Source: Urbifossiella limnaea
Lineage (GTDB): Bacteria > Planctomycetota > Planctomycetia > Gemmatales > Gemmataceae
Direction: 5' to 3'
Assembly (NCBI RefSeq): GCF_007747215.1
Contig: NZ_CP036273.1
Span: 3,332,322-3,396,321 of the forward strand
Length of the DNA: 64,000 bases
Shown here piece after piece: positions 1-64,000 of this stretch. Within the stretch, counting starts at the first letter, position 1, and each line of letters begins with the position of its first letter. Position numbers and translations under genes: made by a program. The notes beneath the pieces were generated by a model, which saw only the letters and a list, made by a program, of their open reading frames with translations, had not been told where the DNA came from and searched no databases.

Positions 1-830
1 GGGCCGCGGCGGCGGGCGGACGGGAACAGGCCGCGCTTCACCATCAGGTACTTCTCGACCGCAAGAAACCCGTCGAGGCCCGCTTGCAGTTGCAGGCTCA
101 CGACCGCACACACGGGGAAGTACGCGCGGTAAGCCGCGGTCTCGTCGCCCGCGCGCAGCGCCCGCCACACGGCGACCACACCGTCGAGAAGGTCCATGCC
201 GGGCATCGTGCCCGCGATGCCGCGGCGAAAGCTGTCGATGAGGTACACGCCGCCGGAACCCTCGAAGATGCGGGCTGCGCCGCCGGTCGCGTCGCGCAAC
301 GCGGAGATGGTCGGCCCGTTCGGCGCGGCTTCCGGCTTGAACAGAATCTTGTCCGGCCCGTACCGCTCAAGGAGCTTCACGTACACCCCGAGCGGGATGG
401 CTTGCCCGACGTAGCCGGACGCATCCTGCACGATGACTGGCCCCGCGATGGCGTCGGCTACGGCGCGGAAGTAGTCTGTGAGCTGTTCGACGCCGGGCCG
501 CGCCGACAGCGGCGGCACGGCCATCACGGCGTCGCAGCCGACGCGCTCCGCGGCGACTGCGAACGCGACCGCCAGCTTCGTCCCTTCCGCCCCGACGGCC
601 GCGAACACCGGCCCGCGCCCGGCGGCGGCCTCGACCAGCAACCGCGGCAGCTCGACGCGCTCGTCGGCCGTGAGCTTCAGCGTCTCGGACACCATGCCGG
701 TGCCGAGCCCGTCGGCCCCGACGGCGAACGACCAGTCCACGGCGCGCGTCAGCGCGGCGGCGTCGATGCGGTCGTCGTCGGTGAACGGCGTGTGGGCGAT
801 AGCCAGCACACCCTCAAGTCGCTTCGGCAT
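1..830 (-). CDS. DapA-family (dihydrodipicolinate synthase fold) aldolase/lyase, 3' end cut by window
   Basis: A class I aldolase of the DapA/N-acetylneuraminate lyase family, cytoplasmic, which would cleave or dehydrate a 2-keto acid through a lysine Schiff base. About 276 codons are visible, near the family's usual 290-310, so only a short C-terminus is missing. The start MPKRLEGVLAIAHTPF has the usual first strand. The Schiff-base lysine is K165 in ILFKPE. Y140 in QDASGY lies near where the family's catalytic tyrosine is expected, but the YNxP motif of true DHDPS is absent. It begins 3 bases after the stop of the enolase-superfamily dehydratase, so the two are almost certainly co-translated. 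That pairing suggests a 2-keto-3-deoxy-sugar-acid aldolase rather than lysine synthesis. The family call is firm; the substrate is inferred. Confidence 0.85.
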   Translation of the reverse strand, partial: MPKRLEGVLAIAHTPFTDDDRIDAAALTRAVDWSFAVGADGLGTGMVSETLKLTADERVELPRLLVEAAAGRGPVFAAVGAEGTKLAVAFAVAAERVGCDAVMAVPPLSARPGVEQLTDYFRAVADAIAGPVIVQDASGYVGQAIPLGVYVKLLERYGPDKILFKPEAAPNGPTISALRDATGGAARIFEGSGGVYLIDSFRRGIAGTMPGMDLLDGVVAVWRALRAGDETAAYRAYFPVCAVVSLQLQAGLDGFLAVEKYLMVKRGLFPSARRRG

Positions 831-833
831 CGC

Positions 834-2012
834 TCACCAGTCTCCGACGCTGCCGTCGGGGTAGAACACGCGCTGCGGCAACTCCTGCTGGAACGGGTGC
901 CGCTTCACCTCGGTCTCGTCGATGGTGATGCCGAGGCCCGGCCGCGAGTTCGGCTTCACGAGCCGGCCCTTCGGCTCGATCGTGAACCCTTCGGCGACCA
1001 CGTCGCGCCGCCAGGGTACGTCTTCGGTCACCGTCTCGCAGATGGCGTAACTCGGCTGGCTGAAGCCGAATTCCAGGCTTGCCGCGGTGCTGACCGGTCC
1101 CTGCGGGTTGTGCGGTGCCAGAGCGATCCGGTGCGCCTCGGCGAGCGCGGCGATGCGGCGCGCCTCGGAGAGGCCGCCGCAGTGCGTGATGTCCACCTGA
1201 CACACCTCGCAGGCGCGGGCCGCGAACAGCCGCTGGAACTCGGCCAGGTTCGTGACGCGCTCGCCGGTGGCGATGGGCGTGACGACGGCGCGGTTGATGG
1301 CCGCGAGCCCGTCCACCGACTCGGGCCAGCACGGTTCTTCGAGGAAGTACAGGCCGTAGGGTTCGAGCGCCCGGGCGAACTGGAGCCCCATCGCCGGCGA
1401 CGGCCGGGCGTGGCAGTCCACCATGATGTCGACGCCGTCGCCGACCGCCGCACGCATCGCGGCGACAGCCGCCTCCGCGGTGCGGATCGGCTTCAGTCCG
1501 TCGAGCGGTAGCGTCGGCGGCACGGCCATGCACTTGAACGCGGTGTAGCCGTCGGCCACCGCCTGCCGGGCCAAGTCGGCGAAGCGCTTGGCGTCGTCCG
1601 CGGCCGTCTCGTAGAAGTCTTCCATCCGCCCGCCGCCCAGGTGGCAGTAGGTGCGGACGTGGTCGCGGACCGGCCCGCCCCACAGCTTCGCGCACGGCAC
1701 GCCGCACACCTTGCCGAGGATGTCCCAGAGCGCCAGGTCGATGCCGGCGATGGCGGTGGCGCGGACGATGCCGTGCCCGTGCCAGAAGTGCTGGCGGTAC
1801 ATCATCTGCCACAGGTGCTCGACCCGCGTCGGGTCTTCGCCCACCACCAGCTCGGCGATGTCCTCGACGGCCCCTACCACGGCGCGGGTGTGCCACTCGA
1901 GCGTGGCCTCCCCCCAGCCGAACAGGCCGTCCTGGTCGGTCACCACCTTTACGAACACCCAGTTCCGCATCCGGGCGTGACAGACGTGCGTCTCGACGCG
2001 GGCGATTTTCAT
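834..2012 (-). CDS. Mandelate racemase/muconate lactonizing family sugar-acid dehydratase, galactonate dehydratase-like
   Basis: An enolase-superfamily enzyme of 392 residues that would dehydrate an aldonic acid to a 2-keto-3-deoxy acid. The lid domain is residues 1-115 and the barrel follows. Candidate Mg2+ ligands are D199, E225 and E251; candidate acid/base histidines are H201 (MVDCHARPS) and H301 ([10 protein letters not shown]). Their spacing (2, 26, 26, 50) equals that of D183/H185/E209/E235/H285 as I recall them in E. coli DgoD. This favours the D-galactonate dehydratase subgroup over racemases, which need a KxK motif not seen here (FKCM at 159-162). The downstream DapA-fold gene would take the product. 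The start ATG at 2012 fits the family N-terminus MKIARVETH. Exact substrate unknown. Confidence 0.88.
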
Positions 2013-2121
2013 GCGGCGGGCCGGGGCGGCGGGGCGGGGTGCCGCCGAGTATCACACGAAAGCACATCCGGTGCAACGGGTGGAATTCGCGCTTCACTCT
2101 TCCAGCATCGCCTTCGCTTCT

Positions 2122-2781
2122 TTACATCGCAGGGACCGCCCCGGCCGGGTTCGTCGCCCCCGGGTCGCCCGCCGCGACCTCGACGGCAGCAACAGCCGGG
2201 GACACCGGCCCCGCCTCCCGTTTCTGCAGGTATTTGAAGTACCGGTACAGGCCGTACCCCGCCACCGGGATCGCCACGAACCACACGGCCGCGTGCCCGG
2301 CCTGCTTGAGCAGGTCCATCAGCCACGCCCCGCCGAAGAAAAAGATTCCCACCCCGACCACGCAGTAGATCAGGTCGGCGATGAGGAACTTCGTGAACGA
2401 GTAGCGTGCCGCCCCGGCGATGAGGAACACCCCGGTCCGCACGGGCGGCAGGAAGCGGGCCATGATGAGGAGCTTGATGCCGTGCTCGTGGATCCGCCCC
2501 TCCAGCCGCTGACGCCGCTTCGCGCTCAGCACCTTTTGCACCCAGCGATACTCGAACAGTTTCGGGCCGATCTTCCACCCGATGCCGTAGAGGAGGCAGT
2601 CGGCCGACAGAATTCCGAGGGCGGCCGATGGCCAAGCCCCCCACCACCGAACATCCGAGTGGAGTGCCGTGAGCCCGGCGGCGTACAGGATGCCCGCCTC
2701 CTCGGGGATTGGCGGCAGACCAATACCCGTCATGAACAACGCCACCCAAATCGAACCGTACCAGTAAAGCGCCTCGGACAT
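2122..2781 (-). CDS. DedA family integral membrane protein
   Basis: A 219-residue inner-membrane protein of the DedA/VTT family, whose members act in lipid scrambling or flippase activity and envelope homeostasis. Visible marks are PPIPEE near residue 23, the ARFLPPVRTG re-entrant loop motif at about 108-117 with its conserved arginines, and four to five hydrophobic segments. The tail after residue 185 is Ala/Gly/Pro-rich and probably disordered. I chose ATG at 2781: the frame stays open upstream to 2892, but that part is polar and unlike DedA, and a GGGGGT ribosome site lies just upstream of 2781. It lies 109 bases upstream of the dehydratase on the same strand and is divergent from the GntR gene. 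Specific substrate unknown. Confidence 0.85.
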   Translation of the reverse strand: MSEALYWYGSIWVALFMTGIGLPPIPEEAGILYAAGLTALHSDVRWWGAWPSAALGILSADCLLYGIGWKIGPKLFEYRWVQKVLSAKRRQRLEGRIHEHGIKLLIMARFLPPVRTGVFLIAGAARYSFTKFLIADLIYCVVGVGIFFFGGAWLMDLLKQAGHAAVWFVAIPVAGYGLYRYFKYLQKREAGPVSPAVAAVEVAAGDPGATNPAGAVPAM

Positions 2782-2842
2782 GGACGACCCCCGGGAACGT
2801 GTCGTGAGGCACGATGCACGTCGCGTTCCGTAGTCGCGGTCG

Positions 2843-2888
2843 GATTCTGTAGAATCAGGTTGCCTGTGTTCGGGCCGCCGGTTATCCT
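2843..2888 (+). promoter_or_regulatory. Predicted promoter of the GntR gene with adjacent palindromic operator
   Basis: A sigma70-like pair reads TTGCCT (2860-2865), a 17-base spacer, then TATCCT (2883-2888), four of six matches in each box, placing the start of transcription near 2895 with a leader of about 36 bases. Four bases upstream of the -35 is a perfect 6-2-6 palindrome, GATTCTGTAGAATC (2843-2856). Palindromes of this size are usual targets of GntR/FCD dimers, so autoregulation and control of the divergent DedA-dehydratase-aldolase side are plausible. This is pattern reading only. Confidence 0.4.
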
Positions 2889-2930
2889 GCACATGCCCGC
2901 CTGACTCCGTTTTCCCGCACGCTCTCCCGC

Positions 2931-3629
2931 ATGCCGACGACGCGCTCCGCCGAACCGGGCTTCGACCACGGCCGCCGCCGGCCGTCGGTCGTGCGCGCCG
3001 TGCTCACGGATGTGTTCCAGGGGCGGCTCAAGGCCGGCGACCGGCTCGTCACGCAAACCCTCGCGCACCGTTTCGGCGTCAGCCACACTCCAATCCGGGA
3101 GGCGCTCATCGAACTCGCCGGCATCGGCGTCGTCGATTTGTTGCCCAACCGCGGGGCCGTCGTGCGGCGGGTCACGGCCAAAGACGTGCGCGAAGTCTGC
3201 CAGGTGCGGCGGTCGCTCGAATGCCTGGCGACGCGACACGCCTGCGGCCGGGTGGACCGCGAGACACTCGCCGGCCTCGGCGCCGAGAGCGAGACGCTCG
3301 TCACGGCCGGGGCCACACCCGACACGATCACTCAGGCCCGCGACGTGGACGACCGCCTGCACGACGCCATCGCCGCGTCCTGCGGGAATAGCTTCCTCCG
3401 CGCCGAGCTCGCCCGGCTGAAGACGCTGTTCCGCGCCTTCCGCGACGTGGCGTGGGAGCAGGAGGAAGAGCGGAAAGATTACCACCGGATCGGCGTGGAG
3501 GCGCGCGAGCACCTCGACCTGATCCGCGCTCTGGAGGCGGCCGACGCGAAAGCCGCCGGCCGGGCGATGGCCCGCCACATCCGCAGCGGCGAGGCCTACT
3601 GGACGCGGATCACGACCCGTTTGAACTGA
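2931..3629 (+). CDS. GntR family transcriptional regulator, FadR/FCD subfamily
   Basis: A 232-residue DNA-binding regulator. The winged helix-turn-helix covers about residues 17-80, with the recognition region QTLAHRFGVSHTPIREAL. The FCD effector domain follows and keeps the metal/ligand set D140-x3-H144, H194 and H216. FCD regulators commonly sense sugar acids or other carboxylates and control nearby catabolic genes; the divergent dehydratase/aldolase pair is the obvious candidate target. Length and domain order are normal for the family. The ATG at 2931 gives a short polar lead before the HTH. The 3' end is 30 bases before the PSCyt/PSD1 gene, so read-through into it is possible. The effector is not known. 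Confidence 0.9.
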   Translation: MPTTRSAEPGFDHGRRRPSVVRAVLTDVFQGRLKAGDRLVTQTLAHRFGVSHTPIREALIELAGIGVVDLLPNRGAVVRRVTAKDVREVCQVRRSLECLATRHACGRVDRETLAGLGAESETLVTAGATPDTITQARDVDDRLHDAIAASCGNSFLRAELARLKTLFRAFRDVAWEQEEERKDYHRIGVEAREHLDLIRALEAADAKAAGRAMARHIRSGEAYWTRITTRLN

Positions 3630-3659
3630 CCACCGAGACGACCCCGCGAGGGCACGCCG

Positions 3660-6600
3660 ATGTCACGCTTCTCCCGCCTCGCCGGCCCGGCCGGCCTCCT
3701 CGCCCTCGCCGCCGCCGTCGGCTGGCCGTTCACCCCGCGTGCCGTCGAGGCCCAGCAGCCTGCGGCCGCGCCGACACCCGCGAAGCTCGAATACAACCGC
3801 GACATCCGGCCGATCCTGGCCGACAACTGCTTCGCCTGCCACGGCGCCGACAGCGCCGCCCGCAAGGCCGACCTTCGACTCGACCGCCGCGACGACGCGG
3901 TGCAGTCGGGCGCGATCGTGCCCGGCGACCCGGCCAAGAGTTCGCTCATCGAGCGCGTCTGCTCGACCGAGCCGACCGAGATCATGCCGCCGCCCAAGAC
4001 CAAGAAGGTTGTCACGGAGGCGCAGAAGGCGACGCTCCGCCGCTGGGTCCAGGAAGGCGCCCAGTACCAGCCGCACTGGTCGTTCATCGCCCCCACCCGC
4101 CCGGCCGTCCCGGCGTTCACCGACGAAAAGGCCAAGGCGTTCGTTCGCACGCCGATCGACGCCTTCGTGCTGAAGCAGCTCCGCGCGAACGGGCTGGAGC
4201 CGGCGCCCGAAGCCGACCGCCGGACGCTCGCCCGCCGCCTCGCGCTCGACGTCACCGGCCTGCCGCCGGAGCCGGCCGACGTCGAAGCCGTCGTGAACGA
4301 CCAGTCGCCGAACTGGTACGAGAGCTACGTCGAGAAGCTCATGGCGACGCCGCAGTGGGGCGAGCACCGCGGCCGGTACTGGCTCGACGCCGCCCGCTAC
4401 GCCGACACCCACGGCATCCACTTCGACAACTTCCGCGAGATCTGGGCGTACCGCGACTGGGTCATCAACGCCTACAACCGCAACCTGCCGTTCGACAGGT
4501 TCACCGTCGAACAACTGGCCGGCGACATGCTCCCCGAGCCGACGCTCGACCAGCGCGTGGCCACCGGGTTCATTCGCTGCAACATCACGACCAACGAGGG
4601 CGGCATCATCGACGAGGAGTACGCCGTCCTGTACACCCGCGACCGCACGGAGACGATCAACGCCGTGTGGATGGGGCTGACGGCCGGGTGCGCCGTCTGC
4701 CACGACCACAAGTTCGACCCGATCTCGCAGCGCGAGTTCTACAGCATGGCCGCGTTCTTCAACAACCTGGCCGTGCCCGTCCGCGACGGGAACATTCCGA
4801 ACCCGAACCCGATCATCCCCGTGCCGCGCGGCGAGGACCGCGCCCGGCTCGATCAGCTCACGCCGGAGATGACCGCCGCGAAGGCGAAGGTCGACAGCCG
4901 CAAGACCGCCGCGAAGGCCGACTTCGCCGCCTGGCTGAAGACGGCGAAGGCCGAGGACTTCGGAAAGCAGGCGCCGGTGGGGTCGCTGGAGTTCCACGCC
5001 CCGCTCCGCGAGGACGCGGGCAAGTCGGTCGGCGTGGTGGTGAACGGCAAGGCCCGTGAGGCGAAGTTCGCCGGCGGCTACGACTGGTCCGTCGCCCGTG
5101 CCGACAAGGGCAAAGCCTTCACCATCCGCGCCGGCGAGAAGCTGAGCTTCAAGGACGTGGGCGACTTCGACCGGACGCAGCCGTTCGCCGTGTCGTTCTG
5201 GGTGACGATCGACAAGAAGGGCTCGGGCAACGGCGCCGTCGTGGCCCGGATGGACGAGGCCAACGGGCACCGCGGCTGGGACGTGTGGATTCAGGCCGAC
5301 CGCATCGGCACGCACGTCGTCAACACGTGGCCGGGCGACGCCATGAAGGTGGTGGCGAAGGGCGTCATCCAGCCGGGGAAGTGGACCCACGTGACCGTGG
5401 CCCACGACGGCACCGGCAAGGCGGCCGGCACCAAGATCTACTACAACGGCGAGCCGCAGCCGTTCGACACCGAGGCCGACGCGCTGAAGTCCACGACCCG
5501 CACCGCCGTACCGTTCACGATCGGCCAGCGCCACACGACCGGCCGGTTGAACGGCGTCGCCCTCGAAGACCTCCGCATCTACGCCCGTACGTTCACGGCC
5601 CTCGATGCCTCACAGTTGGCCGGCTCCCGCCGCGTCGCTGACCTGCTCTCGAAGGACGCCGCCACCCGCTCCGCCGCCGAGACCGCCGAGCTATTCAACT
5701 GGTGGCTCGTGTCGCAGGACCGCACCTACCAGCAGCTCTCGGCCGCCTACCGCAAGCTGCAGGAGGAGGAAGTTTCCATCCGCGGCCGCGGCACCATCGC
5801 ACACGTGGCGGTGGAAAAGGCGGGGGCGCCGGAGGCGTTCATCCTTCACCGCGGCGACTACGACAAGCGGCGCGACAAGGTCGGGGCGGCCACCCCCGTC
5901 GCACTGTCGGCGTTCCCCGCGGACCTGCCGAAGAACCGGCTCGGCTTCGCCAACTGGCTGCTGCGGCCCGACCACCCGCTGACGACGCGCGTGACGGTGA
6001 ACCGCTTCTGGCAGGAACTCTACGGCACCGGCCTCGTCCGCACCGCCGGCGACTTCGGCACCACCGGCGAGCTGCCGAGCCACCCCGAGTTGCTCGACTG
6101 GATGGCCATCGAATTCCGCGAGAAGGGCTGGGATGTGAAGCAGTTCTTCAAGCTGCTCGTTACGTCGTCCACGTACCGCCAGGCGGCGGTGGCGACGCCG
6201 GAGAAGGTGGCGAAGGACCGCGACAACCGGCTCCTGAGCCGCGGGCCGCGCTTCCGGATGGACGCCGAGATGGTGCGCGACTCGGCGCTCGCGGCGAGCG
6301 GGCTGTTGGTGCGGCGGATCGGCGGGGCGAGCGTGCGGCCGTACCAACCGGACGGCGTGTGGGAGGCGGTGGCGATGATCGGGAGCAACACCCGCGACTA
6401 CCGCCGCGACACCGGCGAGAGCCTGTACCGCCGCAGCCTGTACACGTTCTGGAAGCGGTCGGCCCCGCCGGCGTCGATGGAGGTGCTGAACGCCCCGAAC
6501 CGCGAGCTGTGTACGGTCCGCCGCGACCGCACGAACACGCCGCTGCAAGCCCTCCTGACGCTGAACGACGTGCAGTACGTCGAGGCCGCCCGGGTGCTGG

Positions 6601-6881
6601 CCGAGCGGGCGATCAAGACCGGCGGCGCGACGCCGCAGACGCGCCTCGACTTCGTGGCCCGGCGGCTGCTGTCGCGCCCGTTCCGCGACAACGAGCGGCC
6701 GGTGGTCGAGGGCGTGCTGACCGACCTGCTGGCGCACTACCGCGCGAAGCCGGACGAGGCCCGCCGGCTGATCGCGTTCGGCGAGAGCCGCGCCGACGCG
6801 ACACTCGACCCGATCGAATTGGCGGCGTACACGATGGCCGTGAACCAGCTGATGAATCTGGACGAGGTTCTGAACAAGTAG
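3660..6881 (+). CDS. PSCyt1-PSCyt2(DUF1549)-LamG-PSD1(DUF1553) secreted planctomycete protein
   Basis: A 1073-residue exported protein of a family that is highly expanded in planctomycetes and has no settled function. A signal peptide covers about residues 1-31. PSCyt1 cytochrome c follows with C57-FA-C60-H61 (DNCFACHG). PSCyt2/DUF1549 is about 155-340 and includes the second Cys motif GCAVCHDHKFDP. About 300 residues then separate it from PSD1 and include a LamG/concanavalin-like domain (about 455-640, with PFAVSFWV and KWTHVTVAHDG). PSD1/DUF1553 is about 730-1060 (RTAGDFGTTGELPSHPELLD). The GAGGG ribosome site 8 bases before ATG 3660 is good. It is followed by a DUF1501 gene, the usual partner. 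The LamG insertion makes it longer than the other two copies here and may mean glycan binding. Heme attachment is inferred from the Cys motifs. Confidence 0.92.
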   Translation: MSRFSRLAGPAGLLALAAAVGWPFTPRAVEAQQPAAAPTPAKLEYNRDIRPILADNCFACHGADSAARKADLRLDRRDDAVQSGAIVPGDPAKSSLIERVCSTEPTEIMPPPKTKKVVTEAQKATLRRWVQEGAQYQPHWSFIAPTRPAVPAFTDEKAKAFVRTPIDAFVLKQLRANGLEPAPEADRRTLARRLALDVTGLPPEPADVEAVVNDQSPNWYESYVEKLMATPQWGEHRGRYWLDAARYADTHGIHFDNFREIWAYRDWVINAYNRNLPFDRFTVEQLAGDMLPEPTLDQRVATGFIRCNITTNEGGIIDEEYAVLYTRDRTETINAVWMGLTAGCAVCHDHKFDPISQREFYSMAAFFNNLAVPVRDGNIPNPNPIIPVPRGEDRARLDQLTPEMTAAKAKVDSRKTAAKADFAAWLKTAKAEDFGKQAPVGSLEFHAPLREDAGKSVGVVVNGKAREAKFAGGYDWSVARADKGKAFTIRAGEKLSFKDVGDFDRTQPFAVSFWVTIDKKGSGNGAVVARMDEANGHRGWDVWIQADRIGTHVVNTWPGDAMKVVAKGVIQPGKWTHVTVAHDGTGKAAGTKIYYNGEPQPFDTEADALKSTTRTAVPFTIGQRHTTGRLNGVALEDLRIYARTFTALDASQLAGSRRVADLLSKDAATRSAAETAELFNWWLVSQDRTYQQLSAAYRKLQEEEVSIRGRGTIAHVAVEKAGAPEAFILHRGDYDKRRDKVGAATPVALSAFPADLPKNRLGFANWLLRPDHPLTTRVTVNRFWQELYGTGLVRTAGDFGTTGELPSHPELLDWMAIEFREKGWDVKQFFKLLVTSSTYRQAAVATPEKVAKDRDNRLLSRGPRFRMDAEMVRDSALAASGLLVRRIGGASVRPYQPDGVWEAVAMIGSNTRDYRRDTGESLYRRSLYTFWKRSAPPASMEVLNAPNRELCTVRRDRTNTPLQALLTLNDVQYVEAARVLAERAIKTGGATPQTRLDFVARRLLSRPFRDNERPVVEGVLTDLLAHYRAKPDEARRLIAFGESRADATLDPIELAAYTMAVNQLMNLDEVLNK

Positions 6882-6890
6882 TCGAGCGCG

Positions 6891-6969
6891 GCGAGCGGCC
6901 CGCGTCAGCGGGCTGTTGCTCTTGCGATACGAACAACACACCAACAGCCCGCTAACGCGGGCCGCTCGC
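6891..6969. repeat. Nested inverted repeat in PSD1-DUF1501 spacer
   Basis: Arms 6891-6918 and 6942-6969 are complementary over 28 bases with one mismatch; the loop is 23 bases. Each arm also folds alone as a 6-bp hairpin (GCCCGC/GCGGGC with a 4-base loop), so the element can form either one long or two short hairpins, like REP/BIME elements. It starts 9 bases after the stop of the PSCyt/PSD1 gene and ends 29 bases before the DUF1501 start. It could be a repeat insertion, a transcription attenuator or an mRNA stabiliser. There is no T-run, so it is not a classic terminator. Confidence 0.85.
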
Positions 6970-6998
6970 CTCACCCATAGCACACGCGAGGACCGGCC

Positions 6999-8459
6999 AT
7001 GATCTTCGAAAACCCTGCGCTGCTGGCCCAGACGCGCCGCCACTTCTTCGGCTCGTCTGCACTCTCGCTCGGCGGCGCCGCCCTCGGGTCGCTGCTCGGC
7101 GGCACCGCCCGCGCCGCCGGCAGCCCCACGGCCCACGGCGCCGCCCTCCGCGAGACGCACTTCCCGGCGAAGTGCAAGAACGTGATCTACCTGCACATGG
7201 TCGGCGGTCCGGCCCAGATGGACCTCTACGACTACAAGCCGAAGATGGTGGACTTCTACGACAAGGACCTGCCCGACAGCATCCGCCGCGGCCAGCGCCT
7301 CACCACGATGACCAGCGGCCAGGCCCGCTTCCCCATCGCCCCGTCGGTGTACAAGTTCGCGCGTCAGGGCCGCTGCGGCATGTGGATGAGCGAGCTGCTG
7401 CCGTACACGGCCCGCATGGCCGACGACATGGTGTTCATCCGCTCGATGCACACCGAAGCCATCAACCACGAACCCGCCATCACGTACATTCAGACCGGCA
7501 ACCAGGTGACCGGCCGGCCGTGCCTCGGGGCGTGGATGAGCTACGGCCTCGGCAGCCTCAACCAGAACCTGCCGACGTTCGTCGTCATGGTCGCCAAGCC
7601 GACCAACCAGGACCAGGTGCAGGCCATCTCGGCCCGGCTGTGGCAGAGCGGCTACCTCCCCGGCGAGCACGCGGCCGTGTCCTTCCGCGCGGCCGGCGAC
7701 CCGATCCTCTACATCAACAACCCGCCGGGCGTGGACCCCGCCGTTCGCCGCCGCACCCTCGACGGCATCGGTCAACTCAACCAGCTCGAACACCAGCGCA
7801 CCGGCGACCCCGAGACGCTGACGCGGATCGCGCAGTACGAGATGGCCTTCCGCATGCAGACGAGCGTACCGGAACTCGCCGACCTGAACCGCGAGTCGGC
7901 CCGCACCCTCGACATGTACGGCCCCGACGTTCACAAGCCCGGCTCGTTCGCGCACACGGCGCTGACCGCACGGCGACTCGTCGAGAAGGGCGTGCGGTTC
8001 GTGCAGGTGTACCACAACAACTGGGACCACCACGGCAACCTGACCGGCCGCATGCAGTTCCAGTGCAAGGACGTGGACCAGCCGTGCTGGGCACTGATTC
8101 AGGACTTGAAGGCCCGCGGCCTCCTCGACAGCACACTGGTCATCTGGGGCGGCGAGTTCGGGCGGACGATCTACAGCCAGGGGGGACTGTCGAAGACGAA
8201 CTACGGCCGCGACCACCACCCGCGTTGCTTCACGATGTGGATGGCCGGCGGCGGGTCGAAGGGCGGCACGATCTACGGCGAGACGGACGACTTCAGCTAC
8301 AACATCGTCAAGGACCCGTGCTCGATCCCGGACTTCCAGGCGACGATCCTCCACCTGATGGGGATCGACCACGAGCGGTTCACGTACCGCTTCCAGGGAC
8401 TCGACCAGCGCCTCACCGGCGTCGAGCCGGCGAAGCCGATCCGCGAGCTGATCGCGTAG
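6999..8459 (+). CDS. DUF1501 domain protein, alkaline-phosphatase/sulfatase-like fold, Tat-type leader
   Basis: A 486-residue protein of the DUF1501 family, related to the alkaline phosphatase/sulfatase superfamily and expected outside the cytoplasm. The leader has QTRRHFFGSSALSLGG, matching the Tat-like twin-arginine leaders usual in this family. The conserved MVGGPAQMDLYDYKP near residue 67, VYHNNWDHHGN near 330 and GGEFGRT near 385 match the family's putative metal-site segments. DUF1501 genes typically pair with PSCyt/PSD1 genes, as here, where the partner ends 117 bases upstream. The ribosome site GAGGA precedes ATG 6999. No enzymatic activity is established for the family; hydrolysis of a sulfate or phosphate ester is only a fold-based guess. 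Confidence 0.92.
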   Translation: MIFENPALLAQTRRHFFGSSALSLGGAALGSLLGGTARAAGSPTAHGAALRETHFPAKCKNVIYLHMVGGPAQMDLYDYKPKMVDFYDKDLPDSIRRGQRLTTMTSGQARFPIAPSVYKFARQGRCGMWMSELLPYTARMADDMVFIRSMHTEAINHEPAITYIQTGNQVTGRPCLGAWMSYGLGSLNQNLPTFVVMVAKPTNQDQVQAISARLWQSGYLPGEHAAVSFRAAGDPILYINNPPGVDPAVRRRTLDGIGQLNQLEHQRTGDPETLTRIAQYEMAFRMQTSVPELADLNRESARTLDMYGPDVHKPGSFAHTALTARRLVEKGVRFVQVYHNNWDHHGNLTGRMQFQCKDVDQPCWALIQDLKARGLLDSTLVIWGGEFGRTIYSQGGLSKTNYGRDHHPRCFTMWMAGGGSKGGTIYGETDDFSYNIVKDPCSIPDFQATILHLMGIDHERFTYRFQGLDQRLTGVEPAKPIRELIA

Positions 8460-8473
8460 CCCGGAGCCGCCCG

Positions 8474-9196
8474 ATGAATGCCGCCGACGCCGAGCGCGTC
8501 CTCGCCCAGACGCTCGACGACCTCACCCTCTCCGGGAGCGAGAAGACGGCGCTCGCGGCGTGGGTGACGGCCAACGCGAGGACCGACGCGCAGCGCGGCG
8601 TCGTCCGGCACGCGGCGTTCGATCTGGCGCGGAAGGCGTCGGCGAACCTCCCCGCCGACCGGATCATCACCTGGCTCGAAGACGTGATGCGAACCGTGGC
8701 GCCGGTCCAGGCGGCAGCGCCGCCGCGCGGCGGACCGGCGGCCGCCGATCTCGTGTTCTTCTCACCCGGCGACGGCTGCTGGCGGCACCTGGTCAGCCGC
8801 ATCAGCCAGACGCGGCGCACCCTCGACCTGTGCGTCTTCACCATCACGGACGATCGTGTCTCGCACCCCATCCTCGACGCCCACCGCCGCGGCGTGAAGG
8901 TGCGGATTATCACCGACAACGAGAAGGCCCACGACGCCGGCTCCGACGTCCACAAGTTCCAGGCCGCCGGCATCCCCGTGAAGGTGGACGACGTGCCCGG
9001 GCCGGGCGTGTCCGGGCTCACCGGCCACATGCACCACAAGTTCGCCGTCTTCGACGGCGCCCGCCTCGTGAACGGCAGCTACAACTGGACCCGCGGCGCG
9101 GCCGACTGCAATTACGAGAACGTCGTCGACAGTGCCGACCCGAAGCTGGTCGGTGTGTTCGCCGCAGAGTTCGAGCGGTTGTGGAACAAGTTCTGA
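8474..9196 (+). CDS. Phospholipase D-like protein with single HKD motif, Nuc/MitoPLD type
   Basis: A 240-residue protein. Residues 1-90 are a helical, Ala-rich region of unknown role. The rest is one PLD domain with HMHHKFAVFDGARLVNGSYN (residues about 178-197), the H-x-K-x4-D motif followed by GSxN. A single HKD implies a homodimer, as in the Nuc endonuclease and MitoPLD; nucleic acid or phospholipid hydrolysis are both possible. No signal peptide is visible, so it is probably cytoplasmic. I chose ATG 8474, 14 bases after the DUF1501 stop, because the open frame further upstream is only the shadow of that gene. The GGAGCC ribosome site fits. Co-transcription with the exported upstream pair is likely by spacing, but no functional link is evident. 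Confidence 0.85.
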   Translation: MNAADAERVLAQTLDDLTLSGSEKTALAAWVTANARTDAQRGVVRHAAFDLARKASANLPADRIITWLEDVMRTVAPVQAAAPPRGGPAAADLVFFSPGDGCWRHLVSRISQTRRTLDLCVFTITDDRVSHPILDAHRRGVKVRIITDNEKAHDAGSDVHKFQAAGIPVKVDDVPGPGVSGLTGHMHHKFAVFDGARLVNGSYNWTRGAADCNYENVVDSADPKLVGVFAAEFERLWNKF

Positions 9197-9249
9197 TCCC
9201 GTAAACTGGCCGCACCCGCCACCCACCCCCTCCCGCGCCGAGCGCGTTC

Positions 9250-11373
9250 ATGCTCCTCCGCACGCTGCCACCCGCCGCGCTCCTCGCGGCCCTCACCGCC
9301 GCCCTCCTGACGGCGCAGCCGAAGCCGCCCGACGGCGACTACGTGAAAAAGGCCACCCGCGCGGACACGGTCGCGGCCACGCTCGCGTCCCACAAGTTGC
9401 CGAACCTCGGCGGCAAGTGGTACTTCGTCGGCCCGTTCGACAACCCGGACAAGACCGGCTTCGACCGCGAATTCGGCCCCGAGAAGGGGGCCGTGGACCT
9501 GACCGCGAAGTACCCGGGGAAGGGCGGCAAGCACGCGGTCTGGGCCGAGTTCAAGGGCTTCAGGCTCGGCCAGGTGCTGGACCTCGCCGCGCTCTTCCCG
9601 CAGGAGCACAAGAACAACAGCGTCGTCTACCTGTACCACGAGTTTGACTCCGACCGCGAGTTCCGCCTCCCGCTGTCCCTCGGCTCCGACGACACGCTCA
9701 GCGTGTACTTCAACGGCCGCCGGCTGCTGCACGAGCCGCACGAGCGCGCCGCGGCGCCGGACCAGGACCGGGTCGAGCTGCCGGTCGTGGCCGGGAAGAA
9801 CCGGCTGCTCATCAAGATCGCGCAGCACGCCGGCGGGTGGGAGGCCTACGTCGCCCCCGAACTCCCGCTCGTCGTGCCCGAGACGATCCGCCGCCGCGTC
9901 ACCCGCGACTTCCCGGCGTCGGGCGAGGTTCAGGCCGCGCAAGCCGCGGCGGGCGCGGAGGCGACGCACTACGCCGTGAGCACGCTACCACTCCCCGACG
10001 ACTGCGTTCTGGAAGTCGGCGGCCTGGCGTTCCGGCCCGACGGCAAGCTCCTCGCCTGCACCCGCCGGGGCGAGGTGTGGCTCGTCCACAACCCGCTCGA
10101 AGCCGACCCGCGGAACGTGAAGGTCACCCGCTTCGCCACCGGCCTGCACGAGGCCCTCGGCATGTGGGTGCAGGACGACAAGACGGTGTTCGTCGTCCAC
10201 CGGCCGGAAGTCTGCAAGCTGACCGACTCCGACGGCGACGGCGTGGCCGACGCGGTCGAGACGGTGTGCGACAAGTGGGGCGTGTCCGGCGACTACCACG
10301 AGTACGCCTTCGGCCCGGCCCGCGACCGCGACGGCAACTTCTACGTCACACTGAACGTCGGCTTCGGCGGCGGCCACCAGGCGAAGGCGCCGTGGCGCGG
10401 GTGGTGCGTCAAAATCAACCCGCGGACCGGCTCGATGGAGCCGTGGGCGTACGGGCTGCGGTCGCCGAACGGCGTAAACTTCAGCCCCGACGGCGACCTG
10501 TTCTACGCGGACAACCAGGGCGAGTGGGTGGCCACCAACAAGCTCCACCACATCCAGCGCGGCAAGTTCTTCGGCCACCAGGCCGGCCTGCGCTGGCTGC
10601 CGTTCTCGCCGTTCGCCGGGCTCGTGCCCGAGAAGGTGGCCAGTGGCATGATGTACGACGGCCAGAAGGGGCCGGGCGCGAACGCCCCCGCGGGGATGCC
10701 GCAGCTCGACCCGCCGGCGATCTGGTTCCCCTACGGCCGGATGGGGCGCTCGCTCAGCGAGCCGATCTGGGACACGACCCGCGGCAAGTTCGGCCCGTTC
10801 GCCGGGCAGTGTTTCGTCGGCGACCAGAGCACGTCCGTGGTCATGCGGGTAGCGCTGGAGAAGGTGAACGGCGTGTTCCAGGGGGCGTGCTTCCCGTTCC
10901 GCGCGGGCTTCCAGTCCGGCGTCAATCGGCTCGCCTTTGCCCCCGACGGCTCCCTGCTCGTCGGCGAGACGAACCGCGGCTGGGGCTCCGCCGGCGGCCG
11001 GCCGTTCGGGCTCCAGCGCGTGACGTTCACAGGCACCGAGCCGGCGGAAATTCACCACGTCGCGCTCACGAAAACCGGGTTCGACCTGACGTTCACGAAG
11101 CCGGTTGACGTGAAGTCGGCCGAGGCGGCGGTGCCGGTGGAGTCGTACACCTACATCTACTCCAGCGCTTACGGATGCCCCGAGACCGACCGCCGGGCGG
11201 AAGCGGTCGCCTCCGCGCGGCTGTCGGCGGACGGGCGGACTCTGTCGCTGGACGTGCCGGGTGTGCGGCCGGGGCGGGTGTACGCCCTGCGGCCGGAGTC
11301 GATCCGCACCCGGACGGGCGAGCGGCTCGTGCACCCCGAGGCCTACTACACTGTGAATCAGACGGTCCGCTAG
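9250..11373 (+). CDS. Secreted beta-propeller protein, PVC-type dehydrogenase/sorbosone dehydrogenase-like
   Basis: A 707-residue exported protein. A signal peptide covers about residues 1-22. Residues 50-210 form a jelly-roll, galactose-binding-like domain (GGKWYFVGPFDNPD, then LGSDDTLSVYFNGRRL). A six-bladed propeller of the PQQ-glucose/sorbosone-dehydrogenase type spans about 240-600 (VGGLAFRPDGKLLACTRRGEVW, GLRSPNGVNFSPDGDLFYADN). A C-terminal beta domain covers about 610-700. No CXXCH is present, so unlike many planctomycete relatives it carries no cytochrome module. It sits 53 bases after the PLD gene on the same strand. The fold suggests sugar oxidation or carbohydrate binding at the surface; cofactor and substrate are unknown. 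Confidence 0.82.
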   Translation: MLLRTLPPAALLAALTAALLTAQPKPPDGDYVKKATRADTVAATLASHKLPNLGGKWYFVGPFDNPDKTGFDREFGPEKGAVDLTAKYPGKGGKHAVWAEFKGFRLGQVLDLAALFPQEHKNNSVVYLYHEFDSDREFRLPLSLGSDDTLSVYFNGRRLLHEPHERAAAPDQDRVELPVVAGKNRLLIKIAQHAGGWEAYVAPELPLVVPETIRRRVTRDFPASGEVQAAQAAAGAEATHYAVSTLPLPDDCVLEVGGLAFRPDGKLLACTRRGEVWLVHNPLEADPRNVKVTRFATGLHEALGMWVQDDKTVFVVHRPEVCKLTDSDGDGVADAVETVCDKWGVSGDYHEYAFGPARDRDGNFYVTLNVGFGGGHQAKAPWRGWCVKINPRTGSMEPWAYGLRSPNGVNFSPDGDLFYADNQGEWVATNKLHHIQRGKFFGHQAGLRWLPFSPFAGLVPEKVASGMMYDGQKGPGANAPAGMPQLDPPAIWFPYGRMGRSLSEPIWDTTRGKFGPFAGQCFVGDQSTSVVMRVALEKVNGVFQGACFPFRAGFQSGVNRLAFAPDGSLLVGETNRGWGSAGGRPFGLQRVTFTGTEPAEIHHVALTKTGFDLTFTKPVDVKSAEAAVPVESYTYIYSSAYGCPETDRRAEAVASARLSADGRTLSLDVPGVRPGRVYALRPESIRTRTGERLVHPEAYYTVNQTVR

Positions 11374-11404
11374 CGCCGGCGGGACGCCGGCCGAGGGCTT
11401 GGAG

Positions 11405-12856
11405 ATGAAATCGTTCCCGGCCGCCGAGTCGGCGGCCATCCTCGATTCGCTGCCGGTCGTCGTCTTCCGCATCGGCCCGGACCTGCGCCTGACCTACGCC
11501 AACCGCCCGACCTGCGAACTACTCGGCCTCACTCCCACCCAGGTGGTCGGCCGGTCGTGCCTGGAAGTGGGCATGGAGCCGGCCACCTACGGCCGGTGGG
11601 TCGAACACCTCCGCACCGCCTTCCGCACCGGCCAGCCCGGTCGCTTCCAGTACCTCCGCCCGCCGCCCCCGGCCGAGATGCTCTTCGAGTACCGGTTCGT
11701 ACCCGAGCGCGGGGCCGACGGCGCGGTCGCGTCCGTACTCGTGGCCGCGTTCACGGTCGACGAGGTGAAGGAACTGCGGGCCGAACTCCGCGCCGAAGAG
11801 GAGCGGTTCCGCGCGTTCATGGACCGCCTCCCGGCCAACGCCTGGATGCGGAACGAGGCGGGCGTCTACGTGTTCGTCAACAGCACCTACCTGGCCCACT
11901 ACGGCTTCCGCCCCCAGGACGTGATCGGCCGGACGGTGGACGAGGTTTGGCCGGCCGACGTGGCCGCCCGGTTCCGCTCCACCGACGAGCGGGTGTACGC
12001 CGTCTGGAGGGCCGAGCAGTTCCTGGAGGTGGCCCCGGAACCGGACGGCACGCCGCGGTCGTGGCTGAACGTGAAATTCCCGTTCACCGGCCCGGACGGC
12101 GTGCGGTACGTCGGCGGTGTGGGGATCGACGTGACCGACCGCGAGCGCGAGGCCGCCGCCCGCCGCGAGCTCGACGCCCGGCTCGTCAGCGCGGAGAAGA
12201 TACAGGCACTCGCCCTGCTGGCGGCCGGGTCGGCGCACGACTTCAAGAACGTGCTCTCGGTGATTCTCGGGAACGCGGATTTGGCGGCGGGCGCGGTGCC
12301 GGCGGAATCGCCGGCGCGGGAGTACTTGCGCCAGCTGAGCCTCGCCGGAGACCGGGCGGCGGAACTGTGCTCCCAGATGTTCGCGTTCGCCGGCGGCGCC
12401 CAGCCGCGACCGGGGCCGACCGACCTGGGAGCGGTGGCACGCGACACGCTCCGGATGAGCCAGCCGCCGCGGACGAGTGGCGTCCGCGTGGTGGTCGCGG
12501 CCGAGTCGAACCTACCGCCGGTGTGGGCCGACCCGTCGCAGCTCAGTCAGGTCGTCCTCAACCTGGTGACGAACGCGGTCCAGGCGATCGGCCGGAACCC
12601 GGGTACGGTTCGCGTCGGCGTGTCGGCCGCGGACGATTGCGTGATCATGGAGGTGAGCGACGACGGGTGCGGCATCCCCGCGGCCCATCTGGGGCGGGTG
12701 TTCGACCCGTTTTTCACCACCAAGCCGGACGGCAGCGGGCTCGGCCTCGCGGCCGTGGCCGGGATAGTCCGCGACCTCGGCGGTACAATTGCGGCGGAGT
12801 CGGCAGCCGGCGCGGGCACCACGTTCCGCGTGTCGCTGCCGGCGTACCACGCCTGA
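11405..12856 (+). CDS. PAS-domain sensor histidine kinase, orphan
   Basis: A 483-residue cytoplasmic hybrid-free kinase. Two PAS domains lie at about residues 8-120 and 128-250. The H-box [16 protein letters not shown] carries the phospho-acceptor H278. HATPase_c follows, with N-box [10 protein letters not shown] near 390, G1 DDGCGI near 420 and G2 [11 protein letters not shown] near 443. No transmembrane segment or receiver domain is seen, so it would sense an internal cue through PAS and needs a partner response regulator, which is absent from this window. The ATG at 11405 was preferred over a TTG two codons earlier. It lies 11 bases upstream of tadA, so the two may be co-transcribed. Ligand unknown. 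Confidence 0.9.
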
Positions 12857-12867
12857 CCCGGAGTCGA

Positions 12868-13380
12868 ATGGACCCCTTCAGCCCACCCGACCTGACCTTC
12901 ACCGACCCCGGCCACCCGTTCCACGTCCACCACATGGAACTGGCCCTCGCCGAGGCCGCCGTCGCCGACGCCGAAGACGAAGTCCCGGTCGGCGCGGTCG
13001 TGATCCACCCGCACCGCGGGGTGATCGCGTCGGCCCACAACCAGCGCGAGCAGCTGAAGGATCCGACGGCCCACGCCGAGATGATCGCCATCACCCAGGC
13101 CGCGGCGGCGCTGCGGTCGTGGCGGCTCGAAGGGTGCGTGCTGTACGTCACGCTCGAGCCGTGCCCGATGTGCGCGGGGGCGATCGTGCAGGCCCGGCTG
13201 CCGCTCGTCGTGTACGGCTGCACCGACCCGAAGGCGGGGGCGTGCCACACGCTGTACCAGATCGCCTCCGACCCGCGGCTGAACCACCGCGCGTCCGTCG
13301 TCGGCGGTGTGCTGGCCGAGCGGTGCGCCGCCGTGCTCACGACGTTCTTCGCGCGGAAGCGGGCGCTCGGGAAGAAGTAA
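12868..13380 (+). CDS. tadA: tRNA-specific adenosine deaminase TadA
   Basis: A 170-residue zinc deaminase that converts A34 to inosine in tRNA-Arg(ACG), an essential wobble modification. The zinc/catalytic set is complete: H69-A-E71 (TAHAEMIAI) and PCPMC with C99 and C102. The family's N-terminal MELALAEA helix and the EVPVGAVVI strand are in place, and it ends in the usual C-terminal helix ([11 protein letters not shown]). A 20-residue lead precedes the core; the ATG at 12868 has GGAGTCGA just before it. Cytosine deaminase/CDA relatives have the same fold, but DPTAHAEM and [11 protein letters not shown] are typical of TadA. It lies 11 bases downstream of the histidine kinase gene. Confidence 0.92.
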
Positions 13381-13446
13381 CGCCGGCACAACCCGCACGG
13401 CCGGCACCTGTCGCACCCCCGGCCCGGCACGATCCGGGGTCGCTGC

Positions 13447-13475
13447 TTCAGCCCGGCCGCGGCGGCTGGTAGAGT
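13447..13475 (+). promoter_or_regulatory. Predicted promoter upstream of the PQQ-like propeller gene
   Basis: A TTCAGC box (13447-13452), 17-base spacer and TAGAGT (13470-13475) are visible. The -10 is preceded by TGG, giving an extended -10 (TGGTAGAGT). The predicted start would be near 13482, about 29 bases before ATG 13511. The same TAGAGT hexamer recurs before two other genes in this window. Confidence 0.35.
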
Positions 13476-13510
13476 GATGGAATCGGCCCCGTCGCCCCGG
13501 AGAGTCCGCC

Positions 13511-15232
13511 ATGTGGTCCCGCTCGGCTGCCGCCGCCGGCCTCGTCCTCGGACTGGGTGCGCTGTCCACCGGCCAGTCACCGTCGCCCTACTCCCGGGCG
13601 GTGCCGCCAGACGCCGCGGCGCTGGCCCGCCTCAACCTCCGCGTCGAGTGGGCGCAATTCCTGCCGATCGCCGGCGGCCGCGACACCGTGCAGATGGTGC
13701 AGACGATCGGCGACCAGCTGTTCGTCCAGACGCGGACCGGCCACCTGATCGCCGTGGACGCCCGCACCGGCCGCATCCAGTGGCAGGCGGCTCTGGGCAA
13801 CGGCGGGTACTCGAACGTCTACCCGGTGGCGGCAAACGACCGGTTCGTGTACGTGGCGCACGTCACCCGGGCCTACGCCTTCTACCGCGACACCGGCGTG
13901 CTCGAGTTCACGGCCGAGCTCGGCACCACGCCGGTGGCGGGCCTGTCGGCCGATGCCCGCGGGCTGTACGCGCCGCTGGCCACGCAGCCCGGCGCGGCCG
14001 GCGAGCACCGCGTGCTCGCGCTCGAACTCCCGAACCCGATCGTCATCCCCGACCTGACGAGAGAGAAGGCACCGAAGGCCGGCGAGGCGGTCATCGGCCG
14101 CGCGAACCCGGTCGACCAGCTGACGGACCGCTACCCCGCGCCGGGGGTGTACCGGTCGTCTAACCCCGATCAGTTCGACCGCCCGCCGACCGGGGGCTTC
14201 GAGCAGCCTCGGGCCAGTGGGGGTGGCGGCGGCAGCCGCAGTCCGTCGCTGGCAGCCGTCCCGCGCGTCACGCCGCCGTACACGATCGAGGGCCATCCGA
14301 CCTCGCCGTCGCTGCAGACGGTGCCGTCACTCCGCCAGCCGTACCGGCTCCGCGACGACTCCGGAAAAAACGTGCAGCGCACCCCGTCGATCGGCACCAT
14401 TCCGCCGTCTGTGTCCGCGGCACTGGCCCTGACCGACCTGCGGCCGCAGGGCGTGAAGCCGAAGGTGCGGTGGGAGTACGGGCTGACGACGCGCATCCGC
14501 TTCGCCCCGGTTTTGACGCCGTCGCGGGTGTGGATCGTCACCGATTCCAAGAGCAAGCTCGCCCTCGGCAAGGCCGACCGCGTCGTCGAGGTGGACGGGC
14601 CGATGTGGGAGGAGGTGGCCGCCCCCCCCGGGAGGGCCGGCGTCATCGCCTACGTGCCGCTGTCGGACGGGAGCCTGCTCGCGGTCGATCTGGAGGGCGG
14701 CAACCGCATCAGCGGCGTGAACATCTTGTGGCGGACGAACGTCGGCGGCATCCTGAACCACACCCCGCTAGTGACCGAGGACGCGGTGTTCGCCAGCGGC
14801 GACCACTCGGGCGTAGTGCGAGTGGACCGGAAGACGGGCGCACAGGTGTGGCGGACGGACCGGCAGGCGGACCGGCTGCTGGCGGTGAACCAGGACTTCG
14901 CGTACGTCCGCGACAACCTCGGCAAGCTGCTCGTGTACGACGCGCGCCGGCCGACCGAGGCGAACGGCCGCGCCGCCCCGCTGACCAGCCTCGGCATCCC
15001 GGAGTTCAACATCCCGGTGGTCAACACCGTGTCCGACCGGCTGTTCCTGGCCGCCGACAACGGGCTGATCGTGTGCCTCCGCGACGCCGCCCGCAAGTAC
15101 GAGTCGCCGGTGCGGATGGCCCCGCCAGTCACGGTCGATCCGGTGCCGCGGCAGGCTGCCCCGCCGGCAGGGATGCCGCCGATGGAGGCGATGCCGAAGG
15201 TCGAACCGCCGCCGGCGCCGCCGAAGAACTGA
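13511..15232 (+). CDS. Secreted PQQ-like (BamB-type) beta-propeller repeat protein
   Basis: A 573-residue exported protein with a signal peptide at about residues 1-22. Propeller blades of the PQQ-like repeat kind are visible (GDQLFVQTRTGHLIAVDART, VTEDAVFASGDHSGVVRVDR, KTGAQVWRTD). A Pro/Ser-rich, low-complexity stretch at about 215-300 splits the propeller, and the tail is rich in Pro and Met. No catalytic dehydrogenase residues or CXXCH are evident, so a scaffold or binding role is likelier than an enzyme. Its stop codon overlaps the start of the next gene in TGATG, so translation of a cytoplasmic nucleotidyltransferase is coupled to it, which is an odd partnership. The predicted promoter is at 13447-13475. 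Confidence 0.8.
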   Translation: MWSRSAAAAGLVLGLGALSTGQSPSPYSRAVPPDAAALARLNLRVEWAQFLPIAGGRDTVQMVQTIGDQLFVQTRTGHLIAVDARTGRIQWQAALGNGGYSNVYPVAANDRFVYVAHVTRAYAFYRDTGVLEFTAELGTTPVAGLSADARGLYAPLATQPGAAGEHRVLALELPNPIVIPDLTREKAPKAGEAVIGRANPVDQLTDRYPAPGVYRSSNPDQFDRPPTGGFEQPRASGGGGGSRSPSLAAVPRVTPPYTIEGHPTSPSLQTVPSLRQPYRLRDDSGKNVQRTPSIGTIPPSVSAALALTDLRPQGVKPKVRWEYGLTTRIRFAPVLTPSRVWIVTDSKSKLALGKADRVVEVDGPMWEEVAAPPGRAGVIAYVPLSDGSLLAVDLEGGNRISGVNILWRTNVGGILNHTPLVTEDAVFASGDHSGVVRVDRKTGAQVWRTDRQADRLLAVNQDFAYVRDNLGKLLVYDARRPTEANGRAAPLTSLGIPEFNIPVVNTVSDRLFLAADNGLIVCLRDAARKYESPVRMAPPVTVDPVPRQAAPPAGMPPMEAMPKVEPPPAPPKN

Positions 15233-16176
15233 TGTCCGACCCGCTGCCGCCGTCGTTCCTCCTCCCACCGGGGACACACGTCGTCCTCCGCGCCGACCGC
15301 AAGCTTCCGGGCACCGACGCTACCCGCCCAGCGGGCAGCGTCGCGGTGGTGGTTGAGTCCCCGGCGTCCAACGACCGTCCGTACGTCGTCCGCTTCCTGG
15401 ACGGCGCCACCGCCCGGTTGAAGTTCGGCGAACTCCTCGTCCGCCGCGGCGACCACTCCGTCGAGGCGCCGGCCGCGACGCCGGGGCCGGACGTGTCGCC
15501 GTTCGTGATCTACCGCGTCACGGTGGGCTCCCGCGCGTTCGGCCTCGCCACCGAGACGTCGGACGAAGACCGGCGTGGCGTCTACCTGCCGCCGGCCGAC
15601 TGGCACTGGTCACTGACCCGCCCGCCGGAGCAGGCCGAGACGACGAGTGTTGGCGTGGAGGAAGTCGTCTGGGAGGTGGAGAAGTTCGTCCGGCTGGCGC
15701 TCCAGGCGAACCCGAACATCCTGGAGACGCTCTGGGTTCCTGTGGTGTCGTTCGCCGACGAGACGGGCGAGGAGCTGCGCCGCGTCCGCGGTGCGTTCCT
15801 GTCGCGGCACCTGTACCGCACCTACTCCGGCTACGTACTGTCGCAGTTCGGCCTGATCGAGAAGCGGCACGCGGCCGGCGGCACGTACAAGCCGAAGCAC
15901 GCAATGCACCTGCTGCGGTTGCTCCACAGCGGCATCCACGCCCTGACCACCGGCGACATCCGCGTCGACGTCGGTGAGCACCGAGCGGAGTTGCTGGACG
16001 TTCGCAGTGGCCGGTGGTCCTTCGCCGAGGTGAAGGCCCGGGCTCTCGAGCTGGACCGGTTGTTCCAGGAGGCCTTCGAGCGGACGGCGCTGCCGGAGCG
16101 GCCGGACACCGACGCGGCGAACCGCTTCCTGATCGCGGCACGCCGCCGGCGGGCGGCGGAGGCGTTGAAGGAGTAG
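15232..16176 (+). CDS. RlaP-like DNA polymerase beta superfamily nucleotidyltransferase with N-terminal barrel
   Basis: A 314-residue cytoplasmic protein. Residues about 10-75 look like a small SH3/KOW-type beta barrel (GTHVVLRADRK, RPYVVRFLDGATARLKFGE). The nucleotidyltransferase core follows, with G99-S100 in GSRAFGL and the metal pair D111/D113 in SDEDRRG. The C-terminal helical part has the family mark YKPKHAMHLLRLL, then LPERPD near the end. RlaP ('RNA ligase-associated protein') relatives are predicted NMP transferases linked to RNA repair, but no RNA ligase gene lies nearby. The start ATG overlaps the previous stop (TGATG), and the second paralogue follows after 5 bases. The activity is inferred from the intact motif; the target is unknown. 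Confidence 0.85.
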   Translation: MSDPLPPSFLLPPGTHVVLRADRKLPGTDATRPAGSVAVVVESPASNDRPYVVRFLDGATARLKFGELLVRRGDHSVEAPAATPGPDVSPFVIYRVTVGSRAFGLATETSDEDRRGVYLPPADWHWSLTRPPEQAETTSVGVEEVVWEVEKFVRLALQANPNILETLWVPVVSFADETGEELRRVRGAFLSRHLYRTYSGYVLSQFGLIEKRHAAGGTYKPKHAMHLLRLLHSGIHALTTGDIRVDVGEHRAELLDVRSGRWSFAEVKARALELDRLFQEAFERTALPERPDTDAANRFLIAARRRRAAEALKE

Positions 16177-16181
16177 CGACC

Positions 16182-16964
16182 GTGGCCGACGTCGTTCACA
16201 ACCTCGACCTGCCGGCGCTCGGCCGGTGGGGTACCAGCCGCATCCCCGACGCCCTCTTCCTCACCGTCAGCGGCGCGCACCTGTACGGCTTCCCGTCCGC
16301 CGACAGCGACATCGACCTGCGCGGCGCCTTCCTCGCCCCGCTGCGGCGCGTGGTGGGGTTGCGCCGGCCCGTCGAGACGGTCGAGCCGAAGGGGGAATTC
16401 GACGGCCTGGAGACGGAGGCGGTGGCGCACGAGATCGGCAAGTACTTACGGCTGCTCGCGAAGGACAACGGCTACGTACTGGAGCAGGTGTTCTCGCCGC
16501 TCGTGGCTCACGGGGCGGACTTTCTCGCGCGGCTGCGGCCGGTCGCGGCCCGGTGCGTCACGCGCGGCTGCCACCACCACTACCGCGGGTTCCTCCAGAC
16601 GCAGCTACGCATGCTCGACAAGCAGAACGAGGTGCGTGCCAAGACGCTGCTATACGCCTACCGCGTGGTGTTGACCGGCATCCACCTGCTGGAGACGGGC
16701 GAGGTGCAGGCCCACCTGCCGACGCTGAACGAGCGGTTCGGGCTCGACTACATCCCGGAGTTGATCCGCCGCAAGTCGGCTGCGGAGGTGGGGACCCTGC
16801 CGGGCGAGGACGTGACGTTCCACCGCGCCGAGTTGGCCCGCTGGGAGGCGCGGCTCGACGCGGCGCACGCGACTGGCCAACTACCGGACGCGGCGCCGGC
16901 GGACGCCGTTGACGAGTTCCTGGTAAACCTGCGCCTGGGCGCGAGTCAGGCGGAGCAGACCTGA
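16182..16964 (+). CDS. RlaP-like nucleotidyltransferase, second tandem paralogue
   Basis: A 260-residue paralogue of the previous gene that lacks the N-terminal barrel. The core motif is SGAHLYGFPSADSDIDLRGA, with metal ligands D43 and D45; the small residue after the glycine is alanine (GA) instead of the usual serine. The middle contains NGYVLEQVFSPLV and a helical C-terminal domain. GTG 16182 is the only start that begins just before the core fold, 5 bases after the upstream stop, so the two were probably made as a pair and might form a heterodimer. The last 19 bases overlap the 3' end of the convergent BON-like gene. Its function is as uncertain as that of its neighbour. Confidence 0.82.
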   Translation: MADVVHNLDLPALGRWGTSRIPDALFLTVSGAHLYGFPSADSDIDLRGAFLAPLRRVVGLRRPVETVEPKGEFDGLETEAVAHEIGKYLRLLAKDNGYVLEQVFSPLVAHGADFLARLRPVAARCVTRGCHHHYRGFLQTQLRMLDKQNEVRAKTLLYAYRVVLTGIHLLETGEVQAHLPTLNERFGLDYIPELIRRKSAAEVGTLPGEDVTFHRAELARWEARLDAAHATGQLPDAAPADAVDEFLVNLRLGASQAEQT

Positions 16965-17167
16965 ACCTCGTTCCGAAGCCTTCGCGGGCCGAGGCAGCCG
17001 CGGATGGCCTCCTGGGCCATCTGCTTGAGGTAGTAGCTGGGCACCCGACCGGTGATGACCACCTCCACCTCGCTCGTGGTTACCACGAGCCGGCGAAGGT
17101 ACGTGTGCGGGCTGGCGAACAACACGTCGGCGGGCTCGAACGACGGCGGGTAATCAGACGCACTCAT
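16946..17167 (-). CDS. Small BON-like domain protein
   Basis: A 73-residue protein. Residues 25-70 (TYLRRLVVTTSEVEVVITGRV, in two stretches, then YYLKQMAQEAIRG and NEVQV) follow the BON pattern: beta strand with a G-x-V turn, one helix, then a closing strand. BON domains bind phospholipid or ligands in envelope proteins, but no signal peptide is visible here. I chose ATG 17167 because GGGAG lies about 7 bases upstream; the open frame continues to 17407 but is basic and featureless. Its 3' end overlaps the convergent nucleotidyltransferase gene by 19 bases. The 263 bases upstream of it, up to the GT-C gene, show no clear feature. Confidence 0.62.
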   Translation of the reverse strand: MSASDYPPSFEPADVLFASPHTYLRRLVVTTSEVEVVITGRVPSYYLKQMAQEAIRGCLGPRRLRNEVQVCSA

Positions 17168-17430
17168 CGCGGCACTCCCTTGTTGATGAGCGGCACCCGG
17201 GCGCGGGCCGGAGCTGCGGGGTCGGCGCCGCCGATTCCTCACGGCGCCAGTGGACCCCAAATTCCTCTCAGATCGTAAACGGCCGATGGGCGGGTTGCAA
17301 CGGCCTTTCCGGTTTTTTCGCCGAATTCTCGCGACTCCGTCACACGGGCCCGGCTCCTTGCTGGGGCGTGGCGGCGGCCGTAAAACGAGTCGGTTCGCGC
17401 CGCGCACGTCCCCACCGGACCCACCCGCTG

Positions 17431-19245
17431 ATGACTGCTCCGCCCGCCCGGTCCTGGCTCCCGTGGCGGTCGCCGCGACTCGGCTGGTTCGCGTTCGCCG
17501 TGCTCGTCGTCGTCGGCGTTCCGCTGTTCCTGCGGATGCCCCTCTGGATCGACGCCACCCTGTACGACCTCGCGGCCCGCACCGTTCTCGCCGGCGGAGT
17601 CCACTACCGCGACGTGTTCGACACCAACACGCCCGGGTTCGTCTGGATCATGTGCGGCATCCGGGCGGTGTTCGGTACTTCGATCGAGGCCGCGCGTGCG
17701 GCCGACCTCGTCGTCGTGTCGGCCGCGGCCGCGCTGCTCTTGCGGCTGACCCGCGCCGCGGGGGCGACCGCGGCCGGTGTGGCCTGGACGGCCGCCGGCG
17801 TCGCCGGCTTCTACCTCTACGTCTCGGAGTTCAACCACCTCCAGCGTGACGTGTGGATGATGCTCCCTGTCCTTGGGGCGACGCACCTACGCATGCGCCG
17901 CGTCGCCGCCTCACGGTCCGGAGCGATGACCGACGGTAGCGTCTTCCGGTCGGCCGCACTCGAAGGGTTGGTGTGGGGGGCGGCGGTGTGGATCAAGCCG
18001 CACATCGTACCAGTGGCGGTCGTGTTGTGGGCGGTGTCGCAGGCGGGGCTCGCGGCCGGCGCCCCGCCCGGCGCGCGCGGGCGGCGGGCCGCGGCCGACC
18101 TGGTGGGCTCCCTCTCCGGCGGGCTCGTGGCAGGGGCGGCCGGGCTCGTGTGGCTGGTCGCGTCCGGCGCGTGGCCGTACTTCCTCGACGTGTTCCGGAA
18201 CTGGAACACGTCGTACCTCGGGCAGATGGCCGTCGAGTTCAGCGACCGGCTCGCGTACCAGCCCGGCTACTTCCCGCCGTGGAGCCTGTTCGTCGTCGTC
18301 GCCGTACCCCTTGCGGTGCTGAACGTCGTCGTCGGCCGGCCGTGGCGCGTCCCCGGCGCGGCGGACCTGCCCGACCCCGGCGAGCGGCTGCTGCCGAACT
18401 GGCTGTACTCCGTCCCCGAGGACGCCGACGCCCGTTTCGCCCGCACCGTACTTGGCGCCTTGTACCTCTCGTGGCTGCTGACCGCGCTCTGCCTCCAGAA
18501 GCGGTTCCACTACGTGCACGTCCCCGAGACCGTGCTAATGATCGCGCTCTTCGGCGCGAACCGGTGGGTAATCGCGGCACCGGTCCTGGCCGTGCAGACG
18601 GCGGTGATGGCGTGGCTGGTCGTGGCCCCGGTCGGGCCGTGGACGTGGGGAGGGGACGCGTTCCGGCACGTCGTGTGGGCGTACCCCGACCGCAGCCCGA
18701 ACCGGCTGCGCTGGTGGCCGGCGTGCTTCACCCGCGGCGTGTCGGGCGAGGTCCGCGACGGGGTGGCGTTCCAGTCCGACTACTTCGCCGGAATCGACTC
18801 GGCGGAGATCGACGAGGTGGCGGCGTTCCTTCGGACACAGGGCGTCGGCGACCGCGAGGTGATGGCGTGGAACGACTCGCCGCACGCCGTGTACCTGGCG
18901 CTCGGCGTCCGGCCGCCGATCCGCTTCATGCACCTGAGTACGGCCGCGGGTATGGGGGAGAACCAGCGCAGGTGGGTCCAAGAGGAGGTGGAGCGGGCCG
19001 CCCCCGGCGTCCGGTTCGTCGTGTCCGACCTGCTCCGGCTGTCGTCGTTCTACGCGAACGAGGATCAACACCACTTCACCAAGCCGGGGCCGGGGCCGCG
19101 CGACTTGCTCCCGCCGGTCGTGCCCCCGGAGGAACGGCAACTCTTCCCGCTGAACCAGCCCACGGTGTTCCGCTCCGGCGGCGGCCGTGGGCGGTACGTC
19201 GTCCACGTCCTGACCCGCCCCGTCGGGGACATCTACGTCCCCTGA
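17431..19245 (+). CDS. Multi-pass membrane glycosyltransferase-like protein (GT-C/GT39-like)
   Basis: A protein of about 604 residues. The first membrane segment is followed by the periplasmic loop GGVHYRDVFDTNTPGFVW, which carries the YRD(V/F)xD...PG signature of GT-C enzymes of the ArnT/PMT type, where the acidic residue is catalytic. About eight to ten hydrophobic segments run to residue 430, then a soluble C-terminal domain of about 180 residues (ADYFAGIDSAEIDEVAAF, ICG-free). It would transfer a sugar from a polyprenyl phosphate to lipid or protein on the outer face of the membrane. ATG 17431 was preferred to a GTG at 17368, because the added residues are only basic and polar; neither has a strong ribosome site. 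Substrate unknown. Confidence 0.72.
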   Translation: MTAPPARSWLPWRSPRLGWFAFAVLVVVGVPLFLRMPLWIDATLYDLAARTVLAGGVHYRDVFDTNTPGFVWIMCGIRAVFGTSIEAARAADLVVVSAAAALLLRLTRAAGATAAGVAWTAAGVAGFYLYVSEFNHLQRDVWMMLPVLGATHLRMRRVAASRSGAMTDGSVFRSAALEGLVWGAAVWIKPHIVPVAVVLWAVSQAGLAAGAPPGARGRRAAADLVGSLSGGLVAGAAGLVWLVASGAWPYFLDVFRNWNTSYLGQMAVEFSDRLAYQPGYFPPWSLFVVVAVPLAVLNVVVGRPWRVPGAADLPDPGERLLPNWLYSVPEDADARFARTVLGALYLSWLLTALCLQKRFHYVHVPETVLMIALFGANRWVIAAPVLAVQTAVMAWLVVAPVGPWTWGGDAFRHVVWAYPDRSPNRLRWWPACFTRGVSGEVRDGVAFQSDYFAGIDSAEIDEVAAFLRTQGVGDREVMAWNDSPHAVYLALGVRPPIRFMHLSTAAGMGENQRRWVQEEVERAAPGVRFVVSDLLRLSSFYANEDQHHFTKPGPGPRDLLPPVVPPEERQLFPLNQPTVFRSGGGRGRYVVHVLTRPVGDIYVP

Positions 19246-19260
19246 CGGACCGCCCCACCG

Positions 19261-20127
19261 TTACTCCGCCACGACCGGGTTGCGGAGGACGCCGATCCCC
19301 TGAATCTCGACCTCGGCCACGTCCCCGGCCTTGAGCAGCACCGGCGGCTTGCGGGCGATGCCGACGCCCGGCGGCGTGCCGGTGAAGATCAGGTCGCCCG
19401 GCTCCAGCGTCACCACCTGCGACAGGAACCACAGCATGTGCGGGACGCCGAAGATGAACTCCTTGGTGTTGGAGTTCTGCATCGTCTCGCCGTTCAGCCG
19501 CAGTTGCACCTGGAGCTTGTGGGGGTCACCCAGCTCGTCGGGCGTCACCAGCACCGGGCCGGTGGGGGCGAACGTGTCGAACGTCTTACCGATGCTCCAC
19601 TGCTTCTCCTCGCCGCGGAACTGCCAGTCGCGGGCGCTCACGTCGTGGCCGCAGGTGTAGCCGCCGACGTGCTGGAACGCCGTGTCATCGTTCGGGATGT
19701 GGCGGCCGCGCTTGCCGATGACGATGACGAGCTCCGCCTCGTAGTCCACCTTCTGGGCCACCTTCGGCAGCTTGATCGGGTCGCCGCTGGCGATGAGGGT
19801 GTTCGGGTACTTGGCGAACAGGACCGGCTCGGTGGGGATGGCCTTGCCGCCCTCAATGGCGTGGTCGCGGTAATTCAGACCGACGCAAAGAATTTTCGAC
19901 GGCTTCGGCACCGGCGGGAGCAGCTTCACGGCATTCGTGGCGTATCGGACGGCCTTCGAGCACTTGGCCGCGTCCGCGGCCGCAACCTTCACCCCGGCCC
20001 CGCCCGCGAGGAGATTCTTGATGCACGTCGGTAGGCCCGGGTCGGTGGCGTGCAGGTCGACGTAGTGGTCGCCGACGTGGGCGACGACGCGGGGGCCGTG
20101 GGGGGTGACGACGGTGGCGAGGCGCAT
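19261..20127 (-). CDS. Fumarylacetoacetate hydrolase (FAH) family protein
   Basis: A 288-residue cytoplasmic enzyme of the FAH superfamily (acylpyruvase, 2-keto-pentenoate hydratase/decarboxylase or related). An N-terminal small domain covers residues 1-70. The catalytic core opens with ILCVGLNYRDHA; the metal ligands are the glutamates in DYEAELVIVIGK and the aspartate in CGHDVSARDWQ. The closing FTGTPPGVG loop is present. Length and motif order are typical. It starts at ATG 20127 (MRLATVV), the usual family opening; the long open frame upstream is antisense to the next gene. It is divergent from a secreted unknown with 132 bases between. The substrate cannot be told from sequence. Confidence 0.88.
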   Translation of the reverse strand: MRLATVVTPHGPRVVAHVGDHYVDLHATDPGLPTCIKNLLAGGAGVKVAAADAAKCSKAVRYATNAVKLLPPVPKPSKILCVGLNYRDHAIEGGKAIPTEPVLFAKYPNTLIASGDPIKLPKVAQKVDYEAELVIVIGKRGRHIPNDDTAFQHVGGYTCGHDVSARDWQFRGEEKQWSIGKTFDTFAPTGPVLVTPDELGDPHKLQVQLRLNGETMQNSNTKEFIFGVPHMLWFLSQVVTLEPGDLIFTGTPPGVGIARKPPVLLKAGDVAEVEIQGIGVLRNPVVAE

Positions 20128-20202
20128 CGGGGGCGGGCTCCGGTGGGTGAGGCTGATGCCTGTATTGAATGAGTCCCGCGGCCGAAGGGAAGGACGCCCG
20201 GG

Positions 20203-20231
20203 TTGAGCGGGCCGCGACCCGGTGCTAGAGT
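20203..20231 (+). promoter_or_regulatory. Predicted sigma70-type promoter of the 596-residue secreted protein gene
   Basis: TTGAGC (20203-20208), a 17-base spacer and TAGAGT (20226-20231), with four of six matches in each box. The start of transcription would be near 20238, giving a 22-base leader that contains the GGGGGTGG ribosome site before ATG 20260. Confidence 0.42.
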
Positions 20232-20259
20232 TCGGGATGGTTCTGATTTGGGGGTGGTG

Positions 20260-22050
20260 ATGCGTCGGCTCCTGCTGGCACTGGCGGCGTGTGCGGTCGG
20301 CCCCGCGGCGGACGCGGGCGTGATCGTCGTCGCCAACTTCACCCCCGCCGAGGTGACGCTGACGGTGACCGAGCCGGAACGCGACAAGCAGACGATCACG
20401 CTCCAGCCGGCACAGGTGGCGCCGATCGGCGTCGGCGGCCCGGCCGTGCTCGTGGTGCCGGCGACGCCGCAGCACCTGGCCTACGACGTGGAGCCGTACA
20501 ACGCCTTCGTCATTCTCCCCGACGCCCAGACGGGCCGCCGGCTGGAGGGCGTCGAACTGCCGGGGATGCCGCTGGAGCAGGACACGAAACGCGGCGCTGC
20601 CCCGAAGCGCGACCCTGTTCGCGTGCCAGTGACGCTGCTGGTGGACGACGCCGACCCGCGAGCCGAGGCGCTGTGGAAGGACTTGGTCGGCAAGCGACTG
20701 GCCGCAGCGTCGGCCGTGTTCGAGGCCCACTGCGGCATCCGCTTCGAGGTCGCCGGCTTCGCCGTGTGGAAGTCCGAGCCGCAGGCGTCCACGGTGCCAG
20801 AACTCCTGGCCGACTTCCAGCAGAAGGTGAAGGCACCGCCTGGGGGTATCGCCGTCGGCTGGACGAGCCGCAAGGTGGACGAGAAGCCACGCGAGCCGGC
20901 CCCGTTCGGCGGCAGTCGTGCGGCGCCCTCGGGTCACCTGCTGATGCGCGAGTGGACGCCGCGCGACGAAGCCGAGCGGACGGAGACGCTGGTCCACCAC
21001 CTCGCCCTCGCGATGGGTGCAGTGCCGGTACCCGACGTGGGGTCGGTGATGCGCGCGCAACTGGGCAACGGCCTGGCGCTCCACGCCCAGTACAAGATGC
21101 GGTTCGACCCACTGAACGCCCTGGTGCTGAACGTGTGGGCCGACGAGCGCCGCAGCGGGAAGATCGAGAAGGCGGACGACTTGAGCCCGGCCGGCCGCGC
21201 CCGGCTGAAGCGCGTGTACGCGGCGCTGCTGAAGGCGAAGCCGGGCGAGCCGGCGGCGCTGGCTTACCTCAACGAGTTCGACCGCGACCTGGCCGCGGTG
21301 CCGAAGAAAGCAGTACCGCCGGAACCCGCCGCGCCGCCGAAGGCCGAGCTCAAGCGTGACCTGGTGGCGCGCCTGGTGGTGGCGGCGGTGACTGCGAAGG
21401 CCCGTCGGGCCGCCGCGCCCGGAGGCCCGACGGGCGACGGCCTGACCGTGCAGTACGTCCGCGCCGCGGCGACCGCAGCCCTCGCGGCCGACGTCGACGG
21501 GGTCTCAGCCGACGACCGCGTCGGCGGCTTCCTGCTCGGGCTCGCGGTGGCGCTCGACGACACCGACACGCTTGGGACTGAAGAGGCGATCCGCGAGCAG
21601 GTGGCGGGCGTGGAATCCGATAGCGCCCGCGCCGAGCGGCGCGAGGTGCTGGGGAACCCGACGGTCCACGGCCGCCGCGACCTGTGCCGCCGCTTCGCCG
21701 CGGGAGTTGCGTTGGGCGAACTCCTTCCGCGACAGGCCGCCGAAGCCGCGGCCGTGTCCCGCACCTTTCAGGCGCTCGACGGCCCGCGCCCCGCCGGGAT
21801 TGGTCTGTCGCCGCTGGCCGCGGAACTAGCCGGCATCGAGTTCACCCGCTTGCCGCGTGAAGACCTGGCACGCCTGACGCAGCTCGCGTCGCTGCCGAAC
21901 ACGACGGGCCTAATGCCGGACGTGGTCGGTCTGCCCGACGGCTTCTCGGCGGAGCGGTTCACCGCCCGCTACGGCTCGGCAACGGACGCACGCTTCCAGG
22001 CGGCGCTCGACGACCTGCGCCGCCGTGTACGACCCGCCGCGAAGCCGTAG
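20260..22050 (+). CDS. Secreted protein with degenerate metzincin-like domain, function unknown
   Basis: A 596-residue exported protein; the signal peptide is about residues 1-21 (MRRLLLALAACAVGPAADA). I do not recognise the family. Residues about 110-265 resemble a matrixin/reprolysin-type zincin: VFEAHCGIRFEVAGFAVW, then VHHLALAMGAVPVPDVGSVM. Set against HExxHxxGxxH with a Met-turn at +18, H246, G253 and M264 are kept, but the Glu is H247, the second His is L250 and the third is P256. Zinc binding and proteolysis are therefore unlikely. After a Pro/Ala linker (about 340-365), the C-terminal 230 residues are helical and Ala-rich with no motif I know. ATG 20260 follows the predicted promoter. 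It converges on the MFS gene with only 3 bases between stops. Confidence 0.7.
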   Translation: MRRLLLALAACAVGPAADAGVIVVANFTPAEVTLTVTEPERDKQTITLQPAQVAPIGVGGPAVLVVPATPQHLAYDVEPYNAFVILPDAQTGRRLEGVELPGMPLEQDTKRGAAPKRDPVRVPVTLLVDDADPRAEALWKDLVGKRLAAASAVFEAHCGIRFEVAGFAVWKSEPQASTVPELLADFQQKVKAPPGGIAVGWTSRKVDEKPREPAPFGGSRAAPSGHLLMREWTPRDEAERTETLVHHLALAMGAVPVPDVGSVMRAQLGNGLALHAQYKMRFDPLNALVLNVWADERRSGKIEKADDLSPAGRARLKRVYAALLKAKPGEPAALAYLNEFDRDLAAVPKKAVPPEPAAPPKAELKRDLVARLVVAAVTAKARRAAAPGGPTGDGLTVQYVRAAATAALAADVDGVSADDRVGGFLLGLAVALDDTDTLGTEEAIREQVAGVESDSARAERREVLGNPTVHGRRDLCRRFAAGVALGELLPRQAAEAAAVSRTFQALDGPRPAGIGLSPLAAELAGIEFTRLPREDLARLTQLASLPNTTGLMPDVVGLPDGFSAERFTARYGSATDARFQAALDDLRRRVRPAAKP

Positions 22051-22053
22051 CGA

Positions 22054-23535
22054 TCATTCCGGCAGCGGCCGGCCCTTTGTCTCAGGGGCGATCATGATGA
22101 GCACCAGCCCCACGGCGTAGACGCCGGCCACGACCGCACACGCCCGGCCGTAGTCGTCGTCGAACGCGGCCAGCAACGCCGGCATTTGGAGGTTCCCCGC
22201 CGCAGCGATGATGCGGCCGAAGTTGAACCCGAAGCCTTGCCCGGTAGCGCGGACAGCCGTGCGGAACAGCTCCGGCAAGTACAGCGGCAGCCAGCCGTAG
22301 AACCCCGCGGTCACGAACCCCATCAGCCCGGCCGTCATCACGAACGTCGGCCCGTACTCCGTGTTCAGCTGGTAGAACCCGACGATGGTCGCGAGAGACG
22401 CGACGCACAACGCCGCGTAGGCGGGTCGCCGGCCGATCAAGCCCCCGAGCAGCGCCGCCGCCACGCACCCCGCGGCCGCCCCGAGCGACGACGAGATTTG
22501 GATGATCGGCCGCGCCTCGGGCACGTCGCCGAAGGGCAGCTTGCCGACCCACTGGTACATCCACATGACGCCGCTCCACGTGGCGAGCAGCGGCACGCCG
22601 CTCAGTCCGGCGGCGAGGAGCATTCGTCCTAGCGTCTCGCGCCGGGCCGCGGGGGCCAGGCCGCTGCGACGGAGGTAGCCGCGTGCGGGGTGGAGGTAGC
22701 CGAGCGTCACGAGCACAACGCCGAGCAGCGAGCCGCCGAGTTGTGCGGCGAACGGCACGTCCTTCCGCGCCCACAGGAAAACGACGCCGCCGGCGGCCGC
22801 GGCTCCGCCGAGCACCGCGAGCAGATCGACGCCCGACCAGTACGACGCCCGCCCGGCCGCCTTCTCGCGCTCCCACTTTTCCGACTCGGGGACGAACAGC
22901 CGGATGAACAGCGTCAGCAGCGCCGGCACCGCGCCCGCTAGCATTAGCAACCGCCAGTTGCGGTTCGCCGTCAGTGCGTCGGCCGTACCTTCGGCGAGGC
23001 CGACGGACTGCAGCGCGGCAGCCAGTTCGGTGGCGCCGACGCGCGTCAGGCCGAGCGCGATCAGCCCGCAGACGGTGTAGCCGAGGTTGCCGAACGCCCC
23101 GATCCAGCCGGCGAGCGCCGCCCGCGACGTGTTCGGCCACAGTTCCATCACCAGCGCGACGCCGAGTGCCCACTCGCCGCCCATGCCGAGCGCCCCGAGG
23201 AAGCGCAGCGCCGTGAGCTGCAACGGCGTGGCCGACGCGGCGCTCAGGCCGCTGCACAGCGAGTACAGCAGCACGCTGGCCGTCATCGCCCGCACCCGTC
23301 CGACCTTGTCGCCGAGCCACCCGAACACGACGCCGCCGGTCGCGGCCCCGATGAGGAACGCGGCGAGCACCACCGCGTACCACAGGTCGAGCTCGGCCTG
23401 CGCCGGCGAGCCGCCGAGGAGTTCGCGGAGCGCGTCCTTGCCGACGAGCGGGAACAGGCCCATCTCCATGCCGTCGAACATCCAGCCGAGGAGGGCGGCG
23501 GCGAGGGCGAGGCGGCGGCCGCGGGCGGCGGTCAT
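22054..23535 (-). CDS. MFS transporter, sugar/organic-acid type
   Basis: A 493-residue major-facilitator protein with about 12 membrane segments. Signatures are GWMFDGMEMGLFPLVG in TM1, FGWLGDKVGRVRAM in loop 2-3 (the MFS G-x-L-x-D-x-x-G-R motif), GALGMGGEWALGVALVMELWP in TM4-5 and a second LIGRRPAY at the matching site in the C-terminal half. The pattern resembles the SHS/aromatic-acid or sialate type of proton symporters. A long cytoplasmic loop splits the halves, as usual. It is divergent from the S9 peptidase, with 63 bases between starts. The substrate is not evident. Confidence 0.88.
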   Translation of the reverse strand: MTAARGRRLALAAALLGWMFDGMEMGLFPLVGKDALRELLGGSPAQAELDLWYAVVLAAFLIGAATGGVVFGWLGDKVGRVRAMTASVLLYSLCSGLSAASATPLQLTALRFLGALGMGGEWALGVALVMELWPNTSRAALAGWIGAFGNLGYTVCGLIALGLTRVGATELAAALQSVGLAEGTADALTANRNWRLLMLAGAVPALLTLFIRLFVPESEKWEREKAAGRASYWSGVDLLAVLGGAAAAGGVVFLWARKDVPFAAQLGGSLLGVVLVTLGYLHPARGYLRRSGLAPAARRETLGRMLLAAGLSGVPLLATWSGVMWMYQWVGKLPFGDVPEARPIIQISSSLGAAAGCVAAALLGGLIGRRPAYAALCVASLATIVGFYQLNTEYGPTFVMTAGLMGFVTAGFYGWLPLYLPELFRTAVRATGQGFGFNFGRIIAAAGNLQMPALLAAFDDDYGRACAVVAGVYAVGLVLIMIAPETKGRPLPE

Positions 23536-23598
23536 GTCGAGTCTCGCGGGAGGGCGTGTGTCCGGTTACAGTATCGGGATTCCCGCCCGGAGCCTCCC

Positions 23599-25626
23599 AT
23601 GCGCCGAACCGCGTTCCTCGTTCTCCTCTTCGTCGTACCACCCGCTGCGGCACAACCGCGGCCGGTCACGCCCGCCGACTATGCCGGCGTCGCGACGGCC
23701 AACGAAGTCGCGGTTTCGCCGGACGGTACTCAGGTCGCGTACACCGTCGCCACGTGGGACGAGACGGCCGACAACCGCCGCACCGACCTGTGGGTGACGA
23801 CCACCGACGGGAAGGGGACGCCGCGACGGCTGACCTCCGGGCGTGCCAACGACCGCCACCCGAAGTGGGCCGCCGACGGCTCCGCGGTGTACGTCGTCCG
23901 CAACGTCAAGGAGAAGGACGCGAAGGTGCCGCCGCGCGACGGGTCGTCGCAGGTGTGGCGAGTCGGCGTGAACGACAAGGCTGCATCGGCCGCGCTCACG
24001 ACGGTGAAGGGCGGCGTGACGGGCTACGACCTCGCCGCCGCAGCCGGCTACGTGTTCTACACCGCCGACGATGAAGTGACCGACCCCGACGACTTCCTGA
24101 AGCTCCGCGAGCGCTACCCGCGGATCGAGTACGGCCATGGCAAGCGGAAGGTGTCGGTGCTGTACCGCGTGCCCACATCCGAGGGCGATGTGCTCACGAT
24201 CCACGCCGGAAAGCGGTACATCCGCGAGTTCGCCGTCACCACCGACGGCAAGCGTGTGGCGATGATTACCGCCCCGGACGACACCGTCATCCGCTGGGAA
24301 GGCGACTCGCGCGTCGACGTGTGGGAGGCCGGAAAGGTCACGGTCACCGACCAGGCGTGGAAAAAGTCCGCGTCGTCGCCGTGGCCGTGGCTCGAAGGGC
24401 TAGCGTGGAACCCGTCCGGCAACCGCCTCGCGTACGGCACGATCTTCGACGCCTATCCCGCCGAGGTCGTTGTGTGCGACCACGACGGCGGGAACTGGGC
24501 CGCGGGAAAGGTGAAGCGCGACGGCTGGCAGGTCCGCGGCTACGGCTCCCCGCTGGCGTGGAGGAGTGACGCGGTGCTCGGCCTCCTCACCGACGACCAG
24601 GCACGCGTCGGCTTCGCGGAATACGACACGACGAAGCAAACCACCGACCGCCAACCGCTCGACGGCGTGACCTACGGGTTCGCCTACGTCCCGGGTGGGA
24701 GCGGGCGGCGCGTGGCGATTCTCGGCACGCCTCAGAGCCTCGGCGAGTTGTGGTACTTTGGCGGGCCGGGCGCGCGGACCGGCATCAGCGATCTCAACCC
24801 GCAGGCGAAGGACTGGCGACTTCCGAGCGTCGAGCGCGTCACCTGGACCGCCCCGGACGGTACGAAGGTCGGCGGCGCCCTCGAACTCCCGCCGGACTAC
24901 AAGAAGGGTTCCCGCAAGTTGCCGCTCGTCGTGGCCATCCACGGCGGCCCGACCACGAGCAGCACGGCGGCGCTGCAGTTCGACCCGCACAACGGCCGGC
25001 TGTACTTCGCCGCCGCGGGGTACGCCGTACTCGCCCCCAACTACCGCGGCTCGACCGGCTACGGCGACAAGTTCACCACCAACCTGATCGGCCGCGAGAA
25101 CGACCTCGACGTGAAGGACATCCTGGCTGGCATCAGGCACCTGATCGACGCCGGCATCGCCGACCCGGACCGCGTCGCAGTGATGGGCTGGAGCAACGGC
25201 GGCTACCTCACCAACTGCCTGATTTCGCTGGCGGATTCGCCCGTCCGCGTCCGCGCGGCCAGCAGCGGGGCCGGCATCCTGGACACGGTCGCCGAGTGGG
25301 GCTTCAACGACGAGCCGGCGTACCCGCGTGTGTTCAAGAAGGGGCTGCCGTGGGAGCAGCCCGACCTGTACCGTCGCACGTCGCCGACGTACCAGCTCGG
25401 TAACGTCAAGACGCCGACGCTGATCCACGTCGGGGAGAAGGACGACCGCTGCCCGCCGGGCCACAGCCGGATGCTGTACCGGGCGCTGCGCGAGAACTTG
25501 AGCGTGCCGACGCAGTTGTGCGTGTACCCCGGCGAGCCGCACGGCCTCGGCAAGCTGTCACACCGACGGGCCAAGATGGAGTGGGACCTCGCGTGGTTCA
25601 ACCGCTACCTCCGAGCGGACCGGTAG
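23599..25626 (+). CDS. Secreted prolyl oligopeptidase family (S9) peptidase
   Basis: A 675-residue serine peptidase of the DPP4/acylaminoacyl-peptidase type, which removes or cuts short peptides. A signal peptide covers about residues 1-20, so it acts in the periplasm. A WD-like beta-propeller (TolB/DPP4-like) covers about 25-420, and the alpha/beta hydrolase domain about 430-672. The triad is complete: S532 in GWSNGGY, D615 in EKDDRCPP and H648 in GEPHGLG. The oxyanion region HGGPTT is also present. The GGAG ribosome site lies 7 bases before ATG 23599. It converges on the Ca2+/Na+ antiporter gene with a 9-base gap. Confidence 0.92.
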   Translation: MRRTAFLVLLFVVPPAAAQPRPVTPADYAGVATANEVAVSPDGTQVAYTVATWDETADNRRTDLWVTTTDGKGTPRRLTSGRANDRHPKWAADGSAVYVVRNVKEKDAKVPPRDGSSQVWRVGVNDKAASAALTTVKGGVTGYDLAAAAGYVFYTADDEVTDPDDFLKLRERYPRIEYGHGKRKVSVLYRVPTSEGDVLTIHAGKRYIREFAVTTDGKRVAMITAPDDTVIRWEGDSRVDVWEAGKVTVTDQAWKKSASSPWPWLEGLAWNPSGNRLAYGTIFDAYPAEVVVCDHDGGNWAAGKVKRDGWQVRGYGSPLAWRSDAVLGLLTDDQARVGFAEYDTTKQTTDRQPLDGVTYGFAYVPGGSGRRVAILGTPQSLGELWYFGGPGARTGISDLNPQAKDWRLPSVERVTWTAPDGTKVGGALELPPDYKKGSRKLPLVVAIHGGPTTSSTAALQFDPHNGRLYFAAAGYAVLAPNYRGSTGYGDKFTTNLIGRENDLDVKDILAGIRHLIDAGIADPDRVAVMGWSNGGYLTNCLISLADSPVRVRAASSGAGILDTVAEWGFNDEPAYPRVFKKGLPWEQPDLYRRTSPTYQLGNVKTPTLIHVGEKDDRCPPGHSRMLYRALRENLSVPTQLCVYPGEPHGLGKLSHRRAKMEWDLAWFNRYLRADR

Positions 25627-25635
25627 CTCGATCCG

Positions 25636-26583
25636 CTACGTGCGCGATACCTGCCAGGCCACGAAGCCGGCGTACGCGGCGACGAGCCCGGCCCCCTCCC
25701 ACCGGTGGACTCGCAGCCCGTTGCCGACGACCGCGAGTAGCAGGACGGCGAACCCTGTCATCACCGGCAACTCGGCGGTCAGGGCCGCGGCGGGGACGGG
25801 CACCGGCCGGACGAGTGCGGTCGTCCCCAGGATGAGGAGGATGTTGAACAGGTTCGACCCGGCGACGTTGCCGAGCACCAGGTCGGCCTCCCCGCGGATC
25901 GCCCCGGCGATGCACGCAGCAAGTTCTGGCAGGGACGTGCCGACGGCGACCACGGTGAGGCCGATTAGCCACTCGCTCACCCCGAGCCCGCGGGCCAGTT
26001 CGACCGCAGCCGTGACCATGAGGTGAGCACCGCCGATCAGTCCACCCAGCCCGGCCACAACCAGCACCGCCGCGACCGAGACCCGCAACTGGCCTGCGAC
26101 GGCCTGCCCGATCTCGGCCTTCACCGCCGGCGGCTCGGCCCGCGCGACCCGGTACATGTACACCGCCGCCCCGGCGAACCCGAGCAGCAGAACACCTCCG
26201 TCGGCCCGACCCACCCGCCCGTCACAACTCAGCACCCAGAGGAGCAGCGACGCCCCGATGACCGACGGCACCTCGACCTTCAACAGCCGCATGCCGGCGG
26301 CCAGCGGGGCCACCACGGCCGCAACCCCGAGAACCAGCCCGACGTTCGCGACGTTGCTCCCGATCACGTTCCCGACCGCGATTTCCGGGGTGTCGGCGAG
26401 GGCCGCCGAGAGGGAGACGACCAGTTCCGGGGCGGACGTGCCGAACCCCACGACGGTGAACCCGACGACGAACGGGGGGACACCCAGCGCCCGGGCCACC
26501 CTCCCCGCCCCGCGGACGAGCCACTCGGCACCGGTCCCGAGTACTGCCAGCCCTACGACGAAGAGTAGCAGGTGGGTCAGCAT
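25636..26583 (-). CDS. Calcium/sodium antiporter (CaCA superfamily, YrbG-like)
   Basis: A 315-residue inner-membrane exchanger with about ten hydrophobic segments. The two inverted alpha-repeats are clear: GFTVVGFGTSAPELVVS with GNVIGSNVANVGLVLG in the first half, and GLTVVAVGTSLPELAAC with GNVAGSNLFNILLILG in the second; the glutamates in the PEL motifs are the ion ligands. Length matches YrbG-type bacterial members. It starts at ATG 26583 (MLTHLLLFVVG); the frame remains open upstream only because it is antisense. It is the last gene of the minus-strand efflux/ion block, 77 bases after nhaA, and may share its transcript. Confidence 0.92.
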   Translation of the reverse strand: MLTHLLLFVVGLAVLGTGAEWLVRGAGRVARALGVPPFVVGFTVVGFGTSAPELVVSLSAALADTPEIAVGNVIGSNVANVGLVLGVAAVVAPLAAGMRLLKVEVPSVIGASLLLWVLSCDGRVGRADGGVLLLGFAGAAVYMYRVARAEPPAVKAEIGQAVAGQLRVSVAAVLVVAGLGGLIGGAHLMVTAAVELARGLGVSEWLIGLTVVAVGTSLPELAACIAGAIRGEADLVLGNVAGSNLFNILLILGTTALVRPVPVPAAALTAELPVMTGFAVLLLAVVGNGLRVHRWEGAGLVAAYAGFVAWQVSRT

Positions 26584-26660
26584 GAGGCTCCGATCGGTGA
26601 TCGTACGGTGTCGGCGGCGCCGCCCACGCGGCCCGCTTCGCACCCGCGCAGGCCGGTCGG

Positions 26661-27974
26661 TCAGGCCTTCGCACGGCCGGCAATCATCAGCACGACCGCC
26701 CCGAGAACGGCACTCGCCGTCGAGCCGGCGAGGATGCCCACTTTCGCGGCGGTGAGGTGGGCCGGGTCGTCGAACGCGAGCCCGGCGACGAACAGCGACA
26801 TCGTAAACCCGATGCCGGCGAGAGCCCCGCCGCCGCCCATCATCAGCCAGTTCACCCCGGCCGGCAGTTGCGCCACGCCGGCCCGGACCGCCAGCCAGGC
26901 GAACGCGACCACCCCGACCGGTTTGCCGACGACCAGCCCGGCGACGACTGCGAGCGCGACCGGGTCGAGGACCGCTCCCGGCCGCAACGCGACGCCGGCG
27001 TTCACCAGCGCGAACAGCGGCATGATGACGAACCCGACCCACGGGTGCAGGGCGTGTTCGAGCCGCGACAGCGGCGACAACCCCTCGCGCGCCACGTACC
27101 CGACGGACCTCAGCGCGTCGAACCGCTCGTCGCCGTCGCCCGGGGCGCGGACGAGGGCGTCGCGGAGCACGTCGGTGAGCGTCTTGTCGCCGACCCAGGC
27201 GCTGGCCGGGGTGAGGAGGCCGAGCAGCACGCCGGCCACGGTCGGGTGGACGCCGGACTTGTACACGGCCAGCCAGATGCCGGCCCCGACCACGACGTAC
27301 ACCGGCACGGCCCGCACGCCGGCCCGGTTCAGCCCGTAGGTGACCCCGAACCCCAGCGCCGCGAGCCCGAGCATGCCCCACGCCAGCCCCCCGCTGTAGA
27401 ACGCGGCGATCACCACGACCGCGCCGATGTCGTCGGCAATCGCAAGCGACAGCAGCGTGATCTTCAGCCCGAACGGCACCCGCCGGCCGAGCAGAGCCAT
27501 GACGCCGACGACGAACGCGATGTCGGTGGCCATCGGCACGCCCCACCCCCGGGCCGCCGGGGAGCCGCCGCGGAGTGCCAGATAGATGCCGGCCGGCACG
27601 AGCATGCCGCCGAGCGCGGCCGCGACCGGGAGCGCAGCCTTCCGCGGGTCGCGCAGCTCGCCGGCCGCCATCTCGCGCTTGATCTCCAGGCCGACGACGA
27701 AAAAGAAGATCGTCATCAGCACGTCGTTCACGACGAAGTGGCCGAGCTCGCCGCCGAGCCGGAACCCGTCGACCTCGAGCCACACCGGGGTGTGCCAAAA
27801 GTGTTCGTAGGCCGGGCCGATCGGCGAGTTGGCCGCAGCGAGCGCCACGGCGGTGCACACGAGCAGCACGATTCCGCCCGCCGACTCGACGGCCAGGAAC
27901 TGGGCCAGCGGCCGGGTGAACCGGCGGACGGGCGTGTCCGGGATGTGGCTCGAACCGGATGTCTGCGGTTGCAC
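26661..27974 (-). CDS. nhaA: Na+/H+ antiporter NhaA
   Basis: A 437-residue membrane antiporter that expels Na+ in exchange for protons and sets internal pH. About 12 membrane segments are seen. Diagnostic pieces are FFFVVGLEIKREMAAGEL, PMATDIAFVVGVMALLG and LAIADDIGAVVVIA, which carry the transport aspartates corresponding to D133 and D163/D164 of E. coli NhaA. It is about 50 residues longer than the E. coli protein, in the cytoplasmic loop near residues 290-310 and the polar N-terminus. The start is GTG 27974. It follows the RND pump gene after 21 bases, so it likely belongs to the same operon, though a pump that uses the proton gradient and an antiporter that spends it are an unusual pair. 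Confidence 0.94.
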   Translation of the reverse strand: MQPQTSGSSHIPDTPVRRFTRPLAQFLAVESAGGIVLLVCTAVALAAANSPIGPAYEHFWHTPVWLEVDGFRLGGELGHFVVNDVLMTIFFFVVGLEIKREMAAGELRDPRKAALPVAAALGGMLVPAGIYLALRGGSPAARGWGVPMATDIAFVVGVMALLGRRVPFGLKITLLSLAIADDIGAVVVIAAFYSGGLAWGMLGLAALGFGVTYGLNRAGVRAVPVYVVVGAGIWLAVYKSGVHPTVAGVLLGLLTPASAWVGDKTLTDVLRDALVRAPGDGDERFDALRSVGYVAREGLSPLSRLEHALHPWVGFVIMPLFALVNAGVALRPGAVLDPVALAVVAGLVVGKPVGVVAFAWLAVRAGVAQLPAGVNWLMMGGGGALAGIGFTMSLFVAGLAFDDPAHLTAAKVGILAGSTASAVLGAVVLMIAGRAKA

Positions 27975-27995
27975 GGCGACCCCGAGAATCGGTCG

Positions 27996-30900
27996 TTACC
28001 GGATGCGGTCCGTCACCCACTGCACGGCGACGTAGAAGACCGGGGTGAGGAAGATACCGAATGCCGTGACGCCGACCATCCCCGCGAACACCGCCGTGCC
28101 GAGCGCCCGCCGCATCTCGGCGCCCGCGCCCTCGGCCAGCACCAGCGGCACCACGCCGATGATGAACGCCACCGAGGTCATCACGATCGGCCGCAGCCGC
28201 AGCCGACACGCTTCGACGGCCGCGGCGCGGCGGGTGGCCCCGTCGTCGTGCCGCTGCTTGGCGAACTCCACGATCAGAATGGCGTTCTTGCACGCCAGGC
28301 CGACCAGCACCACGAACCCGACCTGCGTGAAGATGTTGATTTCGAGCCCCGCCAGCCGCACGCCCGCGGCCGCGCTCAGGAGGCACATCGGCACCACGAG
28401 GATGACCGCGAGCGGCAGCGCCCAGCTCTCGTACTGCGCGGCCAGCACCAGGAACACCAGCACCACCGACAGCAGGAACGCCTTCGCGGCCGTGTCCTTC
28501 GTCTGGAGCTGGAGGAACGCCAACTCTGTCCACTCGGTCCGCATGTTCGGCGGCAGCTTGTCGGCAGCGGCCCGTTCCAACGCCGCGATCGCCTCGCCGG
28601 AACTCACGCCCGGCGCGGGCGTCGCCGTGACCGGGGCCGCGGGGTACAGGTTGTAGCGGTACACCATCACCGGGCCGGTCACGTCGTCGCGCACCTTCAG
28701 CACGCCGCCGAGCGGCACCATGTGCTCCACGCCCTCCGGCATCCGGGGGTTCCGCACGCGGATCCGCTTCAGGTCGTCGACGCGGCGGCGGTAGTCGGCG
28801 CGGGCCTGCACGTTCACCTGCCACGTCCGGCCGAACCGGTTGAAGTCGTTCACGTACAGCGACCCGAAGTACACCTGCAGCGCGCTCACGATCTCCGACA
28901 CCGGCACGCCGATCATCTGAGCACCGACGCGGTCGATCTCCAGGTACAGCCACGGCGTGTCGGCGCGGAAGCCGCTGAAGGTGTCTCGCAGTTCCTTCCC
29001 CTCGCCGGCCGCGTCGGCGACGGCCTTCCCGACCGCTTCCAGCTCCGCCGGGTCGGTCGCCCCGGGCTCCTCGATCACCAGTTTGAACCCGCCCGCGGTG
29101 CCGAGGCCGTCCACGGCCGGGGCGCCGAACACGTTCACCCGCGCCCCCGGCAGCTTGGCATTAAAGTCGGCCTGCAACCGCGCCGCGATGGCCTCCGCGC
29201 CCAACTCGTGCGACCGGCGGTTGGGGAAGTCGTCGAGCAGAACGTACAGCGTGCCGAAGTTCGGTGCGTTCGCCCCGAGCAGCACCGACTGCCCCGACAC
29301 GCTGACCGTGTGCCGCACCCCCGGCGTGCCCCGGGCCAGGTCTTCGAGCTTCCGCATCTCCGCGGCCGTGCGGCCGAGTGACGCGGCGTCCGGCAGCTGG
29401 ACGTTCACCAGCAGGAACCCCTTGTCCTGGTCGGGGATGAAGCCGCTCGGGGCGGTGGCGAGGGCGTGGTACGTCAGGTACAGCAGCCCGCCGTAGCCGA
29501 CGAGCACCAGCGGCGCCCCGCGGAGCATCAGCCCCACGACGCGGACGTAGCCTTCGGTCGCGGCGTCGAACCCCCGGTTGAAGCCGGTGAACAGCACCCC
29601 GAGGACGCGGTTCAGCACGACCCGCAGGGCATACCCGGCAACCGCGCCGACGACTCCCGCGGCCAGCGGCACGACCCACCCGGCGAGCGGCGGCAGGTGC
29701 GGCCGGAGGTGGTCGGTGAGGTACAGGTACGCGAGAGCGGCGCCGGCGAGCGGGAACGCGACCCGCGGCAGCGGCTCGCGCCCCGAGGCGTCGGTGTGCG
29801 GCTTCAGCAGCAGGGCGCAAAGCGCGGGGCTGAGCGTGAGCGACACGAACACGCTCAGGAGCGTGCTGACCGCGATGGTGACGGCGAACTGGCGGTAGAA
29901 CTCGCCGACGATGCCGCTGATGAACACGCACGGCACGAACACCGCCGACAGGACCAGCCCCACCGCGATGACCGGCCCCGCCACCTGCTGCGTGGCGAGG
30001 ATGGTCGCGTCGCGCGGGGCCAGGCCGCGCTCGACGTGGTGCTGCACCGCCTCGACCACGACGATGGCGTCGTCCACGACGATGCCGACCGCCAGCACGA
30101 GGCCGAACAGCGTCAGGTTGTTCACCGTGTAGCCGAGCGCCGCCATTGCCGCGAACGTGCCGACGATGGCCACGGGCACGGCCGCGAGCGGGATCACCGC
30201 GGCCCGCCAGCTTTGCAGGAACACGAGCATCACGACCGCGACGAGGATGACGGCGTCGCGGAGAGTGCGGAACACCTCGACGATCGACTCGTCGATGAAC
30301 GGCGTGGTGTCGTACACGATCGCGTAGTCGATCCCCTCGGGGAACTTGGAGCGAAGCTCCTCCATCTTCTCCTTCACACCGCGGGCCGTGTCCAGGGCGT
30401 TCGTACCGGGCAGCTGGTACACCGAGAGCGCCACCGACGGCCGGCCGTCGAGGGTGCAGGTCTGGTCATAATTCAGCGCCCCGAGCTCGGCCTCGGACAC
30501 GTCGCGCATCCGCACCACGCGGCCGTCGGCGTCACTCTTCAGAATCATGTCGGCGAACTGCTCGGGCACCGCCAGCCGGCCCAGCGTGTTGATCGTGTAC
30601 TGGAACGCCTGCCCGGTCGGGGCCGGCGGCTGGCCCACCTGCCCGGCCGCGACCTGCGCGTTCTGCTGCTGGACGGCTTTCACCACGTCGTCGGCCGACA
30701 CGCCCTTCGACGCCATGCGGTCGGGGTCGAGCCAGAGCCGCATCGAGTAGTCGCGCTGGCCGAGGTACGTGATGTCGCCGACGCCGGGGAGCCGGGCCAG
30801 CTCGTCGCGGAGGCGGATGGTGGCGTAGTTGCTGAGGTACAGAAGCGCCTCCTGCCGCCGGGCCTCGGCCGCGTCGCGCTCCCGCTTCGGGGCGTCGGCC

Positions 30901-31355
30901 GGCGGGTCGGTCAGGGGCGCCGTCGAGTACAGGTTGATGATCATCAGCTGGCTCGGCGACTTCTTCTTCACCAGCAGCCCGCGGCGGGTCACCTCGGCCG
31001 GCAGCTTCGGGGCGGCGAGGTTCACGCGGTTCTGCACCAGCACCTGCGCGATGTTCAGGTCCACCCCGGGCCGGAACGTCACCGTCAGCGTGTACGTGCC
31101 GTCGTTGGTGCAGGTGCTGGACATGTACAGCATGTCCTCGACGCCGTTTACCTGCTCCTCGATCGGGGCCGCGACCGTGTCGGCCACGACGCGCGCGTTC
31201 GCCCCCACGTACACCGCCGACACCTCGACCGTCGGCGGCGTGATCTCCGGGTACTGCGCCACCGGCAGCGTGGACAGCGCCACCGCCCCGGCCAGCACGA
31301 TGAGTGTGGACAGCACGGTGGCGAAGATCGGACGGTCGATGAAGAACCGCGTCAT
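27996..31355 (-). CDS. RND efflux pump permease, HAE1 family (first of tandem pair by coordinate)
   Basis: A 1119-residue inner-membrane drug/proton antiporter of the AcrB/MexF type. The start FFIDRPIFATVLSTLIVLAG is the usual first helix. The proton-relay residues are intact: D428/D429 in GIVVDDAIVV (TM4) and K1023 in GLACKNAILIVEF (TM10). Porter and docking domains are about 40-330 and 580-890. An extra acidic/basic stretch at about 143-165 (PPADAPKRERDAAEARRQE) lies in the porter domain. It follows the second pump gene by 9 bases and precedes nhaA by 21. With one adaptor and two permeases the locus resembles MdtABC in architecture. No outer-membrane factor is encoded here. Confidence 0.94.
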   Translation of the reverse strand: MTRFFIDRPIFATVLSTLIVLAGAVALSTLPVAQYPEITPPTVEVSAVYVGANARVVADTVAAPIEEQVNGVEDMLYMSSTCTNDGTYTLTVTFRPGVDLNIAQVLVQNRVNLAAPKLPAEVTRRGLLVKKKSPSQLMIINLYSTAPLTDPPADAPKRERDAAEARRQEALLYLSNYATIRLRDELARLPGVGDITYLGQRDYSMRLWLDPDRMASKGVSADDVVKAVQQQNAQVAAGQVGQPPAPTGQAFQYTINTLGRLAVPEQFADMILKSDADGRVVRMRDVSEAELGALNYDQTCTLDGRPSVALSVYQLPGTNALDTARGVKEKMEELRSKFPEGIDYAIVYDTTPFIDESIVEVFRTLRDAVILVAVVMLVFLQSWRAAVIPLAAVPVAIVGTFAAMAALGYTVNNLTLFGLVLAVGIVVDDAIVVVEAVQHHVERGLAPRDATILATQQVAGPVIAVGLVLSAVFVPCVFISGIVGEFYRQFAVTIAVSTLLSVFVSLTLSPALCALLLKPHTDASGREPLPRVAFPLAGAALAYLYLTDHLRPHLPPLAGWVVPLAAGVVGAVAGYALRVVLNRVLGVLFTGFNRGFDAATEGYVRVVGLMLRGAPLVLVGYGGLLYLTYHALATAPSGFIPDQDKGFLLVNVQLPDAASLGRTAAEMRKLEDLARGTPGVRHTVSVSGQSVLLGANAPNFGTLYVLLDDFPNRRSHELGAEAIAARLQADFNAKLPGARVNVFGAPAVDGLGTAGGFKLVIEEPGATDPAELEAVGKAVADAAGEGKELRDTFSGFRADTPWLYLEIDRVGAQMIGVPVSEIVSALQVYFGSLYVNDFNRFGRTWQVNVQARADYRRRVDDLKRIRVRNPRMPEGVEHMVPLGGVLKVRDDVTGPVMVYRYNLYPAAPVTATPAPGVSSGEAIAALERAAADKLPPNMRTEWTELAFLQLQTKDTAAKAFLLSVVLVFLVLAAQYESWALPLAVILVVPMCLLSAAAGVRLAGLEINIFTQVGFVVLVGLACKNAILIVEFAKQRHDDGATRRAAAVEACRLRLRPIVMTSVAFIIGVVPLVLAEGAGAEMRRALGTAVFAGMVGVTAFGIFLTPVFYVAVQWVTDRIR

Positions 31356-31364
31356 GGGTGGGGC

Positions 31365-34300
31365 TTACGCTCCGAAGCGGTTGCGGGCGAGGCGGCGGAC
31401 GCCGGCCGCGGCGGACAGGAGGGCAGGGCGGACGAACCGGAATCCGACCACGTACAGCACCCCCCGGCCGGCTGCGACCGCGTACGGGTGCGTGAACAGC
31501 CGGGAGTGCGTGACCCGGTCCACGACGGCGAAGAAGATCGGCGTCAGTACCACGCCGAACACGGTAACGCCGATCATGCCGCCGAGCACGGCGATGCCGA
31601 GCGCCTGGCGCATCTCGGCGCCGGCCCCGCGGGCCACGGCCAGCGGCAGCACGCCGAGGATGAACGCCACCGAGGTCATCATGATCGGCCGGAAGCGGAG
31701 GGTACACGCCTCCAGGATGGCGGTGCGGAGGTCGGCCCCGGCGTCGCGGCGGACCTTGGCGAACTCGACGATCAGGATGGCGTTCTTGCACGCCAGACCG
31801 ATCAGCACCACGAACCCGACCTGCGTGAAGACGTTGATGTCCTGCTTGAACGTCCCGAGCCGGCCGAGCGGCTTCGACACCGGGGAAATGGCGTTCGCGT
31901 CGAGCCACTCGCCGCCCGAAAGCAGCCGCCCGCCGAACCCGCCCCACCAGTCGGGAGTGACACCCGCCTGTCGCAGCGACTCGGCGGCCGAGCCGGGGTC
32001 GGTGACCCACACCGCGGCGAGCGAGCAGGCCACGCACACCGGAACCACCAGGATCACGGCCATCGGGAACGCCCAGCTCTCGTACAGCGCCGCCAGGATG
32101 AGGAACACGAACGACACGGACAGCAGGAACACCAGCACCGTCGTCTGCCCGCGGAACGAGAACCCGCCGGGGAGCCGCAGCTCGGCGCGGTTCGCCAGGT
32201 CTTCGAGGTAGAACAGCTCGGTCCACTCCGCGGCCATGGTCCCCTGAGGCAGCTCGTCTTCGGCGAGGCGTTCGAGCAGGGCGCGGGCGTCGCCGGTGCT
32301 CACGCCGGCGGCCACGTTCCCGTTCACCGCCGCCGCGGGGTACGTGTTGTACCGCGAGATGACGAGGGGGCCGGCCTGCACCCGCACGTCCGTCACCGCC
32401 GCGAGCGGCACCATCTGGCCGGCGTTGTTACGAACCTTCAGCTTGCGGATGTCTTCGAGCTGGTTGCGGAACGGGCCGTCGGCCTGCACGTTCACCTGCC
32501 ACGTCCGGCCGAACCGGTTGAAGTCGTTGACGTACCGGCTCCCCATGCCGCCCTGGAGCGTGGCGTACACGTCGGTCAGGTCCACGCCGTGCGTCAGGCA
32601 CGCGGCCCGGTCCACGTCGAGAAACACCTGCGGGCTGTTCGTCTTGTACACCGTGAACAGCCCGTTCACCTGCGGCTGCTGGTTGGCCCGGTCCACGAAC
32701 GCCTTCGTCGTCCGCTCCAGCGCGTCGGCGCCGGCCCCGCCGCGGTCCTCGATCATGACGCGGAAGCCGCCGGCGCGGCCGAGGCCGGACACGGCCGGCG
32801 CCCCGAACACGTTCACTTGCGCCCCCGGCACCTTCTGCGCGTACCGGTCGGCGAGTGCCTTCGCCACCACCGGCGCGAACAGCTTTGGGTCGCGGCGCTC
32901 GTCGAAATCCTTGAGGATGACGAACATCGACCCGAAGTTCGAGCCGTACGCGCTGAGCACGAACGAGTTGCCGGCGATGCCGTTGACGTGGGCGACCGGC
33001 CGTACCTTCTTCTGCCACGTCGTCGCGCCGTCCTTCTCGACCATCTCCGCACCCTCTTCGCCTTCCCTCGCGGCGACCGGCACCTCGTACTCCAGTGCGA
33101 CGCGGGCCAGTTCCTGCAACACCTCCACCGTGCGCTCGGCGGACGACGCGTCGGGGAGTTGCAGGCTCGCGATCAGGTAGCCCTTGTCCTGCTGCGGGAT
33201 GAACCCGGTCGGGAGCTGGCGGTAGCCGTACACGCCGGCCGCGATCAGGCCCGCATAGCCGGCGAGGATCAGCACCGGGACGCGGAGGCCGAAGCCGACG
33301 ACGCGGACGTACGTGCGGTTCGACCAGCCGAAGAAGCGGTCGAAGCCGCGGCCGAACAGCGTCAGCGGGAGCAGCACGCGCGACACCTGCCGGCCGAGCC
33401 ACGTGGTCGGCGCGGCGCCGTGCTTCGGGCGCAGAAGGATGGCCGCGAGGGCGGGGCTGAGCGTCAGCGAGTTCAGCGTCGACAGGAGCGTACTGACCGC
33501 GATGGTGAGGGCGAACTGCCGGAAAAACGAGCCGATGATGCCGGACAGGAAGGCGCACGGCACGAACACCGCGGCCAGCACCACGCCCACGGCGATGACC
33601 GGGCCGCTCACCTCGTCCATCGCGCGGATGGTCGCCTCGCGCGGGGGGAGCCCCTGGTCGAGCTTGTGCTGCACCGCCTCGACCACGACGATGGCGTCGT
33701 CCACGACGATGCCGACTGCCAGCACGAGGCCGAACAGCGTCAGGTTGTTCACGCTGAACCCGGCCAGGTACATCGCCGAGAACGTGCCGACGATCGCCAC
33801 CGGCACCGCGGCCAGCGGGATGATCGCCGCCCGCCAGCTCTGCAGGAACACGAGCACCACCAGCGCCACGAGGATGATCGCGTCGCGGAGGGAGTACACG
33901 ACCTCCTTGATGGAGTCCTTGATGAACGGGGCCGTGTCGTAGCCGATCTCCCACCGGATGCCCGGCGGGAACTCCTTGCCCAGCCGCTCCATCCGCCCCA
34001 GCACCTCGGCCGACGTTTCGACGGCGTTCGCGTTCGACATCAGGAAGATGCCGAGGCCGGTGGTCGGCTTGCGGTCGAACCGGCTGTTCACGTCCTGGGC
34101 CTTCGCCCCGAGCTCGACGCGGGCCACGTCCTTGATCTTCACCACCTGACCGGCCTCGCCGACCTTCACGACGATCTCGGCGAACTCCGCCTCGTGCGTC
34201 AACCGGCCGAGGCCCGACACGGTGAACTCGAACGGCGTCGCCCCGTCGCCGTCGGCCTGCCCGACGCGGCCGGCGACGATGGAGAGGTTCTGCTGGCGCA

Positions 34301-34925
34301 GGGCGGCGACCACGTCGGCGGGCGTGAGCGACAGCGCCGCGAGCCGCTCGGGGTTCACCCAGACGCGCATGGCGTAGTCGCGCTGGCCGAAGATGGTCAC
34401 GTCGCTGACGCCGGGGACGCGGGCGATCTCCTCGCGGACGCGGAGCAGGGCGTAGTTGCTGAGGTAGGTCTGGTCGTAGGTGCCGTCCGGGCTGTTCATG
34501 CTGACGGTCATCAGCAGCTCGGGCGAGCGCTTTCGCGTGGTGACGCCGGTGGCGCGGACCACGTCCGGGAGCTGCGGCATCGCCAGGGCCACGCGGTTCA
34601 ACACGCGCACCTGCGCCATGTTCAGGTCGGTGCCGGGGCGGAACGTGACGGTGAGGGTGTAGCTGCCGTCGCTGGTACACTGCGAGGTCATGTACAGCAT
34701 CTCCTCGACGCCGTTGACCTGCTGCTCGACGGGCGAGGCGATGGTCTGCGAGACGACCGAGGCGCTGGCCCCGGGGTAGTTGCAGTCCACCTGGACGGTG
34801 GGCGGCGTGACCGACGGGTACTGCGACACCGGCAGCACCGGGGCGGCGAGCGCCCCGGCCAGGGTGACGACCAGCGACAGCACGGCCGCGAAGATCGGCC
34901 GGTCGATGAAGAAGCGGGGGATCAC
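31365..34925 (-). CDS. RND efflux pump permease, HAE1 family, with enlarged periplasmic loop
   Basis: A 1186-residue AcrB/MexF-type pump, longer than the typical 1030-1060. It has the first helix FFIDRPIFAAVLSLVVTLAG, the TM4 pair D409/D410 in GIVVDDAIVV, and K1047 in TM10, so it should be active. Two insertions account for the length: about 30 residues near 610-640 (EGEEGAEMVEKDGATTWQKK) and about 55 residues near 972-1027, between TM9 and TM10, where relatives have about ten. The start is GTG 34925. It is 13 bases after the adaptor gene, so adaptor, both pumps and nhaA are probably one transcript. The two pumps may form a heterotrimer, as MdtB/MdtC do; that is inference. Confidence 0.94.
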   Translation of the reverse strand: MIPRFFIDRPIFAAVLSLVVTLAGALAAPVLPVSQYPSVTPPTVQVDCNYPGASASVVSQTIASPVEQQVNGVEEMLYMTSQCTSDGSYTLTVTFRPGTDLNMAQVRVLNRVALAMPQLPDVVRATGVTTRKRSPELLMTVSMNSPDGTYDQTYLSNYALLRVREEIARVPGVSDVTIFGQRDYAMRVWVNPERLAALSLTPADVVAALRQQNLSIVAGRVGQADGDGATPFEFTVSGLGRLTHEAEFAEIVVKVGEAGQVVKIKDVARVELGAKAQDVNSRFDRKPTTGLGIFLMSNANAVETSAEVLGRMERLGKEFPPGIRWEIGYDTAPFIKDSIKEVVYSLRDAIILVALVVLVFLQSWRAAIIPLAAVPVAIVGTFSAMYLAGFSVNNLTLFGLVLAVGIVVDDAIVVVEAVQHKLDQGLPPREATIRAMDEVSGPVIAVGVVLAAVFVPCAFLSGIIGSFFRQFALTIAVSTLLSTLNSLTLSPALAAILLRPKHGAAPTTWLGRQVSRVLLPLTLFGRGFDRFFGWSNRTYVRVVGFGLRVPVLILAGYAGLIAAGVYGYRQLPTGFIPQQDKGYLIASLQLPDASSAERTVEVLQELARVALEYEVPVAAREGEEGAEMVEKDGATTWQKKVRPVAHVNGIAGNSFVLSAYGSNFGSMFVILKDFDERRDPKLFAPVVAKALADRYAQKVPGAQVNVFGAPAVSGLGRAGGFRVMIEDRGGAGADALERTTKAFVDRANQQPQVNGLFTVYKTNSPQVFLDVDRAACLTHGVDLTDVYATLQGGMGSRYVNDFNRFGRTWQVNVQADGPFRNQLEDIRKLKVRNNAGQMVPLAAVTDVRVQAGPLVISRYNTYPAAAVNGNVAAGVSTGDARALLERLAEDELPQGTMAAEWTELFYLEDLANRAELRLPGGFSFRGQTTVLVFLLSVSFVFLILAALYESWAFPMAVILVVPVCVACSLAAVWVTDPGSAAESLRQAGVTPDWWGGFGGRLLSGGEWLDANAISPVSKPLGRLGTFKQDINVFTQVGFVVLIGLACKNAILIVEFAKVRRDAGADLRTAILEACTLRFRPIMMTSVAFILGVLPLAVARGAGAEMRQALGIAVLGGMIGVTVFGVVLTPIFFAVVDRVTHSRLFTHPYAVAAGRGVLYVVGFRFVRPALLSAAAGVRRLARNRFGA

Positions 34926-34938
34926 GCGGCTCGCCGGG

Positions 34939-36165
34939 TTATTGCTTCGCGGTCGGCGCCGCCTTCGGGTTCACCTTCAGGCCGGCGCGCACGCGCTGCA
35001 GCCCGCTCACCACGACGCGCTCGCCGGGCCGCACGCCGTCGTCGATCACGCGGAGCCTTCCCTCCTGCGCCCCGAGCTGTACCCGGCGGTACTGCGCCTC
35101 GTCCTTGTCGTTCAGCACGAACACGAACCGCTGCCCCTGGTCGGCGCCGATCGCCTCCTCGGGAATCAGCACCGCCGGGTGCTCGCGGCCGACCGGGAAC
35201 CGCACCCGCACGAACATCCCCGGCGACAGCAGCCGCGCGGCGTTGATGTCGGCCCCGGTCGCGGCCGCGCCGCCGACCACGGCCGGCAGGCCGGCCCGCT
35301 GGAGCGTGGGGTTCCGCATCTCGCCGCGGAAGCGGAGGGTGCCGGTGCCCACGTCGAGCTGGTTGTCCACGAAGGTCAGCGGGGCGGTGAACGAGTAGCC
35401 GTCCTCGTCGGCGAGCCCGACCCGCACGGTGATCGGGCTCTCCCGCGCCGACGGGACGCGGCCCTCGGCGACCAGCCGGCGGATGCGGAGCAGGGTGCGC
35501 TCGTCGATGTCGAACACGACGTAGATGGGGTCGAGCACGACGAGGCGCGTCAGGACCGTCTCGTTCTCCTTGACGACGTTGCCGGGGTCCACCATCGCCT
35601 TGCCGAGGCGGCCGGTGTAGCGCGACTTGATGCGGGTGTAGCCGAGCGTGGTGGCGGCCTTCTCCAGGTCGTACTCGGCGACCTTCACCGCGGCCTCGGC
35701 GGCCTGGAACTCGGCGGCCGTCTTCGCGTACTCGTCGGCCGAGATGACGCCCTGGTCGCGCGACTTCTCGGCCGTGTTCAGCAGCGTTTTGGCCAGGTCA
35801 CGCTTGGCCCGCGACAGCTTGAGGCTGGCGTCCGCGCCGTCGGCCTGGGCCTTGTAGAAGCGGGCGTCCAGGTCGAACAGCGGCGTGCCCTCGGGGAGGA
35901 ACGCCCCGTCCTTGAAGTGGACGCGGTCCAGCAGCGCCGTCAGCTGGGGCTTCACGTCCACGACCTTGTACGCCTCGGTGCGGCCGGTGAAGTCCTCGAA
36001 GTCGGTCACGCCCTTCACCACCGGCAGGGCCACGACCACGTCCGGCGCCGACGCCTTCACCAGCGGCGGCGGCGGCTTCGCGCACCCGAGTGCGACGGCG
36101 ACGAGCAGGCCGAGCGCGAACGCGGCGGCGGGGCGGGCCAGGGCGGGGAAGGGGAGTTGCGTCAT
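34939..36165 (-). CDS. RND efflux periplasmic adaptor (membrane fusion) lipoprotein
   Basis: A 408-residue adaptor that would link the RND pump to an outer-membrane channel. The leader MTQLPFPALARPAAAFALGL ends in a lipobox VALGC with C28, so it is a lipoprotein. Barrel-sandwich halves (YKVVDVKPQLTALLDRVHFK; DLEKAATTLGYTRIKSRYTG) flank an alpha-helical hairpin (about 105-160). The beta-barrel (about 205-290) and membrane-proximal domain follow, with PEEAIGADQGQRFVFV near the end. It belongs to the MexE/AcrA group. It is the first gene of the pump operon, 74 bases after the DUF1501 gene. No TolC-like gene is present in this window, so the channel must come from elsewhere. Confidence 0.93.
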   Translation of the reverse strand: MTQLPFPALARPAAAFALGLLVAVALGCAKPPPPLVKASAPDVVVALPVVKGVTDFEDFTGRTEAYKVVDVKPQLTALLDRVHFKDGAFLPEGTPLFDLDARFYKAQADGADASLKLSRAKRDLAKTLLNTAEKSRDQGVISADEYAKTAAEFQAAEAAVKVAEYDLEKAATTLGYTRIKSRYTGRLGKAMVDPGNVVKENETVLTRLVVLDPIYVVFDIDERTLLRIRRLVAEGRVPSARESPITVRVGLADEDGYSFTAPLTFVDNQLDVGTGTLRFRGEMRNPTLQRAGLPAVVGGAAATGADINAARLLSPGMFVRVRFPVGREHPAVLIPEEAIGADQGQRFVFVLNDKDEAQYRRVQLGAQEGRLRVIDDGVRPGERVVVSGLQRVRAGLKVNPKAAPTAKQ

Positions 36166-36239
36166 GGGTTCCGCGAGAACCGGAGGGAGGCGGTAGCGGA
36201 TACCGCGCGGGCGGGCACGGCTTACACCGGCCCGCCCGA

Positions 36240-37646
36240 TCAGGCGAGAATCTCTTTGACCACCTTGCCATGGACATCTGTTAGCCGATAGTCGCGGCCC
36301 TGGAAGCGGAAGGTGAGCCGTTCGTGGTCGATGCCCAGCAGGTGGAGCATCGTGGCGTGCAGGTCGAACACCTCGACCACCTTTTCGGCCGCGTGGTAGC
36401 CGAAGTCGTCGGTGGCGCCGTGCGTCACGCCGCCCTTGATGCCGCCGCCGGCGAGCACGGCCGAGAAGCCCTTCATGTGGTGGTCGCGGCCGTTGCCGCC
36501 CTGCGACATCGGCGTGCGGCCGAACTCGCCGGTGAACACGATCAGCGTGTCGTCGAACATGCCGAGCCGCTTCAGGTCTTCCACCAGCGCCGCGAACGGC
36601 CGGTCCACCTCCTCGATCTTCAGGCGGATGCCGTCCTTCACACCGCCGTGGTGGTCCCAGTCGCGGTGGTACAGCTGGATGAAGCGGACGCCGCGCTGGG
36701 CGAGCCGGCGGGCCAGCAGGCAGTTGGCCGCGAACGAGCCGTCGGCCCCCTTCGTGCCGTAGCCCTCGAGCACGTTGCGCGGCTCGTTCGACAGGTCCAT
36801 CAGCGCCGGCACGCTGGTCTGCATCCGGAACGCGAGCTCGTACTGGGCGATGCGGGTGGCCACTTCCGGGTCGTCGACGGCGGTGCCGTGCAACTGGTTG
36901 AGGCGCGAGACGGCGTCGATCACGTCGCGCTGCTGGGCGGGGGCGACGCCGGGCGGGTTCGTGAGGTACAGGATCGGGTCGCCCTGGCCGCGGAGCTGCA
37001 CGCCCTGGAAGCGGCCCGGCAGGAAGCCCGGCCCCCACTGGCGGGCGGCGATCGGCTGGTTCTGCCCGCCGCGGCCGTTCGACGTGAGTACCACAAAGCC
37101 CGGCAAGTCCTGGGCCTCGGCCCCGATGCCGTAGGTGAGCCAGCTGCCCATGCTCGGCCGGCCGGACACGGTGGAACCCGTGTTCATAAACGTGTGGGCC
37201 GGGTCGTGGTTGATGGCCTCCGTCCGCAGCGATCGGACGACGCACAGGTCGTCGGCCACGCGCGGCAGGTGGGTGAACAGCTCGTTCATCTCGACGCCGC
37301 CGCGGCCGTGCTTCTTGAAGCCCCACTGCGGGCCGAAGCACGTCAGCCGGGCGCCTTGCAGCTGCGCGATCGGCTGGCCGCGGGTGACGGAGTCGGGCAT
37401 CGGCTGGCCGTGCATTTGGGCCAGCACGGGCTTGTTGTCGAACAACTCCAGGTGGCTCGGGCCGCCGGCCATCACCATGAAGATGACGCGCTTCGCCTTC
37501 GGCGGCAGGTGCGGCTGCGTGAGCACGCCGCGGGCCGCTTGCGCGGCGGCGTCCTGGGCGAACAGCGACGCGAGGGCCACGCCGCCGACGCCGCGCGCGG
37601 CCTGGCCGAGGAACGTGCGGCGCTTCAGGAGGTGGATCGGGTTCAT
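36240..37646 (-). CDS. DUF1501 domain protein
   Basis: A 468-residue member of the DUF1501 family. The leader has LKRRTFLGQAARGVGGVALA, a Tat-like or secretion leader. The putative metal-site segments are all present: MAGGPSHLELFDNKP near residue 50, LYHRDWDHHGG near 320, GEFGRTPMSQGG near 380 and GRDHHMKGFSAVLAGG. It follows the PSCyt/PSD1 gene by 13 bases with no inverted repeat between, unlike the other two pairs in this window. The start ATG 37646 fits the family. Function not established; a secreted hydrolase of the alkaline phosphatase superfamily is the best guess. Confidence 0.92.
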   Translation of the reverse strand: MNPIHLLKRRTFLGQAARGVGGVALASLFAQDAAAQAARGVLTQPHLPPKAKRVIFMVMAGGPSHLELFDNKPVLAQMHGQPMPDSVTRGQPIAQLQGARLTCFGPQWGFKKHGRGGVEMNELFTHLPRVADDLCVVRSLRTEAINHDPAHTFMNTGSTVSGRPSMGSWLTYGIGAEAQDLPGFVVLTSNGRGGQNQPIAARQWGPGFLPGRFQGVQLRGQGDPILYLTNPPGVAPAQQRDVIDAVSRLNQLHGTAVDDPEVATRIAQYELAFRMQTSVPALMDLSNEPRNVLEGYGTKGADGSFAANCLLARRLAQRGVRFIQLYHRDWDHHGGVKDGIRLKIEEVDRPFAALVEDLKRLGMFDDTLIVFTGEFGRTPMSQGGNGRDHHMKGFSAVLAGGGIKGGVTHGATDDFGYHAAEKVVEVFDLHATMLHLLGIDHERLTFRFQGRDYRLTDVHGKVVKEILA

Positions 37647-37659
37647 CGCTCGACCTCGG

Positions 37660-39987
37660 TTACTGGCGCGTGATCGATTCGTGGAGGTTCAGCACGGCGC
37701 GGCAGACGTTCGTCCACGCCGCCAGTTCGGCCGGGTTCACGCCCGCAGGCGCCGGCCGGTCGCCGACGGCCAGCAGCCGGGCCGCGTTCGCCGGCTGTGC
37801 CGCGTACTCGGCCCGCTGCCGCGCCAGCAGTTCCCGCAGCACCGCCGCCTCCTCCGGCTTCGGGGCGCGGCTCGTCGCGGTGGTAAACGCCCACGCCAAC
37901 TTCGCGCCGTCGTCGGCCCCGCCCTCGGCGAGCGCCCGGGCGGCGAAGGCGCGAGCGGCTTCGACGAACACGGGGTCGTTCAGCAGCACGAGTGCCTGCT
38001 GCGGGATGTTCGAGCGCGGCCGGTCGCACGTACACTCCTCGCGGCTCGGGGCGTCGAACGCCACCATCGCGGGGTGCAGGAACGTCCGCTGCCAGTGCGT
38101 GTACAGGCCGCGGCGGTACACCTTCTCGCCGGCGTCCTTCTGCCACTCGCGGGTGGGGAAGTTCAGCGCCGCCCAGTAGCCGGGCGGCTGGTAGGGGAAC
38201 ACGCTCTTGCCGCCGATCTGGTGGTTCAACAGGCCGGCGGACGCGAGCGCCCCGTCGCGCACGAACTCGGCGTCGAGCCGCCACCGGCCCTGGCGCGCCA
38301 GGAGCCGGTTGAACGGGTCACGCTCGCGCAGCGCGGGCGTCTCGGCCGACGACTGGCGGTACGTCTCCGACGTGACGATGAGCCGCACGAGCCGCTTCAC
38401 GTCCCAGTCGCTCTGGAACTCGGCCGCGAGCCAGTCGAGCAGTTCGGGGTGTGTCGGCAACTCGCCCTGAGCCCCGGATTCTTCGAGTGACTTCGAGATG
38501 CCGGTGCCGAAGAACTGCTTCCAGACGCGGTTCACGAACACGCGGGCCGTCAGCGGGTTGTCCGCCGACACCGTCCAGCGGGCCAGGTCGAGCCGCGTCG
38601 GTCGCTGCTTCGCGTCGCCGCGCTGCATCGGCGGCAGGAAGGCGGGCGTGTTCGGCGCCACGACGGGGCCGGTGGCGTCGAGCCAGTTGCCGCGCGGCAG
38701 GACGCGTACGGTCCGCGGCGCACCGGCCTTCGTCACCAGGGCGCGGGGGACGCTGGCCTCCAGCTCGGCCCGCGCCTTCTCGGCTGCGGTCGCGGCGGCA
38801 CGCTCGGCCTTCAGCGCGGCCACGGGTACGACTGCGGCGCGGGCCGACAGCGTCTTCTGCGCGGCCGCCGCGGCTGCGGTCAGCGCGGCGAGGCGCTTCT
38901 CCTCCTCGGGCGTCGGCACCGGCAGGCCCGGCTCGCGGCGGCCGACGGCCCCCTCCTGCACGTCGGCAAAGAACGCGGCCATGCTGTAGAAGTCGGCGGC
39001 GGTGTACGGGTCGAACTTGTGGTTGTGGCACTCGGCGCACATGATCGTGCCGCCGAGCCACACCTGGCCGAAGTTCCGCACCCGATCCGCGGCGTACTTC
39101 GCCTCGTACTCCTTCGCCTGCGCCCCACCCTCTTCGGTCGTTTGCAGCAGCCGGTTGTAGGCCGTCGCGACCTGCTGCCACAGCGTCGGCTGCGGCAGCA
39201 GGTCGCCGGCCAGCTGCTCGATCGTGAACTGGTCGAACCGCAGGTTCGCGTTGAATGAGCGGATGACGTAGTCGCGGTACGGCGACACGTTCATGGGGTT
39301 GTCGCTGTGGTAGCCGATGGAGTCGGCGTAGCGCACGAGGTCGAGCCAGAACACCGCCATCCGCTCGCCGTAGTGCGGCGACGCCAGCAGCCGCTCGACC
39401 AGCTTCTCGTAGGCGTCCGGGGCCGCGTCGGTCACGAAGGCCCGCACCTCGGCCGGTGTCGGCGGCAGGCCGGTCAGGTCGAGGGTGAGGCGGCGGACGA
39501 GTGTGCTCTTGTCGGCGGGCGCGGCGGGGGGCAGCTTCTCCTTCGCCAGCCGGGAGCGGACGAAGCGGTCGATCAGGGTCACGCCCGCGGCGTCGGGCGC
39601 GGCGGGGCGCTTCAGCTTGGCGAACGACCAGTGCTCGCCGTACTTCGCCCCCTCGTTTACCCAGCGGCGGAGCGTGTCGATTTGATCCGCGGTCAGCGGC
39701 GGCTTCTTGGCGGCGGCCGGCGGCATCTTTTCGGTCGGCTCGGCCGTGGTGAGGCGCTTCAGGAACTCGCTGGCGTCGGCCTTGCCCGGGGCGATCGCGC
39801 CGGCCTTCACGGCGTCGTCGCGGACGTCGAGCCGCAGGTCGGCCTTGCGCGACTTCTCGTCGGGGCCGTGGCACGTGAAGCACTGCGTCGCCAGGATCGG
39901 CCGCACGTCCCTGGCGTAATCGACGGGGTCGGCCGCGGCGCCGGCGGCGGCGACGGTCAGTAGCGCGGCGGCGAGGGGGAACCGCAT
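37660..39987 (-). CDS. PSCyt1-PSCyt2(DUF1549)-PSD1(DUF1553) secreted planctomycete protein
   Basis: A 775-residue exported protein. A signal peptide covers about residues 1-20. PSCyt1 has QCFTCHGPDEKSRKADL (CXXCH near residue 38). PSCyt2/DUF1549 covers about 135-320 and ends in MCAECHNHKFDPYTAADFYS. A coiled, Ala/Glu-rich linker (about 355-420) leads to PSD1/DUF1553 (about 450-770, GAQGELPTHPELLDWLAAEF). This is the normal, insertion-free architecture, and sets the baseline against which the LamG-containing copy at 3660 is unusual. ATG 39987 is preferred to a GTG two codons earlier. It is translationally close to the DUF1501 gene. Role unknown. Confidence 0.93.
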   Translation of the reverse strand: MRFPLAAALLTVAAAGAAADPVDYARDVRPILATQCFTCHGPDEKSRKADLRLDVRDDAVKAGAIAPGKADASEFLKRLTTAEPTEKMPPAAAKKPPLTADQIDTLRRWVNEGAKYGEHWSFAKLKRPAAPDAAGVTLIDRFVRSRLAKEKLPPAAPADKSTLVRRLTLDLTGLPPTPAEVRAFVTDAAPDAYEKLVERLLASPHYGERMAVFWLDLVRYADSIGYHSDNPMNVSPYRDYVIRSFNANLRFDQFTIEQLAGDLLPQPTLWQQVATAYNRLLQTTEEGGAQAKEYEAKYAADRVRNFGQVWLGGTIMCAECHNHKFDPYTAADFYSMAAFFADVQEGAVGRREPGLPVPTPEEEKRLAALTAAAAAAQKTLSARAAVVPVAALKAERAAATAAEKARAELEASVPRALVTKAGAPRTVRVLPRGNWLDATGPVVAPNTPAFLPPMQRGDAKQRPTRLDLARWTVSADNPLTARVFVNRVWKQFFGTGISKSLEESGAQGELPTHPELLDWLAAEFQSDWDVKRLVRLIVTSETYRQSSAETPALRERDPFNRLLARQGRWRLDAEFVRDGALASAGLLNHQIGGKSVFPYQPPGYWAALNFPTREWQKDAGEKVYRRGLYTHWQRTFLHPAMVAFDAPSREECTCDRPRSNIPQQALVLLNDPVFVEAARAFAARALAEGGADDGAKLAWAFTTATSRAPKPEEAAVLRELLARQRAEYAAQPANAARLLAVGDRPAPAGVNPAELAAWTNVCRAVLNLHESITRQ

Positions 39988-40048
39988 GGGCACCGCTCGG
40001 AGAAGGGTGGCGGGGCGGGCAGGGGGGTTAGTGTATCGGGTCCGGCAG

Positions 40049-40120
40049 TGGGCCGTGTGGGAGTCGAACCCACTTCCAATCCGTTATGAGCGGACTGCTC
40101 GACCGTTGAGCTTCCGGCCC
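40049..40120 (-). tRNA. tRNA with CAU anticodon (Met or lysidine-type Ile), divergent
   Basis: A 72-nt cloverleaf folds on the minus strand. The acceptor GGGCCGG pairs with ACGGCCC except for a G-A mismatch at the seventh pair. The D stem is GCTC/GAGC; the anticodon stem GTCCG/CGGAT has loop CTCATAA, so the anticodon is CAU. The variable loop has 5 bases, and the T arm GTGGG/CCCAC has loop TTCGACT. Discriminator A; CCA is not encoded. Oddities are A instead of U at position 8, C at position 21, and a short D loop. A CAU anticodon could mean elongator Met or, if the C is changed to lysidine, Ile; it does not look like initiator tRNA, which needs three G-C pairs in the anticodon stem. It has its own promoter just upstream. 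Confidence 0.8.
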
Positions 40121-40132
40121 CGGCGGAAGGGC

Positions 40133-40141
40133 ATTGTAGCA
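40133..40141 (-). promoter_or_regulatory. Extended -10 promoter of the tRNA gene
   Basis: Read on the minus strand, TGCTACAAT is an extended -10 (TGn followed by TACAAT, five of six matches to TATAAT). Transcription would begin near 40126, about 6 bases before tRNA position 1. No good -35 is seen; that place is taken by the palindrome at 40151-40178. Confidence 0.5.
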
Positions 40142-40150
40142 GACGTGAGG

Positions 40151-40178
40151 AAGCCCGGGGACGGCCGTCCCCGGGCTT
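40151..40178 (-). terminator. Perfect 28-base palindrome, likely terminator of the TPR/EF-hand gene
   Basis: A perfect inverted repeat (AAGCCCGGGGAC-GGCC-GTCCCCGGGCTT) lies 11 bases after the stop of the TPR/EF-hand gene and directly upstream of the tRNA promoter. On the plus strand it ends in TTTT; on the minus strand it is preceded by AAAA and followed by TTCCTC, a weak U-tract. It probably separates the two transcripts. Confidence 0.65.
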
Positions 40179-40189
40179 TTCGCCAGTGG

Positions 40190-41350
40190 CTACCGCGGCT
40201 TCAGGACCAGGTCGAACGTCGGCCGGGTGCGGCCGTCGCGGAGCGTGACCCCGGCCCGGCTGAACGCGATCCGGTCGGGGTGCGACTCGTCGCGCTCGTG
40301 CCGGCACGACACAGCCACGATCCCCGCTTCCGTGACCGACTGCACCTCGCCCGGGTCGGCGACGCCGTTGCCGTTCGCGTCGCGCCACAGGGCCAGCCCG
40401 CGCAGTTCGACCCCGGTGAGGCGGCCGTCGCGGTCGTCGTCCAGGGCCGACAGTGCCGCGTAGCCGTGCTCCCAGAACAGCCAAAACGTGACGCTGCCGA
40501 AGAACTGCAGCGCCGAGTCTACCTCGCCGCGGCCGGCCGGGTCGTAGACCAGCCACGCGGCGTCCTTCGTGATCCACGTCCAGCGCTTCTTGATGCCGGA
40601 GCCGTCGGCGTCGAAGCGGACGGCGGCGCGCGTGTCTTCCAGGTCGGCGGCGCCGAGCCCGTCGCGGAGCGGCACCGCGATCGGCGTGATCGGCCGCGGC
40701 AACTGCTTCAGCTTCTCCGTCTTCGTCTTCAGGTCGGCGATCTCGGCGGCGTCCTTCGTGGCGTCCAGCAGCGGCACGAGGTAGCCGGCGGCCTCCGCGG
40801 TGACGGTGTGGCCGCCGAGCCCGAGTGCCGTCAGGTCCTTGTCCTTCGCCCAGCCGTCGCGCAGGACGGCCCGGTACGCCTCGACCGCCTTCGCCTTGTC
40901 GCCCGACTGGTCGATGACCCACGCCCGCCCGAGCACCGCGGCCGGGTCGCCCGGGGCGAGCTTCACCGCCTTCTCGTACAGGGCCATCGACTTGAGGAGG
41001 TGGTCCTTCGCGGCGGCCTCCGCGCCGGCGTCCTTACCCTTGCCCGACTTTCCGAACGGCACAAACGGCGGCTCGTACCCGAACCACAGGCCGCCGTTCT
41101 TGCCGTCCTTGCGGACCTCGAGCGCGCCGGCGCGCGTCGTGTACGCCATGGCGTGCGCCCGGGCCAGGTTCAGCACGGCCTTCGCGTCCTTCGGGTTCTC
41201 CTTCACGTGGGCTTCGAGGTTAGACACGACGCGCTCGACCGGCACCTTTTCGGTCTCGACGCGCATGTACCGCGCCGGGGCGGTGCCGGCGACGGCGGCG
41301 GCCGCGGCCAGGCCGAGGGCCGCGGCGCGGACAGACAGAGGCGTGGGCAT
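40190..41350 (-). CDS. Secreted TPR protein with RTX-like/EF-hand calcium-binding tail
   Basis: A 386-residue exported protein with a signal peptide of about 26 residues. TPR-like helices lie at about 35-65 (VVSNLEAHVKENPKDAKAVL) and 110-160 (SMALYEKAVKLAPGDPAAVL). Residues about 250-350 match the domain seen next to RTX/hemolysin repeats: FDADGSGIKKRWTWI, then LVYDPAGRG, ALDDDRDGRL and LWRDANGNGVADPGEV, with EF-hand type DxDxDG loops. Ca2+ binding is inferred. The start ATG 41350 has a signal peptide directly after it. A TATGAT -10 is visible at 41385-41390 (minus). Divergent from cdsA. No function is established. Confidence 0.75.
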   Translation of the reverse strand: MPTPLSVRAAALGLAAAAAVAGTAPARYMRVETEKVPVERVVSNLEAHVKENPKDAKAVLNLARAHAMAYTTRAGALEVRKDGKNGGLWFGYEPPFVPFGKSGKGKDAGAEAAAKDHLLKSMALYEKAVKLAPGDPAAVLGRAWVIDQSGDKAKAVEAYRAVLRDGWAKDKDLTALGLGGHTVTAEAAGYLVPLLDATKDAAEIADLKTKTEKLKQLPRPITPIAVPLRDGLGAADLEDTRAAVRFDADGSGIKKRWTWITKDAAWLVYDPAGRGEVDSALQFFGSVTFWLFWEHGYAALSALDDDRDGRLTGVELRGLALWRDANGNGVADPGEVQSVTEAGIVAVSCRHERDESHPDRIAFSRAGVTLRDGRTRPTFDLVLKPR

Positions 41351-41494
41351 GGGAGCTCCGGGGGGACGGGAGTGGGCAGGGGGGATCATACCGCAACAGG
41401 GGCGCGGAAGCACGCCGCGGGCGGGTGGTCGTTGCGCCGCGTTACGGTAGCATTCCCCCCACCGAACCGCCCCCCCGTCGATACCGGGTGCCCA

Positions 41495-42487
41495 GTGACG
41501 GACGCCGCCCGCGACCGCCTCATCAACCCGCTCGCGGCGCTCGACCACCCGGCCACGCTCGTCCTCCTCGCCCTCGCCTTCGCGCCGCTCGTGATCGGCC
41601 CGGTCTTCCTGAAGTTGGCCCGCAAGCGGATCACGACCGAGACGCGGCACGACGCCCGCCGCCGCGCCCGCGGCTGGCTCTGGGTGGTACCGGCGATGGC
41701 CGCCCCCGTGCTCCTCGGCGCGGCGTGGGTCATCGTCGGCGTCGCGGCCCTCAGCGCGCTGTGCTTCCGCGACTTCACCCGCGTCACCGGCTTGTTCCGC
41801 GAGAAGCTCATCTGCTACGCCGTCCTCCTCGGCATGGCGGTGATCCAGTTCGCGGCGCTCGACAACTTCCCCGGCCTGTTCGCCGCCGCGTTCCCGCTCA
41901 CGATCGCCTGCGTCGCCGGGTTCGCGGCCGCGCAGGACCGGCCGAAAGGCTACCTCCAGCGCGTCGCGCTGGGCGCGGTCGCGTTCGCGCTGTTCGGCAG
42001 CTGCCTCGGCCACCTCAGCTACCTGGCGAACGACCCCAACTACCGGCCGAAGCTGGCGCTGGTGCTGGTCGCGGTCGGGTTTTGGGACGTGGCCCGCTAC
42101 GTCGTCGGCAAAACGGTCCGAGGGCGACAGCTCGCCCCGAACACGACGCCGGACCGCACCGTCGCCGGCTCGGTAGCGGGGGCGGTCGTGGTGCTGGCAC
42201 TCGTGTACGGCGTCGGCCCGCTGGTGTTCGCCGGCACGCCGCTGGAGAACCCGCTGCCGCTGCTCGCCCTCGGCGCCCTCCTCGCCGTCGCGGCCCAGCT
42301 CGGCGACCTGATGCTCGCGTCGATCAAGCGCGACACCGGCGTCGACACGCTGGACAACGTTATCCCCGGCCACGGCGGGGTACTCGACCGCTTCGACAGC
42401 ATGATCCTGGTGGCCCCGGTGGCGTACCACGGCATCAGCTTCTTCGGCGGCCTGAACCTGGAGGCGGGGCGGGTGTTGACCGGGTGA
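41495..42487 (+). CDS. cdsA: Phosphatidate cytidylyltransferase (CdsA type)
   Basis: A 330-residue inner-membrane enzyme that makes CDP-diacylglycerol from phosphatidate and CTP, the branch point of phospholipid synthesis. It has about eight membrane segments. The C-terminal CdsA signature is SIKRDTGVDTLDNVIPGHGG followed by VLDRFDS, near residues 270-300, with the conserved K/R, D and GHGG-x-DR-x-DS residues. The Lys-Asp of the usual KRxxxxKD is here TLD, a change in the signature. The start is GTG 41495 (VTDAARDRL), the only sensible one after the upstream gap. It is followed by the PlsC-like gene on the same strand after 119 bases that hold an inverted repeat. Confidence 0.85.
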   Translation: MTDAARDRLINPLAALDHPATLVLLALAFAPLVIGPVFLKLARKRITTETRHDARRRARGWLWVVPAMAAPVLLGAAWVIVGVAALSALCFRDFTRVTGLFREKLICYAVLLGMAVIQFAALDNFPGLFAAAFPLTIACVAGFAAAQDRPKGYLQRVALGAVAFALFGSCLGHLSYLANDPNYRPKLALVLVAVGFWDVARYVVGKTVRGRQLAPNTTPDRTVAGSVAGAVVVLALVYGVGPLVFAGTPLENPLPLLALGALLAVAAQLGDLMLASIKRDTGVDTLDNVIPGHGGVLDRFDSMILVAPVAYHGISFFGGLNLEAGRVLTG

Positions 42488-42492
42488 GGCGG

Positions 42493-42599
42493 ATTGCGGA
42501 ATGCGAATTTCGGAACGCGGCATACAAAGCCACCACCCAGGCGAGCGACCGCATGACCCTTGTCCGGTATTCCGCGTTCCGAAACCCGCACTCCGCAAC
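42493..42599. repeat. Long imperfect inverted repeat between cdsA and the acyltransferase gene
   Basis: Arms 42493-42525 and 42567-42599 match in 28 of 33 positions, with a 41-base loop. Four of the five mismatches are A/G differences between arms: they give A-C on the plus strand but G-U wobbles on the minus strand, so RNA copied from the minus strand would fold better. The arms are noticeably richer in A and T than the flanking genes. It is probably a mobile-type intergenic repeat; a role in the cdsA transcript is possible. Confidence 0.8.
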
Positions 42600-42606
42600 C
42601 CCCGCG

Positions 42607-43335
42607 ATGGACGACTTCAAACTCCGCCCCGCCGAAGACCTCGGCCTGAAGGTCTGGGAGCGGTTGTCGAGTGTGCGGCGAGAGAGCGGGCCGTTCCTCA
42701 CCGCCGTCCACACTGGATGGGCACTTCTGGCGCGGACGTACTTCTCGCTGTGGCACCGCCTCCGCGTCGTCGGCAAGGAACACCTGCCGACGCAGTTCCC
42801 GTTCGTGCTGTGCTCGAATCACTCGAGCCACCTCGACGCGCTGGCCCTGGTCGCGCCCCTGCGGATGGGGCTGCGGGCGAAGACGTTCGCGCTGGCGGCC
42901 GGCGACACGTTCTTCGAGAGCGCGTGGACCACGGCGTTCGCGGCCGGGTTCATCAACGCCCTGCCGATCTGGCGGAAGAAGCGGACGCCGCAGGCGCTGA
43001 AGGAACTGCGGGAGAAGCTGGTGAACACGCCGTGCGGGTACGTCGTGTTCCCCGAGGGCGGCCGCACCCGCGACGGCAACCTCACGCCGTTCAAGGGCGG
43101 GGTCGGGATGGTGGTGGCCGGCACGTCGGTGCCGGTGGTGCCGTGCCACATCAGCGGCACCTTCGACGCCATGCCGGCCGGGGTACGGTTCCCGCGGCCG
43201 CGGCGCATCACCATCCGCGTCGGCCCGGCGGCGACGTTCGACGACGTGAAGAACGACAAGCACGGCTGGAACCGGGTGATGACGGTCGTGGAGGAGCGCG
43301 TGAAGGCGCTCGCGGCCGACGCCGCCGGCCGGTAG
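42607..43335 (+). CDS. 1-acyl-sn-glycerol-3-phosphate acyltransferase family (PlsC-like)
   Basis: A 242-residue acyltransferase that would add the second acyl chain to lysophosphatidate. Motif I is NHSSHLDAL (H-x4-D) near residue 77, motif II near 115-125 includes INALPIWRKK, and motif III is FPEGGRTRDG near 145, with the final VPCHISG block near 178. It is membrane-associated but has no long membrane segment. ATG 42607 begins just after the inverted repeat. With cdsA upstream it forms a small phospholipid synthesis pair. Substrate chain length and whether it acts on other lysophospholipids cannot be judged. Confidence 0.88.
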   Translation: MDDFKLRPAEDLGLKVWERLSSVRRESGPFLTAVHTGWALLARTYFSLWHRLRVVGKEHLPTQFPFVLCSNHSSHLDALALVAPLRMGLRAKTFALAAGDTFFESAWTTAFAAGFINALPIWRKKRTPQALKELREKLVNTPCGYVVFPEGGRTRDGNLTPFKGGVGMVVAGTSVPVVPCHISGTFDAMPAGVRFPRPRRITIRVGPAATFDDVKNDKHGWNRVMTVVEERVKALAADAAGR

Positions 43336-43363
43336 AGTAGGGGTTCCCTCCCGGAGCCCCGCC

Positions 43364-44248
43364 ATGCCCCGCACCCGCCGCGACTTCCTCCGCGCCGCCG
43401 CCGCCCTCGCCGCGTCGCCCGGCGTCGCCGCCGCCATCGACCCCATCCGCCGCCCCGGCCCCACCGCCGACCTGAAGCTCAGCCTCGCCGCGTACAGCTT
43501 CCGGCAGTTCCTCGACCCGAAGGGCGGGTCGATGACGCTGTTCGACTTCATCGACCTCGCCGCCGACCTGCCGCTCGACGGCGTCGAGCTCACGTCGTAC
43601 TACTTCGCCGAGACCTCGGACGCCTACCTGGACAAGCTCCGCGACCACGCCACACGGAAGCGGCGGCCAATCTCCGGGGTGCCGGTCCGCAGCGAGTTCA
43701 CGCTGAGGGACGACGCCCGCCGCGCCCGTGAGGTGCAGCATGTGAAGGACTGGACGGCTCGGGCCGCCCGGCTCGGGGCGCGGACCGTCCGCATCTTCGC
43801 CGGCAACGTCGAGAAGGGGGAGGCGTTCGCCGACGCCCAGCGCCGCGTGGTGGCGTGCCTGAACGAGTGCTGCCCGGTCGCCGAGCGGCTCGGCGTGCAA
43901 CTGGCGCTGGAGAACCACGGCGGCATCACGGACACGGCCGAGCACCTGCTGGAACTGGTGCGGCCGGTCCGCAGCCCGGCCCTCGGGGTGAACATCGACA
44001 CCGGCAACTTCCGCACCGCCGACCCGTACCGCGAAATTGCGGCGATCGTGCCGTACGGCGTGGTGGCGCAGGTGAAGACGGAAATGTTCCCGGGCGGCAA
44101 GCGCGAGGAGGCCGACCTGGCGCGGGTGGTCCGCATCCTGAAGGACGGCAACTTTCACGGCTACGTCGCGCTGGAGTACGAGGCCGCGGAAGACCCCAAG
44201 GTGGCGGTGCCTCGCCACGTCCGCGAGTTGCGCCGGCTCATTGGCTGA
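43364..44248 (+). CDS. Exported sugar phosphate isomerase/epimerase-like TIM barrel protein
   Basis: A 294-residue xylose-isomerase-like barrel. The leader is MPRTRRDFLRAAAALAASPG, a Tat signal (RRDFL), so it acts folded outside the cytoplasm. The metal-site segments are LALENHGG (Glu), VNIDTGNF (Asp), then QVKTEMF and VALEYEAA (Glu), as in hydroxypyruvate isomerase/IolE relatives. The ribosome site GGAGCC precedes ATG 43364. A TAGAGT hexamer overlaps the previous stop and could be its -10. The last 11 bases overlap the convergent phosphatase-like gene. The substrate is unknown; these proteins are numerous in planctomycetes. Confidence 0.86.
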   Translation: MPRTRRDFLRAAAALAASPGVAAAIDPIRRPGPTADLKLSLAAYSFRQFLDPKGGSMTLFDFIDLAADLPLDGVELTSYYFAETSDAYLDKLRDHATRKRRPISGVPVRSEFTLRDDARRAREVQHVKDWTARAARLGARTVRIFAGNVEKGEAFADAQRRVVACLNECCPVAERLGVQLALENHGGITDTAEHLLELVRPVRSPALGVNIDTGNFRTADPYREIAAIVPYGVVAQVKTEMFPGGKREEADLARVVRILKDGNFHGYVALEYEAAEDPKVAVPRHVRELRRLIG

Positions 44249-45620
44249 GGTCGAGGGCGCCGAGGATCAGATCGCGCACCGCGGTCATCGGCACCGTCGG
44301 CCCCGGGTTTGGCCCGTGGCCGACCAGAACGGGCCGGTCGAGCGGAACGGCCGCCGCGAGGCCGTGGCTGCCGCGGACGATCGATGCGTCGAGCGGTACC
44401 ACGTCGAACACGGTACGGAAGCCGAGCTTCTTCTGCGCCAGCCGCCGGGCCGCGTGCAGCTTCGGGAACCGCAGCGCGGGGTCGAAGAACAGCTCGCACG
44501 GGTCGAAGCCGGGCTTGTGGTGGATCGCCACGGCGCGGGCGTAGTCCGGGGCGACGCGGTCGTCGCTCCAGAAGGGGTAGGCGAACCAACTGTCGCGCTC
44601 CGCGAGCAGGATCACTTCACCGGACCGCGGGTGATCGAGGCCGATTTCGGCGCGTCCGTCGCCGACCAGCACGCGGGCCACTCCCGGTAGCGCCGCTAGC
44701 CGCTCGACGACCTTCGGCACGTCCGCCGCGTCCGGCACATAGACGTGGGCGAGCTGGTGGTCGCAAACGGCGAACGCCCGGCTGGCGAACAGGTCGAGCT
44801 GCTCGCCGAACGGCCCGCCGCGCACGCCGATCATGTCGGCCTTCCGCAATTCGCGGTTCGGGAACACCGGCCGCGTCACGTCGCAGTGGCCGTACTCGCT
44901 CACCACCCACACCTGCGCACCGCGGCTTGCTGCGGCGTCGAGCAACGGTGCGCAGGCGTCGTCGAGTTCCTTCACGCACTTCGCCATGTCGGTGCCGGCG
45001 GGGCCGAACCGCTGCGGGTCGTAGTCGAGGTGCGGCAGGTAAGCGAGTGTCAGGTCGGGGGCGTGGTCCGTCAGTACCACACCGGCTGCGGCGGCGATCC
45101 ACTCGGTGCTCGGCTTTCCGGCCATCGGCCCCCAAAACGCGGGAAAGGGGAAGCTTCCGAGTTTCGCTTCAACGCCTTCCGCGACTCCCGCCGGCGTGCC
45201 GCTCACGCCGAACACCTTGTTCCCGTCCACCCCGTACCACGGCTTCGGCGTGACGCTGATGTCCACCGCCGCGCCCTGGTTGAACCACCAGAACAGCTTC
45301 GCAGTCTTGACCGCCCGGCCGCGCTCCGTCGCCCGCCGCCGAGCGGTCGCGTAAAGCGGTTCGGCGTCGATCAGCCGGTTCGACTGCTGCCAGAAGCGGA
45401 CTTCGTTCGTGTCGCGGAACAGCCAGCCGTTCGCCACCACGCCGTGCTCGCGCGGCAGTTTCCCGGTCAGAAGCGTGGCCTGCGCCGTGCAGGTGACGGC
45501 CGGCAGCACCTCGGGCATGTTTGCCACCCACCCCGCGGCGGCGACGGCCTTCAGGCGCGGGGCGAATTCCAGCAGCCGCGGGGTGAGGCCGACGGCGTTG
45601 ATGAGCACGAGGGGTTGCAT
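44238..45620 (-). CDS. Alkaline phosphatase superfamily, nucleotide pyrophosphatase/phosphodiesterase-like protein
   Basis: A 460-residue enzyme of the type I phosphodiesterase/nucleotide pyrophosphatase family. The nucleophile loop is PAVTCTAQATLLTGKLPREH, with a threonine near residue 43. Metal-site segments are LAYLPHLDYDPQRFGP near 193, SEYGHCDV near 250 and HQLAHVYVP near 300. No signal peptide is seen, so it may be cytoplasmic. The second metal site usually reads SDHGM; here it is SEYGHCD, an altered form. ATG 45620 is the natural start (MQPLVLINAVGL, the first strand). It is convergent and overlaps by 11 bases with the isomerase-like gene. The substrate is unknown. Confidence 0.83.
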   Translation of the reverse strand: MQPLVLINAVGLTPRLLEFAPRLKAVAAAGWVANMPEVLPAVTCTAQATLLTGKLPREHGVVANGWLFRDTNEVRFWQQSNRLIDAEPLYATARRRATERGRAVKTAKLFWWFNQGAAVDISVTPKPWYGVDGNKVFGVSGTPAGVAEGVEAKLGSFPFPAFWGPMAGKPSTEWIAAAAGVVLTDHAPDLTLAYLPHLDYDPQRFGPAGTDMAKCVKELDDACAPLLDAAASRGAQVWVVSEYGHCDVTRPVFPNRELRKADMIGVRGGPFGEQLDLFASRAFAVCDHQLAHVYVPDAADVPKVVERLAALPGVARVLVGDGRAEIGLDHPRSGEVILLAERDSWFAYPFWSDDRVAPDYARAVAIHHKPGFDPCELFFDPALRFPKLHAARRLAQKKLGFRTVFDVVPLDASIVRGSHGLAAAVPLDRPVLVGHGPNPGPTVPMTAVRDLILGALDLSQ

Positions 45621-45677
45621 ACCGTGAGGGTAGGGCACTGAGGGGCCGGCGTCCGCCGGCACTGCGGAGGGGCGACG

Positions 45678-46646
45678 ATGCAGACGCGACGGCTCGGCAA
45701 CTCGGACCTGCACGTCACGCCGATCGGCTTCGGCGCGTGGGCCGTCGGCGGCGGCGGGTGGGCGTTCGGCTGGGGCGCCCAGGACGACGCCGACAGCGTC
45801 GCCGCGATCCGCGAGGCGCTCGACCTCGGCATCAACTGGATCGACACCGCCGCCGTGTACGGCCTCGGCCACTCCGAGGAGGTGGTGGCGAAGGCGCTCG
45901 ACGGCATCGCCGCCGACAAGCGGCCGTTCGTGTTCACGAAGTGCGAGCGGGTGTGGGACGCGACCGGGCAGATCGGCAAGTGCCTGAAGGCCGAGAGTAT
46001 CCGCCGCGAGTGCGAGGCGAGCCTGAAGCGGCTGAAGGTGGACGTGATCGACCTGTACCAGGTCCACTGGCCGGAGCCCGACGAGGACATCGAGGAGGGC
46101 TGGCAGACGCTGGTAAAGCTGAAAGACGAGGGAAAGGTGCGCTGGATCGGCGTCTCGAACTTCAGCGCCGAGCAGATGGCCCGCGTGGCCGCGTTCGGGC
46201 CGATCACGTCGCTGCAGCCGCCGTACTCGATGGTGCGGCCGGAGGTGGAGGCGAGCGTCCTGCCGTACTGCCTGGAGCACAACGTCGGCGTCATCGCTTA
46301 CTCGCCGATGGCGAGCGGGCTGCTGACGGGGGCGATGACGCGCGAGCGGATCGCGGCCCTGCCGGCGGACGACTGGCGGAAGGAGAAGAACCGGCACTAC
46401 CAGGAGCCGCTGCTGTCGCGAAACCTGGCACTCGTCGAGCTGCTGACGGCGATCGGGGCGCGGCATGGGAAATCGCCGGGCGAGGTGGCGATCGCGTGGG
46501 TGCTGCGGCACCCGGCCGTCACCGCGGCGATCGTGGGTGCGCGTCGGGCGGGGCAGTTGCCGGCGTTGGTCGGCGCCGCCGACTGGCGGCTGACCGTGGA
46601 CGAGGTCGAGGAGGTGGCGGCGTTCGTGAAAGCGAACTCAGGCTAA
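45678..46646 (+). CDS. Aldo/keto reductase
   Basis: A 322-residue NADPH-dependent aldo/keto reductase. The catalytic tetrad is visible: D and Y in NWIDTAAVYGLGHSEE (D about 56, Y about 61), K in FVFTKCERVWD near 93 and H in YQVHWPEPDED near 129. The NADP-binding end has SPGEVAIAWVLRHPAV and IVGARRAGQL. It belongs to the plant-type AKR groups acting on small aldehydes or sugars. The ribosome site GGAGGGG sits 6 bases before ATG 45678. The last 9 bases overlap the convergent DUF1501 gene. Natural substrate not known. Confidence 0.93.
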   Translation: MQTRRLGNSDLHVTPIGFGAWAVGGGGWAFGWGAQDDADSVAAIREALDLGINWIDTAAVYGLGHSEEVVAKALDGIAADKRPFVFTKCERVWDATGQIGKCLKAESIRRECEASLKRLKVDVIDLYQVHWPEPDEDIEEGWQTLVKLKDEGKVRWIGVSNFSAEQMARVAAFGPITSLQPPYSMVRPEVEASVLPYCLEHNVGVIAYSPMASGLLTGAMTRERIAALPADDWRKEKNRHYQEPLLSRNLALVELLTAIGARHGKSPGEVAIAWVLRHPAVTAAIVGARRAGQLPALVGAADWRLTVDEVEEVAAFVKANSG

Positions 46647-48041
46647 CACCCCGCGCACGACCTCGCCGTGGACGTTCGTCAGCCGGCGGCGGATGCCGTT
46701 GTGGTAGTACGTCAGCTTCTCGTGGTCGATGCCGAGGACGTGCAGCACCGTGGCGTGGAAGTCGTGCCACGGCACCGGGTGCTCGGCCACCTTCCAGCCG
46801 ATGTCGTCCGTCGCGCCGAACACGCTGCCGGCCTTCACGCCCGCCCCCGCCAGCCAGCAGCTGAAGGCGTACTTGTTGTGGTCGCGCCCGGGGCCGACCG
46901 TACCCGCCGCGGACTGCGCGAACGGCGTGCGGCCGAACTCGGTCGTGAACAGCACGAGCGTGTCGTCGAGCATGCCGCGCTGCCGCAGGTCGGCGAGTAG
47001 CGCCGCGACCGGCTGGTCGATGCGGGCGGCTTCGGCGCCGTGGTTCTCGCGGACGTTTTCGTGCGCGTCCCAGCTCGTGCGCGGACTGCCGGCGATGGGG
47101 CCGCCGCTGTACACCTGAACGAACCGCACGCCGCGCTCGAGCAGGCGACGGGCGAGCAGGCAGCGCCGGCCGCAGTCGGCGGTTTCGGCGCGGTCGAGGC
47201 CGTAGGCCGATTTCGTGCGCTCGCTCTCCCGCGACAGGTCCGCGACCGCGGGCACGGCGCGCTGCATCCGCGCCGCCAGCACGTAGCTCCGCATCCGCGC
47301 CGTAAGGTCGGCCTCGCCGCCAACACGGTCGAGGTGCGAACCGTTGATTTCCTCCAGGAAAGCCCGTGTCGCGCGCTCGGCGGCGGGGTCGATCGGGCGG
47401 GCGGGGGTCAGGTCGTTCACGGGCACGTCGCCGCTGCGGAAGACGACGCCCTGGTGCTGCGCGGGAAGGAACCCGCTCGTCCAGTTGGACGCCGCGCCGT
47501 TCGCCTCGCCGCGGCCGTCGGGCAGGACGACGAACGCCGGCAACTCGTCGGTCAGCGTGCCGAGGCCGTAGCTGAGCCAGCCGCCGAGCGACGGGTAGCC
47601 GTTGAACTGGAAGCCGCTGTTGAGCACGAAGAGCGCCGGCGTGTGGTTTGCGCTGTCGGCCGTCATCGAGCGGATGACGCACAACTCGTCCGCCTGGCGC
47701 GCGAGGTGCGGGAACAACTCGCTGACCTGGAGGCCGCTCCGGCCGCGCGGGCGGAACGCCCAGTCGGGCTGTCGCAGGAGGCCGACCTGGTTGAAGAACA
47801 CGTCGGGCCGCTCGTCGGTCTTGAGCGTCTGGCCGTGGAACTTCGCTAGCGCCGGCTTGGGGTCGAAGGAGTCGAGGTGGCTGAGGCCGCCGACGAGGGT
47901 GATCTGCACCGCCCGCTTCGCCTTCGGGGCGTGGTGCGTGGCGGCGCTAAGGACGCCGTCGCGGGCCATGAGGTGCACCGCGGCGGCGGCCCCGAGGCCG
48001 AGGGCGGGGAAGCTCAGGAAGTCGCGGCGGGAGTGGGTCAT
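46638..48041 (-). CDS. DUF1501 domain protein, unpaired
   Basis: A 467-residue DUF1501 protein. The leader MTHSRRDFLSFPALGLGAAA is Tat-like. Family segments are LVGGLSHLDSFDPKPALAKF near residue 48, FTTEFGRTPFAQSAAG near 380 and GRDHNKYAFSCWLAG. The usual HLDxxD is intact. Unlike the other three copies it is not preceded by a PSCyt/PSD1 gene; instead it is divergent from the di-haem WD40 gene across 100 bases, which may be a split version of the pair. An AT-rich core, TATCGATGATAA (48091-48102), lies between them. Start ATG 48041 is preferred over the GTG six codons earlier. Confidence 0.92.
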   Translation of the reverse strand: MTHSRRDFLSFPALGLGAAAAVHLMARDGVLSAATHHAPKAKRAVQITLVGGLSHLDSFDPKPALAKFHGQTLKTDERPDVFFNQVGLLRQPDWAFRPRGRSGLQVSELFPHLARQADELCVIRSMTADSANHTPALFVLNSGFQFNGYPSLGGWLSYGLGTLTDELPAFVVLPDGRGEANGAASNWTSGFLPAQHQGVVFRSGDVPVNDLTPARPIDPAAERATRAFLEEINGSHLDRVGGEADLTARMRSYVLAARMQRAVPAVADLSRESERTKSAYGLDRAETADCGRRCLLARRLLERGVRFVQVYSGGPIAGSPRTSWDAHENVRENHGAEAARIDQPVAALLADLRQRGMLDDTLVLFTTEFGRTPFAQSAAGTVGPGRDHNKYAFSCWLAGAGVKAGSVFGATDDIGWKVAEHPVPWHDFHATVLHVLGIDHEKLTYYHNGIRRRLTNVHGEVVRGVLA

Positions 48042-48090
48042 GTTACGTCCGCGTGACACGCCCCGGGTGGGAACCGGCGGCGGGTTGTGG

Positions 48091-48102
48091 TATCGATGAT
48101 AA
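48091..48102. promoter_or_regulatory. Probable divergent promoter core for DUF1501 and WD40 genes
   Basis: TATCGATGATAA is a rare AT-rich patch in the 100-base divergent spacer. On the minus strand it gives TATCAT (five of six to TATAAT), about 48 bases before the DUF1501 ATG; on the plus strand a TTGTGG lies just upstream. The boxes overlap, so the two directions may compete. Tentative. Confidence 0.3.
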
Positions 48103-48141
48103 GGGGTTCCGCGGCGCGCGCCGAGCCCGGGAGGACGCCGG

Positions 48142-50775
48142 ATGCACGTCAGGTCGCTGGTCGCCGCGCTGCTTCTCGCCGCGCCTGTCGCCGGGCAGGA
48201 GCCGCTGGCCGAGAAGGCGCGGGCGGTGCTGAAGACGCACTGCGTCCGCTGCCACGGCCAGGACGGGGCCGTCGAGGGTGGGCTGAACTACGTCGGCGAC
48301 CTGGGCAAGCTGGTGAGCCGCAAAAAGGTCGTGCCCGGGAACGCCGACGAATCCCGGCTGTTCAAGCGGATGACCGACGGCACCATGCCCCCGCCCGACG
48401 AGCAGCCGCGGCCGTCGGAGGCGGAACTGGCCGCGGTGCGGGCGTGGATTCAGGCCGGCGCCCCCGGCGCGAGTTTGGCGAACCGCGCCGCGATCACGCC
48501 GGCCGAGGTTCACGCCGCGGTCCTCGCCGACCTTGACACGCACGACCGCCGCGCCCGCCGCTTCCAGCGGTACTTCACGCTCACGCACCTGCACAACGCC
48601 GGCCTCTCCGACGACGAGTTGCAGACGTACCGTAACGCGCTGTCGAAGCTGGTCAACAGCCTGTCGTGGAACTCGACCGTGCGCGTCCCCGTGCCGGTGG
48701 ACGCCGCCCGCACCGTGCTCCGCATCGACCTGCGGTGGTACCAGTGGGACGCCACGACCTGGAACCGCATCCTCCTGGAATACCCCTACGGCGTGCTCGA
48801 CGACACGATCGCCGCGCGGGCCGTGAGCGTGAACACCGCCGCCCGCCTGCCGGTGGTCCGCGCCGACTGGTTCGTCGCCACCGCGAGCCGGGCGCCGCTC
48901 TACTACGACGTGCTGCAACTCCCCGCCAACCTCGCCGACCTGGAGCGCCAGCTGCGGGTGGACAGCACGCTCAACATCCAGCAGGAGCGGGTGGCCCGGG
49001 TCGGGTTCAACGGCTCGGGGGTGTCGCGGTTCAACCGCGTGCTGGAGCGGCACGACTCGGCCCAGGGGATGTACTGGCGCACCTACGACTTCGACGAGCC
49101 GCCCGCGAACTTGACGGAGCGCGCCAACGGCAACCTGCTGGCCGACCGCCGCAACGTGTTCGCGCACCCGCTCGGCCCGGTCGCGGCCGAGCAGCCGTTC
49201 CAGCACGCCGGCGGCGAGGCCATCTTCGCGCTGCCCAACGGCCTGCACGCCTTCTTCCTCGTCAACGCGGTGAACGCCCGGCTCGACAAGGCGCCCGTCG
49301 CCATCGTCTCCGACCCGAAGCGGCCCGACCGCGCCGTCGAGGCCGGCGTGTCGTGCATGTCGTGCCACGTCACCGGCATCCTGCCCAAGCCCGACCAGGT
49401 GCGCGACCACCTGGGCAAGAACCCCGCCGCGTTCCGCCGCCAGGACGCGGACCTGATCCGCGCGCTGTACCCGCCGAAGGAGAAGTCGCTGGAGCTGATG
49501 GCCGACGACATGAAGCGCTACGCCGCGGCGCTGGCCAGGACGGGCTCGAAGGTGACACGGTTCGAGCCGGTCAGCACCATCACCGGCCGCTACGAAGCCG
49601 ACCTCGACCTGCCGACCGCCGCGGCCGAGGTCGGGCTGCGGCCCGAGGAGTTCGTGCGGCGAATCAACGATTCCGAGACGCTGGCCCGGCACGTCGGTTC
49701 GCTGCGGGCGGCCGGCGGGACCGTGGGCCGGCAGATCTGGGTGCAGGCGTTCGGCGACCACGTTCGCGAGCTGCAACTCGGCGCGCTCTACCAGGGGAAC
49801 CTGAACGGCCCCACGCTCCCGGACAACACCGGCGAGATCGATCCGCTCGAAGCCCGCGGCGAGACGGCCAACCAGGCCGCGTTCAGCAGTGACGGCCGCC
49901 GCGCGGTCATCGCCTCCGGCGACCGCAGCGTCCGCCTGTACGACGTGGAAGGCCGCCGCGACCTCAAGCGCTTCGTCGGCCACGGCGCCAGTGTGTGGGC
50001 GGTCGCACTGGCGGCCGACGGCAAGCGGGCGATGTCGGGCTCCCTCGACGGCACGGCCCGCGTGTGGGACGTGCAGACCGGCCTGGAAGTGTCCAGGTTC
50101 ACGGGCCACGACGGGCTCGTCTCCGCGGTCGCGTTCACGCCGGACGGCAAGTGGGGGGTCACCGGCGGGTTCGACGGCGTGGTCGCGGTGTGGAAGGCCG
50201 GCAGCGGCGAGGAACTGCGGCGCCGCGAGGTCGGCGGCTACGTCGCGTCCGTCGCCGTCTCGCCGGACGGGAAGCACGCGCTGGTCGCCGCCGGGCGGTC
50301 GGCCGTGCTCTGGGACCTGCACACCGGCGCGGAAGTGCGCCGCTTCGCCCACGACGCGGCCCCGGTGTCGGCGGTCGCGTTCGACCCCTCGGGCATCGCG
50401 ATCGTCACCGGAGACGACGCGGGTCGGGTGCGGATGTGGGACTCGCGGGCGGAAACGTCCGGCGTGTTGATAGGAACGCACGCCGGCCCGGTGCGGGCGG
50501 TGGCCGTGCGCGACGGGCGGATGGTACTGTCGGCGTCGTCGGACCGCACGCTGCGGCTCTGGGACGCGGCGCTGCCGGGGCGCGATCCGGCGACGTTCCG
50601 CCGACACGCGGCGCCGGTGGTGTCGGCCGCGTTCCTGGCGAACGGCACGCAGACGGTGTCGGCCGACCGCGGGCTCGTCATCCTGCCGTGGTCAGTCGGG
50701 CCGCTCGTGGCCCCGCGGCCGGTGCCGGTTACGCCGCCCGCCGCGCCGGACCGCATCCCGCCGGCGCGACCGTGA
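48142..50775 (+). CDS. Secreted PSCyt1-type di-haem cytochrome c with C-terminal WD40 repeats
   Basis: An 877-residue exported protein. The signal peptide is about residues 1-18. A PSCyt1-type module has C34-VR-C37-H38 (THCVRCHGQD) and MPPPDEQPRPSE. A long middle domain (about 140-540) carries a second C405-MS-C408-H409 motif (CMSCHVTGILP). WD40 repeats cover about 575-865, with marks such as GDRSVRLYDVEGRRD, GSLDGTARVWDVQTG and SSDRTLRLWDAALPG, enough for about six to seven blades. The middle domain resembles part of a large planctomycete family in which a cytochrome c precedes a propeller. Heme attachment and redox role are inferred. The GGAGGAC ribosome site lies 7 bases before ATG 48142. 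Divergent from the lone DUF1501 gene. Confidence 0.85.
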   Translation: MHVRSLVAALLLAAPVAGQEPLAEKARAVLKTHCVRCHGQDGAVEGGLNYVGDLGKLVSRKKVVPGNADESRLFKRMTDGTMPPPDEQPRPSEAELAAVRAWIQAGAPGASLANRAAITPAEVHAAVLADLDTHDRRARRFQRYFTLTHLHNAGLSDDELQTYRNALSKLVNSLSWNSTVRVPVPVDAARTVLRIDLRWYQWDATTWNRILLEYPYGVLDDTIAARAVSVNTAARLPVVRADWFVATASRAPLYYDVLQLPANLADLERQLRVDSTLNIQQERVARVGFNGSGVSRFNRVLERHDSAQGMYWRTYDFDEPPANLTERANGNLLADRRNVFAHPLGPVAAEQPFQHAGGEAIFALPNGLHAFFLVNAVNARLDKAPVAIVSDPKRPDRAVEAGVSCMSCHVTGILPKPDQVRDHLGKNPAAFRRQDADLIRALYPPKEKSLELMADDMKRYAAALARTGSKVTRFEPVSTITGRYEADLDLPTAAAEVGLRPEEFVRRINDSETLARHVGSLRAAGGTVGRQIWVQAFGDHVRELQLGALYQGNLNGPTLPDNTGEIDPLEARGETANQAAFSSDGRRAVIASGDRSVRLYDVEGRRDLKRFVGHGASVWAVALAADGKRAMSGSLDGTARVWDVQTGLEVSRFTGHDGLVSAVAFTPDGKWGVTGGFDGVVAVWKAGSGEELRRREVGGYVASVAVSPDGKHALVAAGRSAVLWDLHTGAEVRRFAHDAAPVSAVAFDPSGIAIVTGDDAGRVRMWDSRAETSGVLIGTHAGPVRAVAVRDGRMVLSASSDRTLRLWDAALPGRDPATFRRHAAPVVSAAFLANGTQTVSADRGLVILPWSVGPLVAPRPVPVTPPAAPDRIPPARP

Positions 50776-50778
50776 TTC

Positions 50779-50834
50779 GTGGGGCTGGCTTCCGGCCGGC
50801 CGGGTCACGCCGGCCGGCCGGAAGCCGGACCCAC
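50779..50834. repeat. Inverted repeat containing the stop codon of the metal permease gene
   Basis: Arms 50779-50801 and 50812-50834 match in 21 of 23 positions around a 10-base loop; the arms contain the self-complementary CCGGCCGG. It lies between convergent genes and may act as a bidirectional terminator. The TGA of the DtxR-tailed permease (50805-50807) is inside the loop, and the right arm encodes its last eight residues, GPASGRPA. Confidence 0.85.
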
Positions 50835-51923
50835 GTCGCGCGCCCGCTCCCGCCCGGTCGCCGTTAACTTCAGCCCCTCTCCCGCCCGCTCCACCAGCCC
50901 GTGCCGCACCGCCCGCCGGACCACCGCGGCCGTGTCCCGCGGCGTCCAGTGGAAGTGCGTGTGGAGCCCCGCCGCGGCCGACTCGTCCGCCTCGGTCGCG
51001 GTCCCCTCGTGGTGCAGCAGGTGGACCGTCAGCATCGTCTCGAAGAAGTCGCGCCGCTGGCGCCACCGGCGTGCCGCCTGCGCGACCAGCCCGCGACCGG
51101 GGGCGAACACGAACACCGCCGCGAACATCGCCCCGAGTACCGCCGCGACGGCGCCGGCCGTGTTCGCGTCCACGACCGCCGCGAGGTACGTCCCCGCCCA
51201 CGCGGCCCCGACGCCGATCACCCCCGCGACCACGAGCAGCACGCCGAGCCGATCCGTGAGCAGGTACGCGGCCGCAGCCGGGACGACGAAGAAGCCGACG
51301 ACCAGGACCGGCCCAACGGCGTCGAACGCGGCGACCGCGGTGACCGACACCACCGCCATCAGCCCGTAGTGGACGCGGCCGGGGCGAAAGCCGAGCGCGG
51401 CAGCCAGGGCGGGGTCGAAGGTCGTCAGCTTCAGTTCCTTGAAGAACAGGAGCAGCAGTGCGAGGTTGAGTGCGAGCACGCCGGCGAGCCTGAGCCCGGC
51501 GGCGGGGACGAACACGCCGCCGATCTGCCGCTCGTCGCCGGTCGCCAGGTCGGGGTGGCCGAGGAGCACGGCGTCGGCGTCGAGGTGGGTGTTCCGCAGG
51601 TACACCGACGCGAGAAGGACGCCGCCCGCGAACAGGGCCGGGAAGACCAACCCGATGGCGGCGTCTTCCTTCACGAGCCGAGTTTTCTGAAGCAGTTCGA
51701 CGAGCGCCACCGAGGCGAGGCCGGCGGCCGCCGCGCCCGCGAAGAGCCACGGCGAGTCCACGTCGCGGACCACGAAGTACGTCAGCACGATACCGAACAA
51801 GAGGACGTGGCCCACGGCGTCGCTGACCAGCGACATCCGGCGCAGGAGCAGGAAAACACCGGGCAGCGCGCACGCGGCGGCGACGAGCGAGAGGATGACG
51901 GCGGTCAGGGCGGTCGAAGACAC
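50805..51923 (-). CDS. Metal ABC transporter permease (Mn/Zn/Fe, TroC/MntB type) with DtxR-like HTH tail
   Basis: A 372-residue fusion. Residues about 1-275 are the ABC-3 permease, with about eight membrane segments (LLRRMSLVSDAVGHVLLFGI, GPVLVVGFFVVPAAAAYLLT). Residues about 290-365 are a winged helix of the DtxR/MntR N-terminal kind (FFETMLTVHLLHHEG, VVRRAVRHGLVERAGEGLKL, TATGRERA). Only the DNA-binding lobe is present; metal-sensing and dimer domains are missing. The start is GTG 51923, 20 bases after the partner permease. ATP-binding and solute-binding subunits are not in this window. The tail may regulate import or be a scaffold; fused HTHs occur in some Mn transporters. The last residues come from an inverted repeat (50779-50834), a possible insertion effect. 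Confidence 0.85.
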   Translation of the reverse strand: MSSTALTAVILSLVAAACALPGVFLLLRRMSLVSDAVGHVLLFGIVLTYFVVRDVDSPWLFAGAAAAGLASVALVELLQKTRLVKEDAAIGLVFPALFAGGVLLASVYLRNTHLDADAVLLGHPDLATGDERQIGGVFVPAAGLRLAGVLALNLALLLLFFKELKLTTFDPALAAALGFRPGRVHYGLMAVVSVTAVAAFDAVGPVLVVGFFVVPAAAAYLLTDRLGVLLVVAGVIGVGAAWAGTYLAAVVDANTAGAVAAVLGAMFAAVFVFAPGRGLVAQAARRWRQRRDFFETMLTVHLLHHEGTATEADESAAAGLHTHFHWTPRDTAAVVRRAVRHGLVERAGEGLKLTATGRERARDVGPASGRPA

Positions 51924-51943
51924 GACAGGGTTCGTCCGGTGAG

Positions 51944-52837
51944 TCAGGCCGCGCGGGCACGCCTCAGTGGCGCCCACGCCAGCCCCCGGGCTGTGCCGAA
52001 GACCAGCGACAGGCCGACGATCGCGGTCGCCGTCAGCACGATCGTCGGCCCCGTCGGCACGCTGACGTTTCCGGGGGCGAGGTGACTGAACACGACGCCG
52101 CCGGCCCCGGACACGGCCCCGAACACGCCCGCCAGTAGCACCACGCCGCCGAGGCGGTTGGTCCACTGCCGTGCGGCCGCGGCCGGGGCCACCAGCAGTG
52201 CGGTCATCAGCACCACGCCCACCGCCTTCAGCCCGACCACGACCGCGACGACGGTCAGCGTCGTCAGCAGCAGGTCGAGCCGGCGGACGGGGTAGCCGAG
52301 GCTGCGGGCGTAGTCGGGGTCGAACGCCAGCAGCTTGAACTCCTTCCAGAACAGCACGAGCACCAGCGCCACGGCCGCGCCGAGCCGGCCGATCATCAGC
52401 AGGTCGTCGTCGCGGAGCAGGGCGGCCTGCCCGAACAGGTAGCGGTCGAGCGGGTGCCGCGAGGCGTCGGGGACGTGGTGCTGCGCGTACGTCATGAGAA
52501 CGAGGCCGAGGCCGAAGAACACCGCCAGCGCCCCGCCGAGGGCGGCGTCGAACGGCACCCGCGACCGCCGCGTGACCGCGCCAACGACGAGCATCGCCAG
52601 CCACCCCGCGACCGCGCCGCCGAGTACAAGCGCCCCGGCCTCGCGCGCCCCCAGCAGGAACGCCGCCGCCAGCCCGGGCAGTGCGGCGTGCGAGACCATG
52701 TCGCCCTGGAGGCTCTGCCGCCGCAGCACGGCGAACGTGCCGACCGCCCCGGCCGCGAGGCCGAGCCCGGCGGTGCCCGCGGCGACCGTCCGCACGGCCG
52801 CCGACTCCCACAGCGACAGCAGGGCGTCAGCGGGCAT
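51944..52837 (-). CDS. Metal ABC transporter permease (TroD/ZnuB type)
   Basis: A 297-residue ABC-3 family permease with about eight membrane segments. The core signatures are LRRQSLQGDMVSHAALPGLA (family motif near residue 38) and GVVLMTALLVAPAAAARQWT near 205. It pairs with the DtxR-tailed permease downstream (20 bases), as TroC/TroD do, giving the two halves of the membrane channel. It overlaps the CDF exporter gene upstream by 11 bases, so translation is coupled. The ATPase is missing from this cluster, so it must be encoded elsewhere. Mn2+, Zn2+ or Fe2+ are the possible cargos. Confidence 0.88.
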   Translation of the reverse strand: MPADALLSLWESAAVRTVAAGTAGLGLAAGAVGTFAVLRRQSLQGDMVSHAALPGLAAAFLLGAREAGALVLGGAVAGWLAMLVVGAVTRRSRVPFDAALGGALAVFFGLGLVLMTYAQHHVPDASRHPLDRYLFGQAALLRDDDLLMIGRLGAAVALVLVLFWKEFKLLAFDPDYARSLGYPVRRLDLLLTTLTVVAVVVGLKAVGVVLMTALLVAPAAAARQWTNRLGGVVLLAGVFGAVSGAGGVVFSHLAPGNVSVPTGPTIVLTATAIVGLSLVFGTARGLAWAPLRRARAA

Positions 52838-53768
52838 CGGCCGCCCCCGGCGGGTGCGGTGCTTCGCCGAGCCGCTCCAGGTACTCCCCCTCCCACGACT
52901 CGCGCTCCTCCACCGGCTCGACGTGGAACAGCACCTCCAGGCCGGGCAGCGCTTCCACGAGGGCGGCCTCGATCTCGTGGCCGAGGTGGTGGGCGGCCCG
53001 CACCGACTGGTCGCCGGCGACGAGCAAATGGAACTCGGCGAACCGCCGCGCCCCGGCCTGTCGCGTGCGCAGCGCGTGGAAGGTCGCTCCGGGCGGTAGG
53101 CGGGCGGTGATGACGGCGCGGAGCTGGTCCTGCTCGGCCGTGGGGAGGGCGTGGTCCATCAGCCCGTCGAACGAGCGGCGGATGAGATCGCCGCCGGTCC
53201 ACATGATGTTCAACCCCACGGCTGCGGCGACGACCGCGTCGAGCCACTGGCGGCCGGTGAGGAGCACGAGCCCGATCCCGGCGACGACGCCGACGGACGT
53301 CCACACGTCGGACATGAGGTGGTGGCCGTCGGCTTCGAGCAGGACGGAGCGGTGCTTGCGGCCGTGGTGGAGGAGCACGCGCGCCACGGCGAGGTTCACC
53401 GCGGACGCCGCGAGGGCGATGGCGGTGCCGATTTCGAGGTTCGCCAGGGGCTCGGGGTAGATCAGGCGGCGGACGGCGTACCCGGCGGTGCCGAGGCCGG
53501 CGGCGAGTACGAGGGCGCCTTCGAGGCCGCTGGACAGGTACTCGATCTTCTCGTGGCCGTAGGCGTGGCCCGGGTCCGCGGGGCGGGCCGCGTACAGCAG
53601 CGACAGGTAGGCCACGACCGCGGCGAACAGGTTGACGCCGGACTCGAGCGCGTCCGAGAACAGGCCGACCGAGCCGGTGACGGCGTAGGCCGTCCCCTTC
53701 ATCCCGATCGTGACGACCGCCGCCGCGATGGACAACTTGAGCGGCCAGCGGAGGTGCGACGGCGCCAT
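52827..53768 (-). CDS. Cation diffusion facilitator (CDF) family metal exporter
   Basis: A 313-residue inner-membrane metal/proton antiporter. Six membrane segments (to about residue 210) and a cytoplasmic C-terminal domain (about 215-300, with FHALRTRQAGARRFAEFHLL and AAHHLGHEIEAALVE) are visible. Site A is altered: set against FieF D45/D49, TM2 reads E42 and N46 (DALESGVN). TM5 keeps H-x3-D (HHLMSD). HAYGHEKIEYLS near residue 68 is the family loop. This DALESxVN form occurs in one clade, so the ion may not be Zn2+. It shares 11 bases with the permease gene downstream, an odd pairing of exporter and importer. ATG 53768; 23 bases after the TPR gene. Confidence 0.88.
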   Translation of the reverse strand: MAPSHLRWPLKLSIAAAVVTIGMKGTAYAVTGSVGLFSDALESGVNLFAAVVAYLSLLYAARPADPGHAYGHEKIEYLSSGLEGALVLAAGLGTAGYAVRRLIYPEPLANLEIGTAIALAASAVNLAVARVLLHHGRKHRSVLLEADGHHLMSDVWTSVGVVAGIGLVLLTGRQWLDAVVAAAVGLNIMWTGGDLIRRSFDGLMDHALPTAEQDQLRAVITARLPPGATFHALRTRQAGARRFAEFHLLVAGDQSVRAAHHLGHEIEAALVEALPGLEVLFHVEPVEERESWEGEYLERLGEAPHPPGAADAR

Positions 53769-53791
53769 GCGGGGATTGTACGGCCCGGGAA

Positions 53792-54544
53792 TTACTTCTT
53801 CCCGCCGGTCAGCTCCGCGAGGCGGCGCTCGGCGGTGCGGATCCGCTCGGGGTCGATGTCGTGCTCGACCACGTCGCGGTAGAGGGTGATGGCCTTCGAC
53901 CGCTCGTTGAGCTGGCGGTCGTACAGGATCGCGGCGCGGAGGCGGGCGTCGGTGCGGCTGCCGCGGGCCCACTGGAACGACCGCTCGTAGTACCGGGCGG
54001 CGCGGTCCATCTGGTTGTACGCCCGGCTCTCGTACAGCCCCGCCAGGGCGTACGCGACCTCGGGAATCTTGTCCGAGTTGGGGTACTTCTCCAGGATTTC
54101 CCGCAGCAGCACCTCGGCCCGGCGCATGTTCAGGACGTACTCGGTGCCGGTCCCCTTGCCGCGGTACTCCATGGCCATCCGGTACAGCTCGTTCGCCTCG
54201 CGGACGTTCGTCGTCGCCTGCAGCGTGGGCGGCGGCACGTCGTGCACGTCCAGGTTGTAGGACGGCTTGAACATGAGGTGGTACGCCATCAACTCGTCTT
54301 CGGTCCACTTCTGCCGGAGCTTGTCGCCGGTGGTGGTGTAGTGCTGCCACAGCTTCTTCAGGCTCGCCTCGTAGTCCTTCCGCGCCAGCAGCACCTTCTC
54401 CACGGCCTCCACGTCGGACGTGGCGGCGGGGGGCGGCAGCGCGTCGGCCTTCTTGTCCTGGCGGGCGGCCGCCGGCGGGCCGCCGGCGGCGAGAAGGGCC
54501 GCGACGCCCGCCGCGAACAGTCCGACGGGTACGACGCGGGTCAT
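53792..54544 (-). CDS. Exported TPR/BamD-like repeat protein
   Basis: A 250-residue protein with a signal peptide (MTRVVPVGLFAAGVAALLAA). After a Lys/Pro-rich linker, helical repeats run from about residue 45 to 240; ELYRMAMEYRGKGTGTEYVL and LREILEKYPNSDKIPEVAYA read as TPR/outer-membrane-assembly type repeats, and the last is YYERSFQWARG. No lipobox is visible, so it is periplasmic rather than lipid-anchored. ATG 54544 with GGAGG five bases before it is preferred over the GTG at 54562, which would overlap the previous gene. It follows the PIN/TRAM gene by 14 bases. A role in envelope assembly or cargo binding is only a guess. Confidence 0.8.
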   Translation of the reverse strand: MTRVVPVGLFAAGVAALLAAGGPPAAARQDKKADALPPPAATSDVEAVEKVLLARKDYEASLKKLWQHYTTTGDKLRQKWTEDELMAYHLMFKPSYNLDVHDVPPPTLQATTNVREANELYRMAMEYRGKGTGTEYVLNMRRAEVLLREILEKYPNSDKIPEVAYALAGLYESRAYNQMDRAARYYERSFQWARGSRTDARLRAAILYDRQLNERSKAITLYRDVVEHDIDPERIRTAERRLAELTGGKK

Positions 54545-54558
54545 GCCTACCTCCGAGG

Positions 54559-55674
54559 TCACGGCTTACTGGGCGGGCGGAGCGGGTCGTGGACGGCCGA
54601 GCCGGGCGGGGCGGCGGCCGCCGACCCGGACACGTTCGTGCCGCTGGCGCGGCCGTCGGGGCGGCCGAAGATCATCCGCCCGGCCGGCGTGGGGTACACG
54701 CTCGTCACCACCACCGGCACGTCCTGCCCGATCAGCGGCCGGCCCTGCTCGACGACCACCATCGTGCCGTCTTCCAGGTAGCCGACCGCCTGCCCGATCT
54801 GGTCGCCCGGCTTCACCAGCTTCACCGTCATCAGCTCGCCCGGCAGCGCCACCGTCCGCATGGCGATGGCCAGCTCGTTCAGGTTGATGACGTCCACGCC
54901 CTGCAGCTGGGCCACCTTGTTCAGGTTCACGTCGTTCGTCACGACCCTGGCGCCGAGCGCCTTGGCCAGGATCACGAGCCGCTCGTCGACCTTGATCCGC
55001 TCCGCGGTCCGGAGCTCCGGGACGTTCCCGTCGTGCAGCTCGAGCTGGATTTTCGGGTTCGTCTGGAGCCGCTTCAGGATGTCGAGCCCGCGCCGGCCGC
55101 GGCCCCGCTTCAGCTTGTCCGAGCTGTCGGCGATCGCCTGCAACTCCTGCAGCACGAACCGCGGCACGAGCAGCTTCGTGTCGATCAGTCGAGTATCGCA
55201 CACGTCGGCGATGCGGCCGTCGATAATCACGCTCGTGTCGAGCACCAGCGGCCGGCCGCCCTTCACCTGCTTGGAAAATTCGACATAGGGGATGATGAAC
55301 CGGAACTCGTCCTTGGTCTGCAGAAGCGTCGAAATCGTCACGTAACAGCAGATCAGCGTGACCAGCACGCGCGACACCTGCACCGCCTGCGGGCGGTACG
55401 GGAAGGCGTACGTCAGCAGCGGCTCCACCGCGAGCGAGAACAGCCACCCGAGGAGCAGCCCGAGCATCAGCCCGAAGTACACCGCCGAGATGGTGGTGAT
55501 CTGCTTCTGCCTCTCGCGCACGTCGGTGAACATCACGAGCGCCCCGACCGCGATGACGCCGAGCGCCACCAGCACGCCCTTGCCGTGGTCGTCCTCGAAG
55601 TACACGTTCGCGGCGAAGGCGGCGACGCCGAGCAGGAGCGCGACGTACGCGCCGCGGAGGAGCCAAAGGAGCAT
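54559..55674 (-). CDS. PIN/TRAM domain membrane protein (YacL-like)
   Basis: A 371-residue protein. Four N-terminal membrane segments occupy about residues 1-115. The PIN nuclease domain covers about 142-260 (LVLDTSVIIDGRIADV with D146; RFVLQELQAIAD; VTNDVNLNKVA). A TRAM RNA-binding domain is about 265-335 (VKLVKPGDQIGQAVGYLEDG), and the tail is Pro/Ala-rich. The acidic PIN residues are present, so it may cut RNA near the membrane. The family is widespread in Gram-positives and planctomycetes. It is first in a five-gene minus-strand run (TPR, CDF, two permeases). A TATCAT -10 lies at 55710-55715, about 29 bases of leader. RNA target unknown. Confidence 0.92.
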   Translation of the reverse strand: MLLWLLRGAYVALLLGVAAFAANVYFEDDHGKGVLVALGVIAVGALVMFTDVRERQKQITTISAVYFGLMLGLLLGWLFSLAVEPLLTYAFPYRPQAVQVSRVLVTLICCYVTISTLLQTKDEFRFIIPYVEFSKQVKGGRPLVLDTSVIIDGRIADVCDTRLIDTKLLVPRFVLQELQAIADSSDKLKRGRGRRGLDILKRLQTNPKIQLELHDGNVPELRTAERIKVDERLVILAKALGARVVTNDVNLNKVAQLQGVDVINLNELAIAMRTVALPGELMTVKLVKPGDQIGQAVGYLEDGTMVVVEQGRPLIGQDVPVVVTSVYPTPAGRMIFGRPDGRASGTNVSGSAAAAPPGSAVHDPLRPPSKP

Positions 55675-55709
55675 GGTGGGTCTCGCGGAGAGCGGCCTCG
55701 GACGGTGCT

Positions 55710-55715
55710 ATGATA
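55710..55715 (-). promoter_or_regulatory. Predicted -10 box of the PIN/TRAM operon
   Basis: TATCAT on the minus strand (five of six to TATAAT) lies 17 bases downstream of a poor -35 (CTGTAG, the end of the dGTPase gene). It would start transcription near 55703, 29 bases before ATG 55674. The dGTPase gene upstream could also read through. Confidence 0.35.
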
Positions 55716-55731
55716 CGCGCCGCGGCGGGGC

Positions 55732-56928
55732 CTACAGGTCGAGCGACGGCAGGAACAGGCGGCGGTACTCGGCCTGCGCGAACCGGTCGGTCATGCCGGC
55801 GAGGTAGTCGCCGACGACGCGCTCCAGCCCCGGCAGCGGCTGGCGGTTCGCCGTCACCCACCCCGGCGGCGGCCGGCCGATCACGGCGTCGGCGCCGTCC
55901 CACCGGCGGAGGTGCTTCTCCGGCAACAACTCCGGGTGCGCGACGTACTCGTGGAACAGGGCGGTCAGGACGCGCTTGCCGTTGGCGGTCATCCGCAGCA
56001 CGCGGTGGTGGCGGTACACGCGCTCGCGGAGGAACCGCTCCAGCCCGGCCTTCAGCTTCCGCACCTCGGGCGAGAAGCCGACCAGCGGCGCCGGCGCGGC
56101 CCGCACGTCCGTCAGCGTCCGCACGTTCGCTCCCGCCAGCCGGCGGGCCGTCTCGTCGAGCAGGTCGGTCACCTGCCAGGCCAGGAGCTCGCGCACGACC
56201 GCGGTGCGGAACGGGTTGCCGGAAAGGCCGGGCGTGTGCGCCCGCACCCGCTCCGCGGCGCGGCCCCAGAACTCGACCGCGGCCAGGTCGTCGAGCGTGA
56301 TGAAGCCCAGGCCGAGGGCGTCGTCGGTGTCGTGCGTGTCGTACGCCAGGCTGTCCACCACGTCCACGACCTGCGCCTCGAGCAGCGGCCGGCCGGCGGC
56401 GCGGAACTCCTCCACGTCGGCGCCGGCGTGCTGGACGAACGCCTCGCGCACCTCGAACGACAGGTTCAGCCCGGGGAAGCCGGGGTAGCGCTCCTCCAGC
56501 TCGTCCACGCGGCGGAGGCCGAACAGGTTGTGATTGAAGCCGCCGTGCGGGGCGAGGCAGGCGTTCAGCGCGTCCTCGCCGGCGTGCCCGAACGGCGGGT
56601 GGCCGATGTCGTGGGCCAGCGCGATCGCTTCCGTCAGGTCTTCGTTCAGGCGGAGGCGGCGGGCCACGGTGCGGGCCACCTGCACGACTTCGAGCGTGTG
56701 CGTGAGGCGGGTGCGGTGGTGGTCGTTGACGCTGGCGACGAGCACCTGCGTCTTGCCGGTCATGCGGCGGAAGGCGGTGCAGTGTACGACGCGCTCGCGG
56801 TCGCGCTGGTACAGCGAGCGGAAGGCGTGGTCGGGCTCGGGGTAGCGGCGGCCGCGGCTGGCGGCCGCCCGCATGGCGAACGGCGCGAGCCAAGATTCGT
56901 CGTCGGCGGGGGAGGGAGGTGTCGGCAC
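55732..56928 (-). CDS. dgt: Deoxyguanosinetriphosphate triphosphohydrolase-like protein (HD domain dNTPase)
   Basis: A 398-residue HD-superfamily hydrolase of the dGTPase-like group, which splits dNTP to deoxynucleoside and triphosphate. The metal site is complete: H77 in RLTHTLEV, H106-D107 in LAHDIGHPPFGHAG (also H110 and H115), and a later Asp in YDTHDTDD. The start region FRSLYQRDRERVVHCTAFRR is also typical of the family. The start is GTG 56928. It is the shorter type-2 form, about 380-450 residues, rather than the E. coli type. It precedes the PIN/TRAM gene by 57 bases. The gene symbol rests on family resemblance; preferred nucleotide untested. Confidence 0.88.
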   Translation of the reverse strand: MPTPPSPADDESWLAPFAMRAAASRGRRYPEPDHAFRSLYQRDRERVVHCTAFRRMTGKTQVLVASVNDHHRTRLTHTLEVVQVARTVARRLRLNEDLTEAIALAHDIGHPPFGHAGEDALNACLAPHGGFNHNLFGLRRVDELEERYPGFPGLNLSFEVREAFVQHAGADVEEFRAAGRPLLEAQVVDVVDSLAYDTHDTDDALGLGFITLDDLAAVEFWGRAAERVRAHTPGLSGNPFRTAVVRELLAWQVTDLLDETARRLAGANVRTLTDVRAAPAPLVGFSPEVRKLKAGLERFLRERVYRHHRVLRMTANGKRVLTALFHEYVAHPELLPEKHLRRWDGADAVIGRPPPGWVTANRQPLPGLERVVGDYLAGMTDRFAQAEYRRLFLPSLDL

Positions 56929-56954
56929 GACGGCATTGTACCAGGCGACTTATC

Positions 56955-57013
56955 CGGTGGGACCGGCGTCCCGCCGGTCTGACCGGACGACCGGCGGGAC
57001 GCCGGTCCCACCG
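56955..57013. repeat. Perfect 25-bp inverted repeat downstream of a DUF1501 gene
   Basis: Arms 56955-56979 and 56989-57013 are perfectly complementary around a 9-base loop. Each arm also folds alone (ACCGGCG with CGCCGGT, or GGGAC with GTCCC). It begins 5 bases after the DUF1501 stop on the minus strand and could terminate it, but there is no T-run. Its core CCGGCGGGACGCCGG also appears at 11376-11390, so it is a repeat family member. Confidence 0.88.
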
Positions 57014-57018
57014 AACCG

Positions 57019-58302
57019 TCAGCCCACCAGGTCACGGATCGGCTCGCCCTCCGGCAGCACGTTCAGCGGCCGCTGGGCGTCGTCGTAGAAGGTGTGGCGG
57101 TGGTCCACGCCGACGGCGTGGTACATCGTCGCCAGCGCGCAGCCGGGCGTGAACGGCTTGCTCGTCGGGTACTCGGCCAGGGCGTTCGTGGTGCCGATCG
57201 CCTGCCCCGTCTTCAACCCGCCGCCGGCGTACAGCACGCTCATCGCGCCGGGCCAGTGGTCGCGGCCGGCGTCCTTGTTGATCTTCGGCGTCCGCCCGAA
57301 CTCGCCGAGCGACATCACCAGCACGTCGTCGCTCAGCCCGCGGTCGTGCAGGTCTTCGATGAGCGACGCGACCCCGGCGTCGTACTGCGGCAGCAGGCGG
57401 CGCTTCAGCTCGGCGAAGTTGTTGCCGTGCGTGTCCCAGCCGCCGCCGGCCTGCACGGTCACGAACGTCACTCCCGCTTCGACGAGCCGCCGGGCCAGGA
57501 GGCAACTCTGGCCGAGGTCGTTGCGACCGTACCGGTCGCGGAGCCGCGGCGCCTCGCGGCTGATGTCGAACGCCCGCTGCGCCTTCGGGCTCGTCACCAT
57601 GTCGAGGGCGTCGCGGTAGAACGTGTCGAGGCCGTCGAGGTCGCCACGGAGGTCGATGTCGCGGCGGGTGGTGTCGAGGTCTTGCAACAGCTGCCGGCGG
57701 CGGTCGAGCCGCGTCGCGTCCACGCGGCCGGGGAGCCGCATGTTCCGCACCTGGAACGCGGCGTCGTTCGGGTTGGCGTCCGGCGAGAACGGGTTGAACG
57801 CGGCCCCGAGGTACGCCGCCTTCCCGAAACTCACCTGCCGCGGCAGGTTGACGTAGGCCGGCAGCCCCGGGTCGTTCGGCCCCTTGAGCCGGGCGACGAC
57901 CGAGCCGGTACTTGGGTGGATGTTGTCGTTCACCTCGATGGTGACCGGGTAGCCGGTCTGCATCCACTGCGAGCCCATGCCGTGCCCGGCCTGCGTGTGC
58001 GTGACCGACCGCACGACGCTGAACTTGTCCATGATCGCGGCCTGCCGCGGCAGGTGCTCGCCGATCTGGATGCCGGTCACGTTCGTGGGGATGGGCCGGA
58101 ACTCGCCGCGGACCTCCGCGGGGGCATTGGGCTTGAGGTCGTACATGTCGATGTGGCTCGGCCCGCCGGCGAGCCACACGAGGATGACGGACCGCTTGCG
58201 GGTCGCCGCGGGCGACTGGGCGCGGGCGCGGAGGAGGCCGGGGAGCGTAAGCCCGCCGAGGGCGAGGCCGCCGACCTGGAGGAACGTCCGCCGCGTGGGC
58301 AT
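57019..58302 (-). CDS. DUF1501 domain protein
   Basis: A 427-residue DUF1501 protein, the shortest copy here. The leader MPTRRTFLQVGGLALGGLTL is Tat-like. Family segments are WLAGGPSHIDMYDLKP near residue 43, GGGWDTHGNNFAEL near 292 and LGEFGRTPKINKDAGRDHW near 347. The residues expected at the metal sites (His/Asp) are in place. It is partner to the PSCyt/PSD1 gene at 58432-60840, from which it is split by an inverted repeat (58330-58418). ATG 58302 is preferred over the GTG/ATG eight codons earlier. Function unknown. Confidence 0.92.
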   Translation of the reverse strand: MPTRRTFLQVGGLALGGLTLPGLLRARAQSPAATRKRSVILVWLAGGPSHIDMYDLKPNAPAEVRGEFRPIPTNVTGIQIGEHLPRQAAIMDKFSVVRSVTHTQAGHGMGSQWMQTGYPVTIEVNDNIHPSTGSVVARLKGPNDPGLPAYVNLPRQVSFGKAAYLGAAFNPFSPDANPNDAAFQVRNMRLPGRVDATRLDRRRQLLQDLDTTRRDIDLRGDLDGLDTFYRDALDMVTSPKAQRAFDISREAPRLRDRYGRNDLGQSCLLARRLVEAGVTFVTVQAGGGWDTHGNNFAELKRRLLPQYDAGVASLIEDLHDRGLSDDVLVMSLGEFGRTPKINKDAGRDHWPGAMSVLYAGGGLKTGQAIGTTNALAEYPTSKPFTPGCALATMYHAVGVDHRHTFYDDAQRPLNVLPEGEPIRDLVG

Positions 58303-58329
58303 AGCGATCTCCGGCGAAGAAGACATTGT

Positions 58330-58418
58330 TGACAGGATGAACAGGATGGAACAAGATTAAAAGACAAATCGAAATCAGACTGACTTTTCAATCCTGTTCC
58401 ATCCTGTTCATCCTGTCA
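58330..58418. repeat. AT-richer inverted repeat with internal ATCCTGTTC units in PSD1-DUF1501 spacer
   Basis: Arms 58330-58363 and 58384-58418 match except for one mismatch and one single-base gap; the loop is 20 bases. Within each arm a unit close to ATCCTGTTC (or its complement) is repeated three times, as in ATCCTGTTCC-ATCCTGTTCA-TCCTGTC. The low G+C contrasts sharply with the genome. It lies between the stop of the PSCyt/PSD1 gene and the start of its DUF1501 partner. It looks like a repetitive palindromic element; transcripts would carry a strong hairpin. Confidence 0.88.
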
Positions 58419-58431
58419 AAAATGCCGTCAC

Positions 58432-60840
58432 TCAGTGGTTGAACATGAACTCGCGGGAGTTCAGCAGCGCCCAGAGCACGTCCTCGAGCGCCTTCGGCTT
58501 GTCCGCCGCTTCCGCGACGTAGCTCGCGGCGCGGTTGCGTTCCACGTCGGTCGGCCGCCGCGCCAGCGCCGCCAGGTACAGCTCCTCGACCGCCGCCCGC
58601 GGCTCGGCCTTCGCCTTCACCAGCCTGGCGATGCGGCCGTTGCCGTCGGCGATCTTGTTCTCGATCTCGTCGGAGTTCGCCAGCAGCAACACCTGCCCGA
58701 GCGTCGCGCCGGTGGAGCGCTCGCAGTCGCACACCGTCACCCGCTTCGGGCGGTCGAACGTGTCGAGGAAGTAGGAGCCAAAACCCTCGTGCGGCAGGTC
58801 CACGGCGCGGGCGTTCTGGCTCACGCCGCTGAACCCGCCCTTCACGCCGCAGGTGCCGTTCACCGCGTCCAGGAACACTTCCGCGGGCAGCCGGCGGGCG
58901 TAGTAGCGGGCGAAGTTCTGCTTGTCGTTGCGGTTCGCGTCCGTCGGCTCGCTGGACAGCGCGTACACCTGGCTCGTCACGATCGTCCGCACCACCCACT
59001 TCATGTCGAACTTGCGGTCCACGAACTCCTTCGCCAGCCGGTCCAGCAGTTCGGGGTTCGACGGCGGGTTCGTCTCGCGCAGGTCGTCCACCTCGTGGTG
59101 CAGCCCGCGGCCGAGGAAGTGCCCCCACATGCGGTTGACGAACGTGCGGGCGAAGAACGGGTTGTCCGCCTTCGCCATCCAGTCCACCAGCGCGTGCCGC
59201 GGGTCTTCGTCGGGGCTGAACTTCGGCTCCACCCCGTCGAGGTACCTGGGCTCGGGCGTCTTGCCGGTCAGCGGGTTCCGCTCGCCGGTGGTCGGGGTGG
59301 CGCTGGCGTAGTACGGCGGCGGCTGGCCGAAGTTCTTGCGGCCGAGGCGGGTGAAGAACCCGGCGAGGCCGTAATAATCGGCCTGCCCCCAGCGCTCGTA
59401 GGGGTGGTGGTGGCACTTGGCGCACTGGAGCCGCACGCCCAGGAACACCTGTGCCACGTCGGCGGTGACCTGGTGCAACTGGTCGTCGCGGTTCTGCCAC
59501 AGCCAGTTGATGGCGGGCGCGTCCTGCCACTCGCCGGCGGCGGCGACGATGCCGCGGGCGAACTCGTCGTAGGGGCGGTTGCGGGCGATGCCGTCGCGCA
59601 GCCAGTGGTGGAACGCGACCGCGGCCTGGTCGGCCCCGGCGAGGTTGGAGTTCCGCAGGATCGCGCCCCAGCGAAGGGCGAAGTACGCGGGGTAGTCCGG
59701 CGACGCGAGCAGCCGGTCGATTAGCTTCACGCGCTTGTCGGCGGCTGTGTCGGCGAGGTAGGCGCGGGTTTCGTCGACGGTCGGCAGCCGGCCGCACAGG
59801 TCCAGGCAGAGGCGGCGGAGGAACGTGGCGTCGTCGCACGGCGGGCTCGGCCGCAGCCCGAGTCGCTGCCACTTCTTTGCCGCGAGCTCGTCGACGAAGT
59901 TGGTCGGCGTGAAGTCGGGGATGCTGGCCAGCGGCGGGCCGTGCGGCACCATCGCCAGGAACACGCCGACGTAGCCCATGTAGCGGGCCATCACCGCCGC
60001 CTCGCCGCTGAGGCGGTGGGCGGTCACGAGGCCGTCCGCTTCCACCGACGCGACCACGTCGAGGTTGCTCTGGAACTCGCTCTGGCGGGTCACGTCGCGG
60101 CTCGTGCCGTCGGAGTAGTCGGCGGTCACGGCAAGCTGCTGGCGGGCTTCCGGAGCAAGCACGCCGTCGCCGGGGGTGACGCGGATGCGGACCACCTTCG
60201 GCGCGTCCGGGGCCGAGGCCGGGGCCCCGGCGGCGATCCAGCGGCGGACGACGGCGTACTCGGCGGCCGCCGGGTTGAGCCGCTTGCCGCCGCCGTGCGG
60301 GGAGCGACCGGTGGCCTTCAGCAGGAACAGCGACTCGTCCGGGTTCGACGCGAAGACGCGGCGGCCGCGGGCCTCGCGGGTGATGGCGGCGTGGTCGAAC
60401 TCGGCGTCGAACCCGAACAGCGACAGCCGGAAGCCGTTCTGCCCGCCGGCCTTCCCGTGGCAGCCGCCGGCGTTGCACCCGAGGCGGCTCAGAAGGGGCA
60501 TCACTTCCGTGCGGAAGTCCACGGCACGGCTTTGAGTAAATCCGCGAACCGTGACCGGAATTTCGAGCCGCCCCGCGGCGTGTTCGATCCGCACGACGCA
60601 CGTCCCGTCGCCGGTCGGGGTGACGTGGCCCTTTTCGTCCACGGTGGCGACGGCGGCGTTGCTGCTCGCGTACTTCGCGTCGCGGGTGGCGTCGCGGTCG
60701 CCGTCGCGGACGAGGAGCTGCTTCCCCTCGAAGGCGTCGCGCAGCTCGACGGCGGCGACGGAACACGTGACCGCGGCGGACGCAGTGGCGTGTGACGCGG
60801 CGACGACCGCGAGCGCGGCGAGGAGGCGGGCGGGTGTCAT
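58432..60840 (-). CDS. Big_2-PSCyt1-like-PSCyt2(DUF1549)-PSD1(DUF1553) secreted planctomycete protein
   Basis: An 802-residue exported protein with a signal peptide at about residues 1-22. An Ig-like Big_2 domain covers about 25-95 (SSNAAVATVDEKGHVTPTGD). The cytochrome-like segment has LGCNAGGCHGKAGGQNGF, a CX4CH form, near residue 118. A second Big_2-like stretch lies at about 210-285. PSCyt2/DUF1549 covers about 310-500 and ends in LQCAKCHHHPYERWGQADYYG. PSD1/DUF1553 covers about 545-795. It is the third PSCyt/PSD1 protein in the window, of the Big_2 type. ATG 60840 is placed before the signal peptide; the open frame upstream lacks one. Function unknown. Confidence 0.92.
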   Translation of the reverse strand: MTPARLLAALAVVAASHATASAAVTCSVAAVELRDAFEGKQLLVRDGDRDATRDAKYASSNAAVATVDEKGHVTPTGDGTCVVRIEHAAGRLEIPVTVRGFTQSRAVDFRTEVMPLLSRLGCNAGGCHGKAGGQNGFRLSLFGFDAEFDHAAITREARGRRVFASNPDESLFLLKATGRSPHGGGKRLNPAAAEYAVVRRWIAAGAPASAPDAPKVVRIRVTPGDGVLAPEARQQLAVTADYSDGTSRDVTRQSEFQSNLDVVASVEADGLVTAHRLSGEAAVMARYMGYVGVFLAMVPHGPPLASIPDFTPTNFVDELAAKKWQRLGLRPSPPCDDATFLRRLCLDLCGRLPTVDETRAYLADTAADKRVKLIDRLLASPDYPAYFALRWGAILRNSNLAGADQAAVAFHHWLRDGIARNRPYDEFARGIVAAAGEWQDAPAINWLWQNRDDQLHQVTADVAQVFLGVRLQCAKCHHHPYERWGQADYYGLAGFFTRLGRKNFGQPPPYYASATPTTGERNPLTGKTPEPRYLDGVEPKFSPDEDPRHALVDWMAKADNPFFARTFVNRMWGHFLGRGLHHEVDDLRETNPPSNPELLDRLAKEFVDRKFDMKWVVRTIVTSQVYALSSEPTDANRNDKQNFARYYARRLPAEVFLDAVNGTCGVKGGFSGVSQNARAVDLPHEGFGSYFLDTFDRPKRVTVCDCERSTGATLGQVLLLANSDEIENKIADGNGRIARLVKAKAEPRAAVEELYLAALARRPTDVERNRAASYVAEAADKPKALEDVLWALLNSREFMFNH

Positions 60841-61182
60841 CGGGCGGCCTGGCAGGCGGGACGGAACCGGGCCGGGGGGCGGGGGTGGGCCACCCACAAC
60901 GATAATCCCTTCGCGGATCAGAGGCAAGGATTCTTCCCGGAGCCGTCGTGCGATCGGATTAACCACCCGGGGCTGCTCGGGTTCGGGGAATTCGTCTGCG
61001 GTCGGTTCGCGTCAACAGACTTTTTTATGAGTCGGTGACATGATTCCGGGAATCGACCCCCCTCGGCCGGAAACAAGAATGTGCGCCAGAGCGGCGGTTG
61101 CGGCGTAATCCGCCTCGCGGGTTCGGCCGCCACTGGTACACTGGACGGAAAGCACTCGCCCGCCCGGACGACCGCCCGAGTC
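60841..61182. other. 342-base divergent intergenic region; weak promoter signals only
   Basis: This spacer separates the divergent PSCyt/PSD1 (minus) and FHA (plus) genes. No gene is supported. On the plus strand an extended -10, TGGTACACT (61134-61142), would start transcription near 61149, 34 bases before ATG 61183. A small palindrome GATTCC-G-GGAATC (61042-61054) and a TTTTTT run (61020-61026) form a low-G+C patch. Nothing else is evident. Confidence 0.45.
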
Positions 61183-62715
61183 ATGGACCTACCCCCCTGG
61201 CTAACGCTGAGGCAGGCCTCGGACGCCGTGGCCGCCGGCCGCCCGGACGACGCCCACCGCCTACTGGCGCCGCTAATCGAGGCCGGCCACCGCAAGGCGT
61301 GGAAGGCCGCCAAGGACGTGGCCCGCGGGTACTGCAAGCGCGCCGCCCAACTGATGGACCGCGACAACCCCGAGGCGGCGTGGCAGGACCTGCTGGCCGC
61401 GGAGGCGCTGAACACCGGCGAGAAGTGCGTCATCGACCTGCGGCAGACGCTGTCCCGATTCGGGCTGGTGCAGGCGCGTGCGGCGCTGGAGGCCGGCGAC
61501 CCCGAGCGCGCCGCCGAGCGTGTGGCGCGGTTGCAGGACCGCGGGGTGCGGCACCCCGAGCTGCCGCGGGTGGCGTCCGGCGCGGCCGGCTGGCTGGAAG
61601 CCGCGGCGAAGGCCGACCGCGGCGACTTCCTTCCCGCCATCGACGACCTCCACCGCCTCCGCGACCAGTTCCCCGCCCCGACAGACGCGCTCGACCGCTT
61701 CCGCGAAGCCGTCCGCGGTCGGCACGCCCGGTTCCTCGATGCCGTCGGCCGCGCCCAGGACGCGGCGACGCTGCGAGAGTGGCGCGACGCGGTGGTCGCG
61801 GCCGAGGAGGCGCTGGCGGCGGCGCCGGCGTACCACGCCGCCCGCACGCTCCGCGACAAGGCCTGGCAGGCGGCCCACCCCGGCACCCCTGAACCCGTGA
61901 ACGGCACGGCTGTGACGCTGAGCCACCCCGGCAGCACGCCCGCGGAGAAGCCCGCCGCGGCGACGCTCCCAGGCCGGCCGGCGATGTCGTCGCGGCTGCT
62001 GGCCCGACCGGACGACGACGAGCCGCGGTCGATACGCGGCTCGCGCTCCGGCCCGCCGCCGACCGACCGCGACTTCGGCTCGGGCCCCGGCTTGCCGCGT
62101 CGCTTCCTGCTGTGGGTGGACGGCGTGGCCGGCTACCTGGTCTGCACCGGCAACCGCGTGACGTTCGGACAGGCCGTGCTGGAGGGCGGCCCCGTCGACG
62201 TGCCGCTGTTCGCCGACGTGTCGCGCATCCACGCCGAACTGTCCCGCGACGGCGAGGGCTTCCTCATCGAGGCCGGAAAGGCGACCGCCGCCGCCGGCGC
62301 GCGGACGCTGATGGTGAACGGCAAGGACGTTGGCCGCTCGGTCCTCAGCCCCGGCGACCGCATCACGCTCGGCGCGACGTGCCAGTTTCAGTTCCACCGC
62401 CCGGTGCCGGTCAGCAGCACGGCCAAGCTGGAACTCACCAGCGGCCACCGACTCGTCCACTGCGTCGAGGGTGTCCTGCTAATGGCCAACGAGATCATCC
62501 TCGGTCCAGCCGGGGCGTCTCACGTCGTCGTGCCCGGGGTGACGGAGCGGGTGCTGCTGTACCGCTCGAAGGACGGGCTCGGCGTGCGCGTGCCGGGTGG
62601 CAAGGTGTTGGTGAACGACCGGCCGCACGCCGAGCGCGCGCCGCTGCCGCTGCCGGCGTCGGTCGAGGCGGACGGCGTGACGTTTGCACTGGAGCCGGTC
62701 GGCCCCCGCGTCTGA
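61183..62715 (+). CDS. FHA domain protein with N-terminal helical repeat region
   Basis: A 510-residue, probably cytoplasmic protein. Residues 1-240 are Ala-rich helices with TPR-like character (AAGRPDDAHRLLAPLIEAGH, then DNPEAAWQDLLAAEALNTG). A Pro/Ser/Arg-rich linker covers about 245-315. The forkhead-associated domain covers about 320-405, with the features FADVSRIHAELSRDG and TLMVNGKDVGRSVLSPGDRI; it would bind phosphothreonine. The C-terminal 100 residues repeat similar strand patterns and may be a second, degenerate FHA-like part. Partner kinases are not nearby. ATG 61183 begins MDLPPWLTL, after the predicted extended -10. It precedes the UspA gene by 84 bases. Confidence 0.85.
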   Translation: MDLPPWLTLRQASDAVAAGRPDDAHRLLAPLIEAGHRKAWKAAKDVARGYCKRAAQLMDRDNPEAAWQDLLAAEALNTGEKCVIDLRQTLSRFGLVQARAALEAGDPERAAERVARLQDRGVRHPELPRVASGAAGWLEAAAKADRGDFLPAIDDLHRLRDQFPAPTDALDRFREAVRGRHARFLDAVGRAQDAATLREWRDAVVAAEEALAAAPAYHAARTLRDKAWQAAHPGTPEPVNGTAVTLSHPGSTPAEKPAAATLPGRPAMSSRLLARPDDDEPRSIRGSRSGPPPTDRDFGSGPGLPRRFLLWVDGVAGYLVCTGNRVTFGQAVLEGGPVDVPLFADVSRIHAELSRDGEGFLIEAGKATAAAGARTLMVNGKDVGRSVLSPGDRITLGATCQFQFHRPVPVSSTAKLELTSGHRLVHCVEGVLLMANEIILGPAGASHVVVPGVTERVLLYRSKDGLGVRVPGGKVLVNDRPHAERAPLPLPASVEADGVTFALEPVGPRV

Positions 62716-62799
62716 TTTGCCCTCTGGCCCTGCGACTGCCCTGGGGGTAGGATGCGGGGGCTCGGACGCCAACCCCTCTCCCCGGCGCGGAGCCCGCCC

Positions 62800-63240
62800 A
62801 TGATCCAGGTCCGCCGCATACTGTACCCGACCGATTTCAGCAGTTACTCCAACCTGGCGTACTTCCACGCCGTCGGCCTAGCCGAGACGTACCGAGCCAG
62901 CCTGACAGTCGTTTACGTGGTCGCCCCCGGCTCGGCCGAAGCGGCGAAGGGCCGCGACTACTGGCACGGCCAATTGGAGCAGGTCCGCCCCGCGAACGAC
63001 CGCATCGCCGTCCACCACGTCCTCCTCGAAGGCGACCCGGCCGGAGAGATCGCCCGCTACGCCGCCGACGCCGGCATCGACGTGATCGTCATCGGCACCC
63101 ACGGCCGAACGGGCGTGGACCGGCTAGTAATGGGGAGTGTCGCCGAGCGGGTGATGCGCGAGGCGCCGTGCTCGGTACTGGTCGTGAAGCTACCGAAGGG
63201 CGGTGGTGGGAGTCGGCCGCACGTGGTGACCGCGAGGTGA
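62800..63240 (+). CDS. Universal stress protein (UspA family)
   Basis: A 146-residue single-domain Usp protein. The ATP-binding motif G-x2-G-x9-G-(S/T) is intact: G99, G102 and G112-S113 in GTHGRTGVDRLVMGS. The N-terminal strand RRILYPTDFS with D12 and the closing APCSVLVVKLP are standard. It is an ATP-binding Usp (UspFG/MJ0577 type), probably a stress-linked dimer. ATG 62800 (MIQVRRILYP) is preferred to a start 16 codons earlier, since the extra residues are not conserved. It ends 8 bases before a strong palindrome at 63249. Confidence 0.93.
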   Translation: MIQVRRILYPTDFSSYSNLAYFHAVGLAETYRASLTVVYVVAPGSAEAAKGRDYWHGQLEQVRPANDRIAVHHVLLEGDPAGEIARYAADAGIDVIVIGTHGRTGVDRLVMGSVAERVMREAPCSVLVVKLPKGGGGSRPHVVTAR

Positions 63241-63248
63241 CGGAGACG

Positions 63249-63282
63249 ATCGAGCCCACCCGCCGCGGCGGGTGGGCTCGAT
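63249..63282. terminator. Perfect 34-base palindrome, bidirectional terminator
   Basis: Two arms of 17 bases (ATCGAGCCCACCCGCCG and its complement) meet without a loop, so 2-4 central bases would be unpaired in RNA. It sits between the convergent UspA and methyltransferase genes (8 and 7 bases from their stops). No T-run follows on either side, so it may be a factor-assisted terminator or protein-binding site. Confidence 0.65.
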
Positions 63283-63289
63283 GACGCGC

Positions 63290-64000
63290 TCACTCTTTCG
63301 GCTTCTTCGCGTCCTTGACGACCCACAGGTGCAGTCGGTACTCGTCGCCGTCGGCGCCCATCACGGTGATCGACCGGTCCGGCGCCCAGTCGCCAAGGAT
63401 GAACCGGTGCGACACGATCCGCGTGCCCGGCTTCAACTGACGGGCGAGGATCGGCCGCAGCAGGTTGTTGAACTCGTTGCCCATGTACAGGAACACCACC
63501 GACGCCTCGCTGTAGTCGCGGTCCTTCAGCGCGTCGCCCTCGATCACGGTGATCTGCTTCTCCAACCCGGCCTTCTTCACGTTGTCCTTGGCTTCGAGCA
63601 CTTTCTTGCCGTCGAGCTCGATGCCGACGGCCTTTTTCGCGCCCGCCTTCACGCCGGCGATCAAGACGCGGCCGTCGCCCGGCCCCGGCTCGTATACCAC
63701 GTCGCCGTCCTTCACGCCGGCCAGCTTCACCATCTCCGCGACGACGTCGTCCGGCGTGGGCACCCAGCGGATGACGGCCTTGTCCTGCACCTTCGGGTCG
63801 ACCTTCGTCAGGTCGGCGACCACGTCGTCGCCGCCCTTGAACTCCACCGTCTTGGTGCGGGTCAGCACGGTGTAGTTGTTCGGCCGCCAGGTCGCGCTGA
63901 ACGTGTACTCGTAGAGCTTGCCGGCGTCGATCTCGGGCGTCTCGAACTCGCGGACGGCCGGGTTCTTGTCCGGCGTCTTGGTGTCCTTGCCCTCGATCTT
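63290..64000 (-). CDS. TIGR03000 domain-class I methyltransferase fusion, 5' end cut by window
   Basis: 237 codons are visible; the start lies beyond 64000. The visible N-terminal part (REFETPEIDAGKLYEYTF, then SATWRPNNYTVLTRTKTVEF) matches the planctomycete TIGR03000 domain, which is found in many exported proteins. It is followed by a class I SAM-dependent methyltransferase: motif I VVYEPGPGDGRVLIAG, then VGIELDGKKVLEAKDNVKKA, ITVIEGDAL and ASVVFLYMGNEFNNLLRPIL. An internal GTG near 63868 is not the real start. The methyltransferase resembles DOT1-like or rRNA-type enzymes only in motif I. A domain usually found in exported proteins fused to an enzyme that needs cytoplasmic SAM is puzzling. 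Confidence 0.82.
   Translation of the reverse strand, partial: KIEGKDTKTPDKNPAVREFETPEIDAGKLYEYTFSATWRPNNYTVLTRTKTVEFKGGDDVVADLTKVDPKVQDKAVIRWVPTPDDVVAEMVKLAGVKDGDVVYEPGPGDGRVLIAGVKAGAKKAVGIELDGKKVLEAKDNVKKAGLEKQITVIEGDALKDRDYSEASVVFLYMGNEFNNLLRPILARQLKPGTRIVSHRFILGDWAPDRSITVMGADGDEYRLHLWVVKDAKKPKE

Follow-up and report, generated by a model that had tools for sequence, protein, structure and literature searches.

Two adjacent genes in the 64-kb stretch of Urbifossiella limnaea DNA that we analyzed (the window) encode proteins of the RlaP family, and we refer to these genes as A and B (Table 1). The original prediction of two RlaP-family paralogues in tandem was confirmed: against the RlaP profile PF10127, with its cut-off of 23 bits, A scored 123.1 bits (E 2e-35) and B scored 142.1 bits (E 3.3e-41). 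They are the sole matches in the whole genome, where the PF10127 search found no third. When the coordinates were rechecked, the two gene junctions were also as claimed. The stop codon of an upstream gene for a secreted propeller protein (TGA, 15230-15232) overlaps the ATG of A (15232-15234) in the sequence TGATG, and the stop codon of A (TAG, 16174-16176) is followed by 5 nt and then by the GTG of B at 16182, with an AAGGAG located 8 nt upstream of this GTG.

Table 1. Features of the locus in window coordinates
Feature	Position	Strand	Details
PQQ/BamB-like propeller gene, upstream of A	13511..15232	+	PF13360, E 7.9e-18
RlaP-A gene	15232..16176	+	314 aa; PF10127 match; Pol-beta-type nucleotidyltransferase
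Added SH3/KOW/Tudor-like barrel, A residues 10-72	15259..15447	+	five strands in structure model
GSRAFG loop and D111-x-D113 metal pair, A residues 99-115	15526..15576	+	A alignment
KHxxHxxR helix motif, A residues 222-229	15895..15918	+	A alignment
AAGGAG, possible ribosome-binding site of B within the 3′ end of A	16168..16173	+	read from sequence
RlaP-B gene	16182..16964	+	260 aa; GTG start; PF10127 match
SGAHLYG loop and D43-x-D45 metal pair, B residues 30-47	16269..16322	+	B alignments

The overlap with the propeller gene had been read as translational coupling, and a functional tie of the propeller to A and B was not borne out. The propeller-then-A order occurs at only five loci, all of them closely related in the A tree or from the same genus, and the TGATG overlap is found in the window alone: it is absent from all four relatives that have a propeller gene and A, with a 53-nt gap in one and an intervening gene in the other three (Ada-like by profile in one of these, L044). 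Because there are just five such loci and the overlap is confined to the window, we rejected a propeller-RlaP operon as a functional unit, and we judge the propeller gene to be a chance neighbor outside the A-B module.

The predicted structure of A (pLDDT 85.2, pTM 0.67) has an N-terminal SH3-like barrel followed by a Pol-beta-type nucleotidyltransferase domain and a helical bundle, and that of B (pLDDT 94.5, pTM 0.91) has the nucleotidyltransferase domain and helical bundle without the barrel. The added barrel of A, which had been proposed from the letters, is supported by five modeled strands inside residues 16-71, in a block with a pLDDT of about 80-89, and by structure matches of the SH3/Tudor/KOW type, for example 3fc3_A (Z 8.7 over 54 residues, rmsd 1.1).

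Relatives of B number at least 586. Our scan of named genomes found 80 B loci. A adjoins B at 68 of them, in five phyla, and is upstream of B in 65; the synteny check that had been proposed for the pair is therefore in its favor. Where A and B could be compared on one stretch, the window included, their frames overlap at 17 of 26 loci, 13 of them by 4 nt, with the reservation that genes in the relatives' stretches were called with a simple caller and some starts may be wrong. A full A was present elsewhere in the genome in 6 of 11 searchable B genomes that lack an adjacent A. Six of the 80 loci (L098, L099, L102, L120, L162, and L167) were judged duplicates of other loci in the set; they were kept in the tree and dropped from the neighbor count and, together with L124, from the A-B distance comparison and residue counts.

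The family tree that had been suggested as a check places A and B in two separate old clades, and because of this we rejected a recent tandem duplication. The tree was built quickly and its phage branches are long, so the placement of the phage rows is unsure. The distance matrices of A and B are strongly correlated (Mantel r 0.907, n = 79, with 0 of 2000 permutations as high), a value that genome relatedness inflates as it does all of our association statistics; this set leaves out three reversed-order loci, with which r is 0.897 (n = 82). Against G001, dN/dS is 0.19 for A and 0.20 for B. The original prediction was to fail if the pair were not conserved together or if one copy had decayed in other strains. 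The pair is conserved together, but in G037 a transposase-like gene lies within A, and in G002 A is apparently broken, being split across two contigs; B is intact in both. We conclude that A-B is a co-inherited two-gene module. The RlaP family itself is known, and the pair is a two-gene form of it, of which we found no description in the literature searched, which was largely without subscription papers.

The most frequent shared neighbors of A-B are RNA-repair genes. We counted neighbors up to six genes from B at 104 non-redundant loci, leaving out eight RlaP loci that are single or distant (L064-L071): A is present at 89, Hen1 at 15, Pnkp at 13, Thg1 at 6, and a PF09414 cluster of T4-type RNA ligases at 4, where the identity of each cluster was assigned by profile on representatives. 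Two of the four ligase loci (L049 and L055) also have Pnkp, and for most of the 104 the ligase cluster has no member nearby. At L126, which belongs to the window's B subclade, A and B are followed two genes on by members of the ligase and HD-kinase clusters. In U. limnaea, we found no RNA-repair gene beside A-B and no ligase in the 64-kb window, and the full matches to Pnkp, RtcB, and RNA_ligase all lie outside it: the genome encodes Hen1-Pnkp 3.3 Mb from A-B, as well as RtcB and another RNA ligase, and a search of the genome found no Thg1. The claim that there is no ligase here is therefore correct for this locus, but ligases adjoin the pair in some relatives, and U. limnaea encodes several elsewhere. 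A repair gene lost from between Hen1 and Pnkp in U. limnaea was also considered and rejected, as the gene in that gap, PDDEXK_3, bears no relation to the cargo at other loci.

Across 99 genomes, with presence lists transcribed by hand and significance again inflated by relatedness, B and full Pnkp tend to occur in the same genomes (both in 18, B alone in 12, Pnkp alone in 12, and neither in 57; one-sided Fisher 4e-5), and so do B and Hen1 (19/11/10/59 in the same order; Fisher 2e-6). The association of B with Pnkp is weak within the window's family alone (10/10/10/31, p 0.045), and no co-occurrence of B with RtcB was detectable in the 99 genomes (28/2/59/10, Fisher 0.23). In the 16 genomes with all four genes, the distances of A and B are only loosely correlated with those of Hen1 and Pnkp (r 0.22-0.51), compared with r 0.91 for A-B and r 0.87 for Hen1-Pnkp. 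A-B is therefore not a fixed part of Pnkp-Hen1, and the two behave as modules that are inherited separately.

Since the pair is kept across phyla and beside different RNA-repair systems, it looks like one portable two-part repair tool. Our main reading, to which we give a probability of roughly 60%, is that A and B form a co-inherited RNA-repair module that adds nucleotides to the 3′ ends of cut RNA. A ribotoxin or anticodon nuclease would first cleave an RNA, most probably a tRNA, and one end would be trimmed; A and B would then rebuild the missing 3′ nucleotide or nucleotides, and sealing would fall to end-healing and ligase enzymes encoded elsewhere in the genome, whether Pnkp-Hen1, RtcB, or the PF09414 ligase. 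A would be the canonical, phage-like RlaP, whose added barrel may hold the RNA, and B would be a derived partner that adds a different nucleotide or serves as a second subunit, with the two acting sequentially or as a heteromer. A more specific and more tentative version is that A and B are a split RNA 3′-end polymerase, heteromeric or working as a relay, with different nucleotide choices, that plugs into unrelated sealing systems across several phyla (Pnkp-Hen1, T4-type ligase with HD-kinase, Thg1 cassettes, or ligases in trans).

An alternative that we consider unlikely is that the pair maintains RNA ends without a ligase, for example by restoring the 3′ ends of tRNA or other RNA in ordinary growth, with its proximity to repair operons being secondary. 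The separate inheritance of A-B and Hen1-Pnkp fits this alternative, as do the absence of full Pnkp from 12 of 30 B genomes and the Pnkp debris that adjoins an intact A-B pair in G043 and B in G097. On the other hand, the distribution is patchy and unlike that of a housekeeping gene, with any RlaP present in 43 of 99 genomes; the commonest shared neighbors include the Hen1, Pnkp, Thg1, and ligase clusters; and no CCA-adding family in Pfam or NCBIfam matched A or B at E values up to 1.

Less probable still is a role like that of Hailong HalB or MNT antitoxins, where the pair would make oligonucleotides or modify a protein with NMP and so regulate an effector instead of repairing RNA. HalB poly-dA adducts block HalA (PMC13275509). 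HalB is the best solved structure match of both models (A: Z 10.8, 172 aligned, rmsd 3.5; B: Z 10.9, 175 aligned, rmsd 3.8, a similarity that for B is shared with AadA), the D-x-D pairs of A and B coincide with HalB D21/D23 by alignment offset, and MNT/HEPN structures match the B model with Z up to 9.8. However, identity in the structural alignments is 12-14%, and a common fold alone proves no function. Moreover, A-B has no constant partner gene, in that every cluster other than A is near 15 or fewer of the 104 B loci, and PADLOC found no known defense system at the locus.

The D-x-D metal pairs claimed for both paralogues are real, as D111/D113 of A are invariant in 24 A orthologues and D43/D45 of B are invariant in 30 B orthologues, the latter set being freer of pattern bias. 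In the A alignment, of which one row (L057) is a phage-type RlaP and not a strict A, G99, S100, D111, and D113 are conserved in 86 of 86 rows, as are K222, H226, and R229 of the helix motif, with H223 in 85. D43 and D45 of B are present in 102 of 103 rows (one gap), a conservation partly built in, as the search for the 80 named-genome loci used B patterns from the region of the catalytic loop. Position 32 of B is A in 82 rows, S in 20, and a gap in one, many of these rows having been found with a pattern permitting only A or S there. The active-site openings GSRAFGL and SGAHLYG, described as different, do differ in their letters, but they are one and the same loop, with SGAHLYG shifted by one residue: G31-A32-H33-L34-Y35-G36 of B aligns with G99-S100-R101-A102-F103-G104 of A. 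That A alone is the RNA nucleotidyltransferase and B, with altered chemistry, has a regulatory or structural role as its partner is very doubtful: B mostly has Ala at the loop Ser position of A, has T155 and Y158 in place of H223 and H226 (aligned by eye), and is rare in phages, but it retains D43 and D45, as well as an acid at position 79 in every row (87 D and 16 E of 103), and therefore looks catalytic.

The founding paper on RlaP is reportedly that of Burroughs and Aravind from 2016. Both A and B keep the catalytic motifs of this family, and RNA ligases are found near some relatives; the difference here is that two old paralogues form a pair, with an SH3-like barrel on A and no local ligase. 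RlaP is predicted to restore lost nucleotides before ligation (PMC7824862), and this restoration is so far a prediction in the available portion of that literature; a PDB search by sequence found no relevant solved structure for A or B. The A-B pattern points to nucleotide restoration as a module distinct from sealing, and a pair that is kept across phyla yet inherited apart from ligases is a defined two-protein reagent for testing the prediction.

Phage RlaP-like nucleotidyltransferases match A, whose best phage family is phrog_388 (E 2e-43), and by annotation some A-like phage genes have an RNA ligase (L177), a polynucleotide kinase (L175), or Thg1 (L174) nearby. In contrast, phages seldom match B: 3 phage records match B and 360 match A, viral contigs gave one partial B match at a contig edge, and B matches phrog_14344 with E 1.8e-15. 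The bacterial Pnkp-Hen1 repair system (TIGR04075 and TIGR04074), to which the Pnkp1-Rnl-Hen1 complex described in PMC4411300 is related, neighbors A-B at a minority of loci, co-occurs with it, and is present in U. limnaea, but A-B is inherited apart from it, with no fixed co-inheritance with Hen1 and Pnkp. Although they belong to a different family, a further analogy for A and B comes from the split tRNA nucleotidyltransferases. There, CC-adding and A-adding proteins are two related Pol-beta enzymes that share one 3′-end job.

Two tandem genes, RlaP-A (A) and RlaP-B (B), form a real, widespread two-gene variant within the known RlaP family of nucleotidyltransferases (PF10127). They are the sole PF10127 matches in the whole Urbifossiella limnaea genome (G000; 7.8 Mb, single contig), and the best-matching phage families are phrog_388 for A and phrog_14344 for B. 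The places and junctions of the reported genes are as originally predicted, with a TGATG overlap between the upstream propeller gene and A and a 5-nt spacing between A and B.

Coordinates of the features, given in the window, in G000 or within fetched gene neighbourhoods (L-numbers)
Feature	Position	Remark
Propeller	window 13511-15232	PQQ/BamB-like, secreted-looking
RlaP-A	window 15232-16176	strong PF10127 match
RlaP-B	window 16182-16964	strong PF10127 match
Full Pnkp	G000 C1:6640057-6642654	1396 bits
Hen1	G000 6638184-6639566	precedes Pnkp
RtcB	G000 2993625-2994932	
PF09414 ligase	G000 3287685-3288206	
PF09414 RNA ligase	L201:7653-8714	G000:C1, outside window
PDDEXK_3 protein	L074:9616-9999	
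120-132 aa family	L054:9587-9949	
120-132 aa family	L131:9570-9950	
120-132 aa family	L121:606-995	
120-132 aa family	L052:8937-9335	
R2K ATP-grasp gene	L053:9527-10432	profile-checked
R2K ATP-grasp gene	L078, L082, L087	same cluster
RNA-repair island	L131:3943-15129	
Split RlaP-A	L040:9836-12293	G037
Phage-type RlaP	L191:1861-4011 (+)	
Phage-type RlaP	L192:4192-6339 (+)	
Uninterrupted homologue	L193:5890-6975	
Ada-like gene	L044:10410-11252	G047

An RlaP match occurs in 43 of 99 genomes (G000 and relatives), and the 40 neighbourhoods that we fetched, together with the window, gave 26 loci with A and B called on one stretch. Their frames overlap in 17 of these loci (by 4 nt in 13, 8 nt in 2 and 29 nt in 2), and the others have gaps of 5 nt, 70–210 nt or 0.7–2.1 kb, three loci each; in the relative G047, A and B are separated by 2.4 Mb. 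A B-profile scan of named genomes gave at least 586 relatives, and among the best 80 of these A adjoins B in 68 loci (65 upstream, 3 downstream and divergent), confirming that the pair exists beyond G000. By record title, pairs occur in Planctomycetota, Cyanobacteriota, Chloroflexota, Verrucomicrobiota and Acidobacteriota. A genome-wide search covering 11 of the 12 loci without an adjacent A found full-length A elsewhere in 6 genomes and weaker RlaP matches only in 5, two of which have an intein-like insert. Two cyanobacterial phage-type RlaP proteins of ~716 aa (L191, L192) carry such an insert just before KHxxHxxR, with a LAGLIDADG_3 match in L191, and a 361-aa homologue (L193) is uninterrupted. 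In G037 a transposase-like gene of 382 aa, with a weak UPF0236 match, interrupts A; B is intact.

The sequence comparisons indicate that A and B are two old, linked lineages. Orthologues are 40–83% (A) and 44–81% (B) identical to the window's copies; A and B differ from each other at about three in four positions. A tree built from 212 RlaP rows has a branch (support 95) with the 109 B rows all to one side of it, a group (support 98) holding 86 of 90 A-labelled rows, and the 5 phage rows on A's side. The correlation between same-locus A and B distances is r 0.907 (n=79), against a maximum of 0.215 in 2000 permutations.

The clusters found most often up to six genes away from B, across 104 non-redundant loci, are A (89), Hen1 (15) and Pnkp (13), with each other cluster at 7 or fewer, including Thg1 (6) and RNA ligase with HD-kinase (4). 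Identities come from profile checks on representatives: Hen1_L and PNKP_ligase in L039; Thg1, AAA_33 kinase, RNA_ligase, HD-AAA_33, NIF phosphatase and PTH2 in L131. The dense L131 island runs kinase, Thg1, RNA ligase, HD-kinase, NIF phosphatase, an uncharacterised 306-aa protein, A, an uncharacterised 126-aa protein, B, an uncharacterised 433-aa protein and PTH2, with a phosphoesterase further on. L126 belongs to the window's B subclade; there A and B are followed by an EF-Tu-like gene (by eye), an uncharacterised gene, and then ligase and HD-kinase cluster members. In four loci a 120–132 aa family sits between A and B, directly before B, with no Pfam match in the three members scanned (L052, L054, L131), and in some planctomycetes an R2K ATP-grasp gene separates Hen1 from Pnkp or A from B. 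RNA ligase, polynucleotide kinase or Thg1 is near the A-like gene in 3 of 5 phage stretches; annotation shows no such repair gene there in the other 2.

A single four-gene A-B-Hen1-Pnkp operon is argued against by 16 control genomes with all four genes, where r is 0.911 for A-B, 0.874 for Hen1-Pnkp and 0.22–0.51 for the four cross-pairs; because the cross-pair values are low against those within pairs, we view these as two modules that meet repeatedly. The G000 Hen1-Pnkp genes are 3.3 Mb from A-B, with a PDDEXK_3 nuclease-superfamily protein in the gap between Hen1 and Pnkp. Since Pnkp-Hen1, RtcB and a PF09414 ligase are encoded elsewhere in G000, repair in trans is possible. The PF09414 RNA ligase, ~60 kb from the pair (L201), adjoins a 275-aa protein, phosphoesterase-like by eye. 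Across 99 genomes (both genes/B only/other only/neither), B associates with Pnkp (18/12/12/57) and Hen1 (19/11/10/59) and has no detectable association with the near-universal RtcB. The Pnkp association is weak inside the window's family (10/10/10/31, p 0.045), and full Pnkp occurs in 11 of 22 non-planctomycete pair genomes as a raw count.

The original prediction gave the propeller too much weight. Propeller-then-A order occurs in five loci only and the overlap is confined to the window, so we do not consider the propeller part of the A-B job. Measured against the relative G001, dN/dS is 0.19 (A), 0.20 (B) and 0.31 (propeller). In G047 the gene separating propeller from A is Ada-like, with AraC and methylguanine methyltransferase domains, and L062 and L127 have the same cluster at that place.

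A and B combine RlaP family membership, intact active sites, conserved pairing, co-inheritance and repair-gene company. PMC7824862 predicts that RlaP puts back nucleotides missing from cleaved RNA ahead of ligation, and carrying this over, we infer that A-B may do the same, in keeping with the RNA role first predicted for the pair. A and B would share nucleotide restoration on cut RNA, as a relay or a complex, and would pass restored RNA to ligases encoded elsewhere in the genome.

In both predicted structures (pLDDT 85.2, pTM 0.67 for A; 94.5, 0.91 for B) a helical bundle comes after the Pol-beta nucleotidyltransferase, and A has an added SH3-like barrel. HalB, from the Hailong system, is the top solved match to the enzyme part of both (Z 10.8 for A, 10.9 for B), and AadA-type adenylyltransferases are close behind it among B's matches. 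This match gives no support to a Hailong-like role. By aligned start offsets, HalB D21/D23 coincide with the D-x-D of A and B, and in these models the shared fold and motif support active nucleotidyl transfer by both proteins.
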